The translations under genes and the position numbers were made by a program. From assembly GCA_947588815.1 (NCBI GenBank), contig CANQAG010000002.1, forward strand, positions 62,001-126,000: DNA of 64,000 bases. The letters run 5' to 3'. Below the pieces are notes generated by a model. That model saw only the letters and a program-made list of their open reading frames with translations, searched no databases and had not been told where the DNA came from. Positions 1 through 64,000 of this stretch are shown here, piece by piece; the first letter of the stretch is position 1, and the number at the start of each line of letters is the position of its first letter. The stretch comes from an uncultured Bacilli bacterium (GTDB lineage: Bacteria > Bacillota_I > Bacilli_A > RFN20 > CAG-449).

Positions 1-1529
1 CACTGAAGATGGGCAAACACATTACCATCCGTTTTTTCAAAATATGCCACAAAATCCGAAGAATAAAATTCACTGATCTTTAAAAATCTACTGATATCGT
101 TAAAGATATCGCTGATTTTCTCACTGACAATTATCAAATCATTCTGTTGCGCATCATAAAAAGCTTTAAGCAAATTATCCAAAATCACATAAAATTCATC
201 TGGAAAGCCGTTTTCTTGAATTTGACAATCTGTTTCGCCTTCTTTGACTTCTTCAAAAATAGCGACGAGTTTTTTTAATTGTCTTTTTAATTTTGGAAGT
301 TTTTCTCGTTTTAACAAGCGTTTTAAAAATACTAAATCATTTAAATTTAAAATACACGAATACATATTTCTAGAACGATCCACGAGATTATGAGCTTCAT
401 CGATAAGTAAAAGATATTGATCTTTAGCAATTTCAAAATAACCTTTTAGATAAACGATCGGATCGAAAACATAATTATAATCGCAAATGATTACGTCACA
501 ATAATACGATAAATCCAATTGCAGTTCAAAAGCACACATTGAATTTTCAACGGCAATTTCGGAAATGTAATTTTTATCGTAAAGATCTTCACTTTCTAAC
601 ATCATTTTTAAAACAGCTTTTAATTTATCATAATAACCTTTAGCAAACGGACACTCATCAGGATTACAATGTGCGATGTCATTAAGGCACATTTTATCTT
701 TGGCAGTCAGGATAATCGCTTTAATAACAAGTCCTTTTTGATGCATCAATTTAAGTGCATCAAAAGCGATATCCTTTTGAGACGATTTAGCTGATAAATA
801 AAAAATTTTATCATTACATTCATCGCTGAACGATTTGATTGCGGGAAATAACGTCGACATTGTTTTTCCAATACCGGTCGGAGCTTCGGCGAACAATAAA
901 CCGCCGTCTTGAGCGATTTTATAAACGAATTTTGCTAATCTTCTTTGTCCCTCTCTAAAGGAAGGATAAGGAAACTCAAGCTCCGTGGCTGACTTTTGAC
1001 GAAGTAAATTATGGTCATCGATTATTTTATAAAATTGTAAATATTCCCTTATTAAATTTTCAATATCGTCTTTTAGTTCCTCCACTTTGAAAGTGAAGTT
1101 TTTGATCATCTTACTTCCATCGGTTTGCGAAATATATGTTAAACGGCACGATATTTTTTCAAGGTTATTGGCTAACGAATACATCAAAGCATAACATTTA
1201 GCTTGCGCTAAATGCCATTCTCCTTGCTCTTCATAAAATTCTTTTAAATCGGCGACTGTCGATTTGATTTCATCGACAATATAGCGCGTCGGTTCGACGA
1301 TTATGCCATCCGCCCGTCCGATTAAAATTACCTCAAAATCATCAACCTCAAATTTTTGTTGCAAAGGAACTTCAGAAAGGTAATTACCGCTTTGAATACT
1401 TTGATACCGTAAATGAATTCTAGTTCCTTCGGATAAGGTTCCATTATTAAAAACGCGGCTATCGATGCTTCCGCGACGCAACAAAAAATCGACAAGAGTA
1501 TGAACGGAAAGATTGATAAGTTTTTGCAT
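1..1529 (-). CDS. DinG/XPD-like FeS helicase with N-terminal PD-(D/E)XK domain (partial)
   Basis: The gene runs off the left edge; about 509 N-terminal residues are present. Residues 1-130 look like a Cas4/RecB-type PD-(D/E)XK nuclease module, with D74 in GRADG and E88/K90 in DEIKS. The helicase part follows: Walker A EAPTGIGKT (215-223), cysteines C281, C288, C293 and C332 placed like the FeS-cluster ligands of the XPD/DinG family, and a DEAH box (377-380, LLLIDEAHNL). The family unwinds DNA 5'-3' in repair; its exact role in Bacilli is not settled. The start is the ATG at 1527-1529 because the N-terminus SVHTLVDFLLRRG resembles the usual beginning of this family. Its only Shine-Dalgarno-like element (GGTGG) lies inside a terminator-like hairpin. 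The missing C-terminus prevents checking helicase motifs III-VI. Confidence 0.88.
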   Translation of the reverse strand, partial: MQKLINLSVHTLVDFLLRRGSIDSRVFNNGTLSEGTRIHLRYQSIQSGNYLSEVPLQQKFEVDDFEVILIGRADGIIVEPTRYIVDEIKSTVADLKEFYEEQGEWHLAQAKCYALMYSLANNLEKISCRLTYISQTDGSKMIKNFTFKVEELKDDIENLIREYLQFYKIIDDHNLLRQKSATELEFPYPSFREGQRRLAKFVYKIAQDGGLLFAEAPTGIGKTMSTLFPAIKSFSDECNDKIFYLSAKSSQKDIAFDALKLMHQKGLVIKAIILTAKDKMCLNDIAHCNPDECPFAKGYYDKLKAVLKMMLESEDLYDKNYISEIAVENSMCAFELQLDLSYYCDVIICDYNYVFDPIVYLKGYFEIAKDQYLLLIDEAHNLVDRSRNMYSCILNLNDLVFLKRLLKREKLPKLKRQLKKLVAIFEEVKEGETDCQIQENGFPDEFYVILDNLLKAFYDAQQNDLIIVSEKISDIFNDISRFLKISEFYSSDFVAYFEKTDGNVFAHLQ

Positions 1530-1530
1530 C

Positions 1531-1564
1531 AAAAAACCACCATAGTTATTATAACTAAAAGTGG
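1531..1564 (-). terminator. Intrinsic terminator abutting the helicase start codon
   Basis: On the minus strand the outer arms CCAC (1561-1564) and GTGG (1537-1540) flank an inner stem TAGTTAT/ATAACTA around one A, followed by six T (1531-1536). It lies between the stop of the upstream membrane-protein gene (1600) and the helicase ATG (1529). Its 3' arm is also the only plausible ribosome binding site for the helicase. Confidence 0.7.
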
Positions 1565-1599
1565 TTAAAGATTAAAGATTTTCACTCGTGGATTATCGA

Positions 1600-2520
1600 T
1601 TAGTGATACACTAAATAAAAAATCGCCAATTCGATTAATAGCAAAGCAGAAACCACTAATTGCAAATAGAAAATTTTACGATGCAACAATTGAGGTTCAC
1701 TTCCGCCTTCGATGTCTTTTACAATGTATTGTCTAGTAATTTTCTTACCTCCGCCATAAACAGTTAAACCGATACTGATTACCGCAAAGATAATGATGAA
1801 CACTAAAAAAGCACTGTTTATTTCTCGTCCATTATTTTGAAATAAGAAACTCATAATAAAGTAAGCGATAATTAACACAATATTGAAAATTAAAACCGGG
1901 TAACGCATTAATTTGATATTTAAAGCAATCGAAGTGATCTCTTTGGAAAGCTGATAATCTATTTTGACTTCACCGGTTATTAAATTAGCGTATTGCGTCT
2001 TTTTTCCGATTTGGAAAACCGCATATGGCAAATAAAAGACAACTACTTCTTGTTCTAAAATTTCCGACCAAATTTCAAGTCCTTTTTTTGCCTCTTTATA
2101 ATCCTTGCAATCCATTAAGTGCTTCATAATCAGCAATTTAATTTTTTTCTCATCATAAGTGGAAGAATTATTGTCTTGTGGATTGAAAGGTTCTATATCA
2201 CTTTCTTGATATTTCGAAAGATCCTCTTCGATAAAAGGACAACTATTTTCTTCTGAATCGAATTCATGTGACACTTCAAAAGTTTTCGTCGATCCATCTT
2301 GAAGTTTAGAATCGATTTTTGCTCGATATTTTAAGTGATAGACAACATGATATTTCTTTTCAATGCTCTTTTCGTCAAAGGTCGTCTTTTTAACAACATC
2401 CATAAAGGTGTTTGCTACATCCAAAGTCGAAGCCATAATTTCGGCTTTAGTTTTTTCAAACAATTCTTCAACGGAATATTTTTCTTTAACGACAAAAATA
2501 TTTTTGATTTCCAATCCCAT
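1600..2520 (-). CDS. Uncharacterised membrane protein, soluble N-terminus and three TM helices
   Basis: I do not recognise a family for this 306-residue protein. Residues 1-200 are charged and probably soluble, with several acidic stretches and a predicted mixed alpha/beta character. Three hydrophobic helices follow near 208-229, 238-257 and 284-304, and the chain ends in YLVYH. There is no signal peptide, so the N-terminal domain is probably cytoplasmic. Its ATG overlaps the stop codon of the cyclophilin gene upstream (TAATG, one base), which implies translational coupling and a shared transcript. A terminator follows the stop. Confidence 0.75.
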   Translation of the reverse strand: MGLEIKNIFVVKEKYSVEELFEKTKAEIMASTLDVANTFMDVVKKTTFDEKSIEKKYHVVYHLKYRAKIDSKLQDGSTKTFEVSHEFDSEENSCPFIEEDLSKYQESDIEPFNPQDNNSSTYDEKKIKLLIMKHLMDCKDYKEAKKGLEIWSEILEQEVVVFYLPYAVFQIGKKTQYANLITGEVKIDYQLSKEITSIALNIKLMRYPVLIFNIVLIIAYFIMSFLFQNNGREINSAFLVFIIIFAVISIGLTVYGGGKKITRQYIVKDIEGGSEPQLLHRKIFYLQLVVSALLLIELAIFYLVYH

Positions 2521-3020
2521 TACATCTTCTCCACTTGATAATCTTTTTCATCGATTGCAATGGCTTTTTCAATCATCACTTTGTCATAGGGACGATCATT
2601 GACGGTCGTTTTAACATTAGCGATTTTATCGACGACATCAAGACCATCGATAACTTTACCAAAAGCGGCATATTGTCCATCTAAATATAAAGCGTCTTGA
2701 TGCATGATAAAAAATTGACTGCCGGCCGAATTCATATCGTAACTGCGAGCCATTGAAATGACACCGCGCGTATGATGTAGCGGATTATTTATTCCATTAG
2801 CCGAAAATTCGCCTTTAATAGCATAACTAGGACCACCGGTTCCATTACCCAAAGGATCGCCACCTTGAATCATAAAACCTTTAATCACCCGATGGAAAGT
2901 TAATCCATCATAAAATCCGCTTTTAACTAAACTCACAAAATTAGCGCAAGTATTTTTAGCGGCTTCATAGTCCAACTCAATGGTGATATCACCAAAATTT
3001 TTAATTTTCAAAATGATCAT
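2520..3020 (-). CDS. Peptidyl-prolyl cis-trans isomerase, cyclophilin type
   Basis: A 166-residue single-domain cyclophilin that catalyses proline isomerisation during protein folding. Family signatures are visible: FHRVIKGFMIQGGD near residues 42-55, the GTGGPSYAIKGEF segment, and SQFFI near residue 100, with the Arg and Phe that line the proline pocket. No signal peptide is present, so it should be cytoplasmic. The length is typical of small bacterial cyclophilins (about 165 residues). It is translationally coupled to the downstream membrane-protein gene. Confidence 0.93.
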   Translation of the reverse strand: MIILKIKNFGDITIELDYEAAKNTCANFVSLVKSGFYDGLTFHRVIKGFMIQGGDPLGNGTGGPSYAIKGEFSANGINNPLHHTRGVISMARSYDMNSAGSQFFIMHQDALYLDGQYAAFGKVIDGLDVVDKIANVKTTVNDRPYDKVMIEKAIAIDEKDYQVEKM

Positions 3021-3177
3021 TTTTTAATCCTCGTTTCATTTCAAACATAGTGTAATTGATACTATTTTTAATTTCAATGCTTTAACTCTTCTTCAATCAT
3101 CAAGTTATTTTACACTTAATATTTTATGTCTCATAAAAACAATTATTTCTCAAATTCAGAAAATTCAATTTTCATAT

Positions 3178-3912
3178 TTAATGTCTTATTGATTCTTCGT
3201 TTATCATTTTATATTTGATATAGTCAATTATTTGATCATAATAATATGCAAATACCATAAAAATCATCGACACAATGGTGACTAACGAATAAAATATCCG
3301 TGCACCTTCTTGATGATAAAGTACGAAAAGTTCAATATTTTGAAGATTAATTAAAATTATATTTACCACTAATTGAAACTTATGGAGTAAAAGACTCACC
3401 AGATTATAAGTGTAAACGACAAGTGGCATTAATAAAGCGATAACTTGCCATAATGTTTGTAAAGACACTCTATCTTCAGCAAGCGAAATAAAAATATTAT
3501 GCTCCATTCCAGAAAACACTAAATCTAAAGATAAAAGCGCATTGCTCTCTTCTGAAGCGTCAATAAAAATCATCATGATTACAATAAATACTTCAAGCAA
3601 CAAAGAAATTATGGCAATCATTATTGAACTTTTACGTTTCGGTCTTACTACCGGTTCATCGATTAAATCATTGATTTCAACGCCGAATATCTTGGCTATT
3701 AAAGGAAGCATCTCTTTTTCAATTTCAAGTTCGCCATTTTCCCATTTGGAAATTGTTTTGTTCGTCACTCCTAATTGTTGACCTAAATCTTCTTGAGTTA
3801 AATCGCGTTCAATTCGAAATTGTTCTATTTTAAGACCGATGTGAGATAAAGATATGTCATTTAAATTCTCTTGTTGCGGCGATGGCTTTTTTCCATCCAT
3901 AATATAAATCAT
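3178..3912 (-). CDS. Membrane-anchored XRE-family regulator
   Basis: A 244-residue protein with an N-terminal Cro/CI helix-turn-helix (about residues 26-84; DLTQEDLGQQLGVTNKTISK is the HTH core) followed by about four hydrophobic helices from residue 96 onward. Fusing an XRE domain to membrane helices suggests a one-component, membrane-tethered DNA-binding protein sensing an envelope signal; that role is inferred. The reading frame begins inside the 3' end of glpK (56-bp overlap). The ATGs at 3912 and 3900 are both possible and neither has a strong ribosome binding site, so the exact start is uncertain. Confidence 0.8.
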   Translation of the reverse strand: MIYIMDGKKPSPQQENLNDISLSHIGLKIEQFRIERDLTQEDLGQQLGVTNKTISKWENGELEIEKEMLPLIAKIFGVEINDLIDEPVVRPKRKSSIMIAIISLLLEVFIVIMMIFIDASEESNALLSLDLVFSGMEHNIFISLAEDRVSLQTLWQVIALLMPLVVYTYNLVSLLLHKFQLVVNIILINLQNIELFVLYHQEGARIFYSLVTIVSMIFMVFAYYYDQIIDYIKYKMINEESIRH

Positions 3913-5353
3913 CTCGTCTTTCTTGAGTTATATGTGGCATAAAAACACGTTCGATACGATGCGCGGTCTGAAGCTCTTCTTTATTTTTCCATAATCCAAT
4001 AGCAAGTCCTGCCAAATAGGCAGCCCCTAACGCAGTAGTTTCAAGACATTCAGGACGCACTACTTTACAATCTAATATATCAGATTGAAATTGCATCAAA
4101 TAATTATTGCTGCTAGCGCCACCATCAACCGCTAAAGAAGCGATTGGTATCTTGGAATCCTCTTTCATAACTTCCATAACATCTTTGCTTTGATAGGCGA
4201 TTGATTCAATCGTGGCATTAATGAAATGTTCTCGCTTGGTACCTCTAGTTAATCCAAATACTGCTCCTCGAGCATCATTATCCCAATATGGCGTTCCTAA
4301 GCCGACAAAAGCTGGTACAACATAAACACCATCGCTACCATCGACTAATTGACTTGCCAATTCACAATCGCTCGATTTTTCAAAAAAGCGCATTCCATCA
4401 CGTAACCATTGAACAGCCGAACCACCGATGAAGACCGATCCTTCCAATGCATATTCGACTTTACCATCGATGCACCAAGAAATTGTCGATAATAAACCAT
4501 TTTGAGAATCTACGATTTTATCTTTAGTATTCATTAACATAAAACATCCAGTTCCGTAAGTGTTTTTTACATCGCCTTTTTCAAAACAAAGTTGTCCAAA
4601 AAGCGACGCTTGTTGATCGCCGATAAGGCTGCAAAGTGGAATTTCAAGGCTTTTATCGATCTTTTTTAAGGCGCTAGCGATTCCGTAGTTTTTCGATGAA
4701 TCACACACTTGAGGCAACATTTTACTAGGAATATTAAATAAATTCAATAATTCTTCATCCCACTTTAAAGTGTGAATATTAAAAAGCAATGTTCGTGACG
4801 CGTTAGAATAATCGGTAATATGAAGTTTTCCTTCACTCAAACGATAAGCTAAATATGTATCAACCGTACCAAACATCAACTCTCCCTTTTTCGCGCGTTC
4901 TTGGGCACCTTTAACGTGATTTAAAATATAACGGATTTTCGTGGCGCTAAAATACGGATTAATCAATAATCCGGTCTTTGCTTTAATTTTATTTTGATAT
5001 CCGTCGGCGATCATCTTTTCACAAATATCTTTAGATTGTCGCGATTGCCAAACGATCGCATTGTAAATCGGTTCTCCGGTTTTTTTATCCCAAACGATGG
5101 TTGTTTCCCGTTGATTAGTAATGCCCAGAGCCATAATCTGTCCATGTAGTGGCTTTAATGCATTAATCACTGACTTTAAAGCCTCAAATACTGTTTCATA
5201 TATCTCTTTAGCATCTTGTTCTACCCAACCGCTTTGAGGAGTAGTAATCGTCACTTCGATTTGTTCTTTAGCGACGATATTGCCTTTTTTGTCAAATGCA
5301 ATTACGCGACTCGATGTTGTACCTTGATCAATAGCGATAATGTATTTTTCCAT
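3857..5353 (-). CDS. glpK: Glycerol kinase
   Basis: Phosphorylates glycerol to sn-glycerol-3-phosphate with ATP, feeding lipid synthesis and glycolysis. At 498 residues it has the normal GlpK length. FGGY-family motifs are evident: AIDQGTTSSRVIAFD at the N-terminus, the GDQQASLFGQ segment near residue 246, and the ATP-site DGGASSNNYLMQ near residue 412. No glpF or glpD lies next to it. A TATAAT sequence sits about 40 bases upstream of the ATG, which is preceded by GAGGAC. The TGA stop overlaps the start region of the XRE-membrane protein, suggesting one transcript. Confidence 0.97.
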   Translation of the reverse strand: MEKYIIAIDQGTTSSRVIAFDKKGNIVAKEQIEVTITTPQSGWVEQDAKEIYETVFEALKSVINALKPLHGQIMALGITNQRETTIVWDKKTGEPIYNAIVWQSRQSKDICEKMIADGYQNKIKAKTGLLINPYFSATKIRYILNHVKGAQERAKKGELMFGTVDTYLAYRLSEGKLHITDYSNASRTLLFNIHTLKWDEELLNLFNIPSKMLPQVCDSSKNYGIASALKKIDKSLEIPLCSLIGDQQASLFGQLCFEKGDVKNTYGTGCFMLMNTKDKIVDSQNGLLSTISWCIDGKVEYALEGSVFIGGSAVQWLRDGMRFFEKSSDCELASQLVDGSDGVYVVPAFVGLGTPYWDNDARGAVFGLTRGTKREHFINATIESIAYQSKDVMEVMKEDSKIPIASLAVDGGASSNNYLMQFQSDILDCKVVRPECLETTALGAAYLAGLAIGLWKNKEELQTAHRIERVFMPHITQERRDDLYYGWKKAIAATREFK

Positions 5354-5517
5354 ATAATTGTCCTCATTCTCATTTTATTAATTCCTATTATAAGCGTAAA
5401 AATGAAAAAAAGAAATTACATAGAATAACTATTGTAATTAAGAATAGAGTATTTTCTTTTTGATTAACTAAATTAAATATATTACAAGGTAACTTGATTT
5501 ATTAAATAGAAATTATA

Positions 5518-6309
5518 TTAGGCTTGTTTTCTTTTAATAATTTCTTGAGCAAAATTTTTAATGACAACCACGGAGTTATCGGGAACACTTTCAAGAATAT
5601 AAGTGTTAGCGCCGATAATAACATTATTTCCGATCGTTGTCTTGCCACCTAAAATTGAAGCATTGGCGTATATAGTCACATTATTTCCGATTGTGGGATG
5701 TCTTTTGATCCCTTTTAATTTTTGACCGCGACTTAAAGATAAGGCTCCTAAAGTCGTTCCTTGATAAAGTTTTACATAATTGCCGATAATCGTCGTTTCA
5801 CCGATGACGATTCCGGTTCCGTGATCGATAAAAAAAGATTCACCGATCTGGGCTCGCGGATGAATGTCAATCCCGGTTTTTGAATGGATTATTTCACTCA
5901 TCATTCGCGGAATATAAGGTAACCCTAAATCATCTAATTCATGAGCGATACGATATACCATAATCGCCACCAATCCCGGTGACGTAAATATCGCTTCATC
6001 GATATCGCCAAGTGATGGATCATTATCAAATATAGCTTGTAAATCCATTTTAAGCATAGAAACAATTTTATCATATCTATTAAAAAATGCAGTTATTAAG
6101 CTACTAGAATCTATCTTTAATGATGAAGAAATATTTATAGCGGCAATCAATGCTTTCAAGTTGTCGGTTACCATTTCAAATAGTTTTTGTGAATCAATTT
6201 CCGCGAAAAAATATCCCGGAAAAAGCAACGCTTGAAAATGATCGATAAGCTCTTCGACCTTATCTTTACAGATGCAATTAGGATAAGGGCGTTTAAGAAC
6301 GAAATTCAC
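5518..6309 (-). CDS. cysE: Serine O-acetyltransferase
   Basis: Transfers acetyl from acetyl-CoA to L-serine, making O-acetylserine for cysteine synthesis. The 263 residues comprise an N-terminal helical domain (about 1-140) and a left-handed beta-helix of hexapeptide repeats (about 150-245: IGNYVKLYQGTTLGAL, IGNNVTIYANASILGG, IGNNVIIGANTYIL). The conserved active-site segment FFIDHGTGIVIGET is present. It begins two bases after the cysK stop, so the two consecutive cysteine-pathway enzymes are expressed together. Confidence 0.94.
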   Translation of the reverse strand: MNFVLKRPYPNCICKDKVEELIDHFQALLFPGYFFAEIDSQKLFEMVTDNLKALIAAINISSSLKIDSSSLITAFFNRYDKIVSMLKMDLQAIFDNDPSLGDIDEAIFTSPGLVAIMVYRIAHELDDLGLPYIPRMMSEIIHSKTGIDIHPRAQIGESFFIDHGTGIVIGETTIIGNYVKLYQGTTLGALSLSRGQKLKGIKRHPTIGNNVTIYANASILGGKTTIGNNVIIGANTYILESVPDNSVVVIKNFAQEIIKRKQA

Positions 6310-6310
6310 C

Positions 6311-7222
6311 TTAATCTCCTACGATTTGATTCGACAAATATCGTTCGCCACCATCAGGAAATATCGTAACGATATTTAATCCTTGATTTTCTTTTCTTCT
6401 TGCGATTTTTAATGAGGCGGCATAGGCTGCTCCTGAAGAAATTCCGACAAATAATCCGTGATTAATCGCTAAGTATCTCGCACTTTCTAGTGCTTCTTCA
6501 TCTGTAATGTCGATTACTTCATCTAATAAGCTTACATCTAATATTTTAGGAATAAATCCGGCTCCGATCCCTTGAATTTTATGGGGACCGGCTTTTCCCT
6601 CGGCATTGAGCACATTTGAATTAGCCGGTTCAACACCGATGATTTTAATTTGAGGATTCCTTTCTTTAAGATATTTTCCAACACCGCTTATCGTTCCGCC
6701 GGTACCGATTCCACAAACTAAGATATCAACGTTACTACAGTCCCTTTCAATTTCCGGTCCGGTAGTTAAATAATGGGCTCTAACGTTAGACGGATTTTCA
6801 AATTGCGACAAAAAATAAGAATTTTTTATCTGTTGTTGCAATTCATGAATGCGGGCGATTGAACCTTGCATTCCGTCTTTCTTATCGGTTAAAATAATCG
6901 TCGCTCCGTATGCCTTCATTAACGATCTTCGCTCTATTGACATCGAAGAAGGCATCACACAGATAAATTTCATTTTATAAATCGCGGCTATCAACGCTAA
7001 TCCGATACCCGTATTTCCCGAAGTCGCTTCAAGAAGCGTCGTTTCATGGTTGATTAATCCGCTTTCAAGCGCATCGTCAATCATTTGTTTCGCAATGCGA
7101 ATTTTTATCGATCCGCTAGGATTAAACATTTCGATTTTAGCATAAATATTGGCCTTTAAATCTACTTCTTCCATTTTAATTAAAGGGGTATTACCGATAG
7201 TTTCAAGAATGCTATTTTTCAT
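6311..7222 (-). CDS. cysK: Cysteine synthase (O-acetylserine sulfhydrylase)
   Basis: A PLP enzyme that makes L-cysteine from O-acetylserine and sulfide. The 303-residue protein has the Lys-containing motif NPSGSIKIRIA near residue 35, the substrate loop TSGNTG near residue 66, the phosphate-binding GTGGTISGVG near residue 173, and the C-terminal SSGAAYAA. The residue after the PLP lysine is Ile rather than the commoner Asp, a position that varies within the family. The ATG follows a clear AGGAGGAATTT ribosome binding site. The cysK-cysE order indicates a two-gene cysteine operon. No T-box or CymR-type site was recognised in the short upstream gap. Confidence 0.94.
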   Translation of the reverse strand: MKNSILETIGNTPLIKMEEVDLKANIYAKIEMFNPSGSIKIRIAKQMIDDALESGLINHETTLLEATSGNTGIGLALIAAIYKMKFICVMPSSMSIERRSLMKAYGATIILTDKKDGMQGSIARIHELQQQIKNSYFLSQFENPSNVRAHYLTTGPEIERDCSNVDILVCGIGTGGTISGVGKYLKERNPQIKIIGVEPANSNVLNAEGKAGPHKIQGIGAGFIPKILDVSLLDEVIDITDEEALESARYLAINHGLFVGISSGAAYAASLKIARRKENQGLNIVTIFPDGGERYLSNQIVGD

Positions 7223-7283
7223 AAATTCCTCCTAAAATATCAGTAAAAAAATATGCTATACCTTAAATTATTATGAATAACCT

Positions 7284-7826
7284 TTAATTTAAAAATGCCA
7301 TTTCAATTGCTCTTTTTACTTTTTCGATCATTTCATCTTGCAAGGTGATTTTACCGGTGTCTTGTCCGTTCATTCGTGCGATGCGTCGTTTAGAAACCGA
7401 GCGAATCGCATCTAATTTTAAAAACGAATGCGCATTTTCATTTTTATCATTCAATCCTTCAATTATTCCTAAATCGAAAGTCAATAAAGAACCCGGAGCG
7501 TCACGACTTGAAAGCGGAATGACCACAACATTTCCTAAATCGATGGCCCATACCAACGCATAATGACCATGTGTTTTATAGTCGCTAAGTTCCGTTCCAA
7601 CATTGATGCCAAACTCCACCCAGACTACATCGCCACGAGAAAGATTGTCGGGTTGGGCCCCATAGCCCAATTTATTTATTGATTGATTTAAATATGCCGT
7701 TTTACGATCAAGCCAAGTAAGGTACTCTAAGGCGATTTCACTATCGATATTTTGCAATTGCTTTTTAATCGACGAAAAAACCTCATCTGCTTTCGCATTG
7801 GTCTTCCTTTTCGATCGATTTAGCAT
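7284..7826 (-). CDS. PemK/MazF-like protein without an adjacent antitoxin
   Basis: A 180-residue protein. Residues about 1-60 are helical and charged; the rest resembles the PemK/MazF SH3-like fold: RGDVVWVEFG near residue 64, the HYALVWAID strand, VVIPLSS, and a C-terminal SFLKLDAIRSVSKRRI. In the toxin family this fold cleaves RNA. Here no small antitoxin gene adjoins it, so it could be a housekeeping or regulatory derivative, or the N-terminal helices could act as a built-in antidote; both are inferences. It starts at an ATG preceded by TTAGGGTGATTG, upstream of cysK on the same strand. Confidence 0.72.
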   Translation of the reverse strand: MLNRSKRKTNAKADEVFSSIKKQLQNIDSEIALEYLTWLDRKTAYLNQSINKLGYGAQPDNLSRGDVVWVEFGINVGTELSDYKTHGHYALVWAIDLGNVVVIPLSSRDAPGSLLTFDLGIIEGLNDKNENAHSFLKLDAIRSVSKRRIARMNGQDTGKITLQDEMIEKVKRAIEMAFLN

Positions 7827-7878
7827 ATATCAATCACCCTAATACTTAATATATGCAATTTTTAAAATTTGCTAAAAA

Positions 7879-9183
7879 TTATCTTATTGAAAATTCCTCT
7901 TCATCAATACCATAAAGATCATAATCGTCACTATCGACAATGCGACATTGAGCGATGTCTCCTTCTCCATAATTTTTATTAGAAGAAAAGTAGATTACAC
8001 CATCGATATCATCCGGCGCATTAAAATAACTTCTTAAAGTATAAAGATTTTTTTCCTGATCGTATCCGGTCACAATGCCTCGATGTTTTTCACCGATTCT
8101 CAGTTTATTTTTACGATTAGAAATTTGTCTTTGAAGATCCATAAGTTCCTTTTTGCGTTTGTTAGCAAGTAATTTCTTTACTTGCGGTTTCATATTATAA
8201 GAAGCTGTATCTTCTTCGCGCGAATATGTAAAAACACCTAAATGATCGAATTGTATTTCATTAACAAATTCTTTTAATATTTTAAAATCGTCTTCGGTTT
8301 CACCCGGAAAACCGACAATCAAAGTCGTTCTTAAAATCGGATTTTTGACTTTGGTTCTGATTTTATCAAAAAGATTTTTAAGATCATCTAAATTACCGCG
8401 TCGATTCATAGATTGCAGCATTTTATTAGAAGCGTGCTGTATCGGAATATCAAAATATGGTGTCAATCTTTCATTAGCCCCGATTAATTCGATAAGCGCA
8501 TCATTAATTTCACTAGGATAAAGATATAATAAACGTATGTATTCAAACGAAGTTTCCTTAAGCAAATCCTTTAATAGATTTTCAATACGATAATCAGCAT
8601 ATAAATCAGTTCCATAACGAGTCGTATCTTGTGAAATGACAACTAATTCTTTAACTCCTCGTCTTTCAAGGCTTTTTGCCTCGTTTAAAATGTCTTCTTT
8701 TTTAAAAGATTTAAAGCTACCTCGAATAAGCGGTATCGCACAGTAACTGCATCGATTGTTGCATCCTTCGGAAATTTTTAAATACGCGGTAAAAGATGGA
8801 GTCGCTAAAACACGATTTAAGCGATTCAACTCACCCTTTAATGGCAAATGGCGATAATTTGAAAGTAATTCAATAAAATGAGCATAGTCTCTTATTGGAA
8901 TAAAAAGATCAACTTCAGGCAATTCTTTTTTTAAATCATTAAGATAACGTTCAACCAGACAACCGGTAACCACTAAAAATTTATGATATGCACTCATTTC
9001 AAGAATGGTTTCGATCGATTCTTCTTTACTATCTTTAATAAAACCGCATGTGTTAACGATAATGATATCCGCTTCTTCCGGAGAGGAAGTTATTTCAAGA
9101 CCATTTTCTTTCATGAGTCCCATCATCATTTCCGAATCAACGAGATTTTTAGCGCATCCTAAACTAACTAAACCAACTTTCAT
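7879..9183 (-). CDS. rimO: Ribosomal protein S12 methylthiotransferase
   Basis: A radical-SAM methylthiotransferase that adds beta-methylthio to the conserved Asp of ribosomal protein S12. The order is an N-terminal UPF0004 domain with FeS cysteines (MKVGLVSLGCAKN, NTCGF, TGCLVER), a radical-SAM core with CxxxCxxC (EGCNNRCSYCAIPL near residue 145), and a C-terminal TRAM domain (about 365-430). RimO rather than MiaB or MtaB is called from the CAKNLVDSE start and the FDHLGVFTYSREEDTAS segment typical of RimO. The second family member, MtaB, is encoded at 21699-22976. A GAGGTTGAATT ribosome binding site precedes the ATG. Confidence 0.94.
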   Translation of the reverse strand: MKVGLVSLGCAKNLVDSEMMMGLMKENGLEITSSPEEADIIIVNTCGFIKDSKEESIETILEMSAYHKFLVVTGCLVERYLNDLKKELPEVDLFIPIRDYAHFIELLSNYRHLPLKGELNRLNRVLATPSFTAYLKISEGCNNRCSYCAIPLIRGSFKSFKKEDILNEAKSLERRGVKELVVISQDTTRYGTDLYADYRIENLLKDLLKETSFEYIRLLYLYPSEINDALIELIGANERLTPYFDIPIQHASNKMLQSMNRRGNLDDLKNLFDKIRTKVKNPILRTTLIVGFPGETEDDFKILKEFVNEIQFDHLGVFTYSREEDTASYNMKPQVKKLLANKRKKELMDLQRQISNRKNKLRIGEKHRGIVTGYDQEKNLYTLRSYFNAPDDIDGVIYFSSNKNYGEGDIAQCRIVDSDDYDLYGIDEEEFSIR

Positions 9184-9230
9184 AATTCAACCTCGCATTT
9201 AATTATAATTATTTATTTAAGTTAAGCAAG

Positions 9231-9261
9231 AAAAAAGTCGAAGCATTACGCTCCGACTTTT
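9231..9261 (-). terminator. Intrinsic terminator after the small membrane protein
   Basis: Minus-strand hairpin AAAGTCG-g-AGC...GCT-t-CGACTTT ending in a T tract, just downstream of the stop at 9276 and upstream of rimO. It separates the two transcripts. Confidence 0.82.
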
Positions 9262-9275
9262 GTTTAGTTTTTTCT

Positions 9276-9554
9276 CTAGAAGAATGCGGAAATACCACCA
9301 ACAAGGGCAAGTGCAACGCAGACCCAATAAATAATTAACCAAACATTTTTATTTTTCTTGAAGAATTCTAGATTTAAGGCGCCGTATGCTGTAACAATCA
9401 AGCAGATTGAAATCAAAAGATCAGCAACCTTTTTTAAAACATCGAGGAAACCCCATGTTACGCCAAAAGCTCCTAATAAGGTAATCACTCCAAATAGAAA
9501 TAATGCAACAAAAGAAGCGATTCCAAAAACTAGATTAAATGTTGATTTTTTCAT
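9276..9554 (-). CDS. Small membrane protein, three hydrophobic helices
   Basis: A 92-residue protein made almost entirely of hydrophobic segments near residues 7-30, 38-58 and 70-90, separated by a lysine-rich loop (EFFKKNKN). No family was recognised. A strong GGAGGTAAGG ribosome binding site precedes the ATG, and a dedicated terminator follows, so it is a single-gene transcript. The coding frame is supported by these signals more than by homology. Confidence 0.72.
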   Translation of the reverse strand: MKKSTFNLVFGIASFVALFLFGVITLLGAFGVTWGFLDVLKKVADLLISICLIVTAYGALNLEFFKKNKNVWLIIYWVCVALALVGGISAFF

Positions 9555-9671
9555 TTTCCTTACCTCCGATAAATATTATAATTTATCGCAATTATTTTTT
9601 CTATAATAATGTTTAATTTTTTAACAATTGAAATACCGAATTTGATTGTTATAATTTATTTGGATAAACAT

Positions 9672-12002
9672 ATGTTAAAATTACTTTGGATTTGTTTTTT
9701 ATTAAGTTTCATTCCGACAAATTGTCGAAAACTTGATGCTAGCTTTGTGCAAGCAAAACCAGCAGAATTTTCATATGAACTAAGCGTTGAAGAAGAGCCT
9801 CTATACTCTCGTCAAGAAAATTTTAATTTTTTAAATCTCGACGATACTTTATCTAATTATCGCGGTGAAAACGTAAAAGTCGCAGTCATCGATTCGGGTC
9901 TTGATATCGATCATCAAGAATTCAAAGATTCTAATGGTAACTTAATTAACATCTCTAATGATTCTGCTTATGTCAAACGCAATGTGAATACTGGCGCAAT
10001 AAGTTTTCAAACGATAACCGACTACGGATTTTCTATAATCGACGATGACAATGCTCAATATAATAGTCACGGAACCGCGGTATGCGGTGTAATCGCTTCT
10101 AGAGTAAATAAAGTGGGCATTACCAGAATTGCTCCTGAAGTTGAACTGATGGTATTAAAGACCGAATATTACATCGATCAATTAAAAAAAGGTATTATTT
10201 ATGCCGTAGACCATGGTGCTAACATTATTAATTTATCTTGCGTCATTTATAAATCTTCTTATAGTGCCATCGACTCATACTTCACTTCGGCAATCAATTA
10301 CGCTAAAAACAAAGGAGTGATTATCGTAGCCGCTGCCGGCAACGATTCTAAAACCGAAAAAGCCTATCCGGCAGCATATTCCGATGTAATTGGTGTTGGA
10401 GCGTTAGCTGATGGAAGCGGTAATTTATTAGCCTCTTATTCAAATTATGGTATCGATAATACCACTCTAGTTGCTCCGGGAACTTTTTATTTACCTAAAA
10501 ATAATGCTCCCGATTATTATACCAAAGTCAGTGGAACTTCTTTCGCTTGTCCTGCCGTAGCCGCAGCGATCGCTCTTTTTGAATCCAAATTTCCGGACGC
10601 GACGCGCGAACAAGTAATCGAAAAACTTTTAAAATCCACCGAAGATTTAGGCGATAATCAAAAATTCGGAAACGGGCGCCTTAATATTTCACGTTACTTA
10701 GATCAATACCCTGTCACCGGTGTGCAACTTAGTGAACATGAATTGACTTTGGAAGTTGGCGAACATTACATTTTAGAAGCTACTGTTTTTCCGCTTAATG
10801 CCTCTAATCAAGAAAAACTTTTTATTTCAGACGACGAAAATATCGTCACTATCAATGAGATTACCGGGGAAATTGAAGCCTTAAGCGTCGGAAATACCGA
10901 TGTTGGAGTAATAACTGACGATGGCTCTTTTATTGACCAATGTAAGATTAATGTCGTTCCTAAATCGCTTGTCACCGAGGTTGAATCTATCACATTAAAT
11001 CCCAATTCTTTAATTCTTAAAATTGGTCAAAAATTACAATTGATTGCCACAATTTTGCCTGAAAGCGCAACAAACAAAGAAATTTTCTGGAGTTCTTCCG
11101 ATTCTAATGTCGCCACTATCGATTCTAATGGTACTATAACGGCGTTAAAAGAAGGCAATGCTATTTTAACCGCTACTACTAGCAATAATAAAAAAGCTTT
11201 TTGTACTCTTACTGTTCTAAGGTTAGAAACACCGCAACTCATAATCGATGATTCAAACTTCGATTATAAAATTCCTTTTAAAAATCATCTCGATGTTTCT
11301 TCTTTGAATATTTTCTATCAAGATCAATATGGAAAACAGCGATTATTAAGTTCTGAAGATATAACTTTTACTTATGATTCTTCTTGCTTGGGTATACAAA
11401 ATTTAACGATAGCCTACCTAGACTTAAGTAGAACTTTAGAAATATTTGTAACAAATAAAGACGCTATCGAATATGATGGCACCACTAATTTTTTTACTCC
11501 TAGTGACCAAGCTAAAGCTTATAGTCTTTTCTTTATAGCAACAACTGAATCAAGTACGTTCGATTCAGACGCTTGGGCGATGTTGCACGAGGAATTCGAT
11601 TTTATGATTCCAGCAAGTCAAGAGCTTCTTTTACGCGAAGACTTAAATTCTTTTAAATCACGATATCGTAATTATGTGGCTCTTGGATACTTAGATTTTA
11701 TCGACGAAGAATTATTTGAAAATTCCTCATCAGATGATACTTCATCAAATTCTGGTTTTGATTCTGAAAACATAGAAACTTCTTCAGAATTAACTAGTGC
11801 TAACAATTCTTCTTTATTTTCATCAACCGAGACTTCCACTTCATTTAATAATTCTCAAAATACCGGTGAAAGTAATCCGCAAAATTCGATAACCGATTCA
11901 CATAATAAAGATTCTTTCCCGTTATATATAATTCCATTAAGTGTTGGAACTTTATCGCTTCTTGTTTTATCTTTAGTTCTTTTCATTAAAAAGAAAAAAT
12001 AA
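9672..12002 (+). CDS. Surface subtilisin-like serine protease with Big_2 domains and C-terminal TM anchor
   Basis: A secreted S8-family peptidase. From the chosen ATG at 9672 the N-terminus MLKLLWICFLLSF is a signal peptide; the frame is open back to 9609 but that extension disrupts the signal. The catalytic triad is visible as D74 (VIDSGLDIDH), H133 (NSHGTAV) and S290 (GTSFACP), with the oxyanion Asn in AAGNDS. Two bacterial Ig-like Big_2 domains follow (about 352-435 and 438-518), then a further beta domain, a Ser/Asn-rich stretch and a C-terminal hydrophobic helix ending IKKKK. There is no LPxTG motif, so it is probably held by the TM helix. Likely role: degrading or processing proteins outside the cell; substrate unknown. 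Confidence 0.9.
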   Translation: MLKLLWICFLLSFIPTNCRKLDASFVQAKPAEFSYELSVEEEPLYSRQENFNFLNLDDTLSNYRGENVKVAVIDSGLDIDHQEFKDSNGNLINISNDSAYVKRNVNTGAISFQTITDYGFSIIDDDNAQYNSHGTAVCGVIASRVNKVGITRIAPEVELMVLKTEYYIDQLKKGIIYAVDHGANIINLSCVIYKSSYSAIDSYFTSAINYAKNKGVIIVAAAGNDSKTEKAYPAAYSDVIGVGALADGSGNLLASYSNYGIDNTTLVAPGTFYLPKNNAPDYYTKVSGTSFACPAVAAAIALFESKFPDATREQVIEKLLKSTEDLGDNQKFGNGRLNISRYLDQYPVTGVQLSEHELTLEVGEHYILEATVFPLNASNQEKLFISDDENIVTINEITGEIEALSVGNTDVGVITDDGSFIDQCKINVVPKSLVTEVESITLNPNSLILKIGQKLQLIATILPESATNKEIFWSSSDSNVATIDSNGTITALKEGNAILTATTSNNKKAFCTLTVLRLETPQLIIDDSNFDYKIPFKNHLDVSSLNIFYQDQYGKQRLLSSEDITFTYDSSCLGIQNLTIAYLDLSRTLEIFVTNKDAIEYDGTTNFFTPSDQAKAYSLFFIATTESSTFDSDAWAMLHEEFDFMIPASQELLLREDLNSFKSRYRNYVALGYLDFIDEELFENSSSDDTSSNSGFDSENIETSSELTSANNSSLFSSTETSTSFNNSQNTGESNPQNSITDSHNKDSFPLYIIPLSVGTLSLLVLSLVLFIKKKK

Positions 12003-12022
12003 AGCCGACTATTTGGCTTTAT
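11994..12022 (-). terminator. Intrinsic terminator of the mnmA-nudix operon
   Basis: Perfect 8-bp stem ATAAAGCC/GGCTTTAT with an 8-base loop, followed on the minus strand by TTTTT. It overlaps the nudix stop codon and the convergent protease stop. On the plus strand it lacks a T tract. Confidence 0.72.
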
Positions 12023-12530
12023 CGATCATTTCTTTAGCCATCAACAACACCGGCAATTCTCTTTGTTGAATTAGTTTTGCTACTTTTCCGATCATCGCAT
12101 TTTGATATAAATCGATCGCTTTATCTAAAGAGACCCAAACCATGCCTTTAATAAAAGTTCTCTCTTCCGGAAGAAGATTATTTTGATGCAATGATTTTAA
12201 ACGACAGAGATAGTAATAAGAAATCGTCTTCCGTTTTATCAAATTGTAATAATCTTCGGTAACCAATAAAGGTGCAATAATTTCTACTTCGGCCCCGATT
12301 TCTTCTTTCAACTCACGTTTTAAAGCTTCTTCTTTAGTTTCATTTTTTTCAATGCCACCACCTGGGGTTTCATAATGGTCGCGATGTCCAAAAATATCAT
12401 CACAATAAATTTTTAGAAGCGATATTTCATTTTTTTCGTTAAGCACGATTCCTCTTGCGACTTCCCTTACGTGATCAAAACCCTGATTAGGATAAAGATT
12501 ATCTTCAAAATATAAAGTCGTTTTAAACAT
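12009..12530 (-). CDS. Nudix hydrolase
   Basis: A pyrophosphohydrolase-family protein of 173 residues. The Nudix box fits GX5EX7REUXEEXGU: G-GIEKN-E-TKEEALK-RELKEEIG near residues 58-80. It probably hydrolyses a nucleoside diphosphate derivative; the substrate cannot be told. I place the start at the ATG at 12530 (MFKTTLYFEDN), preceded by AAAGGGC and overlapping the mnmA 3' end by 8 bases, rather than the further upstream ATG at 12575, which would bury 15 residues inside mnmA. It is the last gene of dtd-mnmA-nudix. Confidence 0.85.
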   Translation of the reverse strand: MFKTTLYFEDNLYPNQGFDHVREVARGIVLNEKNEISLLKIYCDDIFGHRDHYETPGGGIEKNETKEEALKRELKEEIGAEVEIIAPLLVTEDYYNLIKRKTISYYYLCRLKSLHQNNLLPEERTFIKGMVWVSLDKAIDLYQNAMIGKVAKLIQQRELPVLLMAKEMIDKAK

Positions 12531-13665
12531 TTTTCTTTTGCCCTTTAAAATAGATTTCTTCAATAATGCCACCACCTAAAAGGCGATCATTGTCATAAAA
12601 CACCGCGGCTTGTCCGGGCGTTACCGCTTTATACGGCGCATCGTAAATCACTTCAATCGTCTCTTCGTCGATATAATTAATCGTTACCGGAAGATCTTTT
12701 TGACGATAACGGAATTTACAACCAACGTGAAGACTTTTAAAAGGCTCTCCTATCCAATTGATGTTTTTAACAATGGCTCGATCCGAAAGAAGATATTCGT
12801 TTTCTTCGCCTTGGGCCACATAAAGGATGTTATTTTTAACATTCTTAGCCACAACAAACCACGAATCGGTCGTCCGATTTTTTAATCCCCCGATTCCTAA
12901 TCCGCGACGCTGCCCTAAAGTATAATAAAGGACTCCATCGTGGTGTCCTACCACTTCTTGCGTTACAATGTCAACAATATCACCCGGCTTAGCAGGAAGA
13001 TAATTATTTAAGAACAATTTAAAATTTCGTTCCCCGATAAAACAAACCCCCGTGCTGTCCTTTTTATCAGCGATCGATAAATCTAACTGATGTGCAATTT
13101 TTCTGACTTCGGTTTTATCGATTTTCCCTAATGGAAATAAACAATAAGACAATTGTTTCTCACTCACTTGGGAAAGAAAGTAAGTTTGATCTTTATTTTG
13201 ATCAAACGCTTTATGAAGCTCCACTCGTCCGTTTGAACGATCGACACGATAAGCATAGTGACCGGTGGCGATTAAATCGAAACCATTCTTTAAAGCAAAT
13301 TTTAAAAAAGCATCAAATTTAATGTATTTATTGCAAAAGATATCAGGGTTAGGAGTTCTCCCTTTTCGATATTCATCGAGAAAATATGAAAAAACTTCAT
13401 CCCAATACTCTTTGATAAAATCGATACGATAAAGATGAATTCCAAGCTTATCAGCGACCGCTTCAGCATCCTTATAATCAGCTTCTTGAGGGCACATCGA
13501 ATCATTGATTGTCGGATTACCGAGATAATCATTGTTGGCAAACGCATCCCAGTTTCGCATAAAAGCCGCCGAAACATCATAGCCTTGCTCTTTTAAAAGA
13601 TAAGCGGCTATCGCGGAATCAACTCCCCCAGAAAGCCCAACGAGAACTTTAATCTTCTTTTCCAT
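12523..13665 (-). CDS. mnmA: tRNA-specific 2-thiouridylase
   Basis: Uses persulfide sulfur and ATP to thiolate U34 of tRNA-Lys, -Glu and -Gln. The 380-residue protein shows the PP-loop LSGGVDSAIAAYLL at the N-terminus, the first catalytic Cys in NPDIFCNKYIKF and the second in STGVCFIGER, both at the positions expected for MnmA, and the C-terminal beta domain ending in PGQAAVFYDNDRLLGGG. The ATG at 13665 shares one base with the dtd stop (TGATG), so translation is coupled. An in-frame GTG just before it is the less likely start. Confidence 0.96.
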   Translation of the reverse strand: MEKKIKVLVGLSGGVDSAIAAYLLKEQGYDVSAAFMRNWDAFANNDYLGNPTINDSMCPQEADYKDAEAVADKLGIHLYRIDFIKEYWDEVFSYFLDEYRKGRTPNPDIFCNKYIKFDAFLKFALKNGFDLIATGHYAYRVDRSNGRVELHKAFDQNKDQTYFLSQVSEKQLSYCLFPLGKIDKTEVRKIAHQLDLSIADKKDSTGVCFIGERNFKLFLNNYLPAKPGDIVDIVTQEVVGHHDGVLYYTLGQRRGLGIGGLKNRTTDSWFVVAKNVKNNILYVAQGEENEYLLSDRAIVKNINWIGEPFKSLHVGCKFRYRQKDLPVTINYIDEETIEVIYDAPYKAVTPGQAAVFYDNDRLLGGGIIEEIYFKGQKKNV

Positions 13666-14114
13666 CACAATTCCTCACTATCAATCATCAAAGTAAAGGG
13701 TCCATCATTTACTAAACTAACTTCCATATCTGCTTGAAAAATTCCTTGAGCGATTGAACCTTTAAACTTCTCTTTTAAATACGCTAATGATTTTAAGTAC
13801 AAATCACGCGCCTCATCACTATTCATCGCCTTAACAAATGAAGGTCGTCGTCCTTTTTTGATATCCCCATAAAGGGTAAACTGCGAAATATACATGATTT
13901 CGCCGTTGATATCATCTAAAGAAAGATTGGTTTTCCCCATTGAATCGGGAAATAATCTTAACGAAAGCACTTTATCGATCATTTTACAGGCGGTAGTATA
14001 GTCATCGTGTTCTTCAAATCCCACAAGCAATAAAAAGCCTTTCCCGATTTTAGAAAAGACTTGTTTTTCAATTACAACTTCGGCTTCTTTAACCAACTGT
14101 AAAACGACCCGCAT
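13665..14114 (-). CDS. dtd: D-aminoacyl-tRNA deacylase
   Basis: Removes D-amino acids (classically D-Tyr) from mischarged tRNA. The 149-residue chain starts MRVVLQLVKEAEV and has the two family active-site motifs, SQFTLYGD near residue 77 and NDGPFT near residue 136 (the usual GPVT, here with Phe for Val). The start is the ATG at 14114, placed 8 bases after GGGTG; the in-frame GTG nine bases earlier would be too close to it. First gene of the dtd-mnmA-nudix operon. Confidence 0.93.
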   Translation of the reverse strand: MRVVLQLVKEAEVVIEKQVFSKIGKGFLLLVGFEEHDDYTTACKMIDKVLSLRLFPDSMGKTNLSLDDINGEIMYISQFTLYGDIKKGRRPSFVKAMNSDEARDLYLKSLAYLKEKFKGSIAQGIFQADMEVSLVNDGPFTLMIDSEEL

Positions 14115-14166
14115 AGTTTTCACCCGTTTATATTATAAACGAGTGAATTTAAAATCCCAAATAAAA

Positions 14167-15543
14167 CTAAAGATTTTGCTTTTTATGTGCCGACTCTCGC
14201 ACGAAAACGTTTTTAAAACTGCGATAATCAAACGGGCATAACGGATATAAATACGGAAGATTAAACACTTTGATTTGAACGAGATACAGAAATAATATCG
14301 TCGTTGCAATTATGAAGCCAATAGTACCGAAGATCGAAGAAATTATTACTAATGCAATAGAAACAACTTTATTGGTAAGCGACAATTCGTAACTTGGAGT
14401 CGCAAAACCGCAGATAGCGCTGATCGCTACGAAAAGCAAGATTTCCGGTAAGAATAAACCTAAATCCATCGATACTTGTCCTAAGATAATCGCCGCGACT
14501 AACGATAACGCAGATACTAAAGAACTCGGAGTGTGAATGATCGCGATTCTAAAGATTTCAATCAATAATGTCGCCGCTAAAACTTGAAGTAAAATGGGTG
14601 TTTCCGATTCATTTGAAACCGCAAAATTTACGCCATTTGAAAATTCGCTATTTGTTACTAGACATAGCCATAAAGGAATCAAAAACAAAGAAACGATTAT
14701 GGCGACGCTTCGTAAAAAACGCGTAAACGATCCGACTAAAGGAGTCTGACGATATTCTTCGACATGCTTTGAATGATCAACCAAAGTGATCGGTGTAATA
14801 ATCGCAGTACTAGAAGTATCGACTAAAATCAAAGCTTTACCATTGATGATTTGAATCGCGGCAACATCAGGACGTTCCGTGTAACGAACAAGCGGATAAG
14901 GAGATTTGATTTGTTTAAACATATTTTCTTCAAGGGCTCGATCGGTCATTACCAATGAATTGACATCGACGTGATCGAGTTTATCTTTTAATTTTTGCAA
15001 CACTTCTTTATCGATAGCATCTTCCACATAACATAACGCCACTAAAGTTTTAGTTGTTCTTCCAATTTCATACTTTTCAACCTTAAAAGTCGTCGCTTTG
15101 ATTCTCCGTCTAATTAATCCGATATTAGTAATAATCGATTCATTGAATCCATCTCTTGAACCACGCACCGCTTTTTCCGATTCCGGTTCACTGACCGCTC
15201 GAGTCGGATAAAAGCGTGTATCAACCAAAAAAGCATAATCTTGATTAAAATATAGAATGACACTAACACCATTATAAAGGGCATTTTTTATTAGTTTTAA
15301 ATCTGTTTCGGTACTGACTGATCCGTTGAACATCGTATAAAAACTATCTTTTGTTCCACTTGCCCATTTAAAACTTTCCATCATCGTGTTGATGTAGGCT
15401 TCACTCACAAGACTCGATACAAAATATAAAATCGCTCTTTTTCTTCCTTCATTGATCTCGCGTCGCACGATATCAAAATTGTTTTTAATATCTATCTCTT
15501 CTTGAAGTTTTTTATCGGTCGTTTCAAAAAATATCTTTTTCAT
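14167..15543 (-). CDS. spoVAF: Stage V sporulation protein AF (GerA-family spore membrane protein)
   Basis: Member of the GerA/SpoVAF family, located in the spore inner membrane and linked to dipicolinic acid release during germination. The 458 residues split into a soluble N-terminal half (about 1-270; NEGRKRAILYFVSSLV, the RGSRDGFNESIITNIGLIRRRI signature) and about five membrane helices from residue 280. The TPLVGSFTRFLRSVAI segment at the junction is typical. It is the last gene of spoVAC-D-Eb-F, 6 bases after spoVAEb. Confidence 0.93.
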   Translation of the reverse strand: MKKIFFETTDKKLQEEIDIKNNFDIVRREINEGRKRAILYFVSSLVSEAYINTMMESFKWASGTKDSFYTMFNGSVSTETDLKLIKNALYNGVSVILYFNQDYAFLVDTRFYPTRAVSEPESEKAVRGSRDGFNESIITNIGLIRRRIKATTFKVEKYEIGRTTKTLVALCYVEDAIDKEVLQKLKDKLDHVDVNSLVMTDRALEENMFKQIKSPYPLVRYTERPDVAAIQIINGKALILVDTSSTAIITPITLVDHSKHVEEYRQTPLVGSFTRFLRSVAIIVSLFLIPLWLCLVTNSEFSNGVNFAVSNESETPILLQVLAATLLIEIFRIAIIHTPSSLVSALSLVAAIILGQVSMDLGLFLPEILLFVAISAICGFATPSYELSLTNKVVSIALVIISSIFGTIGFIIATTILFLYLVQIKVFNLPYLYPLCPFDYRSFKNVFVRESAHKKQNL

Positions 15544-15549
15544 ACTTTG

Positions 15550-15900
15550 TTATTGACGTGGTTTAGCGACAATGGAAGCGAAAGTCGCGATGAAAATGGT
15601 AAATCCCAAGGTTGCACTACATTTGGTAAGTAATCCTAGTAACATTCCAAGTAGTCCTCCTTCTTTTAATCCTTCCAAACCACCTTCAACTAAAAGATTT
15701 CCAAAATTAGTAATCGGAACGCTTGCTCCGCCGCCGGCAAAATCCAAAAGATATTGGTAAACACCGCAAGCCGAAAGAATTGCTCCAAAAACCACAAACA
15801 TCGAAGTGATATGTCCGGGGGTAAGTTTACTGCGATCGTATATGATTTGCGCAATTAAGGCAAAAGCACCGGAAACTAAAAATGCGTAAAGATAAATCAT
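15550..15900 (-). CDS. spoVAEB: Stage V sporulation protein AE, subunit Eb
   Basis: A small multi-pass membrane protein (116 residues) of the SpoVA channel that moves Ca-dipicolinate into the forming spore and out at germination. The family's conserved core is visible: LTPGHITSMFVV, YQYLLDFAGGGASVPITNFG and the glycine-rich LKEGGLLGML. It starts two bases after the spoVAD stop. Confidence 0.93.
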   Translation of the reverse strand: MIYLYAFLVSGAFALIAQIIYDRSKLTPGHITSMFVVFGAILSACGVYQYLLDFAGGGASVPITNFGNLLVEGGLEGLKEGGLLGMLLGLLTKCSATLGFTIFIATFASIVAKPRQ

Positions 15901-15902
15901 TT

Positions 15903-16898
15903 TTAATCCCCCACCCTTTCTAATTCCACCGCATGTGCGACAACCGGAATCACGTTTTTTTGACCGACAGATGTTTTTGAATGTAAAGCACCTGTTCCCA
16001 CCAAAAGAATTCTTTTGATCTCATTGCGGGACATTTTATTCAAAATATATCCGTAAGTAGTGATTGCAATACAACCACATCCACTACCTCCGGAAAATTT
16101 ATCTTTTTCTCCTTGTTCATAAACCAAACTTCCAGAATCGATGTGATTGTAGAAAACTTTTCCTTCCTTTTCAAACATCTCTTTCAAAATCTTACTGCCG
16201 ACTTCTGAAAGATCGCCGGTCATGATCAAATCATAATCTTTAAATGATTTTTTGCTATGTTTTAAATGAGATGCGATCGTATCGAAAGCGGCGTATGCCA
16301 TCGGGGATCCCATATCATTGACGTCAGTCCACTGCACATCGTGCACTTGACCAAAAGTGCAAGCAACGACTTTAATCTTTGTGGCACGAGTTCCAACAAG
16401 CGCGGCACCGGCACCGGAAACGGTGATTGTCGTCGCATCTTTTTTTTCGATTCCATACTCGGTAGGATAGCGAAATTGACGTTCAGCCGAACCATAATTA
16501 GACGAGGAAAAACAAAGCGCATTTTTTGCACATTTAGAAGAGACGAAAGTTGCGGCAAGTGCCAAAGATAACATGGCCGTTGAACACGCCCCGTAAACTC
16601 CGATAAATGAATAAGGCATTTCTTTGGCTAAAAAATTCGACACTGCCAATTGGTCAGTTAAATCGCCGCCAAAAGCCACATCGATATCCTTAGAACTTAA
16701 TCCCGATTTTTTCAAAGCCGTCAATATCGCGGTTTTAGACATTTCTTTTTCGCCTTCTTCGTAGCTTTTTTGATTGGCGTAGATGCTATCAAAGCAGTAA
16801 TCAAAATATGGTTTTAAAGGTCCGTTAGCTTCTTCAGGACCCGCCACAGCGGCGGAAGACTGGATGTAGACATCCTTAAATTTTAAAGTTAAGCTCAT
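15903..16898 (-). CDS. spoVAD: Stage V sporulation protein AD (thiolase-fold)
   Basis: A soluble protein with a thiolase-like fold which, in Bacillus, binds dipicolinic acid and partners with SpoVAC and SpoVAEb. It carries the family start FKDVYIQSSAAVAGPEEANG, GACSTAMLSLALAA near residue 125, and the GSGCGCIAITTYGYIL segment near residue 267. The ATG at 16898 overlaps the spoVAC stop (ATGA) and follows GGAGTTCC; the longer frame to 16940 would lie inside spoVAC and is rejected. Confidence 0.95.
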   Translation of the reverse strand: MSLTLKFKDVYIQSSAAVAGPEEANGPLKPYFDYCFDSIYANQKSYEEGEKEMSKTAILTALKKSGLSSKDIDVAFGGDLTDQLAVSNFLAKEMPYSFIGVYGACSTAMLSLALAATFVSSKCAKNALCFSSSNYGSAERQFRYPTEYGIEKKDATTITVSGAGAALVGTRATKIKVVACTFGQVHDVQWTDVNDMGSPMAYAAFDTIASHLKHSKKSFKDYDLIMTGDLSEVGSKILKEMFEKEGKVFYNHIDSGSLVYEQGEKDKFSGGSGCGCIAITTYGYILNKMSRNEIKRILLVGTGALHSKTSVGQKNVIPVVAHAVELERVGD

Positions 16899-17347
16899 AG
16901 TGGAACTCCTACGAAAGTCAACAAGTAACGAATCACGCAAAGAATCACCGCGGAAAAAATTCCATAAGTTATGACCGAACCCGCCAAAGCAAACATTCTA
17001 GTTCCAACACCGAAGATTGGTCCTTCAAATTTACCTTCAATCGCTGCCGAAGTCATTGAATTAGCAAATCCGGTTGTCGGAATAAAAAGACCGGCGCCGA
17101 CGATTTGAGCCATATTATTATACCAGCCGACCATCGTCAAAACTGCCGCTAGAAAAACAATGACAATCGCCGAGAATGACATCGCCTCGGTTTTTTCTAA
17201 TTGCAGTACATTGATTCCAAGATCAATCAATGACTGTGCAAGAATTCCCATGAGTCCCCCGCTGACGAAAGCGAGAAATCCATTGCGCACCATATGTTTT
17301 TTTGGTGCATTGTTTTTCACAATTTCTGAATATGTAGTATAATCCAT
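16895..17347 (-). CDS. spoVAC: Stage V sporulation protein AC
   Basis: A 150-residue multi-pass membrane protein of the SpoVA channel; in B. subtilis SpoVAC behaves as a mechanosensitive channel. Features: the N-terminal PKKHMVRNGFLAFVSGG motif, four hydrophobic helices, and GAGLFIPTTGFANSMTSAA with the EGKFEGPIFGVG loop. First gene of the spoVA operon, 63 bases after sigF on the same strand. The spoVAA and spoVAB genes of B. subtilis are absent here, as in clostridia. GAGGTG precedes the ATG. Confidence 0.95.
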   Translation of the reverse strand: MDYTTYSEIVKNNAPKKHMVRNGFLAFVSGGLMGILAQSLIDLGINVLQLEKTEAMSFSAIVIVFLAAVLTMVGWYNNMAQIVGAGLFIPTTGFANSMTSAAIEGKFEGPIFGVGTRMFALAGSVITYGIFSAVILCVIRYLLTFVGVPL

Positions 17348-17410
17348 TATTTCACCTCAAAATTTATTGTGTGAAAAAATAGATTTTTTATGATTGAAGT
17401 TTTAAATTTT

Positions 17411-18121
17411 TTATATCAATATCTCACGCAGTTTATCGATAATCTTTTTTTCAATTCGTGAAACTTGTACTTGCGAAACAAATAAGCGCTCGGCAATTTC
17501 GTTTTGTTTCAATCCTTGATAAAATCGTAATTCAATAAATAGCCGTTCTTTGGGTTCTAATTTTTCAATCGCCATTTTAATCTCTAAATTATCGGTAAAA
17601 TCACTGGTTCGATCTTTGATAGTATCAATTAAAGTAATATCTTCTTCGTCACTTAACGTGCTATCCAATGAACATGGTTTATATTGCGATTCGTAAGCAA
17701 AAACAATATCTTCAATCGACACATTGAGATATTCACTAATATCACTTAACGTCACATTGCGTAAAAAATTTTTTTCCAATTCTTCTTGGGCTTTTACAAT
17801 CGCTTGATATAGTTCTTTTGTCGAGCGAGAAACATGAACCGCTTGCTTTTCACGAAAGTATCTTTTGATTTCTCCTAAAATCAACGGTACCGCATAAGTA
17901 GAAAATGAGACATCATAAGAAAAATCAAAGTTTTGAATGGCTTTGATCAATCCGATGTTAGCTACTTGTAAAAGATCTTCTTGATCTTCTTTGGCATAAT
18001 GATATCTTTTTAACAACGAATAAATCAATAATTGATTTTTAGTGATCGCTTCTTCAAGTGCTTCGTGATCTCCCTCTTGTGCCTTTTTTATTAAATCCAA
18101 ATTATCGGCTAACTGTTCCAT
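17411..18121 (-). CDS. sigF: Forespore sigma factor F
   Basis: The first forespore-specific RNA polymerase sigma factor. The 236 residues contain sigma-70 region 2 (YSLLKRYHYAKEDQEDLLQV, then FSTYAVPLILGEIKRYF), region 3 and region 4 (PKERLFIELRFYQGLKQNEI, then AERLFVSQVQVSRIEKKI as the HTH). The identity follows from its place directly after spoIIAB. I use the ATG at 18121; the ATG at 18136 is also in frame. Either one lies inside the spoIIAB 3' end, so translation is coupled. Confidence 0.95.
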   Translation of the reverse strand: MEQLADNLDLIKKAQEGDHEALEEAITKNQLLIYSLLKRYHYAKEDQEDLLQVANIGLIKAIQNFDFSYDVSFSTYAVPLILGEIKRYFREKQAVHVSRSTKELYQAIVKAQEELEKNFLRNVTLSDISEYLNVSIEDIVFAYESQYKPCSLDSTLSDEEDITLIDTIKDRTSDFTDNLEIKMAIEKLEPKERLFIELRFYQGLKQNEIAERLFVSQVQVSRIEKKIIDKLREILI

Positions 18122-18554
18122 AAGCGACACTTTCATGGGTGATTTTTTTCTTGATTACAAGCTTGCATCCCATTCCTGGCAAAGTCTTAATCGCAAAACT
18201 ATCAGATAACGTCTCCATAATGGTAAGTCCCATTCCCGCGCGTTCCAAATCAGGGCGAGTCGTATAATGAGGTTTTCGTGCTTCCTCTAAATTTTCAATT
18301 CCTTTACCATAATCCGTGATTGTCAATTCCAAGTCTTCCCCATCGATTATCGCTTTTAAAAATACATCTTTTGAAGCGTCCAATTCATATCCATGAATAA
18401 TCGCATTAGAAACTCCTTCGGCGATGATGGTTTTTATTTCTCCAATTTGTTCTAAAGAAGGATCAAGAGGAGAAATAAAAGCAATAACTGCTTGTCTAGC
18501 TAGCACTTCATTACTTAATGAAGCCGAAAATTTCAATTCCATTTTATTAATCAT
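18102..18554 (-). CDS. spoIIAB: Anti-sigma F factor and SpoIIAA kinase
   Basis: A GHKL-fold serine kinase (150 residues) that holds sigma-F inactive and phosphorylates SpoIIAA. ATP-site motifs: N box EGVSNAIIHGY near residue 44, G1 DYGKGI near 83, G2 GMGLTIMETL near 107. Its ATG overlaps the spoIIAA stop (ATGA), and its 3' end overlaps sigF, giving the classic coupled trio. Confidence 0.96.
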   Translation of the reverse strand: MINKMELKFSASLSNEVLARQAVIAFISPLDPSLEQIGEIKTIIAEGVSNAIIHGYELDASKDVFLKAIIDGEDLELTITDYGKGIENLEEARKPHYTTRPDLERAGMGLTIMETLSDSFAIKTLPGMGCKLVIKKKITHESVAYGTVSR

Positions 18555-18904
18555 AAATTTATCCTCGCTTTCTTTTTAAATTGAGCTGTGCTTTGATATT
18601 CTTCGATAATCTGCAAAATTCCGGTTATTTGAAAAATTTTTCGCGAATAATCATTTAAACCGGTGATTCCGACTACGCCACCGATTTTATCAATTTCATT
18701 GAATCTTCCTAAAATTAATCCGATACCCGATGAATCGATAAACTGTAAATCTTTAAAATCAAAAAGCAACATTCTCGGTCCAAGTTTTATCATTTCTCGA
18801 TGAATTTTATCGCGATAAGTCATCGTTTTCATCGAATCAAGTTCTCCGGAAATTTTAATGACAAGGCCTTCATCAAAAGCGGTAAACTTTATTTTGTTTT
18901 CCAT
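18551..18904 (-). CDS. spoIIAA: Anti-anti-sigma F factor
   Basis: A STAS-domain protein (117 residues). Dephosphorylated SpoIIAA binds SpoIIAB and frees sigma-F in the forespore. The phosphorylation site is the Ser in FIDSSGIGLILGR near residue 57. The ATG is preceded by GGGAGGAAAAATC. Upstream lie three Spo0A-box matches. The downstream spoIIAB and sigF overlap it in turn. Confidence 0.96.
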   Translation of the reverse strand: MENKIKFTAFDEGLVIKISGELDSMKTMTYRDKIHREMIKLGPRMLLFDFKDLQFIDSSGIGLILGRFNEIDKIGGVVGITGLNDYSRKIFQITGILQIIEEYQSTAQFKKKARINL

Positions 18905-18958
18905 GATTTTTCCTCCCGTTACTAGATTTTAGCGCAATCAAAAAAATCTTTTTTAGCA

Positions 18959-19001
18959 TTCGACCTAGCTCGACAAATAATCTCAAAAATTCGTTCGACA
19001 A
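18959..19001 (-). promoter_or_regulatory. Three Spo0A-box matches upstream of spoIIAA
   Basis: Reading toward spoIIAA: TTGTCGAA (19001-18994, exact 0A-box core), TTGTCGAG (18976-18969) and GGTCGAA (18965-18959). The GTCGA cores are 25 and 10 bases apart, and the cluster lies about 55-97 bases before the spoIIAA ATG, as expected for Spo0A activation of this operon. The promoter itself, probably sigma-H-like, was not identified with confidence. Confidence 0.7.
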
Positions 19002-19136
19002 ATTTTTTACGTAAAACAAAATTTAGATTAGTGTATTTAGCAATCTTTTAAAATATCTAAAGTTGTTTATAAAATTATTTTTGAAATATTTAGCATATCG
19101 CAATTTTTACATGATAAAAAAATTATAAATAATATT

Positions 19137-19167
19137 AAAAAAGTGAAGTTAGTTACTAACCACACTT
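19137..19167 (-). terminator. Intrinsic terminator after dacF
   Basis: Minus-strand stem AAGTG-tg-GTTAG/CTAAC-tt-CACTT with loop TAA and a following T run. It ends the dacF transcript before the spoIIA promoter region, so dacF and spoIIAA are probably not one transcript except by read-through. Confidence 0.82.
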
Positions 19168-19199
19168 CAGTGAATTTTATTTATCATTAGCCATTGATT

Positions 19200-20357
19200 T
19201 TATGCAAACAGTAATCCTAGATTATACAATAAATAATCCCAAAAATTTAAACCTTCTAACGCTTCTTTGACATAAACCGGATAACGATATTGTCGTCCTG
19301 CATAAGTTTCAACTACCAGTTCACCGATAATCTCTTCTTCATTAATAGGAGCATAATCGCGAAATAGTTCGATTTTCAGTTTTAAACTTTGCAAATCTTC
19401 TCCCTTATCAACGATAACATCAATGCGTTTTTTCGTGATAAGCGATGTGTTGCGACTCAAAGTATTATTGAAATTGTACATCGTTAAAGTATCATTTTCA
19501 TTAAAGATGGTCTTCATTTCAAGTTTTGAAAAACCATAGTCTAGCAAGCGAATGGTATCTTGCGAACGCTTTTGAATCGTTTCCTCTTTCATCACTACCG
19601 AAAGAAGCCTTAGTCCATTGCGTTTAGCGGTCGCTGTTAAATTATAACCGGCTTTTTTGGTAAAACCGGTTTTTAAACCATCCAAGCCATCATAGTATTT
19701 TAAAAGTTTGTTGGTATTTACTAACCAAAACGGAGATTCTGTATCTTCTCTAACATAGGCTTCTTCTAAGCGCGAAAAACGTAAAATCTGTTCACCAAAC
19801 GTTAATAATTTTGCTCCGATTCTCGCCATATCCCGAACACAAGTTACATGATTTGGATCATCAAAACCGGTTGCATTGGCAAAATTGGTATTCGTCATTT
19901 CAAATTCTCTGGCTTTGTCATTCATCATGTTGATAAATGCCTCGTTAGAGCCGGCGACAAATTCACCAAGAGCGACGATCGCATCGTTTGCCGAATTGAC
20001 TGCGACCGCTTTAAAAAGATCTTCGACGCTCATTGATTCATTAGGCTCTAAAAATATCTGAGTGCCACCCATCGAAGAAGCGTAGGTAGAGACGATCACT
20101 TGGTCATCCCAAGCAATTTTATGATTTTCGATTGCTTCCAATACTAAATACATCCCCATCATTTTAGTCATCGACGCCGGATATAACACTTCATCGGCAT
20201 TTTTTTCATAAAGTACCGCACCGGAAATCGGTTCTATTAAAATGGCCGATGGCGCATTTAAATCCAGTTCTTCTTCAGCACTAACCATCGTTGCATTAAA
20301 AGGCATCAACGAAGCACATACTAGCATTAAACAAGTACACAATTTAAAAAGTTTCAT
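19200..20357 (-). CDS. dacF: D-alanyl-D-alanine carboxypeptidase, DacF-like
   Basis: A penicillin-binding protein that trims the terminal D-Ala of peptidoglycan stem peptides. It has a signal peptide (MKLFKLCTCLMLVCASLMPF, cleaved near SAEEE), then the peptidase S11 domain: SMTK (in LYPASMTKMM), SAND and the KTG motif in GLKTGFTKKAGYN. A C-terminal beta domain and a short hydrophobic tail (LNFWDYLLYNLGLLFA), probably a membrane anchor, follow. The start is ATG 20357, 8 bases after AGGTG; the longer frame to 20429 has no such signal. DacF is called from its place before spoIIA, as in B. subtilis, where it shapes the spore cortex. Confidence 0.92.
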   Translation of the reverse strand: MKLFKLCTCLMLVCASLMPFNATMVSAEEELDLNAPSAILIEPISGAVLYEKNADEVLYPASMTKMMGMYLVLEAIENHKIAWDDQVIVSTYASSMGGTQIFLEPNESMSVEDLFKAVAVNSANDAIVALGEFVAGSNEAFINMMNDKAREFEMTNTNFANATGFDDPNHVTCVRDMARIGAKLLTFGEQILRFSRLEEAYVREDTESPFWLVNTNKLLKYYDGLDGLKTGFTKKAGYNLTATAKRNGLRLLSVVMKEETIQKRSQDTIRLLDYGFSKLEMKTIFNENDTLTMYNFNNTLSRNTSLITKKRIDVIVDKGEDLQSLKLKIELFRDYAPINEEEIIGELVVETYAGRQYRYPVYVKEALEGLNFWDYLLYNLGLLFA

Positions 20358-20415
20358 ACTTTTCACCTGTTTAAAGATATGAGTCATCCTATTTAAATAG
20401 ACTAATATTAAATGC

Positions 20416-20448
20416 AAAAAAACTCTCAAATGATATCATCCGAGAGTT
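20416..20448 (-). terminator. Intrinsic terminator after deoC
   Basis: Minus-strand hairpin AACTCTC-gg-ATGATATCAT-tt-GAGAGTT followed by T7. It ends the deoC transcript ahead of dacF. Confidence 0.85.
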
Positions 20449-20490
20449 CAATATTTAAAAACACAATTTTAATTTTTTATATAAGATACT

Positions 20491-21138
20491 TTATTTCAAT
20501 TCTTCTATGATTTTGACACCGGAAGAAGTTCCGATTCTTGAAGCCCCAGCTTCAATCATTTTCAAAAAATCTTCCTTGGTTCTTACACCACCTGAAGCTT
20601 TAACACCACATTTGTCTTTTACAACATCGCGCATTAATTTTACATCATGCTCCGTTGCTCCTCCGCTTGAAAATCCGGTAGAAGTTTTTACAAAATCCGC
20701 ACCGGCTTCTAATGATAACCGACAGGCCCTTTCTTTTTCCTCATCAGTTAAAAGACACGTCTCAATAATTACTTTTAAGACACAATTCGGAACTGCTTTA
20801 CGCACTTCTTCGATGTCGCGTTTTACATATTTATCATCTTTTTCTTTCAATCGTGAAATGTTGATGACCATATCAATTTCACTTGCGCCTTCAAAAGCAG
20901 CTTCTCTAGCTTCATATGCTTTAGCGGCTGTTGAAGTAGCCCCAAGGGGAAATCCGATAACCGTGCAAACTTTAACATCCGTTCCTTTAAGTTCTTTAAG
21001 GGCGAGTCCTACATAACCCGGATTAACACAAACCGAAGCAAAATCATACTTTCGCGCTTCTTCACAAAGTTTTATAATTTGCTCGTCACGAGCATCGGCC
21101 TTCAATAAGGTGTGATCGATAAATTTATTATATTTCAT
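20491..21138 (-). CDS. deoC: Deoxyribose-phosphate aldolase
   Basis: Cleaves 2-deoxyribose-5-phosphate to glyceraldehyde-3-phosphate and acetaldehyde in deoxynucleoside catabolism. The 215 residues form one class I aldolase TIM barrel; the [10 protein letters not shown]-terminus, [12 protein letters not shown], the Schiff-base lysine in DFVKTSTGF near residue 148, and VKASGGVRT with the second active-site lysine are all present. It has its own terminator and no other deo genes nearby. Confidence 0.96.
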
Positions 21139-21383
21139 AATTTCTCCTTCTTATTTATATTATACCATTATACTTTGCAATTTCCACTGACAAAAAAAGA
21201 CCGCTGAGGTCTATACAATATTCGTGTCAATGGATAAATTGGTCTATTAGAGCGATGAATCATTTGATACGCCTATTTTTTTATGTGGTTTTACTTGCGT
21301 TGTATTAATTTATGAGGAGGGATTGAGATAAAAAAACTTCAGTTTCTTTTTTAATTTTTGAATGTTAAAAAGGTCATCGAAAT
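21139..21383. other. Intergenic stretch between deoC and rpmF
   Basis: No coding frame is supportable. Beyond the rpmF terminator, the stretch holds a second minus-strand hairpin (21192-21212) and an AT-rich self-complementary run near 21327-21352. A GAGGAGGG on the plus strand is followed only by a few codons before a stop. The second hairpin has no obvious gene to terminate. Confidence 0.4.
21192..21212 (-). terminator. Second minus-strand terminator-like hairpin in the deoC-rpmF gap
   Basis: Stem AGACC/GGTCT with loop TCAGC and T6-7. It lies about 180 bases beyond the rpmF terminator, just upstream of deoC, with no recognised gene between. It could be a backup terminator or the end of a small RNA. 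Confidence 0.5.
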
Positions 21384-21408
21384 AAAAAAAAGACCACTAT
21401 TATGGCCT
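21384..21408 (-). terminator. Intrinsic terminator of rpmF
   Basis: Stem AGGCCA/TGGTCT (one G-T pair), loop TAATAG, then T7-8, immediately after the rpmF stop. Confidence 0.8.
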
Positions 21409-21422
21409 TCTCTTTTCCTTTT

Positions 21423-21605
21423 TTAATCTTTTTTTACATCGACTACCGGTTTTCCGTCATAGTAGCCACATTCCGGACACACGCGGTGTGAAACAATTTT
21501 TGCTCCACAATGTTTGCAAGTAACCAAACCACTTACATGAAGTTTAAAATGTGTTCTACGCATTCTTTTAGTAGTTTTAGATGTTCTTCTCGCTGGAACT
21601 GCCAT
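21423..21605 (-). CDS. rpmF: 50S ribosomal protein L32
   Basis: A 60-residue ribosomal protein starting [17 protein letters not shown], with a zinc ribbon of two CxxC pairs (CKHC and CPEC), so it is the zinc-binding form. A strong AGGAGGTG ribosome binding site, a consensus promoter and a terminator make it a single-gene unit; the yceD gene often found next to rpmF is absent here. Confidence 0.98.
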
Positions 21606-21642
21606 CTTTACACACCTCCTAAATCTTTACGACACAATCGTA

Positions 21643-21671
21643 ATTATATATAACCCTAAATTTTGTGTCAA
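21643..21671 (-). promoter_or_regulatory. Consensus sigma-A promoter of rpmF
   Basis: TTGACA (21671-21666) and TATAAT (21648-21643) with a 17-base spacer, both perfect matches. The -10 box is about 40 bases upstream of the rpmF ATG. Confidence 0.9.
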
Positions 21672-21698
21672 CTAAATTCATTGAAAATTGAATTTAAG

Positions 21699-22976
21699 TC
21701 ACTTTTCTTCATTTGGCACATGATAGGTAGTTTTTATAAAGCGCCCCAAAAGACACTCATCGCTTTTAACATAGACTTCTAAATAGTTAGATGTTAATCC
21801 GCGATAAGCTTTTTTCTTCTCATCATACTCTTCAATTAAGACCTCTAAACTTTCCCCATCAAAACGTTTTTGATATTCTCGTTCTAGCTCTTTACCAAGC
21901 GCTAATAAACGGTGAACGCGCTCTTTTTTGATTTGCGGGGCAATTTGTCCTTCCATTTTGGCCGCTCTTGTACCAGGGCGAATCGAATAAGGAAACACAT
22001 GCAAAAAAGCAAAACCGCATTTTTTAATAAATTGAATCGTCTCTTCAAACTCCTCTTCACTCTCTTGAGGAAAACCGACAATCACATCACACGCTAAAGC
22101 AATATTTGGAATTCGTGTTTTAACTTCTTTTATTCGCGAAAAGAATTCCTCAGTATCGTATTTGCGATTCATTCGTTTTAAAACGCTTGAAGAACCTGAT
22201 TGAAGGGGAATATGCAAATGGCGACAGATTCTTTGATCGTTTACAATTAAATCAATCAATTGTTCGTTGATTTGACTCGCTTCAATTGATGAAATGCGTA
22301 GACGTTTAAGTGTCGGATTTTCGTCTAGAATTCTTTTTAATAATGTCACAAAATCGATATTTCCGAGATCTTTACCATAACTTGCGGTATCGATTCCGGT
22401 TACTACAATTTCGTTATAACCATTATTTATAAGTCGCTTTACCTCATCGATGACGCTTTGAGGATCGCGAGAGCGAGATTTGCCGCGCGTAAAAGGAATA
22501 ATGCAATATGAGCAAAAGTTATCGCATCCATCTTGAATTTTTAAAAATGCTCGTGTATTATCTTCAAATTTTTGAATCTTCAAACATTCATATTCACGAT
22601 CTCGCTTCATCATTTGCGAAGCCGACTTGCAATGTTTATTTTGATATTCTTCAAGTCTTTCGATGATTTTACCTTTATCGGCCGTTCCAAGCACAATATC
22701 GGCTTCCCCATTATCGATGAGTTTTTGAGCACCTAGTTCAGCAAAACACCCCATCACCACCCGAATCGATCGAGGATTCTCTTTACTTAAAGAATGAATT
22801 TTCTGTAAGGATTTATTAGCTCCTACTTTCGTAACGGCACAAGTGTTGACGATAATGATATCAGCCGGTTCTTCTTTAGATTCATAGTATCCGTTTTGAT
22901 TGAGAAGTTCTTTCACCGCCTGACTTTCATAGGCATTTACTTTACACCCTAACGTGACTATTTTATAAGACTTCAT
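21699..22976 (-). CDS. mtaB: tRNA t6A37 methylthiotransferase
   Basis: A radical-SAM enzyme that converts t6A to ms2t6A at position 37 of ANN-decoding tRNAs. The N-terminal UPF0004 domain starts MKSYKIVTLGCKVNAYESQ, the LGCKVN form typical of MtaB rather than RimO or MiaB. The radical-SAM cluster is in DGCDNFCSYCIIPFTRG near residue 149, and a C-terminal TRAM-like domain ends the 425 residues. Its ATG overlaps the end of the upstream hypothetical gene by 14 bases. Last gene of nfo-rsmE-hypothetical-mtaB. Confidence 0.95.
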   Translation of the reverse strand: MKSYKIVTLGCKVNAYESQAVKELLNQNGYYESKEEPADIIIVNTCAVTKVGANKSLQKIHSLSKENPRSIRVVMGCFAELGAQKLIDNGEADIVLGTADKGKIIERLEEYQNKHCKSASQMMKRDREYECLKIQKFEDNTRAFLKIQDGCDNFCSYCIIPFTRGKSRSRDPQSVIDEVKRLINNGYNEIVVTGIDTASYGKDLGNIDFVTLLKRILDENPTLKRLRISSIEASQINEQLIDLIVNDQRICRHLHIPLQSGSSSVLKRMNRKYDTEEFFSRIKEVKTRIPNIALACDVIVGFPQESEEEFEETIQFIKKCGFAFLHVFPYSIRPGTRAAKMEGQIAPQIKKERVHRLLALGKELEREYQKRFDGESLEVLIEEYDEKKKAYRGLTSNYLEVYVKSDECLLGRFIKTTYHVPNEEK

Positions 22977-23790
22977 CGCGTTCCCGTCCTTTACGATAGA
23001 TTTTGGTTTTTTTGATCATCCTAAGAGAAAGTTTACGATATAAAGCGTGATGCATTCGATGGCTTATAAAATTATTTTTTCTTAAACAATCGATAAAATC
23101 ATTTCTTGACGAAGAATAAAAAGCATCGACCACTTCTTCGATTCTCCGTAAGATATGGTGATGATCAGGATGTTTTAGATGCTTATCGAATAAAGTTATT
23201 TTAAAGTCTAAGCGGCCTTGATCATTAATAATATAAATTGTTTCAAAATCCGGATGATAGAAGGCACATGAAGTCTTATCGCCTCTAATTTTAATCAAGG
23301 ACGTAAAATTACTATCATAGATCATGTAACCAAATTCATCTAAAAAATCATAGCATGATGATGATGGTTGTTCCGCCAAACGATTATACGGATAAGAAAG
23401 CAGTTTTTCAGGTTCATTTAAATAGATATAATTGAGCGCTTTTGAAAAAAACGGAATCACGATGCGATTTAAATCGCTTTTCATCATCGGTCTTCCTTCC
23501 ATCAAGTAACGGACTTCGCCTTCCATAAAATCTTCAAAGTTAATTTTGTTTTGATTTTCGGCTTGATTTTTAATGGCCAATAATGAATGTTCGATCGCGT
23601 CTTTATTGTCTAAACCTTTTATAAGAATATTGCCTAAAATTACCCGAAAATCATCATCGTATTCATTTAACTTATAAATAACAAAAAGATTTCCTAAACG
23701 ACTCTGGTTTTTTAGAAAAAATTTATAATCGTCAGTATCTTGAATTCGGTGATAATTACCGCCACTTAACCAATCGAAGGTAAAATCCAT
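22963..23790 (-). CDS. Conserved-operon hypothetical protein
   Basis: A soluble 275-residue protein that I do not recognise. It is rich in charged and aromatic residues, with no signal peptide or membrane helix; the C-terminal 60 residues are very basic (RKLSLRMIKKTKIYRKGRER), which could contact nucleic acid. The start at ATG 23790 is chosen because AGGAGGAG, which is also the end of rsmE, lies just before it; the frame also extends 15 bases upstream. Sitting between two RNA-modification genes hints at an RNA-related role, but that is inference only. Confidence 0.75.
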   Translation of the reverse strand: MDFTFDWLSGGNYHRIQDTDDYKFFLKNQSRLGNLFVIYKLNEYDDDFRVILGNILIKGLDNKDAIEHSLLAIKNQAENQNKINFEDFMEGEVRYLMEGRPMMKSDLNRIVIPFFSKALNYIYLNEPEKLLSYPYNRLAEQPSSSCYDFLDEFGYMIYDSNFTSLIKIRGDKTSCAFYHPDFETIYIINDQGRLDFKITLFDKHLKHPDHHHILRRIEEVVDAFYSSSRNDFIDCLRKNNFISHRMHHALYRKLSLRMIKKTKIYRKGRERDEVL

Positions 23791-23791
23791 T

Positions 23792-24496
23792 TTACTCCTC
23801 CTCAAGATGAAGCATCAATGCTCCTAACATTGTAATCGCTGCCGTTTCACTTCGCAAGATTCTTTTGCCTAATGATACACTCTGATATCCATAGGAAATC
23901 AAAAATGATACTTCTTCCTCTTCAAAGCCACCTTCACAACCAACGACAAGTGCAATGGATTTTACATCATGATTGACCTGTTTTATAAATGGCGTGTTTT
24001 TTTCATTTTCATAAGCGATAAATTTCGCTTCGGCAAAGTAGGAAGGAATTTCTTTCAATGAGCAAATTTCAACTGATGGAACAAGATTTCTTTTGCATTG
24101 TTCTGCCGCTTCTAGCGCAATTTTTTTAAATCTTGCAATCTTTCTATCCTTATCAGCATCATTTATTTTAACCACTGTTCGTTTTGATTGGACTAACACA
24201 ATATGCGATACACCAAGTTCGGTTGCCTTTTGTACAATCAAATCATTTTTTTCACCTTTAGCCAAGCAATAGAATAAAGTGATCTCTTGCTTTAGTTCAC
24301 GTGATTCTTCTAGTTTCGTGATCGTTTTAATTTCTAATGGCGAAAGATTGCTAATTTCACATAGAAAAACCACACCATCGGCAACTACTTCGATTCTTAA
24401 ACCTAATTTAGCCCGCATTACGTGTAGAAGATGGTGAATTTGCTCCCTATCGAGAACGACGTTATTATTTTCAACTTTTGCAAAATATCGTTGCAT
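23792..24496 (-). CDS. rsmE: 16S rRNA m3U1498 methyltransferase
   Basis: A SPOUT-class methyltransferase (234 residues) acting on U1498 of 16S rRNA. It has an N-terminal PUA-like domain (LDREQIHHLLHVMRAKLG near residue 16) and the C-terminal knotted domain with KATELGVSHIVLVQSKRT, ALVVGCEGGFEEEE near residue 183, and SLGKRILRSETAAI. It begins two bases after nfo and its end carries the ribosome binding site of the next gene. Confidence 0.95.
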   Translation of the reverse strand: MQRYFAKVENNNVVLDREQIHHLLHVMRAKLGLRIEVVADGVVFLCEISNLSPLEIKTITKLEESRELKQEITLFYCLAKGEKNDLIVQKATELGVSHIVLVQSKRTVVKINDADKDRKIARFKKIALEAAEQCKRNLVPSVEICSLKEIPSYFAEAKFIAYENEKNTPFIKQVNHDVKSIALVVGCEGGFEEEEVSFLISYGYQSVSLGKRILRSETAAITMLGALMLHLEEE

Positions 24497-24498
24497 AT

Positions 24499-25332
24499 TT
24501 ATTCTTTATAATTTGCTTTTAAAAAAGCAATTTCCTTAGCGTAACCATCTAATTCATTCGGGGTTTCTAAGATAAAAGGAAGATTTTTTAAACACGGGTG
24601 ATTAATGATTCTTATTAACGCTTCGCTGCCGATCATGCCTTCTCCGATTCGTGCGTGACGATCTTTATGAGCTCCGCGAGGATTAATAGAATCATTTAGA
24701 TGAATCGCCTTTAAGCGATCTAAACCGATGATGTCATTAAATTCGCTTAGAACACCTTCAAGATTATCGATGATATCATAACCACCTTCGTGAACGTGAC
24801 ATGTATCTAACAAAACACCTATTTTGTCTTGTAACTTTATGCCATCTAAAATTTTTTTCAATTCTTGAAACGTTTTTCCGATTTCACTGCCTTTACCGGC
24901 CATCGTCTCTAAAAGAACCATCGTTTTTTGTTCTTCAAATAACGCTTCATTAAGAGCATCGACAATAAAGCCAATACCAACATCTTCTCCTTGACCGACA
25001 TGGCTACCGGGATGAAAATTGTAATAATTGTGAGGAATATATTCCATTCTTTGAAGATCATCTTTAAAAGTTCTTAAAGCAAAATCACGTATCGATGAAT
25101 CTTTTGAACAAAGATTTAAAGTGTATGAAGCGTGAGCGATGATCTTATCGACTTTTAATTCTCCTTTTAACTTTAAAAAAGTGTCAATATCGCGATAATC
25201 GAGCGGTTTTGCATCGCCACCTCGAGGATTGCGCGTGAAAAATTGAAAAGTGTTTGCGCCGATTGATTGCGCTTCTTGAAGCATGTGAGTAAAACCTTCA
25301 GAAGAAGATAAATGACAGCCGATTTTAAGCAT
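24499..25332 (-). CDS. nfo: Deoxyribonuclease IV (AP endonuclease)
   Basis: Cuts DNA 5' of abasic sites in base-excision repair. A 277-residue TIM-barrel enzyme with three zinc ions; visible signatures are IGCHLSSSEGF, NTFQFFTRNPRG, FHPGSHVGQGE, LLETMAGKGSE, LLDTCHVHEGG, HLNDS and RHARIGEG. It leads the nfo-rsmE-hypothetical-mtaB operon. Confidence 0.96.
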   Translation of the reverse strand: MLKIGCHLSSSEGFTHMLQEAQSIGANTFQFFTRNPRGGDAKPLDYRDIDTFLKLKGELKVDKIIAHASYTLNLCSKDSSIRDFALRTFKDDLQRMEYIPHNYYNFHPGSHVGQGEDVGIGFIVDALNEALFEEQKTMVLLETMAGKGSEIGKTFQELKKILDGIKLQDKIGVLLDTCHVHEGGYDIIDNLEGVLSEFNDIIGLDRLKAIHLNDSINPRGAHKDRHARIGEGMIGSEALIRIINHPCLKNLPFILETPNELDGYAKEIAFLKANYKE

Positions 25333-25449
25333 AATAGTTACTCCAATCTTCTAATATTCTATCACATTACCTTTAATATTTCATCATTATGCTATCTAGT
25401 ATTTTTTTATAATGAGGAGTATAATTAACGTACTTAAGGAGTAGTTATA

Positions 25450-26751
25450 ATGAAAAAGATTCATGCTATTTTATTGCTCACCTTATCACTATTGATAAGC
25501 TCTTGTTCTAATGAAATAAGTAAAGTCCAACAGTCATTTTCAACTACCGATTTTCATTCGTCAACATCGATAAATTCATTATTTGATACCACTTTTGTCT
25601 CTGAAAATTTTTCCGATGATTCATTAGAATCAGTTAGCTCATCTTTTGAAAGTTCAAATGAAGTAACTTTTGAAACATCTACTTCTTTTGAAAGTTCAAA
25701 TGACTTTTCTTATGATTCAAGTATTGAAGAAACGGATTCTAAAATTCGTTATTTAGTGCCCAAAGGTACAATAAACGACAATTTAGAAATCACTTACTTT
25801 CAATTAGAGAATTCTAATTCTTCAACCCAATGCGGTGACGCGACTTACATTAAAATCGGTGATATCGATATTGTGATTGATGCCGGAGAAAAACGAATCG
25901 GCTCGGAGATAGTCGCTCCTTATTTAAAAAATCATGTGACTGATAAAAAAATCGAATTAGTAATTACCACCCATACCGATTCCGATCATATCGGAGGAAT
26001 GGTGGGTTTATCAAATCAAGAAAGTCCCTTAACGCTCAATGGTTTTTCTTACGATACGATTATCGATTGTGGCTTTGACCCTGGAACAATCGTAGTAAGT
26101 GATTATTATAATATTGTCAATGAACGTGTTAAAGAAGGCGCCTTTCATTACACCTATTATGATATGATTTTAAACGATGAAATTCCTTCTTCCTTCTATT
26201 TGGGAAAAGATGCTTCTTTAGATTTATTAGATACCAAGTTTTACACTAATTATATGAATTTAACAAAAGAAGAAATGAAAAAAAAAGCCACGAATTCTAC
26301 TTATAAAAATAACTGTTCGGTACCTTTTTTACTTACCCACGGAAAAAATACTTTCCTATTCGCGGGGGATTGTGAAACTACAACCGAAAAAGCTTTAGTG
26401 GATTACAACGATTTACCGCAAATCGATGTTTTTAAAGCCAATCATCATGGTTCCGATACCTCTAACACCACTTATTTACTCGATGTAATCAAACCCAAAA
26501 ATGTCATCATCGAATCAACGAGCGAAAATAGGTATGGTATTCCCTCTAAAAATGTTCTCGATCGTTTTAAAACATACACCTTAAATGTCTTTGCTCCATT
26601 TATAAATGGCAATATTCATGTATTAAGTGACATGATTAAATTAAACTTTTCTTGCGATGGTTTTTTTGATTATTCCAAAATGGGAATTGAACCAGGGAGT
26701 GAAACGATAATATCTATCTTCGATACTGAATATTACTCTTCTAAAGTTTAA
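25450..26751 (+). CDS. ComEC-like metallo-beta-lactamase-fold lipoprotein
   Basis: A lipoprotein with lipobox ISSC (Cys19), a Ser/Glu/Phe-rich linker (about residues 20-95), then a metallo-beta-lactamase domain. Metal-binding motifs are THTDSDHIGG near 176, FAGDCE near 305 and KANHHGSDTS near 328. The HxDxDH form and the final motif resemble the C-terminal domain of ComEC, which acts on DNA outside the cell; here there is no competence channel attached. It stands alone, with TATAAT upstream and AAGGAG before the ATG. It is a hydrolase on the outer face of the membrane; the substrate, perhaps nucleic acid, is inferred. Confidence 0.88.
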   Translation: MKKIHAILLLTLSLLISSCSNEISKVQQSFSTTDFHSSTSINSLFDTTFVSENFSDDSLESVSSSFESSNEVTFETSTSFESSNDFSYDSSIEETDSKIRYLVPKGTINDNLEITYFQLENSNSSTQCGDATYIKIGDIDIVIDAGEKRIGSEIVAPYLKNHVTDKKIELVITTHTDSDHIGGMVGLSNQESPLTLNGFSYDTIIDCGFDPGTIVVSDYYNIVNERVKEGAFHYTYYDMILNDEIPSSFYLGKDASLDLLDTKFYTNYMNLTKEEMKKKATNSTYKNNCSVPFLLTHGKNTFLFAGDCETTTEKALVDYNDLPQIDVFKANHHGSDTSNTTYLLDVIKPKNVIIESTSENRYGIPSKNVLDRFKTYTLNVFAPFINGNIHVLSDMIKLNFSCDGFFDYSKMGIEPGSETIISIFDTEYYSSKV

Positions 26752-26917
26752 AATATTTATTGATCATAGGCTTTTTTACATAAAATGATTCTTTTTTAGT
26801 TTATTTATTTTGGTTAATTATAAAAAATAAAATTCTAATGATATAGAATTAATTTACATTTAGAGAATTTTTCCTAATTGATGTTTATATTAAATCAGCA
26901 AATTATTTATATTTTGA

Positions 26918-28969
26918 CTAGAATTCTACGACTTTGATATTTCTTTTTCTAAAAGCAATCGCAATTGATATAATAGCAATTAAACTAGAAAGCAATATCA
27001 TACCAAAATAAGAAAATAACAATAGTGCTAAAGGAGAATGCAAAGGCGCAAATTTAGTCATTAAATCAGCCATAAGATATTTATTTATTAAATCTAAAAT
27101 TTCTAAATAAGGAATGATGGTTATTAGAATGCAAATCGAAGAAATAAGTATTGCTTGATAAATAAATATATTACTCACATCAGTAGCGGTAAGTCCAAGG
27201 GATCGCAGAATTGTAATATTTTTCATTTCCATTTGAATTGAAAAATTCATATATCCGATTAAAGTAAAGATTGAAATGACGAAAAAAACGCCCGCTACAA
27301 CAGAAGTTAATAGTCCATAAACAAGTTTTGAAGATTCATAATTGTATAATGTAAAATCCACTCGACTAGTCGCTTTAACTTCGCTATCTTCATTTTTAAA
27401 TTGTTCTAAAAAAGAATCAACATTAGAAAAGTTATTATTTATAGTAGATACATAGACTTTGCTATATCCTTTCTCATTTGTATTTTGAATCTCTTTAAAG
27501 ACTTTTTCAGAAAAGAATAAGTTATTGTGCATCTCATAAATATCCGAATAAGTATTATAACGAACATATCCTTTTGACGAATCATCATTTTTTATTATTC
27601 TATGAGTATTTATAATTCCAACAATATCAAAAGTAATAGGCTTCATTCCAATTTCATATTTATAATTTAAAGAATAAGTATAAGAATTTATTATGTTTTG
27701 TAATAAATTTAAATCGTCAATATTTTCTAGAGTTAACCACCCAAGTTTATAACAAATATAATTTGTTAAAACAATTTCATAACGATCATTATTTTCAGGC
27801 AATCGTCCAACAAGGTCTAAGCCAAATAAATCTAATTGATTTTGATTTATGGTAGATATATTACGTGTTAAATATTCTTGATTTTTATTAGCACAGTTTA
27901 AAATGGCAGAATTACTGACATATGCATTAAAGTGACCTAAAATAAACAAAGATTCATCATAATAAGATTTAAGCCTCTCTATATCTTCTTCATCAAATCG
28001 CTTTTTACTTTCATTTATAGCTGTGTCATAATCTTCTTTATGTTTAACTCTTTCAAGAGTAAAATATGAAACATTATCACTTTCAATCGCTAATTCTTTT
28101 GCCTTAGATGTGTCATAAGAATAAATGGTCAGTGAAGTCATAAAAACAGATAAAGTTATAATAAACGCAATCAACGTAAAAATTAATTTTGGGAAACTAT
28201 GTTTGATCGTTGCAAGCGATAATTTAATTAAATTTGTATCTTTAAGAAGATGATTATGTTTACCAATCACTAATTTTTCTGGTGTTTCATTGATGATAAA
28301 AGGATTTGTGTCCGAAATCACTTTACCTTCACTAAGAGTAATAGTTCTATCACCATAAGTTTCAGCTAATGTTAAATCGTGACTTACAATGATGACCAAT
28401 CTTTCTTTAGATATATCTTTAAGAATTTCCATAATTTCTTTAGCATTTTTTTGATCAAGAGAACCAGTTGGCTCATCACAAATAATAACCTTTGAATCTT
28501 TAATAAGTGCCCGCGCTATTGCCACTCTTTGTTTTTGACCGCCACTAAGATTGGCTACTTTTTCATGCATCATGTCTTCTGAAAGATTAAGTTTTTTTAA
28601 AATATTACCAAAATTTTCGATACTAATTTTTTTCTTTTGAATTTCTAATCCAAGAACGATATTATTAAATACACTAAAATCATTAATCAAATTTAAACTT
28701 TGAAATATAATCCCAAAGTATTCGCTTCTTAAAGTGGCTAACTCTTTTCTTTTTAATTTTAAACTATCGACATCATCTAATATTACACTTCCTGATGTAG
28801 CCGTATCTTGCAAAGAAATAATATTAAGCAAACTAGATTTTCCTGCGCCACTTTCTCCAACAATAAAACACAATCCATTATTTGGAAAGGATAAATTGAT
28901 ATCTTTTAAAGCATGAACTATTCTTTTTCTATTTTTAAATTCCTTATTAATAGATTGTAATTTTATCAT
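26918..28969 (-). CDS. ABC transporter, ATPase-FtsX permease fusion
   Basis: One 683-residue polypeptide joins a LolD/MacB-type ATPase (about 1-225; Walker A GESGAGKSS, signature LSGGQKQRVAIARAL, Walker B VIICDEPTGSLD) to an FtsX-type permease: one helix near 255-275, a large extracytoplasmic region (about 280-545), and three helices near 555-578, 605-628 and 648-672. This layout is typical of MacB-like exporters and mechanotransmission transporters for peptides or lipoproteins rather than small-molecule importers. GACCTCC-type Shine-Dalgarno complement (GGAGGTC) precedes the ATG. No regulator or partner is adjacent; its substrate is unknown. Confidence 0.9.
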   Translation of the reverse strand: MIKLQSINKEFKNRKRIVHALKDINLSFPNNGLCFIVGESGAGKSSLLNIISLQDTATSGSVILDDVDSLKLKRKELATLRSEYFGIIFQSLNLINDFSVFNNIVLGLEIQKKKISIENFGNILKKLNLSEDMMHEKVANLSGGQKQRVAIARALIKDSKVIICDEPTGSLDQKNAKEIMEILKDISKERLVIIVSHDLTLAETYGDRTITLSEGKVISDTNPFIINETPEKLVIGKHNHLLKDTNLIKLSLATIKHSFPKLIFTLIAFIITLSVFMTSLTIYSYDTSKAKELAIESDNVSYFTLERVKHKEDYDTAINESKKRFDEEDIERLKSYYDESLFILGHFNAYVSNSAILNCANKNQEYLTRNISTINQNQLDLFGLDLVGRLPENNDRYEIVLTNYICYKLGWLTLENIDDLNLLQNIINSYTYSLNYKYEIGMKPITFDIVGIINTHRIIKNDDSSKGYVRYNTYSDIYEMHNNLFFSEKVFKEIQNTNEKGYSKVYVSTINNNFSNVDSFLEQFKNEDSEVKATSRVDFTLYNYESSKLVYGLLTSVVAGVFFVISIFTLIGYMNFSIQMEMKNITILRSLGLTATDVSNIFIYQAILISSICILITIIPYLEILDLINKYLMADLMTKFAPLHSPLALLLFSYFGMILLSSLIAIISIAIAFRKRNIKVVEF

Positions 28970-29379
28970 TTTGACCTCCTATTAATTATAGATAATTGGA
29001 TATTTGTTTATATTTTCTTTAGATATTTAGGGTTCAACTTTTGCCTTAAGTTAAATATAAATTTCTTAAGAAAATTAAATTGTTTCATAAAAATTCACAA
29101 TAGCCAATTTGTAATTGAAATTTTAGACAATATACACTCTCTAAATTTACGGCTATTATAACTATTTCTAAAAGATAAAGTCAAATAATTTAATATTAAC
29201 TATACGCGTGAATAGATTGTCAATAAGTGTCTATTCCCTAACATAATTTATTTTTTAATAACTTTTTTAGATATAAAGATAACCATTACAATAAACTTTA
29301 TAATTCCAAAAACCTATTTGCCCGCACCACATTAAAATATTTCCATATAATATCTTGTATTTAATAAAAGGAGCTTTTT
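28970..29379. other. 410-base divergent AT-rich intergenic region
   Basis: No gene or RNA was recognised. It must carry promoters for the ABC fusion (minus) and the binding protein (plus; TATAAT ends near 29349). A 7-bp inverted repeat GAATAGA/TCTATTC (29210-29216 and 29230-29236) encloses a minus-strand TTGACA (29223-29218), which may be an operator-plus-promoter for the ABC gene; if so, the leader would be about 240 bases. Confidence 0.4.
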
Positions 29380-30375
29380 ATGAAGATAAAATATTTCTTT
29401 TTATCCTTATTAACTTTGCTTTTAATTCCTTTAAGCGGATGCCAAAGTACAAGTTCAAATCGAATTACCATTGCGGAAGTTACTCACTCAATCTTTTATG
29501 CTCCAATGTACGTCGCTAAGGATTTAGGATATTTTGCAGATGAGGGTATCGATATTGACATAATCACCACTCCAGGCGCCGATAAAACGATGGCGGCTTT
29601 GTTGTCTAAAGAAGCCCAAATAGGTTTAATGGGTCCTGAAGCCAGTGTTTACGTCTATCAAAACGGACAAGAAGATTACGCGGTTAATTTTGCGCAACTT
29701 ACCCAAAAGGACGGTTCTTTCATCTTGGGTCGTGATCCAATTGAAAACTTTGATTACACGATGATGCGTGGCAAAACTGTAATCGGTGGTCGTAAAGGCG
29801 GTATGCCTTTGATGATTCTAGAATATGTATTGAAAAATGCCGGTTTAGATATCGGGGAAAACGATCCCACCAAAGAAGTGAATGTTAGAACCGATGTTTC
29901 CTTTGATGCGATGTCAGGAGTTTTTGTCGCCGGAGAATCTGATTTTGTCACTGCTTTTGAGCCGACCGCTTCCCAAGTAGTGCGCTCAGGCAAAGGACAT
30001 ATTCTCACTTCACTTGGCGAAGATTCCGGAATCGTTCCTTACACTTGCTTTTCTTCACTTAAATCCTATATGACAAGTCATGAAGATAATTTAAGAAAGT
30101 TTACAAAGGCCATTCAAAGAGGAATCGATTTTGTCTTAAATCACACTGTCGCGGAAATTATCCCTCATCTTCGCGCTGATTTTCTCTCGAGTGATGATCA
30201 AGAATTAACTAGTGTAATGGAGAACTATCTTGGAATTGAAGCTTGGCCAACTACACTCAAATTTAACGAAAACAACTTTAATAAATTAATCGAAATCGTT
30301 AAACTTGCCGGAGAATTAAGCGAAGATACCATCGTTCCGTATGATAAGTTAGTCACTAACGCTTATATTGCTTAA
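29380..30375 (+). CDS. ABC-type substrate-binding lipoprotein, NMT1/SsuA-like
   Basis: A 331-residue lipoprotein (lipobox LSGC, Cys20-21) of the NMT1/THI5-SsuA-TauA binding-protein family: THSIFYAPMYVAKDLGYFAD near residue 37, then EGIDIDI, and QIGLMGPEASVYV near residue 84. Such proteins capture sulfonates, nitrate, or pyrimidine/thiamine precursors; the ligand cannot be fixed from sequence. No ATPase or permease is adjacent. The only matching pair, SsuB/SsuC-like, lies 26 kb away at 56306-57857, so they are the likely partners. AAAGGAGC precedes the ATG; a strong terminator follows. Confidence 0.88.
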   Translation: MKIKYFFLSLLTLLLIPLSGCQSTSSNRITIAEVTHSIFYAPMYVAKDLGYFADEGIDIDIITTPGADKTMAALLSKEAQIGLMGPEASVYVYQNGQEDYAVNFAQLTQKDGSFILGRDPIENFDYTMMRGKTVIGGRKGGMPLMILEYVLKNAGLDIGENDPTKEVNVRTDVSFDAMSGVFVAGESDFVTAFEPTASQVVRSGKGHILTSLGEDSGIVPYTCFSSLKSYMTSHEDNLRKFTKAIQRGIDFVLNHTVAEIIPHLRADFLSSDDQELTSVMENYLGIEAWPTTLKFNENNFNKLIEIVKLAGELSEDTIVPYDKLVTNAYIA

Positions 30376-30380
30376 AAAAT

Positions 30381-30406
30381 AAAGGTCAGCCAAAGCTGAC
30401 CTTTTT
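30381..30406. terminator. Bidirectional terminator between binding protein and GGGtGRT gene
   Basis: Perfect stem AAAGGTCAGC/GCTGACCTTT with loop CAAA and T/A tracts on both sides. It serves the binding-protein gene (plus) and the convergent GGGtGRT gene (minus). Confidence 0.9.
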
Positions 30407-30444
30407 AATTATTAAATTATTTAAATGTTAAATAAAGCAAATGT

Positions 30445-31446
30445 TTATTTATTTAAAGCTAAATTAACATTAACCGCACAAGCGACAGTCGCGCCGACCA
30501 TCGGGTTATTGCCCATACCAATAAGTCCCATCATTTCAACGTGAGCCGGAACGGAACTTGAACCTGCGAATTGAGCATCGCCATGGACACGTCCTAAAGA
30601 GTCTGTCAAACCGTAAGATGCCGGACCTGCTCCCATATTATCGGGGTGTAAGGTTCTTCCGGTTCCACCACCTGAAGCAACGGAGAAATATTTCTTGCCA
30701 TTATCATAGCACCACTTTTTATAAGTACCGGCAACCAAGTGTTGGAATCTTGTCGGATTAGTGGAGTTTCCGGTAATAGAAACATCAACTTCTTCTTTTC
30801 TCATGATCGCAACGCCTTCAATTACATCGTTTGCGCCATAACATTTAATTTTCGCTCTTTCACCATCGGAGAAAGCTTTTTCTCTTACGACTTTTAATTC
30901 GCTCTTTTCAAAATCATAATCAGTTTCAACATAAGTGAATCCATTGATACGAGAAATGATGTAAGCCGCGTCTTTTCCTAAACCATTTAAAATAACTCTT
31001 AATGGTTCTTTTCTAACTTTATTTGCGGTACGCGCAATACCGATAGCGCCTTCTGCCGCGGCAAAGGATTCATGACCCGCTAAGAAACAGAAACACTTGG
31101 TATCTTCTTCAAGAAGCATCGCACCTAAATTACCATGTCCTAAACCAACTTGACGAGTTTCAGCGACAGAGCCGGGGATACAGAAAGCTTGAAGACCGAT
31201 ACCGATCATTCTTGATGCTTCCGCGGCGCTTTTTGCTTTTTCTTTAAGAGCAATGGCGCAACCTAAAGTGTAAGCCCAAACTGCATTATCGAAAGCAATC
31301 GGTTGTACACCTTTTACAAGTCCTTCAACGTCTAATCCATATTTTAAGCAAAGATCTCGCGCTTCTTCTAAAGAACCGAGATTATATTTTTTTAAGCAAG
31401 CGTTAATACCGTCCATGCGGCGTTCAGAGTTTTCAAACTTAACCAT
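30445..31446 (-). CDS. GGGtGRT-family protein
   Basis: A 333-residue protein of the family named for its motif, seen here as ASGGGTGRTLHPDNMG near residue 261. The chain is soluble, with conserved-looking segments FCFLAGHESFAAAEG and ISITGNSTNPTRF-like (DVSITGNSTNPTRFQ). Biochemical function is not established to my knowledge; members are seen with a NifU-type FeS scaffold, as here with the gene 13 bases upstream. Strong AGGAGGAC ribosome binding site. I infer a role tied to an iron-sulfur or redox process in anaerobes. Confidence 0.9.
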   Translation of the reverse strand: MVKFENSERRMDGINACLKKYNLGSLEEARDLCLKYGLDVEGLVKGVQPIAFDNAVWAYTLGCAIALKEKAKSAAEASRMIGIGLQAFCIPGSVAETRQVGLGHGNLGAMLLEEDTKCFCFLAGHESFAAAEGAIGIARTANKVRKEPLRVILNGLGKDAAYIISRINGFTYVETDYDFEKSELKVVREKAFSDGERAKIKCYGANDVIEGVAIMRKEEVDVSITGNSTNPTRFQHLVAGTYKKWCYDNGKKYFSVASGGGTGRTLHPDNMGAGPASYGLTDSLGRVHGDAQFAGSSSVPAHVEMMGLIGMGNNPMVGATVACAVNVNLALNK

Positions 31447-31459
31447 CTTCTATGTCCTC

Positions 31460-32158
31460 CTATTCCTTTCTCGGATCGATATATTTGACAGCATTATCAA
31501 ACCGTCCGTATTTACCGATACATTTCTCGTAAGCGGTTTTTGGATCTTCACCCTTTTTAATCGCTTCCATCATTTTTCCGAGATTAACATATTGATAACC
31601 GCAGATTTCGTTATTCTCATCAAGCGCACACTTTAAGACATAACCTTCAGCCATTTCAAGGTAACGTGGACCTTTAGCTAAAGTGCCAAACATTGTTCCG
31701 ACTTGACTTCTTAAGCCTTTTCCTAAATCGTCAAGCGAGGAACCGACCGGTAAACCATTTTCTGAAAAAGCGGTTTGAGTACGCCCATACACTAATTGTT
31801 TAAAAATTTCTCTCATCGCCACGTTGATTGCGTCGCAAACCAAATCGGTGTTTAACGCTTCAAGAATGGTTTTGCCTTGAAGAATCTCCGCTGCCATCGC
31901 CGCAGAGTGTGTCATACCCGAGCAACCGATCGTTTCCACTAAAGCTTCGTGAATAACACCTTCTTTAACATTCAAAGTAAGTTTACAAGCACCTTGTTGT
32001 GGTGCACACCATCCAATGCCGTGGCTAAGGCCAGAAACATCGGAAATTTGCTTTGACTTAACCCATTTTCCTTCTTCTGGAATCGGAGCCGGGCCATGAT
32101 CGCAGCCTTTTCTGACGGAACACATTTCGTTAACGTCATTTGTGTAATAAATAGCCAT
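31460..32158 (-). CDS. NifU-like iron-sulfur scaffold-type protein
   Basis: A 232-residue protein whose central part resembles the N-terminal (IscU/NifU) scaffold domain: VETIGCSGMTHSAAMAAEIL near residue 76 and two further cysteine-bearing segments (CSVRKGCDHGP near 13, GWCAPQQGACKL near 49). Scaffold proteins assemble FeS clusters on Cys ligands; this divergent form has more N-terminal cysteines than IscU. It precedes the GGGtGRT gene in a two-gene operon controlled by a palindrome-bearing promoter. No cysteine desulfurase adjoins it. Confidence 0.87.
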   Translation of the reverse strand: MAIYYTNDVNEMCSVRKGCDHGPAPIPEEGKWVKSKQISDVSGLSHGIGWCAPQQGACKLTLNVKEGVIHEALVETIGCSGMTHSAAMAAEILQGKTILEALNTDLVCDAINVAMREIFKQLVYGRTQTAFSENGLPVGSSLDDLGKGLRSQVGTMFGTLAKGPRYLEMAEGYVLKCALDENNEICGYQYVNLGKMMEAIKKGEDPKTAYEKCIGKYGRFDNAVKYIDPRKE

Positions 32159-32204
32159 TATTTATCTTCCTTCCTATTAAAACTATGGTTACAAACCTTT
32201 ACTA

Positions 32205-32221
32205 TTGTGACATAGTCACAA
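32205..32221 (-). promoter_or_regulatory. 17-bp perfect palindrome in the nifU-like/GGGtGRT promoter
   Basis: TTGTGACATAGTCACAA is a 7-3-7 inverted repeat 47 bases before the nifU-like ATG. Reading toward that gene it sits between a possible -35 (TTGAAA) and -10 (CACAAT) 17 bases apart, the position of a repressor operator. The spacing (TTGTGA-N5-TCACAA) is one base short of the Rex and CRP patterns, so the regulator is unknown. Confidence 0.65.
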
Positions 32222-32370
32222 AATATTTTCAATATTTCTGATAACGATTTTATTAGAGTAAAAGTGGCTTGAAACCTTTTTAATCTTATGATAGAAACAA
32301 TGAGAAAATCAGTATTAACTTGAAAATTAATATGCGACAATTTATCATAAAAGCAATCGAGGAACGATGT

Positions 32371-33384
32371 ATGAACAAATTATTTAAAGCATTTATGATG
32401 TTTATCGCGTTATTGTCTCCTGTTGCTGTTCTATCTTCATGTGACAATTTTTCAAATGGTGATAAATTTGTTACTTACCGCAAAGACGGAATTGATTCGT
32501 TTATTGAAATTGATGAGGATGAATTAGAAATACTTTTGTCAACCGAAAAAAACGCTGTACTTTTCGTCGGTTCCAAAGGTTGTAGTTCTTGTTCTAATGC
32601 TAAGCCGATATTTCAAGAAGTGATTAAAGAAAATCAGCTTGTAATTTATTATGTCGAATATAAATCCTTCAATAATTGTATCGAAAAATTAAACTACGAA
32701 AACAATTTTTCAGCGGTAAATCGCACTCCTACATTAGTTTTTGTAAAAGAAGGAAACGAATTTTATCGTGAACAATATAGCAATAATTTTTTAATTGCCG
32801 AAGAAGTCGCTCGAATTCTTTTCGATAAAATCGCTCCAAACGGCCCTTTTTTAGCCAATGACATCTATCGCAAGACGATGGTCAATGATATCACCGGTGT
32901 TGAATATTTGAATGATTATTATACAATCGATTATCTAGCAACCGAATCTTTAGATACCTTAATTCAAGAAAATAAAGCGACGGTTTATTACGCTCGTTCC
33001 ACTTGCAGCGATTGCCAATACTTCGATAAAAATTTTATCTTAGAATACCTTAAATCTTCTTCAAAGAAACTTTATATATTCGATACTATTGAAATTCGCG
33101 AAGATGAAAAATTGTGGGCTTCATTTAAAGCAACTTATCAATTTGACAATTATCGTTCCGGTCGAGTTCCGACAATCGTCACTTATAAAAACGGCATTAA
33201 AGACTCGATGATCGTTTACGTAAATGACGAGATAGTCAAAAATGACGATGGCAAATACGAAGTTATCGACTCTTTTTATAACGATTTAATCGGATTAACC
33301 GGAGATAGTTTTTTAGAAGTCTATGAAGCATGCGCTTCATTTCAACATCCACTCATAAAAGATTATTTGGACAATAACTTATAA
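32371..33384 (+). CDS. Lipoprotein with two thioredoxin-like CxxC domains
   Basis: A 337-residue lipoprotein (lipobox LSSC, Cys24) with two thioredoxin-like modules, each with its own redox motif: FVGSKGCSSCSNAKPIF near residue 72 and YYARSTCSDCQYFDKNF near 215. Both carry downstream cis-Pro-type segments (NRTPTLVFV, GRVPTIVTY). The N-terminal half resembles bacteriocin-transport-accessory-like thioredoxins. It probably reduces or shuffles disulfides outside the membrane; no electron donor (CcdA/DsbD) is nearby. The start is ATG 32371 with GAGGAACG; the longer frame to 32320 lacks a signal. Divergent from the nifU-like gene. Confidence 0.85.
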   Translation: MNKLFKAFMMFIALLSPVAVLSSCDNFSNGDKFVTYRKDGIDSFIEIDEDELEILLSTEKNAVLFVGSKGCSSCSNAKPIFQEVIKENQLVIYYVEYKSFNNCIEKLNYENNFSAVNRTPTLVFVKEGNEFYREQYSNNFLIAEEVARILFDKIAPNGPFLANDIYRKTMVNDITGVEYLNDYYTIDYLATESLDTLIQENKATVYYARSTCSDCQYFDKNFILEYLKSSSKKLYIFDTIEIREDEKLWASFKATYQFDNYRSGRVPTIVTYKNGIKDSMIVYVNDEIVKNDDGKYEVIDSFYNDLIGLTGDSFLEVYEACASFQHPLIKDYLDNNL

Positions 33385-33511
33385 TTAATAAGCACTAAAA
33401 TTTCCTTTTTAACTATTTTGAAAAAGCATTATTTTTGATTTGCTTTATCAAACTATCACTCCTATAATAATAACTTGGAAAAAGTACATATATACTTTTA
33501 GGAGGCTTTTT

Positions 33512-34861
33512 ATGAACACAATTGTTATGATAGCTATCATGATGATTTTGGGAATGCTTTCTACAAGACTAATGAAGGTTTTAAAACTTCCAAACGTTAC
33601 CGGATATCTTATCGTCGGTCTTATAATTGGAATCCTCGTTAATCCTGCAACAAGTTTTTTGCCAAAAGAATTCTTAGATAACTTAGGAATGAAAGAAACG
33701 ATCGATGGGCTAGGAATCATATCCGATGTTGCCCTTGGCTTTATCGCTTATTCAATCGGTGTGGAATTTAAACTGAGCCATATTAAAGAACTCGGCAAAA
33801 ATATCGTAATTATCACTTTTTTCCAGGCGGTTACAACTACGATTCTCGTCGACCTTGCTTTGATAATCATCGGAACTCCACTACCGACAGCGCTATGTTT
33901 AGGCGCTATCGCCACTGCAACGGCTCCTGCCGCGACATTGATGGTTGTTCGTCAATATAAGGCACGTGGTCCTTTAGTTAACACCTTACTTCCTGTCGTC
34001 GCTTTTGACGATGCCATTGGGTTAATGATTTTTGCGGTTTCGTTATCAATTGCCAAAGTTTTAAGCGATGATTCGGCAGCGATAACTTTCCAAGCCATCG
34101 CATTAGAACCTCTTTGTGAAATTCTCTTCTCATTAGTGATCGGTTTTGTCGTCGGTCTTATTCTCGCCTTATCGATGAAATTCTTTAAATCGCGGGCATC
34201 TCGTTTATCGCTAATGATTTCAGCGGTCTTGCTTTGTACCGGTCTTTCATTAAACAAATTTGATTTTTTCGGTGCATTTCACTTCCAACTTTCAAGTCTA
34301 CTTACATGTATGATGGTCGGCGCGGCCTTTGTCAATTTCCGAGAAGATGCCACAAAAATTATCGAAGGTACCGAAAGATGGACTCCCCCGCTTTTTATGA
34401 TGTTTTTCGTTCTTTCGGGAGCCGAACTTGATATAACCTTAATCGCCAGTGCCGGAATTATCTTTATAGTCTACGTCGTTGTTCGTTGCATCGGAAAATA
34501 TTTCGGGGCTTTCTTGGGTGGCGTTGTCGCCAAATCCGACAAAGCAACTAGAAACTACCTCGGTTTGACTTTATTTCCGCAAGCCGGTGTTGCAATCGGA
34601 ATGGCAGGCATCGTCGCCAATGAATTAGCGGGCGATGTCGGAAATCGCATTAAGGCCGTCGTATTATGTGCAACACTTGTCTATGAATTATTCGGACCGG
34701 TCATCACTAAAATCGCTCTTAACAAAGCCGGTGAAATTCCAACTCCAGAGCAATTAGAAGCCGAACAACACATGAAAGATTTGGCCTTAGATCATTCTCA
34801 CGCTCAAGAAAAATCAAGTGGTCTTACTGATCGACAGTTCACTCCTAATTCCAACAAATAA
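33512..34861 (+). CDS. Cation:proton antiporter (CPA2/KefB type)
   Basis: A 449-residue polytopic membrane protein of the monovalent cation:proton antiporter family, with about 12 hydrophobic helices, starting MNTIVMIAIMMILGMLSTRL. Typical features: LKLPNVTGYLIVGLIIGIL, and the charged-core helix FDDAIGLMIFAVSL near residue 165, which has the Asp-Asp of proton-coupled antiporters. There is no C-terminal TrkA domain; the tail is a short hydrophilic stretch. It likely exchanges Na+ or K+ for H+. ATG 33512 follows AGGAGGC; the upstream frame has no such signal. Confidence 0.9.
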   Translation: MNTIVMIAIMMILGMLSTRLMKVLKLPNVTGYLIVGLIIGILVNPATSFLPKEFLDNLGMKETIDGLGIISDVALGFIAYSIGVEFKLSHIKELGKNIVIITFFQAVTTTILVDLALIIIGTPLPTALCLGAIATATAPAATLMVVRQYKARGPLVNTLLPVVAFDDAIGLMIFAVSLSIAKVLSDDSAAITFQAIALEPLCEILFSLVIGFVVGLILALSMKFFKSRASRLSLMISAVLLCTGLSLNKFDFFGAFHFQLSSLLTCMMVGAAFVNFREDATKIIEGTERWTPPLFMMFFVLSGAELDITLIASAGIIFIVYVVVRCIGKYFGAFLGGVVAKSDKATRNYLGLTLFPQAGVAIGMAGIVANELAGDVGNRIKAVVLCATLVYELFGPVITKIALNKAGEIPTPEQLEAEQHMKDLALDHSHAQEKSSGLTDRQFTPNSNK

Positions 34862-34876
34862 ACATAATTACCAATT

Positions 34877-34909
34877 ACTTCCGCTTGAAAATCAGGCGGA
34901 AGTTTTTTT
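34877..34909 (+). terminator. Intrinsic terminator after the antiporter
   Basis: Stem ACTTCCGC/GCGGAAGT with an 11-base loop and T7, 16 bases after the stop. Confidence 0.88.
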
Positions 34910-34935
34910 ATATTGTTAACGAAGGGGGAATTAAT

Positions 34936-35727
34936 ATGAATCAAAAATATATTGCTACGGGAATCCTTATTATCTCTACCATGGTTTCAGGAATAACGTG
35001 TAATCCTTACGAAGCGTTTGCCACGGAGCTTTTAGCTCAAAATGATATTAATGAAACGAATACCACAGCCACATCCAAAGAAGAAACTTTTGAATCATCT
35101 TCTAACAATAATTTAAATGAAATTCATACGACCGATTCTTTAACCGATTGTGAATCTTCGCTTAATAATCATTATCAATTTCATAATCGTTATCGTCTAT
35201 ACATTAATCCTTCCGTACAGTATCACAATGCCTACTATGGTAATCTTGGAACCGAAGGACGTCATATGAATGATATCGCTCATTATCTTGATAATTTACT
35301 TAAAGAACAGACAAATCTTATCGTTAAATGCAACTACGATCACAACGACGAACAAAAGGCTTTAAGTTTATCACAATCCGTCGCCGACAGTAACGCTTTT
35401 AATGCCGACTTTCATTTGGCGCTTCATTCTAATGCCGGAGGTGGAAGTGGTTCTGAAATTTGGACTTCCGCTAAAGATGAATCCAAATCTTTTGCTAAAT
35501 CAGTACTTGATGCTGTCAATCAATTACTTCCCTTTCCTTCACGAGGAAGTAAAGATTGCAAAAACACTTTGTACGAAATAAAAAACACTAAAGCCACAAG
35601 CATTCTTTTAGAAGTTTTGTTCCACGATGATAAAAGTCAAGCGGAATTTATTATCACTCACAAAAGAGAAATCGCTCAAAAACTTTTTGAAGGCATAATA
35701 AAATATTTATCTTCAATCGACAATTAA
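34936..35727 (+). CDS. Secreted N-acetylmuramoyl-L-alanine amidase (Amidase_3)
   Basis: A zinc amidase of the Amidase_3 family that splits the muramoyl-Ala bond of peptidoglycan. It starts at ATG 34936 (AAGGGGGAA before it) with a hydrophobic signal segment, perhaps a lipoprotein type (SGITC), then a Ser/Thr/Asn-rich linker to about residue 75. The catalytic part shows INPSVQYHNAYYG, EGRHMNDIAHYL (Glu ligand), FHLALHSNAGGGSGSEIW (His ligand) and LLEVLFHDD with the catalytic Glu. The first-ligand segment is less typical than the HxGG of CwlC-like enzymes. It could act in spore-wall or daughter-cell turnover; context gives no direct support. Confidence 0.87.
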   Translation: MNQKYIATGILIISTMVSGITCNPYEAFATELLAQNDINETNTTATSKEETFESSSNNNLNEIHTTDSLTDCESSLNNHYQFHNRYRLYINPSVQYHNAYYGNLGTEGRHMNDIAHYLDNLLKEQTNLIVKCNYDHNDEQKALSLSQSVADSNAFNADFHLALHSNAGGGSGSEIWTSAKDESKSFAKSVLDAVNQLLPFPSRGSKDCKNTLYEIKNTKATSILLEVLFHDDKSQAEFIITHKREIAQKLFEGIIKYLSSIDN

Positions 35728-35749
35728 AAAAAGCCCTTTTTGGGCTTTT
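35726..35749. terminator. Bidirectional terminator
   Basis: AAAAGCCC-ttttt-GGGCTTTT hairpin between the amidase (plus) and the small gene on the minus strand, with T tracts either way. Confidence 0.85.
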
Positions 35750-35969
35750 ATCTTTTCTTATAATCTTTAAGTATTTTTTTCATCTCATCGACACTCATCG
35801 AACGAATATACGGAACTTTGGTGTAAGTGACTTCATAGTTTTCGTGTGAAAGTTTTCTTTCATCATCGAAAATTCCGTATTCGTCAGCGATTTCATAGGG
35901 ATCTCCTTCAATACCTAATTCTTTCATTGCGATAATCAAATTTTGAAAGCTACGATCTTGTTCATTCAT
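35748..35969 (-). CDS. Small uncharacterised protein
   Basis: A 73-residue charged, soluble protein (MNEQDRSFQNLIIAMKEL start, basic ILKDYKKR end). No family recognised. It is preceded by GAGGTGATA and followed by the bidirectional terminator, consistent with a real single-gene transcript. Confidence 0.65.
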   Translation of the reverse strand: MNEQDRSFQNLIIAMKELGIEGDPYEIADEYGIFDDERKLSHENYEVTYTKVPYIRSMSVDEMKKILKDYKKR

Positions 35970-36025
35970 AGTATCACCTCGCTAATAGTATAAACAATAA
36001 CTTAAAATCCTATCCAAAGAGCCGT

Positions 36026-36053
36026 TTGTTTTAAATTGTAATTATGATATGAT
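36026..36053 (+). promoter_or_regulatory. Likely promoter of the cytoplasmic GH13 gene
   Basis: TTGTTT (36026-36031) and extended -10 TGA-TATGAT (36048-36053) with a 16-base spacer, about 28 bases before the ATG. Confidence 0.5.
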
Positions 36054-36080
36054 GTGATTGTTAGAACTAGGAGAACTATT

Positions 36081-37817
36081 ATGATTGAAAAAACCGGCAT
36101 CATTCATAATATGAATAAAACCTTTGTCTTTGCTTTAGCACCTACAAAGTTTATTTTTCGTCTGCGTGCCAAAAAGAACAATTTAAAACATGTCGATATT
36201 GTTTATGTCGATAAATACATGGTTCAGTATCATCGTTCTAATGAAATTATAGTTAATGAAAAAGCGATGGAAAAAGTTGCAAGTGATGAACTGTTTGATT
36301 ATTTTGAGGTAATTCTCGATTTAAAAATGATTGCGGTACGTTATTATTTCCGTCTTGAAGATCAAGATGAGACAATATTCTATGGCAATTATCGATTTTT
36401 TAAAGAGCCGATTCAAACAATCGATTTGATGTTTGATTGTATCATCAAAGTCCATGAACATGAAATTTTTCAAATTCCCTCATGGGCCAACAAAGCAATA
36501 TTTTATCAAATATTTCCCGATCGGTTTGCTAAAGACGATGACAATTATGATGACTTCTGGCATCAGTCTCCTCTGCACGATACCTTCTTACGCGGCGGCA
36601 ATTTAAAAGGTATCCTCAAAAAATTGGATTATTTGCAAGATTTAGGAATTACCGCAATATATTTAAATCCGATTTTTTTATCTTCTTCCTTTCATAAATA
36701 CGATACCATAGATTATCTACGCGTCGATCCGCAATTCGGGGATTTTGAAACTTTGCATTTATTGATTGAAGAAGCACATAAACGCAATATTAAGGTTCTA
36801 TTAGATGCCGTATTCAATCATACAAGTCTCGATTTTTTTGCCTTTAAAGATCTTTTGATTAATCAAGAACGTTCACAATATAAAGACTGGTATTATCCCC
36901 TTTCTTTTCCGCTTCAAATACCGCAAAATTACACTCAAAAGCCGAATTACCTCTCTTTTGCTTATGTCGGAAGCATGCCTAAGTTAAATACCGAAAATGA
37001 AGAGGTTCGCAATTACGTTTTTAAAGTCGTCGATTTTTATATGAAAGAATTTAAAATTGACGGATGGCGGCTTGATGTTGCCGATGAAATTCCTCATGAA
37101 TTTTGGCGACTTTTTCGTAAACACGTCAAAAAAATCAATAGTGAAGCTTTGATTATGGGCGAAGTTTGGTATGATGCTAGCGAATGGTTAACCGGAGATC
37201 AATTTGACACCGTCATGAATTATCTTTTAAGATCCAGTTTGTTAGAATGGCTTGGTAAAAAAACAATCACCGCCACTGCCTTTTTAAATAATCTGGCTTC
37301 ACTTCGAGGTAAATTGCATCCTTTTGCCTATAATGCGATGACAAATTTAATTGATTCTCATGACACCGAACGTTTTTTGCACACGGTTAACGAAGATTTA
37401 AATCTTTTTAAAATCGCTTTAACCGTTCAATTTACTTTAAATGGCATGCCGATGATTTATTATGGCGATGAAATTGGAATGAGCGGTGAGAATGATCCTG
37501 ATTGTCGACGTGGCATGATTTGGGATTTGGCTAAACAAAATCAAACAATAAAAGCTTTTTATAAAACTTTAATCGCCCTAAGAAAAAATCATCCCGCTCT
37601 TTACAATGGCGAAATCACGATGACCTTTTCAAGTGACAGCGACAATGTTTGTGCCTACATAAAAAGAAACGAATTCGAAGAACTACTAATCCTCTTAAAT
37701 GCTTCGGACAATGATTTTTATAATGAAAATTTATCACATGGATACGACTTAATTAATGGAGTTTTATTTGAAGGAAAAATCAAAGCCAAAAATTCTTTGA
37801 TTATAAAAATAAAATAA
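36081..37817 (+). CDS. Cytoplasmic neopullulanase/cyclomaltodextrinase-like GH13 enzyme
   Basis: A 578-residue alpha-glucan hydrolase without signal peptide. An N-terminal beta-sandwich (about 1-130) of the type found in neopullulanase, cyclomaltodextrinase and maltogenic amylase precedes the GH13 barrel: FYQIFPDRFAKDD, DAVFNH, GWRLDVADE (nucleophile Asp), IMGEVW (acid Glu) and LIDSHD. It would degrade imported maltodextrins or pullulan fragments. Start ATG 36081 follows CTAGGAGAAC. It converges with the secreted glucan-degradation operon, whose products it would receive. Confidence 0.93.
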   Translation: MIEKTGIIHNMNKTFVFALAPTKFIFRLRAKKNNLKHVDIVYVDKYMVQYHRSNEIIVNEKAMEKVASDELFDYFEVILDLKMIAVRYYFRLEDQDETIFYGNYRFFKEPIQTIDLMFDCIIKVHEHEIFQIPSWANKAIFYQIFPDRFAKDDDNYDDFWHQSPLHDTFLRGGNLKGILKKLDYLQDLGITAIYLNPIFLSSSFHKYDTIDYLRVDPQFGDFETLHLLIEEAHKRNIKVLLDAVFNHTSLDFFAFKDLLINQERSQYKDWYYPLSFPLQIPQNYTQKPNYLSFAYVGSMPKLNTENEEVRNYVFKVVDFYMKEFKIDGWRLDVADEIPHEFWRLFRKHVKKINSEALIMGEVWYDASEWLTGDQFDTVMNYLLRSSLLEWLGKKTITATAFLNNLASLRGKLHPFAYNAMTNLIDSHDTERFLHTVNEDLNLFKIALTVQFTLNGMPMIYYGDEIGMSGENDPDCRRGMIWDLAKQNQTIKAFYKTLIALRKNHPALYNGEITMTFSSDSDNVCAYIKRNEFEELLILLNASDNDFYNENLSHGYDLINGVLFEGKIKAKNSLIIKIK

Positions 37818-37875
37818 AAAAGACTTAGAGTTTTAATCTCACTGAGATATTAAATATTTCTAAGTCTTTTTATTT
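37817..37875. terminator. Large hairpin terminator between the two glucan units
   Basis: Outer arms AAAGACTTAGA/TTCTAAGTCTTT with an inner ATCTCACTGAGAT hairpin; T-rich tail on the plus strand. It ends the GH13 gene and, in the other direction, the lipoprotein gene at 37884. Confidence 0.75.
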
Positions 37876-37883
37876 TGGATTAT

Positions 37884-38852
37884 TTAACTATTTTTAGTAG
37901 CGTAAATTTGTAACCAGCCACCTTTATCCCAAATGTTGATGTAGATAGTATAATTACCCGATTCTTTAACTCTGATTTTTCCAAGTGGGCTTGAAGTATA
38001 TTTCCAATAAGTGCCGTTTTTATTACCTTTATCATCTTTTGAATCGCCATGATCATCAGTATTAAGCGCTTCTAAATAATTGTCGGTATAATTGCCGTTT
38101 TGGACATCGGCAGAAAGGGTATATCCGATACCATCGGCTTTATTGGATTTTGTAGTCGGGTAGACATCCGAAGTATAACCCCATGACGCATCAATCGTTT
38201 CAGTGGAGAAGAACATAAATTCATATCCCGCTTCTAATGTCGCGGTGACACTCCATTCATCAACATTCAAAATAGTGGAGAAACCTTTGGTAAGATAATA
38301 TTTCGTCGTACTATCCTTACTTTCGGCTAAATATTGACCCGAAGGATTATCGACGTCACCGCCGCTTGAAGACGAAGAGGAAGAGGAAGAGGAAGATGAG
38401 GAAGTATTACCACCATTTCCGTTTTCATCAAACCATGCTTGCAAAATAACATTTTCATTGGCTGGAACAACATCGACTACTCGTAAACTGCCACCGCTAG
38501 TAGATGGCATAATCCAACCAAGAAATTTATTGCCTAAACTATTGGTAATGACATCCGCACCTGGTAAGGCACTTCCGACTAAGGCAGTATAAGCATAGCC
38601 ATATTCAAGTTTCATATCAGCGATGTCATCACCGGCTTTACCATTGAATCTACCATATTCAGTTAAATTAAGATACACAGTATTTTCTACCGTGCCAATT
38701 GAAGGATTATTTGAATTTTCGGAACCACCATTAGAAGTAGAAACATGATTGTTTGAAGGAGTGCTATTTGATGTAGGTTCTTCACCTCCGCCACCGCCAC
38801 ACGATACCATAAGTACCATTAAGGCTATTGTTAATAAAGCTTGTTTTTTCAT
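37884..38852 (-). CDS. Ser-linker lipoprotein of the starch operon
   Basis: A 322-residue lipoprotein (lipobox VSC, Cys18, followed by a GGGGG stretch). Ser/Asn-rich linker, then an InlB B-repeat-like segment (about 60-150: FLGWIMPSTSGGSLRVVDVV), a 14-residue poly-Ser stretch near 155-170, and a C-terminal beta-rich domain (about 175-322) ending NIWDKGGWLQIYATK. The end resembles that of the other lipoprotein (41222-42241). Position in the operon suggests a surface glucan-binding protein; this is inferred. The poly-Ser codons are mainly TCT/TCC. Confidence 0.8.
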   Translation of the reverse strand: MKKQALLTIALMVLMVSCGGGGGEEPTSNSTPSNNHVSTSNGGSENSNNPSIGTVENTVYLNLTEYGRFNGKAGDDIADMKLEYGYAYTALVGSALPGADVITNSLGNKFLGWIMPSTSGGSLRVVDVVPANENVILQAWFDENGNGGNTSSSSSSSSSSSSSGGDVDNPSGQYLAESKDSTTKYYLTKGFSTILNVDEWSVTATLEAGYEFMFFSTETIDASWGYTSDVYPTTKSNKADGIGYTLSADVQNGNYTDNYLEALNTDDHGDSKDDKGNKNGTYWKYTSSPLGKIRVKESGNYTIYINIWDKGGWLQIYATKNS

Positions 38853-38864
38853 TTTGGCATCCTC

Positions 38865-41207
38865 CTATTTCAAAACAATCGTTCCATATGATGGAAGAGT
38901 TCCTTTGCTAGCACCACCATTTTCAAATAAAACGGTTGAGCCACTCATTTGAATATTGGCGGAACTAGAACCATAGTTGTGATAAATATAAATCGTTTCA
39001 TTGCCGTATTTTAAACTATACGCAAAGACATTTTGATTATCTGTAGTTAAACCGGTATACGTACCATGAATAATCGCTTCATGATCATTCTTCAATTTTG
39101 TCAATTTTTTGAAGAATGAAAGCATCGAATTAGAATCTTTTTCTTGGTCCGCGACGGATTTTAAAGTATTGCGATTGTAATCGTCCCATGTGACCTTGTA
39201 TCCGCTGAAGTTATAAGAAGTAACCATATCTTCTCCTTCTTGATTACTCCATTTCATCGGTTGACGATACCATCTATCGTTATTCCAATCTTTGCCGATG
39301 GCATCTGCTGGAGCATTGGAACTATTATTACTAATGATATTTCCGCTCATTCCTAATTCATCACCATAATAGATGAATGAAAGACCGGGCATCAAGATTT
39401 GATTGGCCGCGTAGATTTTGGCTTTTTTAATAGCTGTTTGAGCGTTTGAGGCAGTAATCGCAACGTGAGTTTCACTAGAAGAACTTCCGACTTTACTCAC
39501 ATTATTATTAACGTGATTGAGCATTCTTTCAACGTCGTGGTTTGAAGTAAACGGAGCATTGATAGCTTGACCACCATGAGCATTGTTATAATATCCGTAT
39601 TTATTCGGTACAATTCTATTTCCTTCCACTTGAGCATTGTTTTCATGGCCATAGAAATTGTTGTAAACAAAGTGATAGTAAGCAGCAAAATCAAATAAAG
39701 AATCAACGCCTTGATAATAATCGGCAATTCTTTGGTCCCAACCATCGAAGTTTTCTCCAACTACATATGCATTGGGATTGATCGATTTAATACGTGCCGA
39801 AAATTCTCTGAAGAAATTGATATTTTTGGTTTTATTTGCAGAATAATCGACATTTTTGGCGGAATCGAAATCTGCGGTTATATCATCATTAGCGCTCTTA
39901 GTCACTTCATCAGCCATATATACGTGCTTTACCGCATCGATTCTAAATCCGTCTAAACCAAAGCCGAGCCAGTATTTAGCGACATCGATCATCGCATCGC
40001 GGGTACCTTGGTAATCGTAGTTCAATTCCGGCATGGAACTTGAAAATTTACCATAATAGTAATAATTGGTAACCCCGAATTGATACCATGGTCCGATACA
40101 ATTTCCATCAGAATCGCGGTTGATTTTAATTCCACCATTTAAAGTTTGACCATCAGAAGAATATCTCCATTGATAATAGTTACGATATTCAATTTTAGAA
40201 TTATCGATTGCAGTACCGGTAGCTAAACTAGCGGAACGTTTAAACCAAATATTATTAAGAGAAGTATGGTTGACAACTAAGTCCATAATTACTTTCATTC
40301 CTAATTTGTGAGCTTCATAAATCAATTCACGGTAATCCGCTCTAGTTCCAAATCGGGAATCAATATTGTAGTAATCGATGACATCATATCCGTGATATGA
40401 TTCACATTCTTGAACCGGAGTTAACCACAATACGTCAACATTTAATTCTTTTAAATATGGTAATTTTAAAGTAATACCTTTGATATCGCCGTATCCATCG
40501 CCATCGCTATCAGCAAAGCTCGATACTTGAATTTGATATCCAACTCCGGCCGTATTACGGAAAGCGTCGGAAGTCTTGGAAACCGGATACACGTCTTTAG
40601 CGGAAGAATTTACACCGCCTTTTGAAACGTAATCGCCACCTTTATCATTTTTAAATGGATCTTCGGCAACGGCACCGGTGTAAGTTAAAGTATAATTTAC
40701 TGAGTTACCTTGCGTACAGAAAACATGAATCGATCCATCTTCACGCACTAAATCCGGAATATTGTCAATGTAAACATCACCACCGGAGTCACTCGTCCAC
40801 ATACCGGAAGTTTTGTTTCTAGAAGAATCTAAGACCAGCAAGAATCCGATTTTAGTAGACCCTTTAAATTTTGCATCTGAAAGATCGATGTCGGCAACCG
40901 CGCCACTTTGATCGTATCTAGTCCAATTATAAACCGTTCCTGCTTTATCAAGCGGTACTTTTTGCCAAGCCCAAACTATCCATTCACCATAATCTTTTTG
41001 GGTGTTAGCTTCACGTAAATAGTGAATATAAAGATGTCCGCTTTGTGACCAGTCACTCATTGAATCTTCATACTCTTCGGGTGATTTATCGGCCGCCTTA
41101 ATAATTTCTGCTTGCGATTTAGCGACCGTTATCGCACTAGCGCTAGTAAACGCCACTAAAGCTAGCATCAAACCCGCAAATAGGCGTTTTCTTAAATTAA
41201 CTTTCAT
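38865..41207 (-). CDS. Secreted alpha-amylase (GH13) with N-terminal CBM41-like domain
   Basis: A 780-residue secreted enzyme. Signal peptide MKVNLRKRLFAGLMLALVAF, an N-terminal starch-binding CBM41-like domain (about 55-160: LYIHYLREANTQKDYGEW, then WAWQKV), and a GH13 barrel: YHGYDVIDYYN, DLVVNHTS, GFRIDAVKH (nucleophile), GENFDG (acid) and FTSNHDVERM. The C-terminal beta domain follows (FAYSLKYGNETIYIY). It cleaves internal alpha-1,4 links of starch or glycogen outside the cell. The ATG is preceded by AAGGTAG; spacing of 12-14 bases to neighbours shows one operon. Confidence 0.94.
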   Translation of the reverse strand: MKVNLRKRLFAGLMLALVAFTSASAITVAKSQAEIIKAADKSPEEYEDSMSDWSQSGHLYIHYLREANTQKDYGEWIVWAWQKVPLDKAGTVYNWTRYDQSGAVADIDLSDAKFKGSTKIGFLLVLDSSRNKTSGMWTSDSGGDVYIDNIPDLVREDGSIHVFCTQGNSVNYTLTYTGAVAEDPFKNDKGGDYVSKGGVNSSAKDVYPVSKTSDAFRNTAGVGYQIQVSSFADSDGDGYGDIKGITLKLPYLKELNVDVLWLTPVQECESYHGYDVIDYYNIDSRFGTRADYRELIYEAHKLGMKVIMDLVVNHTSLNNIWFKRSASLATGTAIDNSKIEYRNYYQWRYSSDGQTLNGGIKINRDSDGNCIGPWYQFGVTNYYYYGKFSSSMPELNYDYQGTRDAMIDVAKYWLGFGLDGFRIDAVKHVYMADEVTKSANDDITADFDSAKNVDYSANKTKNINFFREFSARIKSINPNAYVVGENFDGWDQRIADYYQGVDSLFDFAAYYHFVYNNFYGHENNAQVEGNRIVPNKYGYYNNAHGGQAINAPFTSNHDVERMLNHVNNNVSKVGSSSSETHVAITASNAQTAIKKAKIYAANQILMPGLSFIYYGDELGMSGNIISNNSSNAPADAIGKDWNNDRWYRQPMKWSNQEGEDMVTSYNFSGYKVTWDDYNRNTLKSVADQEKDSNSMLSFFKKLTKLKNDHEAIIHGTYTGLTTDNQNVFAYSLKYGNETIYIYHNYGSSSANIQMSGSTVLFENGGASKGTLPSYGTIVLK

Positions 41208-41221
41208 ATTTTTCTACCTTT

Positions 41222-42241
41222 CTATTTTGAGGCTTCAATCCAGAATTGACCCCATTCATTAACGTAAATGTCATAAGTTCCGGCCACAGCACATTGAATG
41301 TTCTCACCACTATAACCATCAGAAACACCTCTAAAGTTATCGATTACCGGCGATTCTTTATTTACGCCTTCCCATCCAAACCAAGTGCTACCATCCGTTA
41401 CTTTGAAAGTATCGTTAACTTGGAATTTAATGCCGAGGTACATTCCTTTATCATTGGGATTGTTTGGATTTATCGTTAGCGATACACCTCCGCCAATATC
41501 CCAACCATCACTTCCCCATAAGGAACCTTCTCCACAGATATACCATCCGGATTTTCCAATTTCCACCTCTTTTTCAGTGAGACCTGAAACTTCAAAAGTC
41601 GTATTACTATGAACAATGTAGGAATACAAATCATTTTGTATTTGCAATATCGTTCCATTAGCTTTAACTTCCGGAGTACCTTCATAGTTATTCCCTATGG
41701 CTAACTTGAATTTGATTTCATCACCGTCATCAGCGGATTTTATTAAAGTTCCGTCGGGATTAATGTAACTAAATCCAATTCCGGATTTATAAGTAATTTG
41801 ATAAGTTTTAGCAACATACGGATCCTCTTCTGCACCTTCTCCTAAAGGATCAGCTGCAAATGCCGTCCATCCTGCATAGATATTTAAGCCTTCATCCGGT
41901 ACAACCGTATTATTAAAGTCAAACGCTTTCATACAGTAAGGATCTTCATACCATCTGCTGAATACGTAGCCCATTCTTCTAGGCGTACTTGGCGAAGACA
42001 CTTTCGTTCCCGGTGTAGCGGGAACTACTAAATAAGTTTTATCGTTTTCGAAATTGTAACTAAATCTTACAGCGACCATTCCTTCTGGAATAACGACACT
42101 CGTTTCACCGGGAGTCGATGATGTATCACTGCTAGATACATTAGATGAAGTCTCTTCTACCGGTTCATCATTATTGCCACATCCAGCTAAAGTCAAACTT
42201 AATAGGAGGACGCTACAGATACTTAATAATTTTTTATTCAT
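41222..42241 (-). CDS. Lipoprotein with InlB B-repeat, starch operon
   Basis: A 339-residue lipoprotein (lipobox LAGC, Cys21) with a Ser/Thr linker, an InlB B-repeat/Flg_new domain (about 68-130: FSRWYEDPYCMKAFDF, then NIYAGW), a middle domain, and a C-terminal beta-sandwich (about 230-339) containing GKSGWYICGEGSLWGSDGW and the end AGTYDIYVNEWGQFWIEASK. The end domain is like that of the neighbouring lipoprotein and of starch-binding surface proteins (SusE/F-like in layout). Glucan binding is inferred from context. GGAGGAAAAG precedes the ATG. Confidence 0.83.
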   Translation of the reverse strand: MNKKLLSICSVLLLSLTLAGCGNNDEPVEETSSNVSSSDTSSTPGETSVVIPEGMVAVRFSYNFENDKTYLVVPATPGTKVSSPSTPRRMGYVFSRWYEDPYCMKAFDFNNTVVPDEGLNIYAGWTAFAADPLGEGAEEDPYVAKTYQITYKSGIGFSYINPDGTLIKSADDGDEIKFKLAIGNNYEGTPEVKANGTILQIQNDLYSYIVHSNTTFEVSGLTEKEVEIGKSGWYICGEGSLWGSDGWDIGGGVSLTINPNNPNDKGMYLGIKFQVNDTFKVTDGSTWFGWEGVNKESPVIDNFRGVSDGYSGENIQCAVAGTYDIYVNEWGQFWIEASK

Positions 42242-42254
42242 CTTCTTTTCCTCC

Positions 42255-44918
42255 TTAAGCCTTTATGAGAACGACCGATTCGTTAGCAGCTACACTATAC
42301 GCAGTACTTGTTTGTCCGTTTGTCACCAAACCGGATTTGTTAAAGATTACTTTATAGGTGCCACCTAATGAGTAATTTGATCCACTTGCCGAGTGAATGA
42401 CGTAGAGTTCTTGATTGTTATAATTGATTTTATATCCAATCGTGGAACCTTCTCCACTCACAATCGTCAAAGCGCCAGATACTCCTGCGCTAGTCGCAAT
42501 TCTAAATCCCGGATAAGTTTTACGCAAGGTAATCAAATCTTTATAATATTTGAAGACATCGCTATATTTTAACTTTTGATCCCATTTTAATGAATTTGTA
42601 TAATCCGTGGAACGATATGAATTGTGATCGTAACCGGCACTATTGATTTCACCATAAGATGAATTGGGATCTTGGGGTTTGCTTCGTAAGAAATCTTGTC
42701 CGGCAAGCATAAACGGAATACCTTCTGATAACATGACAATCGAATCAGCTTGGTTATTGCGAAGTTTGATTGTCAAGTCATTTGTGGTACGAGGAGAAGT
42801 CGCAATCTTATCGCGCAAAGTCAAATTATCGTGACAAGCGACATAATTGACAACTCTAGTCGGATCGACACTTGAACCATTGAACGTTCCTTTGATACCA
42901 TTGACAATCTTCCAAACATTGGAGACATTATTTTGGACGAATCCGGTGCTCGTATCGTTATTTTCACCTTTGACGGCATCTCTTATTTGATCGTTGAAAC
43001 CACCGACTCCATCAATAGTTTTTAACGTATTTTGATTAGTTGAAACGTATCCGTCATAAGTAGCTCCATATCCACCCCAAGGTTCACCATAAACCATCGC
43101 TTGTGGATAGATTTCTTGGCATTGCTTATAAACGGTTTCCATCGTTGTTGTATCAAGTAAGGCCATAAGGTCAAATCTAAATCCCGATAAATTATATTCA
43201 TTAAACCAGAACTTAGTTGAATCAGTGATAAATTTTCTAACCATCGGACGTTGTGAAGCAACTTCATTGCCACAGCCAGAGCCATTTAGGAATGCTCCAT
43301 CAGCATTGGTTCGATGATAGTAATTCGGAACAATCAAATTAAAATTGGAATTTGAAGTTCTTGCCGTATGATTAAACACGACGTCCATATTGACTGCAAT
43401 TCCGGCATCCGTCAATCCCATCATCATTTGTTTGAATTCTTTAATTCTCACTAAACCATCGTAAGGATTAGACGAATAGGAACCCTCCAAACAATTGTAG
43501 TTAAGTGGATCATAACCCCAGTTGTAATTAGGTTGTTCAAGGGATTCATCAACAGAAGAAATATCGTAAACCGGCATTAATTGAATGTGAGTTATTCCTA
43601 GTTCTTTTAAATGATCAAAACCGGTAGTAACACTTCTTCCGTTAGCACTATAACTAGTACCCTTTTCGATGACTCCGAGATATTTACCGGCATTTTCCTT
43701 ACTGCCACCCCATGAAGGATCGATTGTTAAATCACGCACATGGGTTTCGTAAATAATCGCATCGGTAGCGTTTTTAATCACGTTAGGACGTTTACCGATT
43801 TCAAATCCGATTTCTTCATTGATTTTATCGAAATCGACAACTAAACCACGTTCGCCATTGATACCACAGCCTTTAGCATATGGATCAACAACCTCATTGG
43901 AACGGCTACCGTTATAAACGGTGTAGGTGTAATAAACTCCGTGTAGATTAGTGTATTCGGTATGTGACCAAACGCCTTGTTGCTCCTTATGCATCACATA
44001 ACGATGAGACGGCGTCGATGAAACAATGATACCATCTTGTCGATATGATGAAGGAGTTCCATTATTATATAGATTCAAGACAACTTTAGAAGAAAGTGGT
44101 GCCCACAATTTAAAGGTTGTCGTTTTATGATCTTTGGAAAATGTTACGCCTAAATCGTCACCATAATAAGTGAAATTATTGTAGAATTGCGGATAATCAT
44201 AAAGTCGCGAACTATCAACCGCTAATCCACGTGTTCCACTTTCGAAATCTACTTCGATTCGATAAGATTTTTCAAGTGCGATATCTTCCGCAAACTTTGC
44301 TTTAATTAAATTTGTAGTGTATGTGAATTGATAATTATTGATTACAATTTCATCAGCATAAACTCTAAATTTGTCTGCAGTTAAGGTTTGTGAAGTGAGA
44401 ATATTTACTTCAAGAGTTGTCATATCAGTAAATGATGCGGTTTTAATTTTATCGTTTTTCGCTTCATCCGCTGTTTTGTAAATTTGAGTAAAGCCTTGGT
44501 AAATATAGACTTCGTAAAATCCACCTTCTGCAGTTGCCGGGATTTCAATAAAACGATCGTCAGCAATATCTCTTATCCCCGATGTCCAATCTTTGTAACG
44601 GATAATAAATCCGAGTGTTGTCGAACCTTTTAAGATAGGATCAGAGACAAGGTCAACATCGAGGTAAACACCATAATCATCGGTAGCTAAAGAGCCGTCG
44701 CTGGTTTTTTGAAAGTCGTATTGCTCACCCTCTGCACTTTTTGGTTCATATTGCCAAATCCAAATATTCCAATCCTTATAATTGGCATCGTCTCGGCAAT
44801 AATGAATCCTTACCTTTTCAGTTGTGCTTTCCTCGGCTTTCGCCACAGACGTGTGCGGAAGCACCAATATTGCAACAAGAGCAATGAAAATGGTAAGTAT
44901 TTTGAAATGTTTTTTCAT
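42255..44918 (-). CDS. pulA: Secreted type I pullulanase
   Basis: A debranching enzyme cutting alpha-1,6 links. It has a signal peptide (MKKHFKILTIFIALVAILVL), a CBM41 domain (about 35-150: RIHYCRDDANYKDWNIWIWQ), a CBM48-like domain (about 250-360), and a GH13 barrel with the pullulanase signature YNWGYDPLNYN, VVFNHT, GFRFDLMALLD, YGEPWGGYG and VACHDN. 887 residues is usual for type I pullulanase. It leads an operon of pullulanase, lipoprotein, amylase and lipoprotein and follows AGGAGGTTTTTGG. A cre site overlaps its promoter. Confidence 0.95.
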   Translation of the reverse strand: MKKHFKILTIFIALVAILVLPHTSVAKAEESTTEKVRIHYCRDDANYKDWNIWIWQYEPKSAEGEQYDFQKTSDGSLATDDYGVYLDVDLVSDPILKGSTTLGFIIRYKDWTSGIRDIADDRFIEIPATAEGGFYEVYIYQGFTQIYKTADEAKNDKIKTASFTDMTTLEVNILTSQTLTADKFRVYADEIVINNYQFTYTTNLIKAKFAEDIALEKSYRIEVDFESGTRGLAVDSSRLYDYPQFYNNFTYYGDDLGVTFSKDHKTTTFKLWAPLSSKVVLNLYNNGTPSSYRQDGIIVSSTPSHRYVMHKEQQGVWSHTEYTNLHGVYYTYTVYNGSRSNEVVDPYAKGCGINGERGLVVDFDKINEEIGFEIGKRPNVIKNATDAIIYETHVRDLTIDPSWGGSKENAGKYLGVIEKGTSYSANGRSVTTGFDHLKELGITHIQLMPVYDISSVDESLEQPNYNWGYDPLNYNCLEGSYSSNPYDGLVRIKEFKQMMMGLTDAGIAVNMDVVFNHTARTSNSNFNLIVPNYYHRTNADGAFLNGSGCGNEVASQRPMVRKFITDSTKFWFNEYNLSGFRFDLMALLDTTTMETVYKQCQEIYPQAMVYGEPWGGYGATYDGYVSTNQNTLKTIDGVGGFNDQIRDAVKGENNDTSTGFVQNNVSNVWKIVNGIKGTFNGSSVDPTRVVNYVACHDNLTLRDKIATSPRTTNDLTIKLRNNQADSIVMLSEGIPFMLAGQDFLRSKPQDPNSSYGEINSAGYDHNSYRSTDYTNSLKWDQKLKYSDVFKYYKDLITLRKTYPGFRIATSAGVSGALTIVSGEGSTIGYKINYNNQELYVIHSASGSNYSLGGTYKVIFNKSGLVTNGQTSTAYSVAANESVVLIKA

Positions 44919-44963
44919 GCCAAAAACCTCCTATTGACAATAATAGCATTACAGCGCCTTTTT

Positions 44964-44977
44964 TGAAAGCGATTTCA
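44964..44977 (-). promoter_or_regulatory. cre (CcpA) site in the starch-operon promoter
   Basis: TGAAATCGCTTTCA read toward pulA matches the cre consensus TGWAANCGNTNWCA at every defined position. It lies at the probable -35 region of the extended -10 promoter TGC-TATTAT, so CcpA binding would repress the operon when preferred sugars are present. Confidence 0.82.
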
Positions 44978-45057
44978 TTATTTTTTTACAATAACTTAAA
45001 CTTTATTTAACTATTAATAATCCTTAATATTAATGAAATCTAAAAAGTAAAAGAAAA

Positions 45058-45663
45058 CTAATCCAAATCCGGTTTTTGACCATCGTGTGATTGCCATTTG
45101 CAATCCGTAAGTTCCATTTCCGTGAATACCGCTTTAAACGATGACTTTTCCGGACTGCAAGCATAAATTCCAAATTGAATTTCTTCCTCTGCCTTAAATA
45201 AATGACAAATCCTCATTTGATGAAAATTTGTGCCATCAAGTGAACACTCCACGCAAAAATCCATTTCCCGACGACTTAAGCGATACCACATCACCTTATT
45301 AGAAGCATCGATTTCAGTCGTAGACCAATCAGAATATCCATTATTAGTAACGACACTGCCTAAATGTTGATATGTTTCATTTTCATATTCTATTGAAGCC
45401 TTAAGCCAATTTTCACTATCGAGATAAACCACTATGCCGCATTGATCAAAACGATGTTTACTATCGAACTCCGTCTTCACTATAAAGGAAAAAAACTTCT
45501 CAGTAGTTTTCATCTGTAATAAAGGAGCATTGTCATTGCGGAAATGATAATAAGTTCGTTGCCATAAATCCGTATATGGTTCCGTGATAATTTCAATTTT
45601 ATTTTTATCTATAAAGTAATTATGTGGCATTCTGATCCATTTTAATTTGTCTGTTTGAAACAC
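45058..45663 (-). CDS. DUF1349 (concanavalin A-like) protein
   Basis: A 201-residue cytoplasmic protein of the DUF1349 family, a beta-jelly-roll like that of YesU (WIRMPHNYFID, TDLWQRTYYHFRNDNAPLL, FDQCGIVVYLDSENWLKASIEY, VTNNGYSDWST). No catalytic residues can be claimed; relatives are found in carbohydrate-use loci. It is transcribed toward the starch operon but has its own upstream region; regulation by the same system is possible. Confidence 0.88.
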   Translation of the reverse strand: MFQTDKLKWIRMPHNYFIDKNKIEIITEPYTDLWQRTYYHFRNDNAPLLQMKTTEKFFSFIVKTEFDSKHRFDQCGIVVYLDSENWLKASIEYENETYQHLGSVVTNNGYSDWSTTEIDASNKVMWYRLSRREMDFCVECSLDGTNFHQMRICHLFKAEEEIQFGIYACSPEKSSFKAVFTEMELTDCKWQSHDGQKPDLD

Positions 45664-45849
45664 TTTTTCTAACCTCGCTATTAAATTATGTAAATTGTAT
45701 CATCATATGAATCAATAAAACGACAATAATTCATTATTTAAAAAATATTTTAGATAAATTTTTTAATATTTTTTTTGCGTTTTCTTATAAAATGATTGAA
45801 TTTTTAATCCTTTAATCGTTAATTTAATTATAAAGGTAGGAGATATAAT

Positions 45850-46581
45850 ATGAAAAGATCATTTAAAAGATATGAAAAAAAATACTATATTTCCAAAGAA
45901 GCCAGAGATCGTTTGATTGAAATAATCAAACCTTATATGTATGAAGACAAGCATTGTAAAGATGGTGCACGTTATCTAGTAAGAAACATTTATTATGATA
46001 CCGACGACAATTACCTTATTCACCACTCGGTTTTAAAACCCGAATATAAAGCTAAATTAAGAGTACGGAAATATGGCGAATATGGCGATAATAAGGATCA
46101 ATATTTTTTAGAAATAAAACGAAAAATCGATAAAATTGTCGCTAAAAGGCGCATTAAACTCACTAAGCAAGAACTTGACGATTTAATTAACAATTATCAA
46201 AAACCGATCCGAAATTCATATATTGACAATCAAATTATTGACGAGATTACATATTTCATAAGCCTTTACAAAGTGAAACCGATTTGTTATATTTCATACG
46301 AGCGATTAGCTTTTTTTGCAAAAGACGATGAAGAATTCAGAATCACTTTTGATGAAAATATCATCGGAAGACGTCAAAATCTCGATTTTGATTCCGCGGA
46401 TGGCGAATTATCTTTAATCAAAGACGATTATTGCATTATGGAAATAAAAATAATCGGAGCCGTTCCATTATGGTTTTCAAGAGCTCTTTCGGAACTTAAA
46501 ATTTATCCTCATTCTTTTTCAAAATATGGTACCGATTATGAAATGCGCATAACGAAAGGAGAATTACAGCATGCTAGATAA
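45850..46581 (+). CDS. VTC-domain protein
   Basis: A 243-residue VTC domain, which in yeast Vtc4 polymerises polyphosphate from ATP. The tunnel-lining basic residues are visible: FKRYEKKYYI, YKAKLRVRKYG near residue 76, YFLEIKRKI, AKRRIKL, and EMRITKGE at the end. No membrane helix. In bacteria this domain is commonly paired with a DUF4956 membrane protein, as here (11-base overlap), and the product could be polyphosphate or an unknown phosphate-linked polymer. GGTAGGAGATA precedes the ATG. Confidence 0.9.
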   Translation: MKRSFKRYEKKYYISKEARDRLIEIIKPYMYEDKHCKDGARYLVRNIYYDTDDNYLIHHSVLKPEYKAKLRVRKYGEYGDNKDQYFLEIKRKIDKIVAKRRIKLTKQELDDLINNYQKPIRNSYIDNQIIDEITYFISLYKVKPICYISYERLAFFAKDDEEFRITFDENIIGRRQNLDFDSADGELSLIKDDYCIMEIKIIGAVPLWFSRALSELKIYPHSFSKYGTDYEMRITKGELQHAR

Positions 46582-47245
46582 TATATTTGATTCGATTTTA
46601 AAACAAAATCTCGATGTTTTAACGATACTTATCGTTATCATTGCTTCTGCGCTTTTGGGGCTTGTTCTTTCAGGAGCTTATCTATTGATTAAACGAAAAG
46701 ATGGTTATGCTGTTGATTTTCCATTAACGCTTATCATTCTTCCGGTTATTGTCGCCATGATTATTATGCTTGTAGGCAATAATACCGCGCGGGCTTTTTC
46801 GCTTGCCGGAATTTTCGCTTTGACAAGATTTAGAAGCGAACCGAAAGATACAATCGATATTACGTATATTTTCATTTGTGTGGCTATTGGATTAGCAAAT
46901 GGTTTAGGTTATATCGGATATGCGGTACTTTTTACCCTTATCATTATCTTAATTTTAATTGCCTTATATTTTTCAAAGTTCGGTGCCCCGTCATTACGAA
47001 TTATGAATTTGAAAATCGTCATTCCCGAAGATATCAATTATGAAAATCTTTTTGATGAAACTATCAAATTATATTGTCTTGATTATCGCCTTAAAAAAGT
47101 ACGCACTACCGATTTTGGAACGATGTTTGAACTTACATACATCATAAAAATGAAAAAGGACGCCGATCAAAAAAAGTTTATCGATGAACTTAGAGTTAAA
47201 AATGGTAATCTTCCAATCACTCTTACCGTTAAAAGATTTGAATAA
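46571..47245 (+). CDS. DUF4956 membrane protein
   Basis: A 224-residue membrane protein with about four helices in the first 140 residues (LDVLTILIVIIASALLGLVL; FPLTLIILPVIVAMIIMLVG; IFICVAIGLANGLGYIGYAV; TLIIILILIALYFSK), the FALTRFRSEPKDTIDI loop typical of DUF4956, and a soluble C-terminal domain (about 145-224). It overlaps the VTC gene, and the two are presumed to form a membrane-linked enzyme complex. AAAGGAG lies 10 bases before the ATG. Confidence 0.9.
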   Translation: MLDNIFDSILKQNLDVLTILIVIIASALLGLVLSGAYLLIKRKDGYAVDFPLTLIILPVIVAMIIMLVGNNTARAFSLAGIFALTRFRSEPKDTIDITYIFICVAIGLANGLGYIGYAVLFTLIIILILIALYFSKFGAPSLRIMNLKIVIPEDINYENLFDETIKLYCLDYRLKKVRTTDFGTMFELTYIIKMKKDADQKKFIDELRVKNGNLPITLTVKRFE

Positions 47246-47752
47246 AAGCATTTTCAAATTTTTAGAATTAAAAAGATTAACTTCCTTTTGGTAAAAGAAC
47301 AAAAGATAAGAACAAATGGGTGTTTCTAAACTGCATAATAAGAACTAAAGATTTTACTATTTTTTAAGGAGATAAGGTTTTTTGGACGGCCTCATCTCTT
47401 TTAATTTCTTTAACATTTAATAAATTTAAAATGTCTTTACTTTTGGTACAATTATTGGATTACTCATCATAAAGCAAGAAACCTCATAATGAGGCTTATC
47501 TTTTAAATATTTTCTCGGGGGGGGTAGAATTGAAGATTGGTAATTATCACAATAAAAAATAGCATTCTTTAAATTAAGATCTTTATAGGCGTGATTTGTG
47601 TAATTAAAAGGCCCTTTCTTTTTAATATTTTCTTTTTAATAGTTTTCTTGTAACTTTCTCTTTTAAAGAAGATTATCAATGACAAAAAAGCGCAAAATAA
47701 AATAATATTTATAAATTTAATATCTTCAAAATTTTCTTTTCATTTTCAATGA
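47246..47752. other. 507-base intergenic region with hairpins and a G8 tract
   Basis: No gene is supported on either strand. The contents seen are a plus-strand terminator-like hairpin (47369-47410), a small CCTCA/TGAGG hairpin (47482-47494), and a run of eight G (47517-47524), striking in this AT-rich genome. It may be a decayed region. Confidence 0.5.
47369..47410 (+). terminator. Terminator-like hairpin downstream of the VTC/DUF4956 operon
   Basis: GAGATAAGG (47369-47377) pairs with CCTCATCTC (47390-47398), one mismatch, followed by a T-rich TTTTAATTTCTTT. It lies 120 bases after the DUF4956 stop. Confidence 0.6.
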
Positions 47753-48892
47753 TCACTCTTCTTTACCAAATACAATATTTTCGAAAAATCTACAAATTTT
47801 TTTGACTGGTTTCATCCATGTATCAGCATATTTATTTACTAAAGACATAACCGGTCTTTCAATCAAATATTGCCGCAATAAATCGATAATTGTACATATT
47901 AAATACACACTAAATACAGCGAATATCGAATAAGGAATTAAAAGAAGCGAATTTGCAAAACTAGCGTTTTTGAATAAATCCATCCAAAGAAAACTTCTAA
48001 CAAAAGGATGATCATGGATCAAGTACACTCCAAATGTGGCCGATGCGATGACATTAATCCATTTGTGATATTTCATTTTCATAGTTGCAAACATCATAAA
48101 TAATGAAAGTGAAATAAGTAACGTGGATATTTTTTCTTGTCCGGCAAAATATCCTTCATGTCCAACAATAAATGACCATTTAGTACTCAAGAAAGTCAAA
48201 ACAACGGTGCTGAGATAGGTTAAAAATGAAAAAATTATCCATAAAATGGCATAACTTTTTGTAGTAAGTTTAGAATTAAAGCCATATATTCTCGCATAGC
48301 CGGCGATTATATACAATGTAACAAACCATATAAAATCATTGCTGGCATAGCTAGAATGTAAAAATGTTGGAATAACAGACCACATAATGACTAAAAGTAT
48401 AATTAAAGTTTGATATTTACGCTTATTAATAGAGAGCAATAATTTATTCAAAAACGGATGAATCAAATAGAGCACAAAATAAGCGCTAACAAACCACCAT
48501 TTTGAAAAAGTAATTGGAAAAATAGCGTATATAATCGAAACTAAACTCCCTACTCCATCATCAAAAACATTATATCCAAACAACCAAAAAATGACAAAAA
48601 TCACAATTGAATAGAATAGTACTTCTCCAATAAGTTTTATAATTTTTCTAACATTAAATAATGGTCCCTTATCGGCGATAAGGAAATAACCGGAAATTAA
48701 AATAAATACATCTACTCCTACTTTTCCTCCCATATAAATAAAATTGTACCAAAAGCGCGAAAGAGATATATCTGTCCAAACAAACTTACCATGTAATGCA
48801 AAGTGATGAAAAATAATCATAATCATCGAAATAATTCTTAACAATTCTATTGCAGAATTACGTGGTTGCTTTAATGCTTTATTATCTATCAT
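47753..48892 (-). CDS. Membrane acyltransferase family 3 protein
   Basis: A 379-residue polytopic protein of the OafA/YrhL acyltransferase family (about ten helices). Start RNSAIELLRIISMIMIIFHH holds the conserved first-helix His; GKVGVDVFILISGYFL carries the Gly-Val-Asp-Val-Phe pattern. Such enzymes acetylate or otherwise acylate surface polysaccharides or peptidoglycan. No partner gene is visible; the following region is non-coding. GAGGAAAAAT precedes the ATG. Confidence 0.9.
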   Translation of the reverse strand: MIDNKALKQPRNSAIELLRIISMIMIIFHHFALHGKFVWTDISLSRFWYNFIYMGGKVGVDVFILISGYFLIADKGPLFNVRKIIKLIGEVLFYSIVIFVIFWLFGYNVFDDGVGSLVSIIYAIFPITFSKWWFVSAYFVLYLIHPFLNKLLLSINKRKYQTLIILLVIMWSVIPTFLHSSYASNDFIWFVTLYIIAGYARIYGFNSKLTTKSYAILWIIFSFLTYLSTVVLTFLSTKWSFIVGHEGYFAGQEKISTLLISLSLFMMFATMKMKYHKWINVIASATFGVYLIHDHPFVRSFLWMDLFKNASFANSLLLIPYSIFAVFSVYLICTIIDLLRQYLIERPVMSLVNKYADTWMKPVKKICRFFENIVFGKEE

Positions 48893-49073
48893 TTTTCCTC
48901 CTCAAATATTTCTGTGATATTATAACATAATTTTAATGATAAAATAGCAAAATTAAAAATTAATAAAGTATTTAATTTGTTCCGTAAATTGAAAAAGTAA
49001 ATTCCAGTGAAATAAACAATAGACAATTATTAAGATAAAAATTCATAGATTTTTTAAGATAAATAAGGTATCA

Positions 49074-49079
49074 TATAAT
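49074..49079 (+). promoter_or_regulatory. Promoter -10 box of the CNNM leader
   Basis: TATAAT with a weak T-rich -35 17-18 bases upstream. It places the transcript start near 49086, giving a leader of roughly 150 bases. Confidence 0.5.
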
Positions 49080-49104
49080 ATAAATAAGGAGAAATCAGAT
49101 TTCA

Positions 49105-49212
49105 ATGGACGTTGACCCTAGTGACACTTGCAGTATTCAAATAGAAATCTATCATAGAGAATTAATCCGATTTTTATGTGAACTATCGAATGATAGTTTG
49201 CATCTTTTTTGA
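49105..49212 (+). CDS. Possible leader peptide (35 residues) upstream of the CNNM gene
   Basis: An ATG after AAGGAG (13 bases away, long) opens a 35-codon frame with an acidic, proline-containing start (MDVDPSDT) and end SLHLF, stopping at TGA 49210-49212, inside the T tract of an intrinsic terminator. Acidic/proline N-termini are known in Mg2+-sensing leader peptides such as MgtL, where they destabilise ribosomes at low Mg2+. That parallel is inference; the frame has no family match. Confidence 0.45.
   Translation: MDVDPSDTCSIQIEIYHRELIRFLCELSNDSLHLF
49149..49196 (+). promoter_or_regulatory. Alternative pairing that would block the leader terminator
   Basis: CTATCAT (49149-49155) is fully complementary to ATGATAG (49190-49196), which overlaps the 3' arm of the terminator hairpin. 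The two structures exclude each other, the arrangement of a transcription attenuator. Confidence 0.55.
49176..49210 (+). terminator. Leader terminator ahead of the CNNM gene
   Basis: Twelve-pair stem: ATGTGAACTATC (49176-49187) with GATAGTTTGCAT (49192-49203), including two G-U pairs, loop GAAT, then C and T6 (49205-49210). It lies between the promoter and the CNNM ATG and overlaps the end of the 35-codon frame. Confidence 0.75.
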
Positions 49213-49235
49213 TGTTTTAAGGAGAAATTATTAAC

Positions 49236-50495
49236 ATGCCTGACTATCTACAGATAATTATTATCGTGATATTATTACTCTTTTCCGCTTTTTTTAGCGG
49301 GGCTGAAACTTCCTATACTTCACTTAACAAAATAAAATTGCGAACCAGTGCCGAAAATGGTGATAAAAATGCCGAAAAGGTTTTAAAAGCCAGTGAAAAT
49401 TACGATCGCTTGATTTCTACCCTTTTAATCGGAAACAACATCGTAAATATTACTTCGGCCTCTATTGCAACCGTCCTTTTTGTCAATGTATACGGACAAA
49501 ACGGCACTTGGATTTCAACGATAGTGATGACTTTAATCGTTTTAGTGTTTTGTGAAGTTCTTCCTAAAGCGATAGCCAAAGAACGTCCTGAATATTTTGC
49601 CAAACTTTTTAATCCTTTCGTGGTATTTTTGACTTACGCTTTTTTACCTTTGAGTTTCATTTTGGAAAAAATTAAAAATGGCTTTTCTCATCTATTTAAA
49701 AAGAAAGCGACTGAAGAAACTTTTTCGGAAGAAGAATTGTTGACTATTTTCGATGAACTTGAAGAAGAAGGAAAAATTAAACCTTATGAAAATGAGTTGA
49801 TCTCTTCCGCTATAAAATTTGATGATATCGAAGTTAAGGAAATCCTCACTCCTCGTAATGAAGTAGTGGGAGTTCCAATCGACGCTTCATTTAAAGAAGT
49901 TTACGATATCTTTCAAGAATCGCGATATACACGAGTTCCCGTTTATCATGAAACTTTGGATAATATCGTCGGTCTTTTACACGAAAAAAACTTCTTTAAA
50001 TTTTTGGTTGAAAATGAAGATAATACTGAAAGTTTCGAAGTAAAAAAATTAATGACTGATGTTTTCTTTCTTTCCGAGGAAACTAAAATTTCCGTTGCTT
50101 TAAAAATTTTTCAAGAAAAGAAAACCCATATGGCCGTAGTTCTAGATCAGTTTGATGGTACCCTTGGCATTGTTACTTTAGAGGATATCATCGAAGAATT
50201 AATCGGTGAAATCTTCGATGAAACCGATGAAATTTTTGAAGAAGTCAAACAATTAGACGAAAACAATTATTTAGTGAGCGGTAAAGAAATGCTCTTTGAC
50301 GCCTTTGATACGATGGAAATCGAACCTGAAGAAGGGCTTGAAAATCAGACCATTAATTCTTGGTTAGGTCGTGAATTTGGACGAATCCCAACTTCCGGCG
50401 ATAACCTTATTTATCAAGATGATTGGAAAGTGATGGTTGTTTCCGCCAACAAAAAAGGTGCTATCCAAGTGCGTTTTACACATAGCAAAGATTAG
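49236..50495 (+). CDS. CNNM/CorC-family transporter-like protein (DUF21-CBS-CorC_HlyC)
   Basis: A 419-residue membrane protein of the family loosely called hemolysin/CorC; bacterial members move or regulate Mg2+ or Co2+. Domains: CNNM transmembrane DUF21 (about 1-165, LLFSAFFSGAETSYTSLNKI at the start), two CBS domains (about 195-320; EILTPRNEVVGVPID and MAVVLDQFDGTLGIVTLEDI), and a CorC_HlyC C-terminal domain (about 335-415; TINSWLGREFGRIP). Preceded by TAAGGAG. It is downstream of an attenuator-like leader and two bases before the rarA frame. Confidence 0.94.
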   Translation: MPDYLQIIIIVILLLFSAFFSGAETSYTSLNKIKLRTSAENGDKNAEKVLKASENYDRLISTLLIGNNIVNITSASIATVLFVNVYGQNGTWISTIVMTLIVLVFCEVLPKAIAKERPEYFAKLFNPFVVFLTYAFLPLSFILEKIKNGFSHLFKKKATEETFSEEELLTIFDELEEEGKIKPYENELISSAIKFDDIEVKEILTPRNEVVGVPIDASFKEVYDIFQESRYTRVPVYHETLDNIVGLLHEKNFFKFLVENEDNTESFEVKKLMTDVFFLSEETKISVALKIFQEKKTHMAVVLDQFDGTLGIVTLEDIIEELIGEIFDETDEIFEEVKQLDENNYLVSGKEMLFDAFDTMEIEPEEGLENQTINSWLGREFGRIPTSGDNLIYQDDWKVMVVSANKKGAIQVRFTHSKD

Positions 50496-50506
50496 AGGTG
50501 TTTGAT

Positions 50507-51772
50507 ATGGGAAAACCTTTAGCCGATTTCATTCGCCCTACTTCATTCGATGAGGTAGTCGGTCAAAAACATTTAGTCGGTTCTCATGGCATTTTACGTC
50601 GCATTATCGCTTCATCTTCTTTGCCAAATATGATTTTTTATGGACCTTCCGGAACCGGAAAAACGACGATTGCTAGAATTATTGCCAAAATGACCGAGCG
50701 CAAATTTTATATTTTAAATGCTACCAGCGCTTCAACAAGCGATATAAAAGATATCATCGCTTCATTGGGTGATCTAGAACATTCAAATGGTGTTCTTTTA
50801 TATCTTGATGAAATTCAATACTTTAGCAAAAAACAGCAACAATCATTATTGGAGTTCATTGAAAACGGACAGATTGTCTTGATTGCTTCGACAACTGAAA
50901 ATCCCTATTTTTATATTTATAACGCCATTCTTTCACGTTCGACGATTTTCGAATTTAAAGCAGTTCCGGAAGAAGAAATCTTGCAAGCATTAAACCGTGC
51001 AATTAAGGTTTATTGCGACAATACAAATGTACAAGTTGAAATTGATAAGGGAGTTTTAGAACAGATTGCTCGTGCCGCAAGAGGCGATGTTCGTCGAGCC
51101 ATCAATTCTGTCGAGTTACTTTTTCTTTCTTCTAATAATGTTCATAATTGTTACCATTTTACTCTCGATGATGTATCCATCGTCCTCGATAATGGGGCGA
51201 TCCGCTATGATCGGGATGGCGATATCCATTATGATTTGCTTTCGGCTTTTCAAAAATCGATTCGCGGTTCTGATCCCGATGCCGCAATTCATTATTTAGC
51301 TCGATTGCTATCCTCAAACGACATCATTTCACCCGCTCGTCGTTTATTAGTGATTGCTAGTGAAGATATCGGACTCAGCAATCCTCAGGCAATTTCAATC
51401 GTCAAAGCGTGCGTTGATAGTGCTTTCCAATTAGGGATGCCGGAAGCTAGAATCCCTCTTGCAGAAGCAGTATTGTTTTTGGCAACTGCACCAAAGTCTA
51501 ACTCAGCCATATGTGCTATCGATAGCGCCCTAGAAGATATTAAGCAAGGAAATTACGGAGAAATTCCCTCTAATCTTCAAGACACTCACTATCAAGGAGC
51601 GGAAAAACTAGGTCATGGAACAGGCTATATTTATCCTCATGGCCACCCTCATAACTATGTTGAGCAACAATATTTGCCTGACAAATTAAAAAATGTTAAA
51701 TACTACACTTATGGCGATAATAAAATCGAACAACTGGCAAAAAAATATTGGGATGAAATCAAAAAGAAATAA
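50507..51772 (+). CDS. rarA: Replication-associated recombination protein A
   Basis: An AAA+ ATPase of the RarA/MgsA/WRNIP1 family that acts at stalled replication forks. 421 residues: N-terminal RPTSFDEVVGQKHLVG, Walker A GPSGTGKTT near residue 45, Walker B YLDEIQYFSKKQQQSLL, sensor STTENPYFYIYNAILSRS, and the C-terminal tetramerisation segment ending HNYVEQQYLPDKL. The start is ATG 50507 (MGKPLADF), 7 bases after AGAGGTG; the frame also opens at an upstream GTG. Confidence 0.94.
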   Translation: MGKPLADFIRPTSFDEVVGQKHLVGSHGILRRIIASSSLPNMIFYGPSGTGKTTIARIIAKMTERKFYILNATSASTSDIKDIIASLGDLEHSNGVLLYLDEIQYFSKKQQQSLLEFIENGQIVLIASTTENPYFYIYNAILSRSTIFEFKAVPEEEILQALNRAIKVYCDNTNVQVEIDKGVLEQIARAARGDVRRAINSVELLFLSSNNVHNCYHFTLDDVSIVLDNGAIRYDRDGDIHYDLLSAFQKSIRGSDPDAAIHYLARLLSSNDIISPARRLLVIASEDIGLSNPQAISIVKACVDSAFQLGMPEARIPLAEAVLFLATAPKSNSAICAIDSALEDIKQGNYGEIPSNLQDTHYQGAEKLGHGTGYIYPHGHPHNYVEQQYLPDKLKNVKYYTYGDNKIEQLAKKYWDEIKKK

Positions 51773-51844
51773 TCATCGATATTTTATGTTTGATAATTGC
51801 CACAAAATTTGTTTAAAATTATGTAAAAAGCGAGGTGTCTAACG

Positions 51845-52390
51845 ATGTATGGTGAAGAAGTAGTAGAAAGAATTCTTTTTACTGAAAACGACATTAAAGA
51901 AGTTTGTGCAAAACTCGGAAAACAGATTTATGAAGATTACAAAGAACGTAATCCGATTTTAATTTGTACTCTTAAAGGAAGCTTTATGTTTTTTGCCGAA
52001 CTTGTCAAAAATATCGGAGCGGATTTTTCCGTAGAATACATCAAAGCTTCTTCTTACATCGGCGCTCACACTTCAGGCGAAGTAAAATTATCCGGTTTCT
52101 TTACTAATTTTGAAGTCAAAGATCGCGATATTTTAATCGTGGAAGATATCGTTGATACCGGTTTAACAATTCAGAAACTGACAAAATTCTTGATGGAAAA
52201 AGGCGCAACTTCAGTCGAAGTTGTGACCATGTTAAATAAAAAAGTAAAACGAATTGTCGATGTTACCCCTAAATATGTCGGGTTTGAAATCCCAGATCTT
52301 TTCGTTATTGGATATGGATTAGATTATAACGAAAAATATCGCAATATTCCTTTTATTGGAATTATGGATCCTAAATATATCGAAAAATAA
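51845..52390 (+). CDS. hpt: Hypoxanthine phosphoribosyltransferase
   Basis: Salvages hypoxanthine and guanine using PRPP. The 181 residues show the type I phosphoribosyltransferase PRPP loop ILIVEDIVDTGLT near residue 98, the substrate-site CTLKGSFMFFAELV, and the C-terminal YVGFEIPDLFVIGYGLDYNE. Preceded by AAGCGAGGTGTC. Its stop is directly adjacent to that of the convergent esterase gene, with no base between. Confidence 0.96.
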   Translation: MYGEEVVERILFTENDIKEVCAKLGKQIYEDYKERNPILICTLKGSFMFFAELVKNIGADFSVEYIKASSYIGAHTSGEVKLSGFFTNFEVKDRDILIVEDIVDTGLTIQKLTKFLMEKGATSVEVVTMLNKKVKRIVDVTPKYVGFEIPDLFVIGYGLDYNEKYRNIPFIGIMDPKYIEK

Positions 52391-53113
52391 TTATTTTAAA
52401 AAATCAACGATGAGATTTACTACCTTTCGATGACCGGTGGCATTTAAAATCAAATGCGACATTCGAGGTATTATTTTAATTAAAAAATCTTGACAATATC
52501 GGCCGACATGCTCGATTGAAGAATAAGGTACTAATTGATCGCAATCGCCCCAGATTAATAGAGTTTTAGAATTGATGATATCAAGTCCTTCATTGCAACA
52601 TTTGATAATTTTTTTAAACGTTTTGAAGGAATGAAAATTATAATTAGGCATCAATTGCTTTACCAATAAATGAACCGCTTTTCGATCGTTGATCAACAGT
52701 TCTTTTTGCTTCGACAATACTTCATTATGATGAGAAAAATGCGCCCACAAATAATCGAAAAAATATCTTGTTCTCGATGTCATTGATTGTAAATTAAAGT
52801 ATTCGTTTGATGGAGCAAGCAAAACCAATTTATTCACTTCATGATGTGAAGCGATATATGTTGCCAAGGCACCACCAAGTGAAAAACCGATGATATCCAC
52901 ACTATCGTATTTTTTCTTTAATACATCAAATTCATTCATTATAAATAAAAATGTTTCTTCGACTTTAAACTTTTTTAAATGATTTTTTAATCCGTGTCCT
53001 GGAAGATTTTTATTGCTAACTTCATCATAAATTTTTTCTAAATAAGGTTTTAAATTAATGAAATCAGAGGCGTCAGTCGCAAATCCGTGAATTAATAATA
53101 CCGCACGAGTCAT
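52391..53113 (-). CDS. Alpha/beta hydrolase, carboxylesterase-like
   Basis: A 240-residue cytoplasmic alpha/beta-hydrolase of the Est30/monoacylglycerol-lipase type. Visible: the oxyanion region LLIHGFATDASDF, nucleophile elbow GFSLGG (Ser near 97), catalytic Asp in WGDCDQLVPY and His in RMSHLILNATGH. Substrate unknown; short-chain esters or monoglycerides are usual. It is single-gene and convergent with hpt. Confidence 0.9.
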   Translation of the reverse strand: MTRAVLLIHGFATDASDFINLKPYLEKIYDEVSNKNLPGHGLKNHLKKFKVEETFLFIMNEFDVLKKKYDSVDIIGFSLGGALATYIASHHEVNKLVLLAPSNEYFNLQSMTSRTRYFFDYLWAHFSHHNEVLSKQKELLINDRKAVHLLVKQLMPNYNFHSFKTFKKIIKCCNEGLDIINSKTLLIWGDCDQLVPYSSIEHVGRYCQDFLIKIIPRMSHLILNATGHRKVVNLIVDFLK

Positions 53114-53217
53114 TTTATCACCTAAGTAGTAGTTTTTCCGTTTTTAAACCATTTTTATAATCTTCACACTCTTACTATAAATAAATGATATAATACTTTT
53201 CATAAGGAGCTAACATT

Positions 53218-54099
53218 ATGAATCTTAATATTTTTACTTCGATTTCCTCAGAACCTACTGAAGGAGAATCTTCGATTGATTTTAATCAAATTTTGTACGA
53301 TATAGTTCATTGGCTGAGTACTAATGGTGTAAAACTGTTGCTTGGCTTAATCGGACTTTTTATTTGTTTTAAAATTATCAATTTTATCAGTAAACGCGTC
53401 AATAAGATTATGTTAAAGCGAAATGTCGATTTAACTGCAACTAAGATTACACAACGTTTTGTAAAAATTGGCTTAAAACTTTTGGTCTTTATGCTATTTT
53501 TATCGTTTGTCGGTATTGATACTGCCGGTATCGGAGCTGCAATTGCCTCTTTGGCGGTTACTATCGGCTTAGCCCTTCAAGGATCTTTATCAAACATCGC
53601 CGGCGGTATTGTGATTCTTATTACTCGCCCTTTTAAAGTCGGTGATTTGATTGAAACCGGCGATATCATCGGAACCGTCGATGATATTCGCGCTTTTCAT
53701 ACCATCGTCATTACTCCCGACAATAAAGTAGTGACTTTGCCTAACGGAGTCTTATCCAATAGCAATATCATCAATCACTTCTCTAAAAAAATACGACGTC
53801 TTGATTTAGTCTTTTCCATTAGTTATGATGATGATTTTAAAAAGGCCCAAGAAATCATTCTTGATCTCGCTAAAAATAACCCCAAAGTTTTAGTCCTTCC
53901 TGAACCAAGCGCTAGAGTTAGCGAACATGGCGCTAACGCCATTAACATTACCGCAAAACTTTGGGTAAATAGTGAGAATTATTACGATACTAAATTTGAG
54001 ATGCTCGAAGAAGTGAAAACTGCGTTTGATAAGAATAATATTACGATTCCCTTTAATCAAATGGATGTTCATCTCGATCAAAAAAACAGCGACAAATAA
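53218..54099 (+). CDS. mscS: Small-conductance mechanosensitive channel
   Basis: A 293-residue MscS-type channel that opens under membrane tension to release osmolytes. Three helices: near 38-60, 83-102 and the pore-lining helix near 110-135, with Gly/Ala-rich IGAAIASLAVTIGLALQGSL and then GGIVILITRPFKVGD. The beta domain and C-terminal alpha/beta domain follow (VITPDNKVVTLPNGVLSN). Ends inside its own terminator. AAGGAGCTAAC precedes the ATG. Confidence 0.95.
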   Translation: MNLNIFTSISSEPTEGESSIDFNQILYDIVHWLSTNGVKLLLGLIGLFICFKIINFISKRVNKIMLKRNVDLTATKITQRFVKIGLKLLVFMLFLSFVGIDTAGIGAAIASLAVTIGLALQGSLSNIAGGIVILITRPFKVGDLIETGDIIGTVDDIRAFHTIVITPDNKVVTLPNGVLSNSNIINHFSKKIRRLDLVFSISYDDDFKKAQEIILDLAKNNPKVLVLPEPSARVSEHGANAINITAKLWVNSENYYDTKFEMLEEVKTAFDKNNITIPFNQMDVHLDQKNSDK

Positions 54100-54115
54100 A
54101 TCGCTGTTTTTTTTT
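54082..54115 (+). terminator. Intrinsic terminator overlapping the mscS stop
   Basis: AAAACAGCGA/TCGCTGTTTT with loop CAAATAAA holding the stop codon, then T9. The 5' arm is the end of mscS. Confidence 0.92.
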
Positions 54116-54131
54116 GGCAAAATTTTCTTAA

Positions 54132-56162
54132 TTACAGAATTCCTTCAATCGTCAACCGCTCAAGAACCAATCGCGGTTTAGCACCGGTTACCACGATTGT
54201 AAGTTTTCCTGAATTGATTTTAGCGTTGTCCATCGTACAATTCAAAGTAGCGCTGTTAATTTCATCGAATTCTTGTAAAATCACATAAGAATCATCTTCG
54301 TCACTTAATAAGAAGAAAACTTTATTTGTTTCACTATATTTTTCACCTGTATTAAGTTTAATTGAATCGATTTTAGTGAAATCGTGCTGGATTGTCATAT
54401 AGTGTAAAGATAGGTTATCTAAAGCATCATTAATCCCTTCAGGAACTGAAGTAGCAGCCTTCGAGCCTCCGAAACGGAACTCACTCGAAAAATTACCGCA
54501 CGATGAGAAAAAGATTTCAAAATCGCTTAACTTGATAGTGACACTACTATATGAAGTCGGAACATTTTTGGCTTTGCTGAACGATTCATCAAGCAAAACT
54601 TCACTGTTGCCTTTTAATTCATTGAACCTTTTACGTGCCTCAAGCAAAACTCCATAATTAGTTATTAATGCTTTTTGTTCATTGGTTAAGGAATGATATA
54701 ATTTTTCGGCATATTCGATGGCTTCTCTGGATTTCAAAGTTACTTCACCGATAGCATCGATTGCTTCAATCGTCAATCTTACCGCTTCTTTATCAAATAA
54801 CGCTTGGTATTCCTCGCGAGCGGCAACTAAATTTTTATAATAATCTGCGACTTGCGATTTAAGTTCGCTTTTTAAATCGGCATACAACGCTTCGGCCTTT
54901 TCGATCAACGGAAGCGAATCAAGAGTAACTTTATCGATTGCTTCAACAGCGGCGATAAATTCATCGATCAATTCTTCATCGGTTTTTACAACTTTCTCAT
55001 AAGGATTATTGTCATTCAATGCTCCCGGTCCCGAATACTCTTTGTCATAAATCATTTCGATAAATTCCGGATGATCGATAAACGGATTTCGATTATGCTG
55101 GTAATCCTTGTAAATGATGTTATTGCGATTGACTTCATAACTATCGACCGGATCTTGTCCGGAAGTTGCCCATTTATATAAATCATCAAAATTGCCGTGC
55201 TCGCCTTTAGCCCCACTTGAAAAATCACGATAGCGAGAGGAAGACGGAGAATTTAATTCAAGATCCGGTTCACCTTTATTCGTTCCTTTATCTCCTTCAT
55301 AACGAACCGCCATATAAAAGATGGTTCTCGCGGTATCGCCTTTAAATTCATCACTAGGTTCAAAAGTTTGACTTGAAGTATCACGATGATTGTTGCCATG
55401 ATATCCGGAGAGTAAATCTCCACCTTCGGCAAAATTCATATTACCTCGTGTCGAATTTAGATTACTATTACATGGGTGAAGATTATGTAAATCGCTTCCT
55501 GCCGGAGAAGTAGTTCCAAAATCCCCGTGGCTTTTAGCCCAAACGTGTTCTTTATTGTAAGAAGTCGACAAATTTGTAGCTCCGGTATAAAAAAGCATCA
55601 ATTGGTTACTATTATTAGGATTGACATCAATTTTTTTAAAAAAATCAGTCGTACTACTATATCCAAAAGTGTCGTGATCATCGATCAACTCGTGCAACGC
55701 TTGTTTTAAATCTTCACCGACTTTACCTCTTACCGGTTCATAAAAATCACTGGGGAAATTTGGCGCAATGGTTGAATTAAACCATTTAGTGGTATCCATT
55801 CCTCCATTTGATCCTGAAGAAGAGCTAGAAGAACCGGAAGAAGAACTACTAACGCTTGATGAAGCACTAGAATCAGATGAAGATGAAGAATCAACAGAAC
55901 TAGCGCTACTAGAATCAGAAGAAGGATCACTAGAAGATATTTCTCCTGAAGAAATACTTTCACTAGAAGGAGTACTTTCTTGAACAGTTGAATCTACCGA
56001 TGTTTGATTTTGAGATGTATCACTTTGCGATGATTGAACGCTCGATACACTACTAGTATTATCTATTTTTGAATCAGAGGAACTTGTCTCGCTTTTTTGT
56101 AAAGTACAAGCACCGACATTAAGTAAAAGTGCTAGTAATAAAACAGTTCTATTAATTTTCAT
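54132..56162 (-). CDS. Secreted endonuclease I-family lipoprotein
   Basis: A 676-residue lipoprotein. Signal MKINRTVLLLALLLN, lipobox VGAC; a long Ser/Thr/Gln-rich linker to about residue 120; then an endonuclease I (NucM/EndA-type) domain with STSYNKEHVWAKSHGDFG (catalytic His) and SDLHNLHPCNSNLNSTRG, NMNFAEGG near 225-275. After it come two similar helical repeats (about 395-455 and 455-512: AIEAIDAIGEVTLKSREAIE type, as in many surface proteins) and a C-terminal beta domain (about 530-676). Probably degrades DNA at the cell surface for nutrition or defence. Start at ATG 56162 (GAGG 7 bases before). Confidence 0.9.
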   Translation of the reverse strand: MKINRTVLLLALLLNVGACTLQKSETSSSDSKIDNTSSVSSVQSSQSDTSQNQTSVDSTVQESTPSSESISSGEISSSDPSSDSSSASSVDSSSSSDSSASSSVSSSSSGSSSSSSGSNGGMDTTKWFNSTIAPNFPSDFYEPVRGKVGEDLKQALHELIDDHDTFGYSSTTDFFKKIDVNPNNSNQLMLFYTGATNLSTSYNKEHVWAKSHGDFGTTSPAGSDLHNLHPCNSNLNSTRGNMNFAEGGDLLSGYHGNNHRDTSSQTFEPSDEFKGDTARTIFYMAVRYEGDKGTNKGEPDLELNSPSSSRYRDFSSGAKGEHGNFDDLYKWATSGQDPVDSYEVNRNNIIYKDYQHNRNPFIDHPEFIEMIYDKEYSGPGALNDNNPYEKVVKTDEELIDEFIAAVEAIDKVTLDSLPLIEKAEALYADLKSELKSQVADYYKNLVAAREEYQALFDKEAVRLTIEAIDAIGEVTLKSREAIEYAEKLYHSLTNEQKALITNYGVLLEARKRFNELKGNSEVLLDESFSKAKNVPTSYSSVTIKLSDFEIFFSSCGNFSSEFRFGGSKAATSVPEGINDALDNLSLHYMTIQHDFTKIDSIKLNTGEKYSETNKVFFLLSDEDDSYVILQEFDEINSATLNCTMDNAKINSGKLTIVVTGAKPRLVLERLTIEGIL

Positions 56163-56305
56163 AATATACCTCACTGCGTATATTTATTATATATCCTAAA
56201 AGAGATATAGTCTAGATAGTAAGCAAAATAAAAGTGTTAAGCAAATCGCCCCTTTATGGCACTTATAAAAGCACTCTTTAATAAACTAAAGTAGGAGTGA
56301 TGCTT

Positions 56306-57055
56306 GTGCAACATTTAATAACATTAAACAATGTCACTAAATCTTTTTTTTCAGATCATGGTCAAGTAGATGTTCTAAAAAACATCACTTTTCATGTTAA
56401 TGAAGGAGAAATCGTCGCCTTAATCGGTCCTTCGGGTTGTGGCAAATCAACAATATTGAATCTTATTTCATCGTTAGAAAGTCCAAGCGTCGGTCAAATC
56501 GAAAAAAATTGTGTGCTAGGATACATGTTTCAAAAAGACAATTTAATGCCTTGGCGCAATGTTTTCGACAATATAAAAATAGGCTTAGAAATAAAGAAAA
56601 GTATCACTAAAGAAAACATCAAATATCTTAATAATCTTTTAGATAAATATGGTCTTAGCGAATTTAAAGATTACTATCCTAATGAACTTTCCGGAGGTAT
56701 GAGACAACGTGTGGCTTTAATAAGAACACTAGCCTTAAATCCCGATTTACTATTATTAGATGAACCCTTTTCAGCACTCGACTCCCAAACTCGTCTCTAT
56801 GTTCAAAACGATGTTCATGACATAATCCATAAAGAAAAGAAAGCAGCTTTAATCGTGACTCACGATATTTCAGAAGCTGTCGCTTTAGCGGATCGTATCA
56901 TCTTGCTTTCTGCTCGTCCTTGTAGTGTCAAGCAAGAATTTGTTCTCGATTTCCCACCAAACAGCAATCCATTGACCAGACGAGAAAGTGAGAAATTTTC
57001 TCTTTATTTTAACTTAGTGTATAAGGAGTTAAACAATCATGAAAAAGATCAATAG
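56306..57055 (+). CDS. ABC transporter ATPase, SsuB/TauB-like
   Basis: The 250-residue ATP-binding subunit of a nitrate/sulfonate/taurine-type importer. Walker A GPSGCGKST near residue 40, Q-loop MFQKDNLMPWRNVFDNI, signature LSGGMRQRVALIRTLAL, Walker B LLLLDEPFSALDSQTR, and switch His in IVTHDISEAVALADR. I favour the GTG at 56306 because AGGAG ends 8 bases before it; the ATG at 56300 would leave only 2 bases of spacing. The permease overlaps its end by 17 bases. No binding-protein gene adjoins; 29380-30375 is the candidate. Confidence 0.9.
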   Translation: MQHLITLNNVTKSFFSDHGQVDVLKNITFHVNEGEIVALIGPSGCGKSTILNLISSLESPSVGQIEKNCVLGYMFQKDNLMPWRNVFDNIKIGLEIKKSITKENIKYLNNLLDKYGLSEFKDYYPNELSGGMRQRVALIRTLALNPDLLLLDEPFSALDSQTRLYVQNDVHDIIHKEKKAALIVTHDISEAVALADRIILLSARPCSVKQEFVLDFPPNSNPLTRRESEKFSLYFNLVYKELNNHEKDQ

Positions 57056-57857
57056 TTTAAGCGACTATCAAAAAGCTAAAAAGAAGAGAAAAATCACCAA
57101 TATTATAATTCAATTATCAATATTAGTAATCTTCTTTGGTGGCTGGGAAATGCTCGCTAATTTCAATATTATCAATGAATTTCTGATTTCAAAGCCTAGT
57201 GCGATTTACAATCTTTTTATCACCTATATCGCTTCCGGTCAATTGATGAATCATATCGGTATTTCGGTTTATGAGACATTGCTCGGTTTAATAATCGGAA
57301 CTGTTCTTGGCTTTATAATTGCAACAATTCTCTATTTATCAGATCGATTGGCACAAATATTAGATCCATATTTAGTAGTGCTAAACGCTTTACCAAAAAC
57401 CGCTTTAGCACCGATACTTATAATATGGGCCGGAACCGGAGTAAGAGGGATCGTAGTAGTTTCAATATCGCTTTCAATAGTAATAACGATCATCTCTTGC
57501 TATTCCTACTTTAAAAATATTGACGAAAGTCTTATCAAAATGATGAAAACTTTCAATGCCACCAAGTTGCAGATTCTCTTTAAAGTGATTTATCCTGCCA
57601 ATATCGCCAATCTCCTTTCGGTGATTAAAATCAATATTGGTTTAGCGTGGATTGGGGTAATTGTCGGAGAGTTTCTGGTTTCACGAAGTGGTATCGGATA
57701 TCTAGTGGTTTATGGTGGTCAAGTCTTTAGATTAGATTTAGTGATGATGGGAGTTATCATTTTATCGATTATCGCCTTGTTGATGTATGAAATAGTAAAT
57801 TTAATAGAATATTATTTTCGAAGAAAAAAGACTCATAAAAAAAGATTAGATAAATAA
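57039..57857 (+). CDS. ABC transporter permease, SsuC/TauC-like
   Basis: The membrane subunit paired with the preceding ATPase: 272 residues, about six helices (first near 20-45), BPD_transp_1 family, with the EAA-like coupling segment MKTFNATKLQILFKVIYPAN near residue 170 that docks the ATPase. The substrate is unknown, in the sulfonate, taurine, nitrate or thiamine-precursor range. The frame overlaps the ATPase by 17 bases, and AAGGAG lies before the ATG. A terminator follows. Confidence 0.92.
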   Translation: MKKINSLSDYQKAKKKRKITNIIIQLSILVIFFGGWEMLANFNIINEFLISKPSAIYNLFITYIASGQLMNHIGISVYETLLGLIIGTVLGFIIATILYLSDRLAQILDPYLVVLNALPKTALAPILIIWAGTGVRGIVVVSISLSIVITIISCYSYFKNIDESLIKMMKTFNATKLQILFKVIYPANIANLLSVIKINIGLAWIGVIVGEFLVSRSGIGYLVVYGGQVFRLDLVMMGVIILSIIALLMYEIVNLIEYYFRRKKTHKKRLDK

Positions 57858-57873
57858 CTGTTTAAAAATAGTG

Positions 57874-57904
57874 AAAAAGAAGGAATTTTATCCTTCTTTT
57901 TTTA
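57874..57904 (+). terminator. Intrinsic terminator after the permease
   Basis: AAGAAGGA/TCCTTCTT hairpin with loop ATTTTA and T7, 16 bases after the stop. Confidence 0.85.
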
Positions 57905-57929
57905 TAAAAATTATATTTATCACAAATTT

Positions 57930-57962
57930 AAAAAATAGTGGCATTATTCAATGCCACTATCT
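57930..57962 (-). terminator. Intrinsic terminator after clpB
   Basis: ATAGTGGCAT/ATGCCACTAT-type stem with short loop, followed on the minus strand by TTTTTT. It ends clpB. Confidence 0.88.
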
Positions 57963-57965
57963 TGA

Positions 57966-60515
57966 CTATTTAAAGATAAAACTACCATTTACCCAATCGA
58001 TGGTAACCAGCGTTTTTTCTTTAATATTACCTTTTAAAATTTCACTTGCTAACGGAGTTTCGATTTCTTTTTGAATAAATCTTCGTAATGGTCTAGCACC
58101 ATATAGTCGATCGAATCCTTCTCTTGAAATCACTTCTAAGGCTTGAGGTGTCACTTTCAACGTGATACTCATCTTTTCTAGCCTCATTTGAAGTTCATCA
58201 ATAAATTTTTGGGCTATTTTCTGAATTAAAGTTTGCTCCAATGGTTTAAAGTAAATGATCTCATCGATTCGATTTAAAAATTCCGGTTTAAACCGTTGTT
58301 TGAGTTCTTCTTCAACACGCTTTAAATTATCTTCATTATATCCTTCTAATAAATATGAAGAACCGAGATTACTGGTCATGATTAAAATCGTATTTTTAAA
58401 ATCAACGATACGACCTTTAGAATCCGTCAAGCGACCATCATCCAATACTTGTAGCAAGACATTAAACACATCCGGATGGGCTTTTTCAATTTCATCAAGT
58501 AAGACGATTGAATATGGTTTACGTCGCACAGCCTCAGTTAGTTGTCCGCCTTCTTCATAACCCACATATCCAGGCGGCGCGCCTAAAAGTCGTGATACTG
58601 AAAATTTTTCCATGTATTCAGACATATCGATTCTTACAATTTGACTTTCAGAATCAAACAAATTAGTCGCTAAAGCCTTTGCTACTTCAGTTTTTCCAAC
58701 CCCGGTCGGGCCTAAGAATAAGAAACTACCGATCGGGCGATTTTCATCGTTTATTCCGGCGCGGGATCTTAAAATCGCATCGCTTACTTTTTGAATCGCT
58801 TCATCTTGACCGATCACTCTTTTTGCCAAATTGTCTTTAAGCGACAAAAGTTTATCTGTTTCGCTCTTCTTTAATTTATTAAGCGGAATTCCGGTCCACT
58901 TTGAGACCACCTTAGCCACATCTTCTTCTTTTACAACCTCATCTAACATTCGATCTTTTTTATCATTTGAAGCATCGGCAATCAATTTTTCCAATTCCGG
59001 AATGGTTTGATATTGTAGACGCGCTGCTTTTTCATAATCCGTGGCATTTAAGGCATGTTCTAATTCCAATTTAGCTTTTTCCAATTCCTGTTTAGCATTC
59101 TTGGAATGATAAAGTTCTTCCTTTTCTTTTTCCCATTTAGCCTTTAATTCGCTTTGACTTTGAGTTAAATCTGCAATTTCTTTATCCATCTTTTTTAAAC
59201 GAGTTTTGGCTACTTCGCTATCTTCTTTGCTAAGTGACACGCGTTCGATTTGCAATTGCATCAGTTTTCGATTAATCTCATCTAATTCCACCGGTAAAGA
59301 ATCAATCTGCATCCTTGTCGCAGCGCAAGCTTCATCGATTAAATCGATAGCCTTATCCGGCAAAAAGCGATCGGAAATATATCGTTTAGACAAAGTCGCC
59401 GCCGCAACTAAAGCCGAATCGAGAATTCTTACGCCATGATGAGATTCATATCGTTCTTTAAGGCCACGGAGAATGGAAATCGTATCTTCAAGCGTCGATT
59501 CATCGACCAACACTTTTTGCATTCTTCTTTCAAAAGCCGGATCTTTTTCTATATATTTACGATACTCATCTAAAGTAGTTGCTCCAATACAATGAAGCTC
59601 GCCACGAGCAAGCATCGGTTTTAATAAGTTAGCGGCATCCATCGCACCATCGGTCTTTCCCGCTCCAATAAGAGTGTGAATTTCATCGATAAACATGATG
59701 ATTTTACCTTCCGATTTTTTTATTTCATTTAAAGTTGCTTTTAATCTTTCTTCAAATTCTCCTCTGTATTTAGCTCCGGCAATAAGCGCACCTAAATCTA
59801 GTTCATAAATAGTTTTATCTTTTAAAGAAAACGGTACATCGCCTTTAAAAATTCGCCACGCCAAACCTTCGACTATTGCCGTTTTACCAACACCGGGTTC
59901 ACCAATTAAAATCGGATTGTTTTTGGTTTTACGCGACAAGATTTCAATCACACGACGAATTTCTTCATCACGACCGATAACCGGATCGATTTTTCCTCTT
60001 GCCACATCCATCGTCAAATCACGGCCATACTTTTCAAGCACTTCATAAGTTTGTTCAGGATTAGCATTTTCGACATGTTTATCACCCCGAATTTTTTTAA
60101 TAGCCTCTTCAAAAGTCCGTTTTTCAAAATTCGGAATGTTCATCAATTTACTTGCAAGAGAATGACGTGAATCAAAGATTGCTAAAATTAAGTGTTCGAC
60201 ACTTAAATACGAATCCTTATATTCGCTCATATAATGTCTTGCATTATTAAGTAAATTATTGAAATCAGTCGATAAATATTGCTGATCAAACGAAGACGAC
60301 TTCGCTCTTTCTTCAACATATTTATTAACTAATTGCGAAATTGCGCTAGTTTTAACGCCTACTTTAGAAGCGACATTTAAAAGCATTGATTCCGGATCAT
60401 CAATCATCGCTTTCAGTAAATGCGGAACATCGATCTCTTGACTTTGATGATCATGAGCGATCGTTCCCGCTTGATTAATTAAAGTTATCACTTTTTCAGT
60501 CATATTGTTTTCCAT
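57966..60515 (-). CDS. clpB: ATP-dependent chaperone ClpB
   Basis: A disaggregase working with the DnaK system. 849 residues: N-terminal Clp_N domain (about 5-145), AAA-1 with Walker [14 protein letters not shown] near residue 195 and [15 protein letters not shown], the coiled-coil middle domain (about 400-515), AAA-2 with [14 protein letters not shown] near 595, [20 protein letters not shown], and the C-terminal small domain. The start at ATG 60515 (MENNMTEKV) follows AAGGGGTG; the 11 upstream in-frame residues are not needed. Its promoter lies between two CIRCE elements, so it belongs to the HrcA regulon. Confidence 0.97.
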
Positions 60516-60528
60516 CAATATCACCCCT

Positions 60529-60555
60529 TTAGCACTTATTATATCCAAGTGCTAA
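60529..60555 (-). promoter_or_regulatory. CIRCE element (HrcA operator), proximal
   Basis: TTAGCACTT-N9-AAGTGCTAA, a perfectly symmetrical variant of the CIRCE consensus (TTAGCACTC-N9-GAGTGCTAA). It covers the transcript start region of clpB. Confidence 0.88.
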
Positions 60556-60559
60556 AAAT

Positions 60560-60587
60560 AGTATACCACGCTCTTTAGCAGTGTCAA
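60560..60587 (-). promoter_or_regulatory. Sigma-A promoter of clpB
   Basis: TTGACA (60587-60582), 16-base spacer, TATACT (60565-60560) with an extended TG before it (TGGTATACT). It lies between and partly inside the two CIRCE elements. Confidence 0.88.
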
Positions 60588-60601
60588 TACCTAAGTGCTA
60601 A
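60575..60601 (-). promoter_or_regulatory. CIRCE element, distal, imperfect
   Basis: TTAGCAGTG-N9-AAGTGCTAA on the plus strand; the right arm is perfect, the left differs from the symmetrical form at two positions. It contains the clpB -35 box. Confidence 0.75.
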
Positions 60602-60608
60602 TTTTTTT

Positions 60609-61622
60609 TTAAAATGACCAATTAACCGGAAAAACTATTTGGGTGATAATAAGGTAAGCCACATATCCAATATATAGCGATACTAAAATTCCACCTTCGA
60701 TTTTATTGACCTTGTTAGAAGTTAAAGCAAAGATAAAGATCAAGATACAAATAAATAGTCCAAAACCCAAGTCGATAATCACGCTTGGAGAAACCGAAAG
60801 TGAATTTCCTAACGAACCGGAAATCGTTGCCGAAAGGCCTAAAATCAATAAAATATTAAAGATGTTAGATCCGACCGCATTTCCTAATGCGATGTCATTT
60901 TCACCTTTTTTAGCGGCAACAATGGAAGTAACTAACTCTGGCAAAGATGTTCCAACAGCCACGATAGTAAGTGCCACCAAAGCTTCACTCATGCCGAAAA
61001 ATTTTGCGATATAAGAAGCGGTTGAAGTAACGCATTCTCCCCCAAACCAAATCGCAGCAATTCCTCCGATAATAAATATGATAGCTTTCCAAAGTGGTCC
61101 TTCCTTTTTTGTATCTTTTTCTTCAATATCATCATTTTGCTTTAATTGCTTTTTTTGTTCCTTTTTGGCAAAAACAATTTGTAAAGTGATAAATCCAACA
61201 AATAATACCAAAAGAATAATTCCAACCCACAATCCTATTTGTTTTGGCGTAATTAACCAAGAAACAATAAATACCAAAGCTGTAATAACAATTAAAAGTG
61301 GCAATTCAAACTTTAACATCGATTTTTTAACAGCTATCGGTACCAATAAAGCGGACATTCCAAGAACTACCAAAGTATTAAAAATGTTAGATCCAATGAC
61401 ATTTCCAACCGACATATCCGCCTTATGATTTAATGCAGCAACAAAACTTACTGAAAGTTCAGGAAGTGAGGTTCCGATTGAAACAATCGTCAAGCCGATA
61501 ATTAAAGCCGATATTTTCAATCTCCGTGCGACGGAAGAAGAACCATCAACAAAAATATCAGCGCCAACCACAAGCAAAATCATTCCGATAATCAAGAACA
61601 GAATATTCAAAAACAAAGTCAT
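60609..61622 (-). CDS. Ca2+/Na+ or cation antiporter, CaCA family
   Basis: A 337-residue membrane exchanger of the CaCA/YrbG family, ten or so helices in two homologous halves. Each has the signature: GNVIGSNIFNTLVVLG near residue 78 and GNAVGSNIFNILLILG near residue 246, with SIGTSLPELSVS and AVGTSLPELVTS preceding them. A charged loop (KKEQKKQLKQNDDIEEKDTK) separates the halves. It exports Ca2+ or another cation against Na+ or H+. It stands alone between clpB and queT. Confidence 0.94.
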   Translation of the reverse strand: MTLFLNILFLIIGMILLVVGADIFVDGSSSVARRLKISALIIGLTIVSIGTSLPELSVSFVAALNHKADMSVGNVIGSNIFNTLVVLGMSALLVPIAVKKSMLKFELPLLIVITALVFIVSWLITPKQIGLWVGIILLVLFVGFITLQIVFAKKEQKKQLKQNDDIEEKDTKKEGPLWKAIIFIIGGIAAIWFGGECVTSTASYIAKFFGMSEALVALTIVAVGTSLPELVTSIVAAKKGENDIALGNAVGSNIFNILLILGLSATISGSLGNSLSVSPSVIIDLGFGLFICILIFIFALTSNKVNKIEGGILVSLYIGYVAYLIITQIVFPVNWSF

Positions 61623-61703
61623 AAAGTTACCTCATAATATTGCCTTTTAATTATAACTTTAAGTTCAAATTTATAAAAGTGATAAAGTAGCTAATTATAA
61701 TTA

Positions 61704-62195
61704 TTATTTTTCAAAGTATTTATTTTGCCATAGAGCATAGTAAAGTGGAATTCCTAAAATTATTAATACTGCTGCTTCTCCGCCTAACACTGATAACATA
61801 TTTATAAAATACATCGACAAAGCTTCGGTAATTAAGCCAAAAGTTAACGGAATAATAAAAGCATTACACAAAATCGGTGGTAAAATTCCTAAAATAATGC
61901 GATACGGTTCCTTTTTTATTTTACGACCAATCAAATAAGTTATAAATGCCGCTAGTAAAGTCGCTAAAGGTCCAACGATGATATCAACGATCCCATTGCC
62001 TTGAAGGTTAGCGATGAAACATCCTACTGTCAAACCAACAATGGCCTCCGGAAAAAACAACGGCAAGATTGTCATTGCTTCGCTGACGCGAAATTGCACA
62101 GGCCCATAACTAATCGGGGCCAAAGCAAGAGTTACGACCGCATAAAGTGCGGCGATAATCGCTGCTTTTGCTAAAGAATTTGTGTTTTTTTTCAT
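61704..62195 (-). CDS. queT: QueT-family queuosine-precursor transporter
   Basis: A 163-residue integral membrane S-component-like protein, five to six helices, with VQFRVSEAMTILPLFFPEAI and LTVGCFIANL near 35-65, typical of QueT (ECF-type uptake of queuine/preQ1 precursors). The assignment is backed by a preQ1-I riboswitch in its leader. The start is ATG 62195 (MKKNTNSLAKAAI), 4 bases after GGAGAG; the longer frame would begin inside the terminator hairpin. The partner ECF ATPase genes are elsewhere. Confidence 0.93.
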   Translation of the reverse strand: MKKNTNSLAKAAIIAALYAVVTLALAPISYGPVQFRVSEAMTILPLFFPEAIVGLTVGCFIANLQGNGIVDIIVGPLATLLAAFITYLIGRKIKKEPYRIILGILPPILCNAFIIPLTFGLITEALSMYFINMLSVLGGEAAVLIILGIPLYYALWQNKYFEK

Positions 62196-62205
62196 TTTTC
62201 TCTCC

Positions 62206-62232
62206 AAAAAAAATTCCCCGACCATCGGGGAA
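62206..62232 (-). terminator. Riboswitch expression-platform terminator of queT
   Basis: TTCCCCGA/TCGGGGAA with loop TGG and T8, directly downstream of the preQ1 aptamer and just before the queT ribosome binding site. Confidence 0.9.
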
Positions 62233-62246
62233 CTAAAAAAACTAAT

Positions 62247-62288
62247 CCATAGTTTTGTTTAGAGACAGGATGGTTTCGAACTGTCTTT
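62247..62288 (-). ncRNA. preQ1-I riboswitch aptamer
   Basis: Read toward queT: P1 stem AAGACAG/CTGTCT closing a loop TTCGAAACCAT, then the A-rich tail CTAAACAAAACTATGG, whose ATGG can pair with the loop CCAT to form the H-type pseudoknot. The layout is that of the class I preQ1 aptamer; the Thermoanaerobacter tengcongensis tail TTAACAAAACAAGGG is closely similar. The terminator follows, so preQ1 should lower queT expression. Confidence 0.87.
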
Positions 62289-62344
62289 GCATGATTATTT
62301 TAAATTAAACTTTTTTGTCATACAAGGAATTATTGAGTTTTAAG

Positions 62345-62386
62345 CAAAAAGAAAAGAGATAGGAGAATAATCTCTCTTATCTCTTT
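62345..62386 (-). terminator. Terminator after the Ser/Glu/Asn-repeat surface protein
   Basis: AAAGAGATA.GAGA/TCTC.TATCTCTTT-type stem (62353-62366 with 62373-62386), then CTTTTT on the minus strand. Confidence 0.8.
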
Positions 62387-62404
62387 ACTATTTTTTTCTA
62401 AAAT

Positions 62405-64000
62405 CTACTGTGCTGCGATAGTATAAGTGATTTCAAAATCCCATATAACAGCAGCAACTGTGGAAGACATTTCTAAAACATTAGTTTCATCATCAAATTC
62501 GTAAGTGACCTTTTCTGGAGTACAATCTTTAGCCATAATGACAGGTGAAGTTTTACTAACGCCATTGATTTCTAATGTACCAGCAGTTTTCCAAACGGCC
62601 ATATTAACAACAACTTTTGAAATTTTGACATTATCAGCAAAATTGATAGTTAAATTACCAGCTGCCGAGGAGGTACCGATTTTAAGAACATTGCCAATTT
62701 TATAGTCTGTTCCTGAATTAGAATTACCACCATTAGCACCAAAATAAACATTCGTATTATTAGAAACTGAAGAAGGTGCAACACCTCCACTTTCTTTAGT
62801 AAAAGCATTTAAAAGTTTAGTTGTATCATCAATCGCTTTAGTTCCATGATCACATGTAAAACTATACTTTGCATTCACCAACTCACCAACGGTTGGAATA
62901 ACATTAACGTTAACGACAAAAGTTTTAGATTCATCATCGTGAGCTTTGACAGTAATAGTGGTTTGACCTGCTACTAAACCTCTAACTCTTCCTTCAAATA
63001 CTTCGGCATATTCCGGATTAGCAACATCATAAATCAATTCTTTATCAGTAGCATTGTCAGGTAAAACCTTGGCGCCTAAATCTTTAGATTTTCCTACTTC
63101 TACCTCTATTGAAGTTTTTGCAGTAACACTCGTAACAGCTTGGTAGTCTGCTTTATGGATTTCAACATCAGTAGATTCACCTAATGAAAATTGAAGTTTG
63201 TTAAACCACCCGACATTAATTCCTATAAAGTCAACAGTGTCGCCACTTGCAACATCATTGAGTTTGGTTTTCAATTGACTTTTAATACCACAATTTTTAT
63301 CAACTCTTAAATCTACACTTTGACCATCGAAAGTATAAGTATATGTTAAATTGCCTTTACTATCCTCAGAATCAGATACATAAGTCAAACCCTTAATTGT
63401 AACTAATTTAGATTGCGATTTTTGATTCAATTCGCCTACATGTTCAATTTCAGTCGGTACAATTGGAGTTCCTTCTCTTACTTTTTCAACCGTAGCTTTG
63501 GCATCCTTATTATAAGTTTCAACTAATCCATTATAATTAGTAATTTGAGATGTTACTTTTACAACATCACCGACTTTTAAATCTAAGCTGGGAACATTCC
63601 CATTGTAGTAAACATAAGTGGCATATCCATCATCATCTTGAATATAATATGAATCTTTGATAAAACTAGTAATCGTTCCTTCAAAAGTATATTGTTCAGT
63701 AGAAGTTTTACTATTACCTAAAGCAATACCAGCATCTAAAATCTCTTCAAGCGATGAAAGATTAGTGTCATCGCCAGTACTTGAATCTTGATTTTCGCTA
63801 TTTTCACTATTTTCGCTGTTTTCACTATTTTCGCTATTTTCACTATTTTCACTATTTTCACTATTTTCGCTATCGCTGACACTCTCGCTATTAGAATTTT
63901 CTTCCGAACTTACTTCACTAGACGATAATTCAGCACTTGAGTCAGAATTTTCGTTCTCGCTTTCAGAATCGACTTCTGAATTAGGATTAGAGCTAACGTT
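62405..64000 (-). CDS. Large surface protein with (Ser-Glu-Asn)n linker and Big_2 domain (partial)
   Basis: An open frame runs through the right edge, so the N-terminus is missing; about 531 residues are visible. The order from the edge is a Ser/Glu/Asn-rich region containing nine (E-N-S)-type repeats, an OB-fold-like segment (YTFEGTITSFIKDSYYIQDD near 124), another with GLTYVSDSEDSKGNLTYTY near 206, a Big_2 Ig-like domain (VTAKTSIEVEVGKSKDLGAK near 288), and a C-terminal beta domain ending in AVIWDFEITYTIAAQ. OB-fold domains of this type occur in extracellular nucleases, but no nuclease motif is visible in the window. A terminator follows. Confidence 0.82.
   Translation of the reverse strand, partial: NVSSNPNSEVDSESENENSDSSAELSSSEVSSEENSNSESVSDSENSENSENSENSENSENSENSENSENQDSSTGDDTNLSSLEEILDAGIALGNSKTSTEQYTFEGTITSFIKDSYYIQDDDGYATYVYYNGNVPSLDLKVGDVVKVTSQITNYNGLVETYNKDAKATVEKVREGTPIVPTEIEHVGELNQKSQSKLVTIKGLTYVSDSEDSKGNLTYTYTFDGQSVDLRVDKNCGIKSQLKTKLNDVASGDTVDFIGINVGWFNKLQFSLGESTDVEIHKADYQAVTSVTAKTSIEVEVGKSKDLGAKVLPDNATDKELIYDVANPEYAEVFEGRVRGLVAGQTTITVKAHDDESKTFVVNVNVIPTVGELVNAKYSFTCDHGTKAIDDTTKLLNAFTKESGGVAPSSVSNNTNVYFGANGGNSNSGTDYKIGNVLKIGTSSAAGNLTINFADNVKISKVVVNMAVWKTAGTLEINGVSKTSPVIMAKDCTPEKVTYEFDDETNVLEMSSTVAAVIWDFEITYTIAAQ
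63792..63872 (-). repeat. Nine tandem 9-bp repeats coding Ser-Glu-Asn
   Basis: Plus-strand units TTTTCRCTA (one TTTTCGCTG) repeat nine times without interruption, in frame with the surface protein, giving an acidic-hydroxyl linker. The units differ only at one or two third positions, so copy number could change by slippage. Confidence 0.93.

Follow-up and report, generated by a model that had tools for sequence, protein, structure and literature searches.

Organisation of the leader upstream of the CNNM gene

We analysed a window of 64,000 nucleotides from a draft genome of 1.3 Mb (contig C2), in which a gene of the CNNM/CorC family is preceded by a compact leader. The features of this leader and of the gene are as follows.

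49074-49079, plus strand: -10 box TATAAT, read directly from the DNA and identical in three genomes
49086-49091, plus strand: Shine-Dalgarno sequence AAGGAG of the leader ORF, at the extreme 5' end of the expected transcript and 13 nt before the ATG
49097-49103, plus strand: AGATTTC, which may pair with GAAATCT at 49144-49150 as the 5' arm of an early helix
49105-49212, plus strand: leader ORF of 35 codons, MDVDPSDTCSIQIEIYHRELIRFLCELSNDSLHLF, with ATG at 49105 and stop codon TGA at 49210-49212; open in three genomes
49149-49155, plus strand: CTATCAT, exact complement of ATGATAG (49190-49196) in the 3' arm of the terminator; invariant in three genomes
49156-49175, plus strand: variable spacer, ending in a T5 run (49171-49175) directly 5' of the terminator
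49176-49210, plus strand: predicted intrinsic terminator, with stem 49176-49203, loop GAAU, a C, and T6 at 49205-49210
49219-49224, plus strand: Shine-Dalgarno sequence of the CNNM gene, 8 nt past the terminator T-run, which ends at 49210
49236-50495, plus strand: CNNM-CBS-CorC_HlyC gene, 419 aa (Pfam CNNM 4.4e-52, CBS 2.5e-18, CorC_HlyC 1.4e-8)

A first-pass annotation of this DNA had described the TATAAT box, a frame beginning MDVDPSDT, a 12-bp stem with a T6 run overlapping the stop codon of that frame, and an upstream CTATCAT able to pair with the stem, and all of these are present. The leader ORF spans the stem, the loop and the T-run, with its stop codon at the T-run itself, and the stem is a perfect 12 bp containing 3 G-C pairs (-12.1 kcal/mol). 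Transcription would be expected to start near 49085-49087, at about 49086. A promoter scan requiring at least 4/6 matches in each hexamer listed no site at the leader, because the -35 region is poor, with no acceptable hexamer at the expected distance from the TATAAT box. The 10-mer AAGGAGAAAT was found twice, at the Shine-Dalgarno sequence of the leader ORF and again at 49219 before the CNNM gene. The gap between the T-run and the CNNM Shine-Dalgarno sequence is only 8 nt, which leaves no room for a promoter; thus, RNA initiated at the leader promoter can reach the gene only through the terminator, and attenuation is likely.

The assignment of the downstream gene to the CNNM/CorC family, made in the same annotation, was borne out by its Pfam domains and by a PDB search, in which the product matched archaeal CorB (7m1u) across residues 5-323. 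By analogy with characterised CNNM/CorC proteins, most of which point to Mg2+ export in the passages of PMC12421838 and PMC6711546 that treat them, the protein is probably an exporter of Mg2+ (divalent cations). In Salmonella, expression of corC and mgpA rises at high Mg2+ according to PMC12421838, which states that the mechanisms governing both genes are unclear.

We additionally noted differences in the surroundings of the gene. An acyltransferase-3 gene (47753-48892, minus strand) lies within a stretch of about 1.8 kb (47247-49022) that is missing from both congeneric genomes, in which the DUF4956 gene is found about 240 bp before the CNNM gene; the difference reflects either a recent insertion or a loss. 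Tandem pairs of CNNM genes (about 350 and 430 aa) occur in many genomes of the order, including G007:C47, G010:C26, G024:C1 and G029:C17, either beside the single copy or replacing it. The distance from the AAGGAG-type Shine-Dalgarno sequence to the CNNM start is long in several sister genera (about 11-17 nt; starts in L005, L007, L009 and L016), and the CNNM proteins encoded there often begin MDP.

Conservation and distribution of the leader

We searched the genome of origin, 279 genomes from the order, plasmids and viral contigs for relatives of the leader DNA, and identified three copies, all within the genus (the window genome, G002 and G003), the remaining matches being short and AT-rich. 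No relatives of the leader peptide or of its DNA were found outside the genus. The promoter box, Shine-Dalgarno sequence, ORF, terminator and CNNM ribosome binding site were retained in 3/3 genus genomes that carry the CNNM gene; the fourth member of the genus is represented by a 65% complete genome, and the CNNM gene is not in its assembly. Among six CNNM leaders of the sister genera g2 and g4, we found no hairpin right before the gene and no leader of the genus type, and these genes start soon after the promoter region; G004 has a hairpin farther upstream of its CNNM gene, at -116 to -88.

Across the three genomes, which are closely related (about 95% identical, or 5% apart, and about 97% identical in the leader, too alike to carry covariation), only 5 of the 150 positions of the transcribed leader (49086-49235) vary. 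The corresponding rates are 13-24% at third codon positions and 7-19% in three nearby intergenic stretches. Four of the five variable sites (49157, 49159, 49167 and 49169) fall in the spacer and the remaining one (49188) in the hairpin loop, leaving the stem unchanged; the probability of all five falling in spacer or loop is about 7e-5, calculated post hoc. The 5' half of the leader (49069-49156, 88 nt) is nucleotide-invariant, and equally long invariant runs are present elsewhere in the aligned 5.4 kb. Within the ORF, codons 1 to 17 contain no changes, whether synonymous or nonsynonymous, while three of the four changes in codons 18 to 23 are nonsynonymous (R-I, E-K and R-Q), indicating that the second half of the peptide is under no visible selection.

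Chance expectation of the leader elements

We compared the individual elements with shuffled sequences. An ORF as long as this one, starting early in the leader, arises in about 5% of shuffles, and in about 1% if a Shine-Dalgarno sequence is placed in front of it. For an exact 7-nt complement to the terminator arm the frequency among shuffles is 3.7%, rising to 56% once G-U pairs also count, and for the 7-bp helix between 49097-49103 and 49144-49150 it is 12% (p = 0.12). The fold stability of the whole leader is that of its shuffles (z = 0.21). Apart from the leader terminator, no strong hairpin with a T-run (stem of 8 or more) in the 64 kb lies within 120 nt before an ORF without ending the preceding gene; one other candidate before an ORF, a weak 8-bp stem at 58147, is followed by an ORF that lies opposite a longer one.

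Rfam covariance models gave no matches in the window at the gathering score, and no credible match in 48900-49300 at E of 10 or less, in agreement with the first-pass annotation, which had seen no M-box at the CNNM leader. A Pfam search with the 35-aa leader peptide also returned nothing.

Proposed control of the CNNM gene by the leader

The first-pass annotation considered the attenuation layout to be complete, and included in it an alternative hairpin between CTATCAT and the 3' arm of the terminator. The first part stands, since a promoter-like box, ORF, terminator, ribosome binding site and gene are kept in three genomes, but the alternative hairpin is not supported. We rejected CTATCAT as a thermodynamic switch: with this antiterminator forced, the leader folds at -10.8 kcal/mol, against -22.0 kcal/mol without the constraint. 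Masking the first 55 nt, to mimic a bound ribosome, gives -5.3 against -15.3 kcal/mol. The pairing is thus about 10 kcal/mol weaker than the terminator, and is near chance.

Because the ORF reads through the entire terminator and the antiterminator is not competitive, we tentatively favour a genus-specific transcription attenuator with translation-coupled read-through as the control of the CNNM exporter gene. The transcript would begin at about 49086, directly on the Shine-Dalgarno sequence of the leader ORF, and an initiating ribosome would cover AGATTTC at 49097-49103. Were the ORF left untranslated, or the ribosome to lag or drop off, the terminator would form and CNNM would not be transcribed. 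A ribosome close behind the polymerase would instead cover the 5' arm of the terminator, allowing transcription to run into CNNM, which would then be translated from its own ribosome binding site. This follows the logic of pyrL/pyrBI, in which an antiterminator hairpin is not needed, with block of the terminator by the trailing ribosome as the presumed step. The T5 run at 49171-49175 is suggestive of a polymerase pause element. In bacteria of the B. subtilis type the polymerase tends to outrun the ribosomes, according to PMC13323073, and a switch based on coupling would then be less effective, barring the aid of a pause. If translation-coupled read-through does operate here, the locus would exemplify ribosome-coupled control in bacteria whose polymerase is believed to run ahead of translation. 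The control of CNNM/CorC/MpfA exporter levels in bacteria is largely unexplained, and a leader with an in-frame terminator provides a concrete case from the Bacilli.

The leader could alternatively be an attenuator of the RNA- or protein-sensing kind (a small riboswitch or the site of an RNA-binding protein), in which the ORF is incidental and the 5' half and CTATCAT control the terminator. It would account for the nucleotide-level invariance of 49069-49156 alongside drift in the second half of the peptide, and for the exactness and invariance of CTATCAT beside a variable spacer; the helix between 49097-49103 and 49144-49150 could gate CTATCAT, and the same genome uses an M-box with a terminator before mgtE. 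However, the absence of an Rfam match, a fold no more stable than shuffles, and the weakness of the CTATCAT pairing relative to the terminator, at a near-chance level, make this reading plausible but rather unlikely.

To a similar degree, we consider it unlikely that the leader is the decayed remnant of a partly duplicated CNNM 5' end, with the promoter, ribosome binding site and first codons of an older start, and that the terminator between this start and the present one only lowers expression by a fixed amount. In sister genera, MDPS, MDDLP or a similar sequence opens the CNNM proteins, such starts being recurrent in the family, and AAGGAGAAAT precedes both the leader and the CNNM start. 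Leader VDPSDTCSIQI aligns with the CNNM start MDPSSLTIQI of a sister-genus genome (G006), with p = 0.028 at the protein level over nine N-termini and p = 0.0015 at the DNA level for the best of eight comparisons, but when the peptide test was based on local alignment the likeness fell short of significance (p = 0.084). Moreover, the leader is more conserved than neutral sites, and a duplicate origin, if true, does not mean that it is idle now.

Promoter box, Shine-Dalgarno sequence, ORF and terminator form a complete unit, which could also be a separate small gene or small RNA that ends at its own terminator and plays no part in controlling CNNM. This reading is improbable given that it would leave CNNM with no room for a promoter after the T-run, that the peptide and DNA have no relatives found outside the genus, and that the end of the peptide is not conserved.

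Magnesium and the acidic start of the leader peptide

Acidic residues one apart can have a destabilising effect on ribosomes when they lie close to the N-terminus. The likeness between the acidic start of the leader peptide and the CNNM N-termini of sister genera, judged by the alignments above, is weakly suggestive of a common source, and should the leader ORF indeed go back to a copy of the 5' end of CNNM, there is no need for its acidic start to act as a sensor.

If the signal acting on translation-coupled read-through were Mg2+, its likely sign would be ON at high Mg2+: at low Mg2+ the ribosome would be destabilised on the acidic start and the terminator would form. Hypothetically, such drop-off leading to termination would have the right sign for an exporter. 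A leader ORF that became a Mg2+ sensor from a copied CNNM start, with drop-off at M-D-V-D-P causing termination and sufficient Mg2+ allowing the exporter to be made, is accordingly conceivable, yet we regard it as very unlikely; if true, it would form the export-side counterpart of the mgtE M-box in the same genome.

Less probable still is the MgtL-type switch suggested in the first-pass annotation, in which the peptide stalls or drops ribosomes at low Mg2+ and turns CNNM on via the antiterminator: MDVDP resembles the MEPDP of MgtL, with acidic residues at the spacing given above and with ribosome drop-off at EPDP in low Mg2+ described for MgtL (PMC11282234), but the antiterminator is too weak, the MgtL terminator is Rho-dependent (PMC11282234), the second half of the leader peptide is unconserved, its acidic start bears a weakly supported likeness to sister-genus CNNM N-termini, and with family members mostly linked to export (PMC12421838, PMC6711546) and Salmonella corC/mgpA induced at high Mg2+ (PMC12421838), ON at low Mg2+ would be the wrong sign.

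Comparison with known attenuators and riboswitches

Classical trp/his attenuators have a run of codons for one amino acid and a terminator past the ORF, and the CNNM leader has neither. In amino-acid attenuators, more than 20 bp separate the end of the leader gene from the terminator (PMC4824070), unlike the arrangement here, where the terminator is inside the ORF, and the leader lacks the competing antiterminator of comparable stability that distinguishes stalling of the trp/his type.

An M-box (RF00380) with a terminator lies directly before mgtE in the same genome (L063 1501-1699; G000:C15:25148-25298). We found an M-box in only three of the 41 genomes searched, all of this genus, though many relatives carry mgtE. 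Like the CNNM leader, it places a terminator just before the ribosome binding site of a Mg2+ transport gene and is limited to the genus; it differs in being an aptamer RNA of about 150 nt that needs no leader ORF, and it is absent before CNNM.

MgtL-mgtA of the Enterobacteria shares with the CNNM leader a short ORF with an M-acidic-x-D-P start, lying before a Mg2+ transport gene. MgtL has 17 codons and the CNNM leader 35. The start of the latter fits the MgtL pattern M-[DE]-x-D-P (MDVDPSDT versus MEPDP), and may have been inherited from the CNNM N-terminus. MgtL acts through Rho and precedes an importer induced at low Mg2+, whereas the CNNM leader has a predicted intrinsic terminator and precedes a probable exporter, of a family that passages of PMC12421838 and PMC6711546 link mostly to export.

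YoaL-mgpA and the CorC N-terminus, also of the Enterobacteria, likewise tie a leader or early coding sequence to the expression of a cation protein with a CorC domain; in those systems expression is higher at high Mg2+ (PMC12421838). Work cited there places the YoaL leader peptide before the CorC-domain gene mgpA (yoaE), and assigns an intrinsic ribosome destabilization sequence to the N-terminus of E. coli CorC. YoaL overlaps the region upstream of mgpA and reportedly affects mgpA translation, no terminator being mentioned in those passages, and the bacteria are unrelated. The view in the first-pass annotation that a peptide-based Mg2+ switch in this group would be new is softened by these precedents, known via passages of PMC12421838.

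The terminator of E. coli pyrBI sits within a leader gene of 135 bp, and a ribosome that trails the polymerase blocks it (PMC4824070, PMC5021804). Attenuators of the pyrBI type have UTP-dependent pausing, and read-through in them rises when the leader is translated. As in the CNNM leader, pyrL-pyrBI has an intrinsic terminator inside a short leader ORF, an antiterminator hairpin is unnecessary, and the space between terminator and gene holds no further promoter. The hairpin of pyrBI follows a U-run, and here the T5 run stands in that position. The CNNM leader ORF is shorter (35 codons against about 44 in pyrL), its stem is AT-rich (only 3 G-C pairs), its host belongs to the Bacilli, and its target is CNNM rather than pyrimidine synthesis. 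To judge from its sequence, the locus looks like a conserved, genus-specific leader of the attenuator type, in which Mg2+ has a purely hypothetical role, and a new representative of an already known type of on/off switch controlled by ribosomes.
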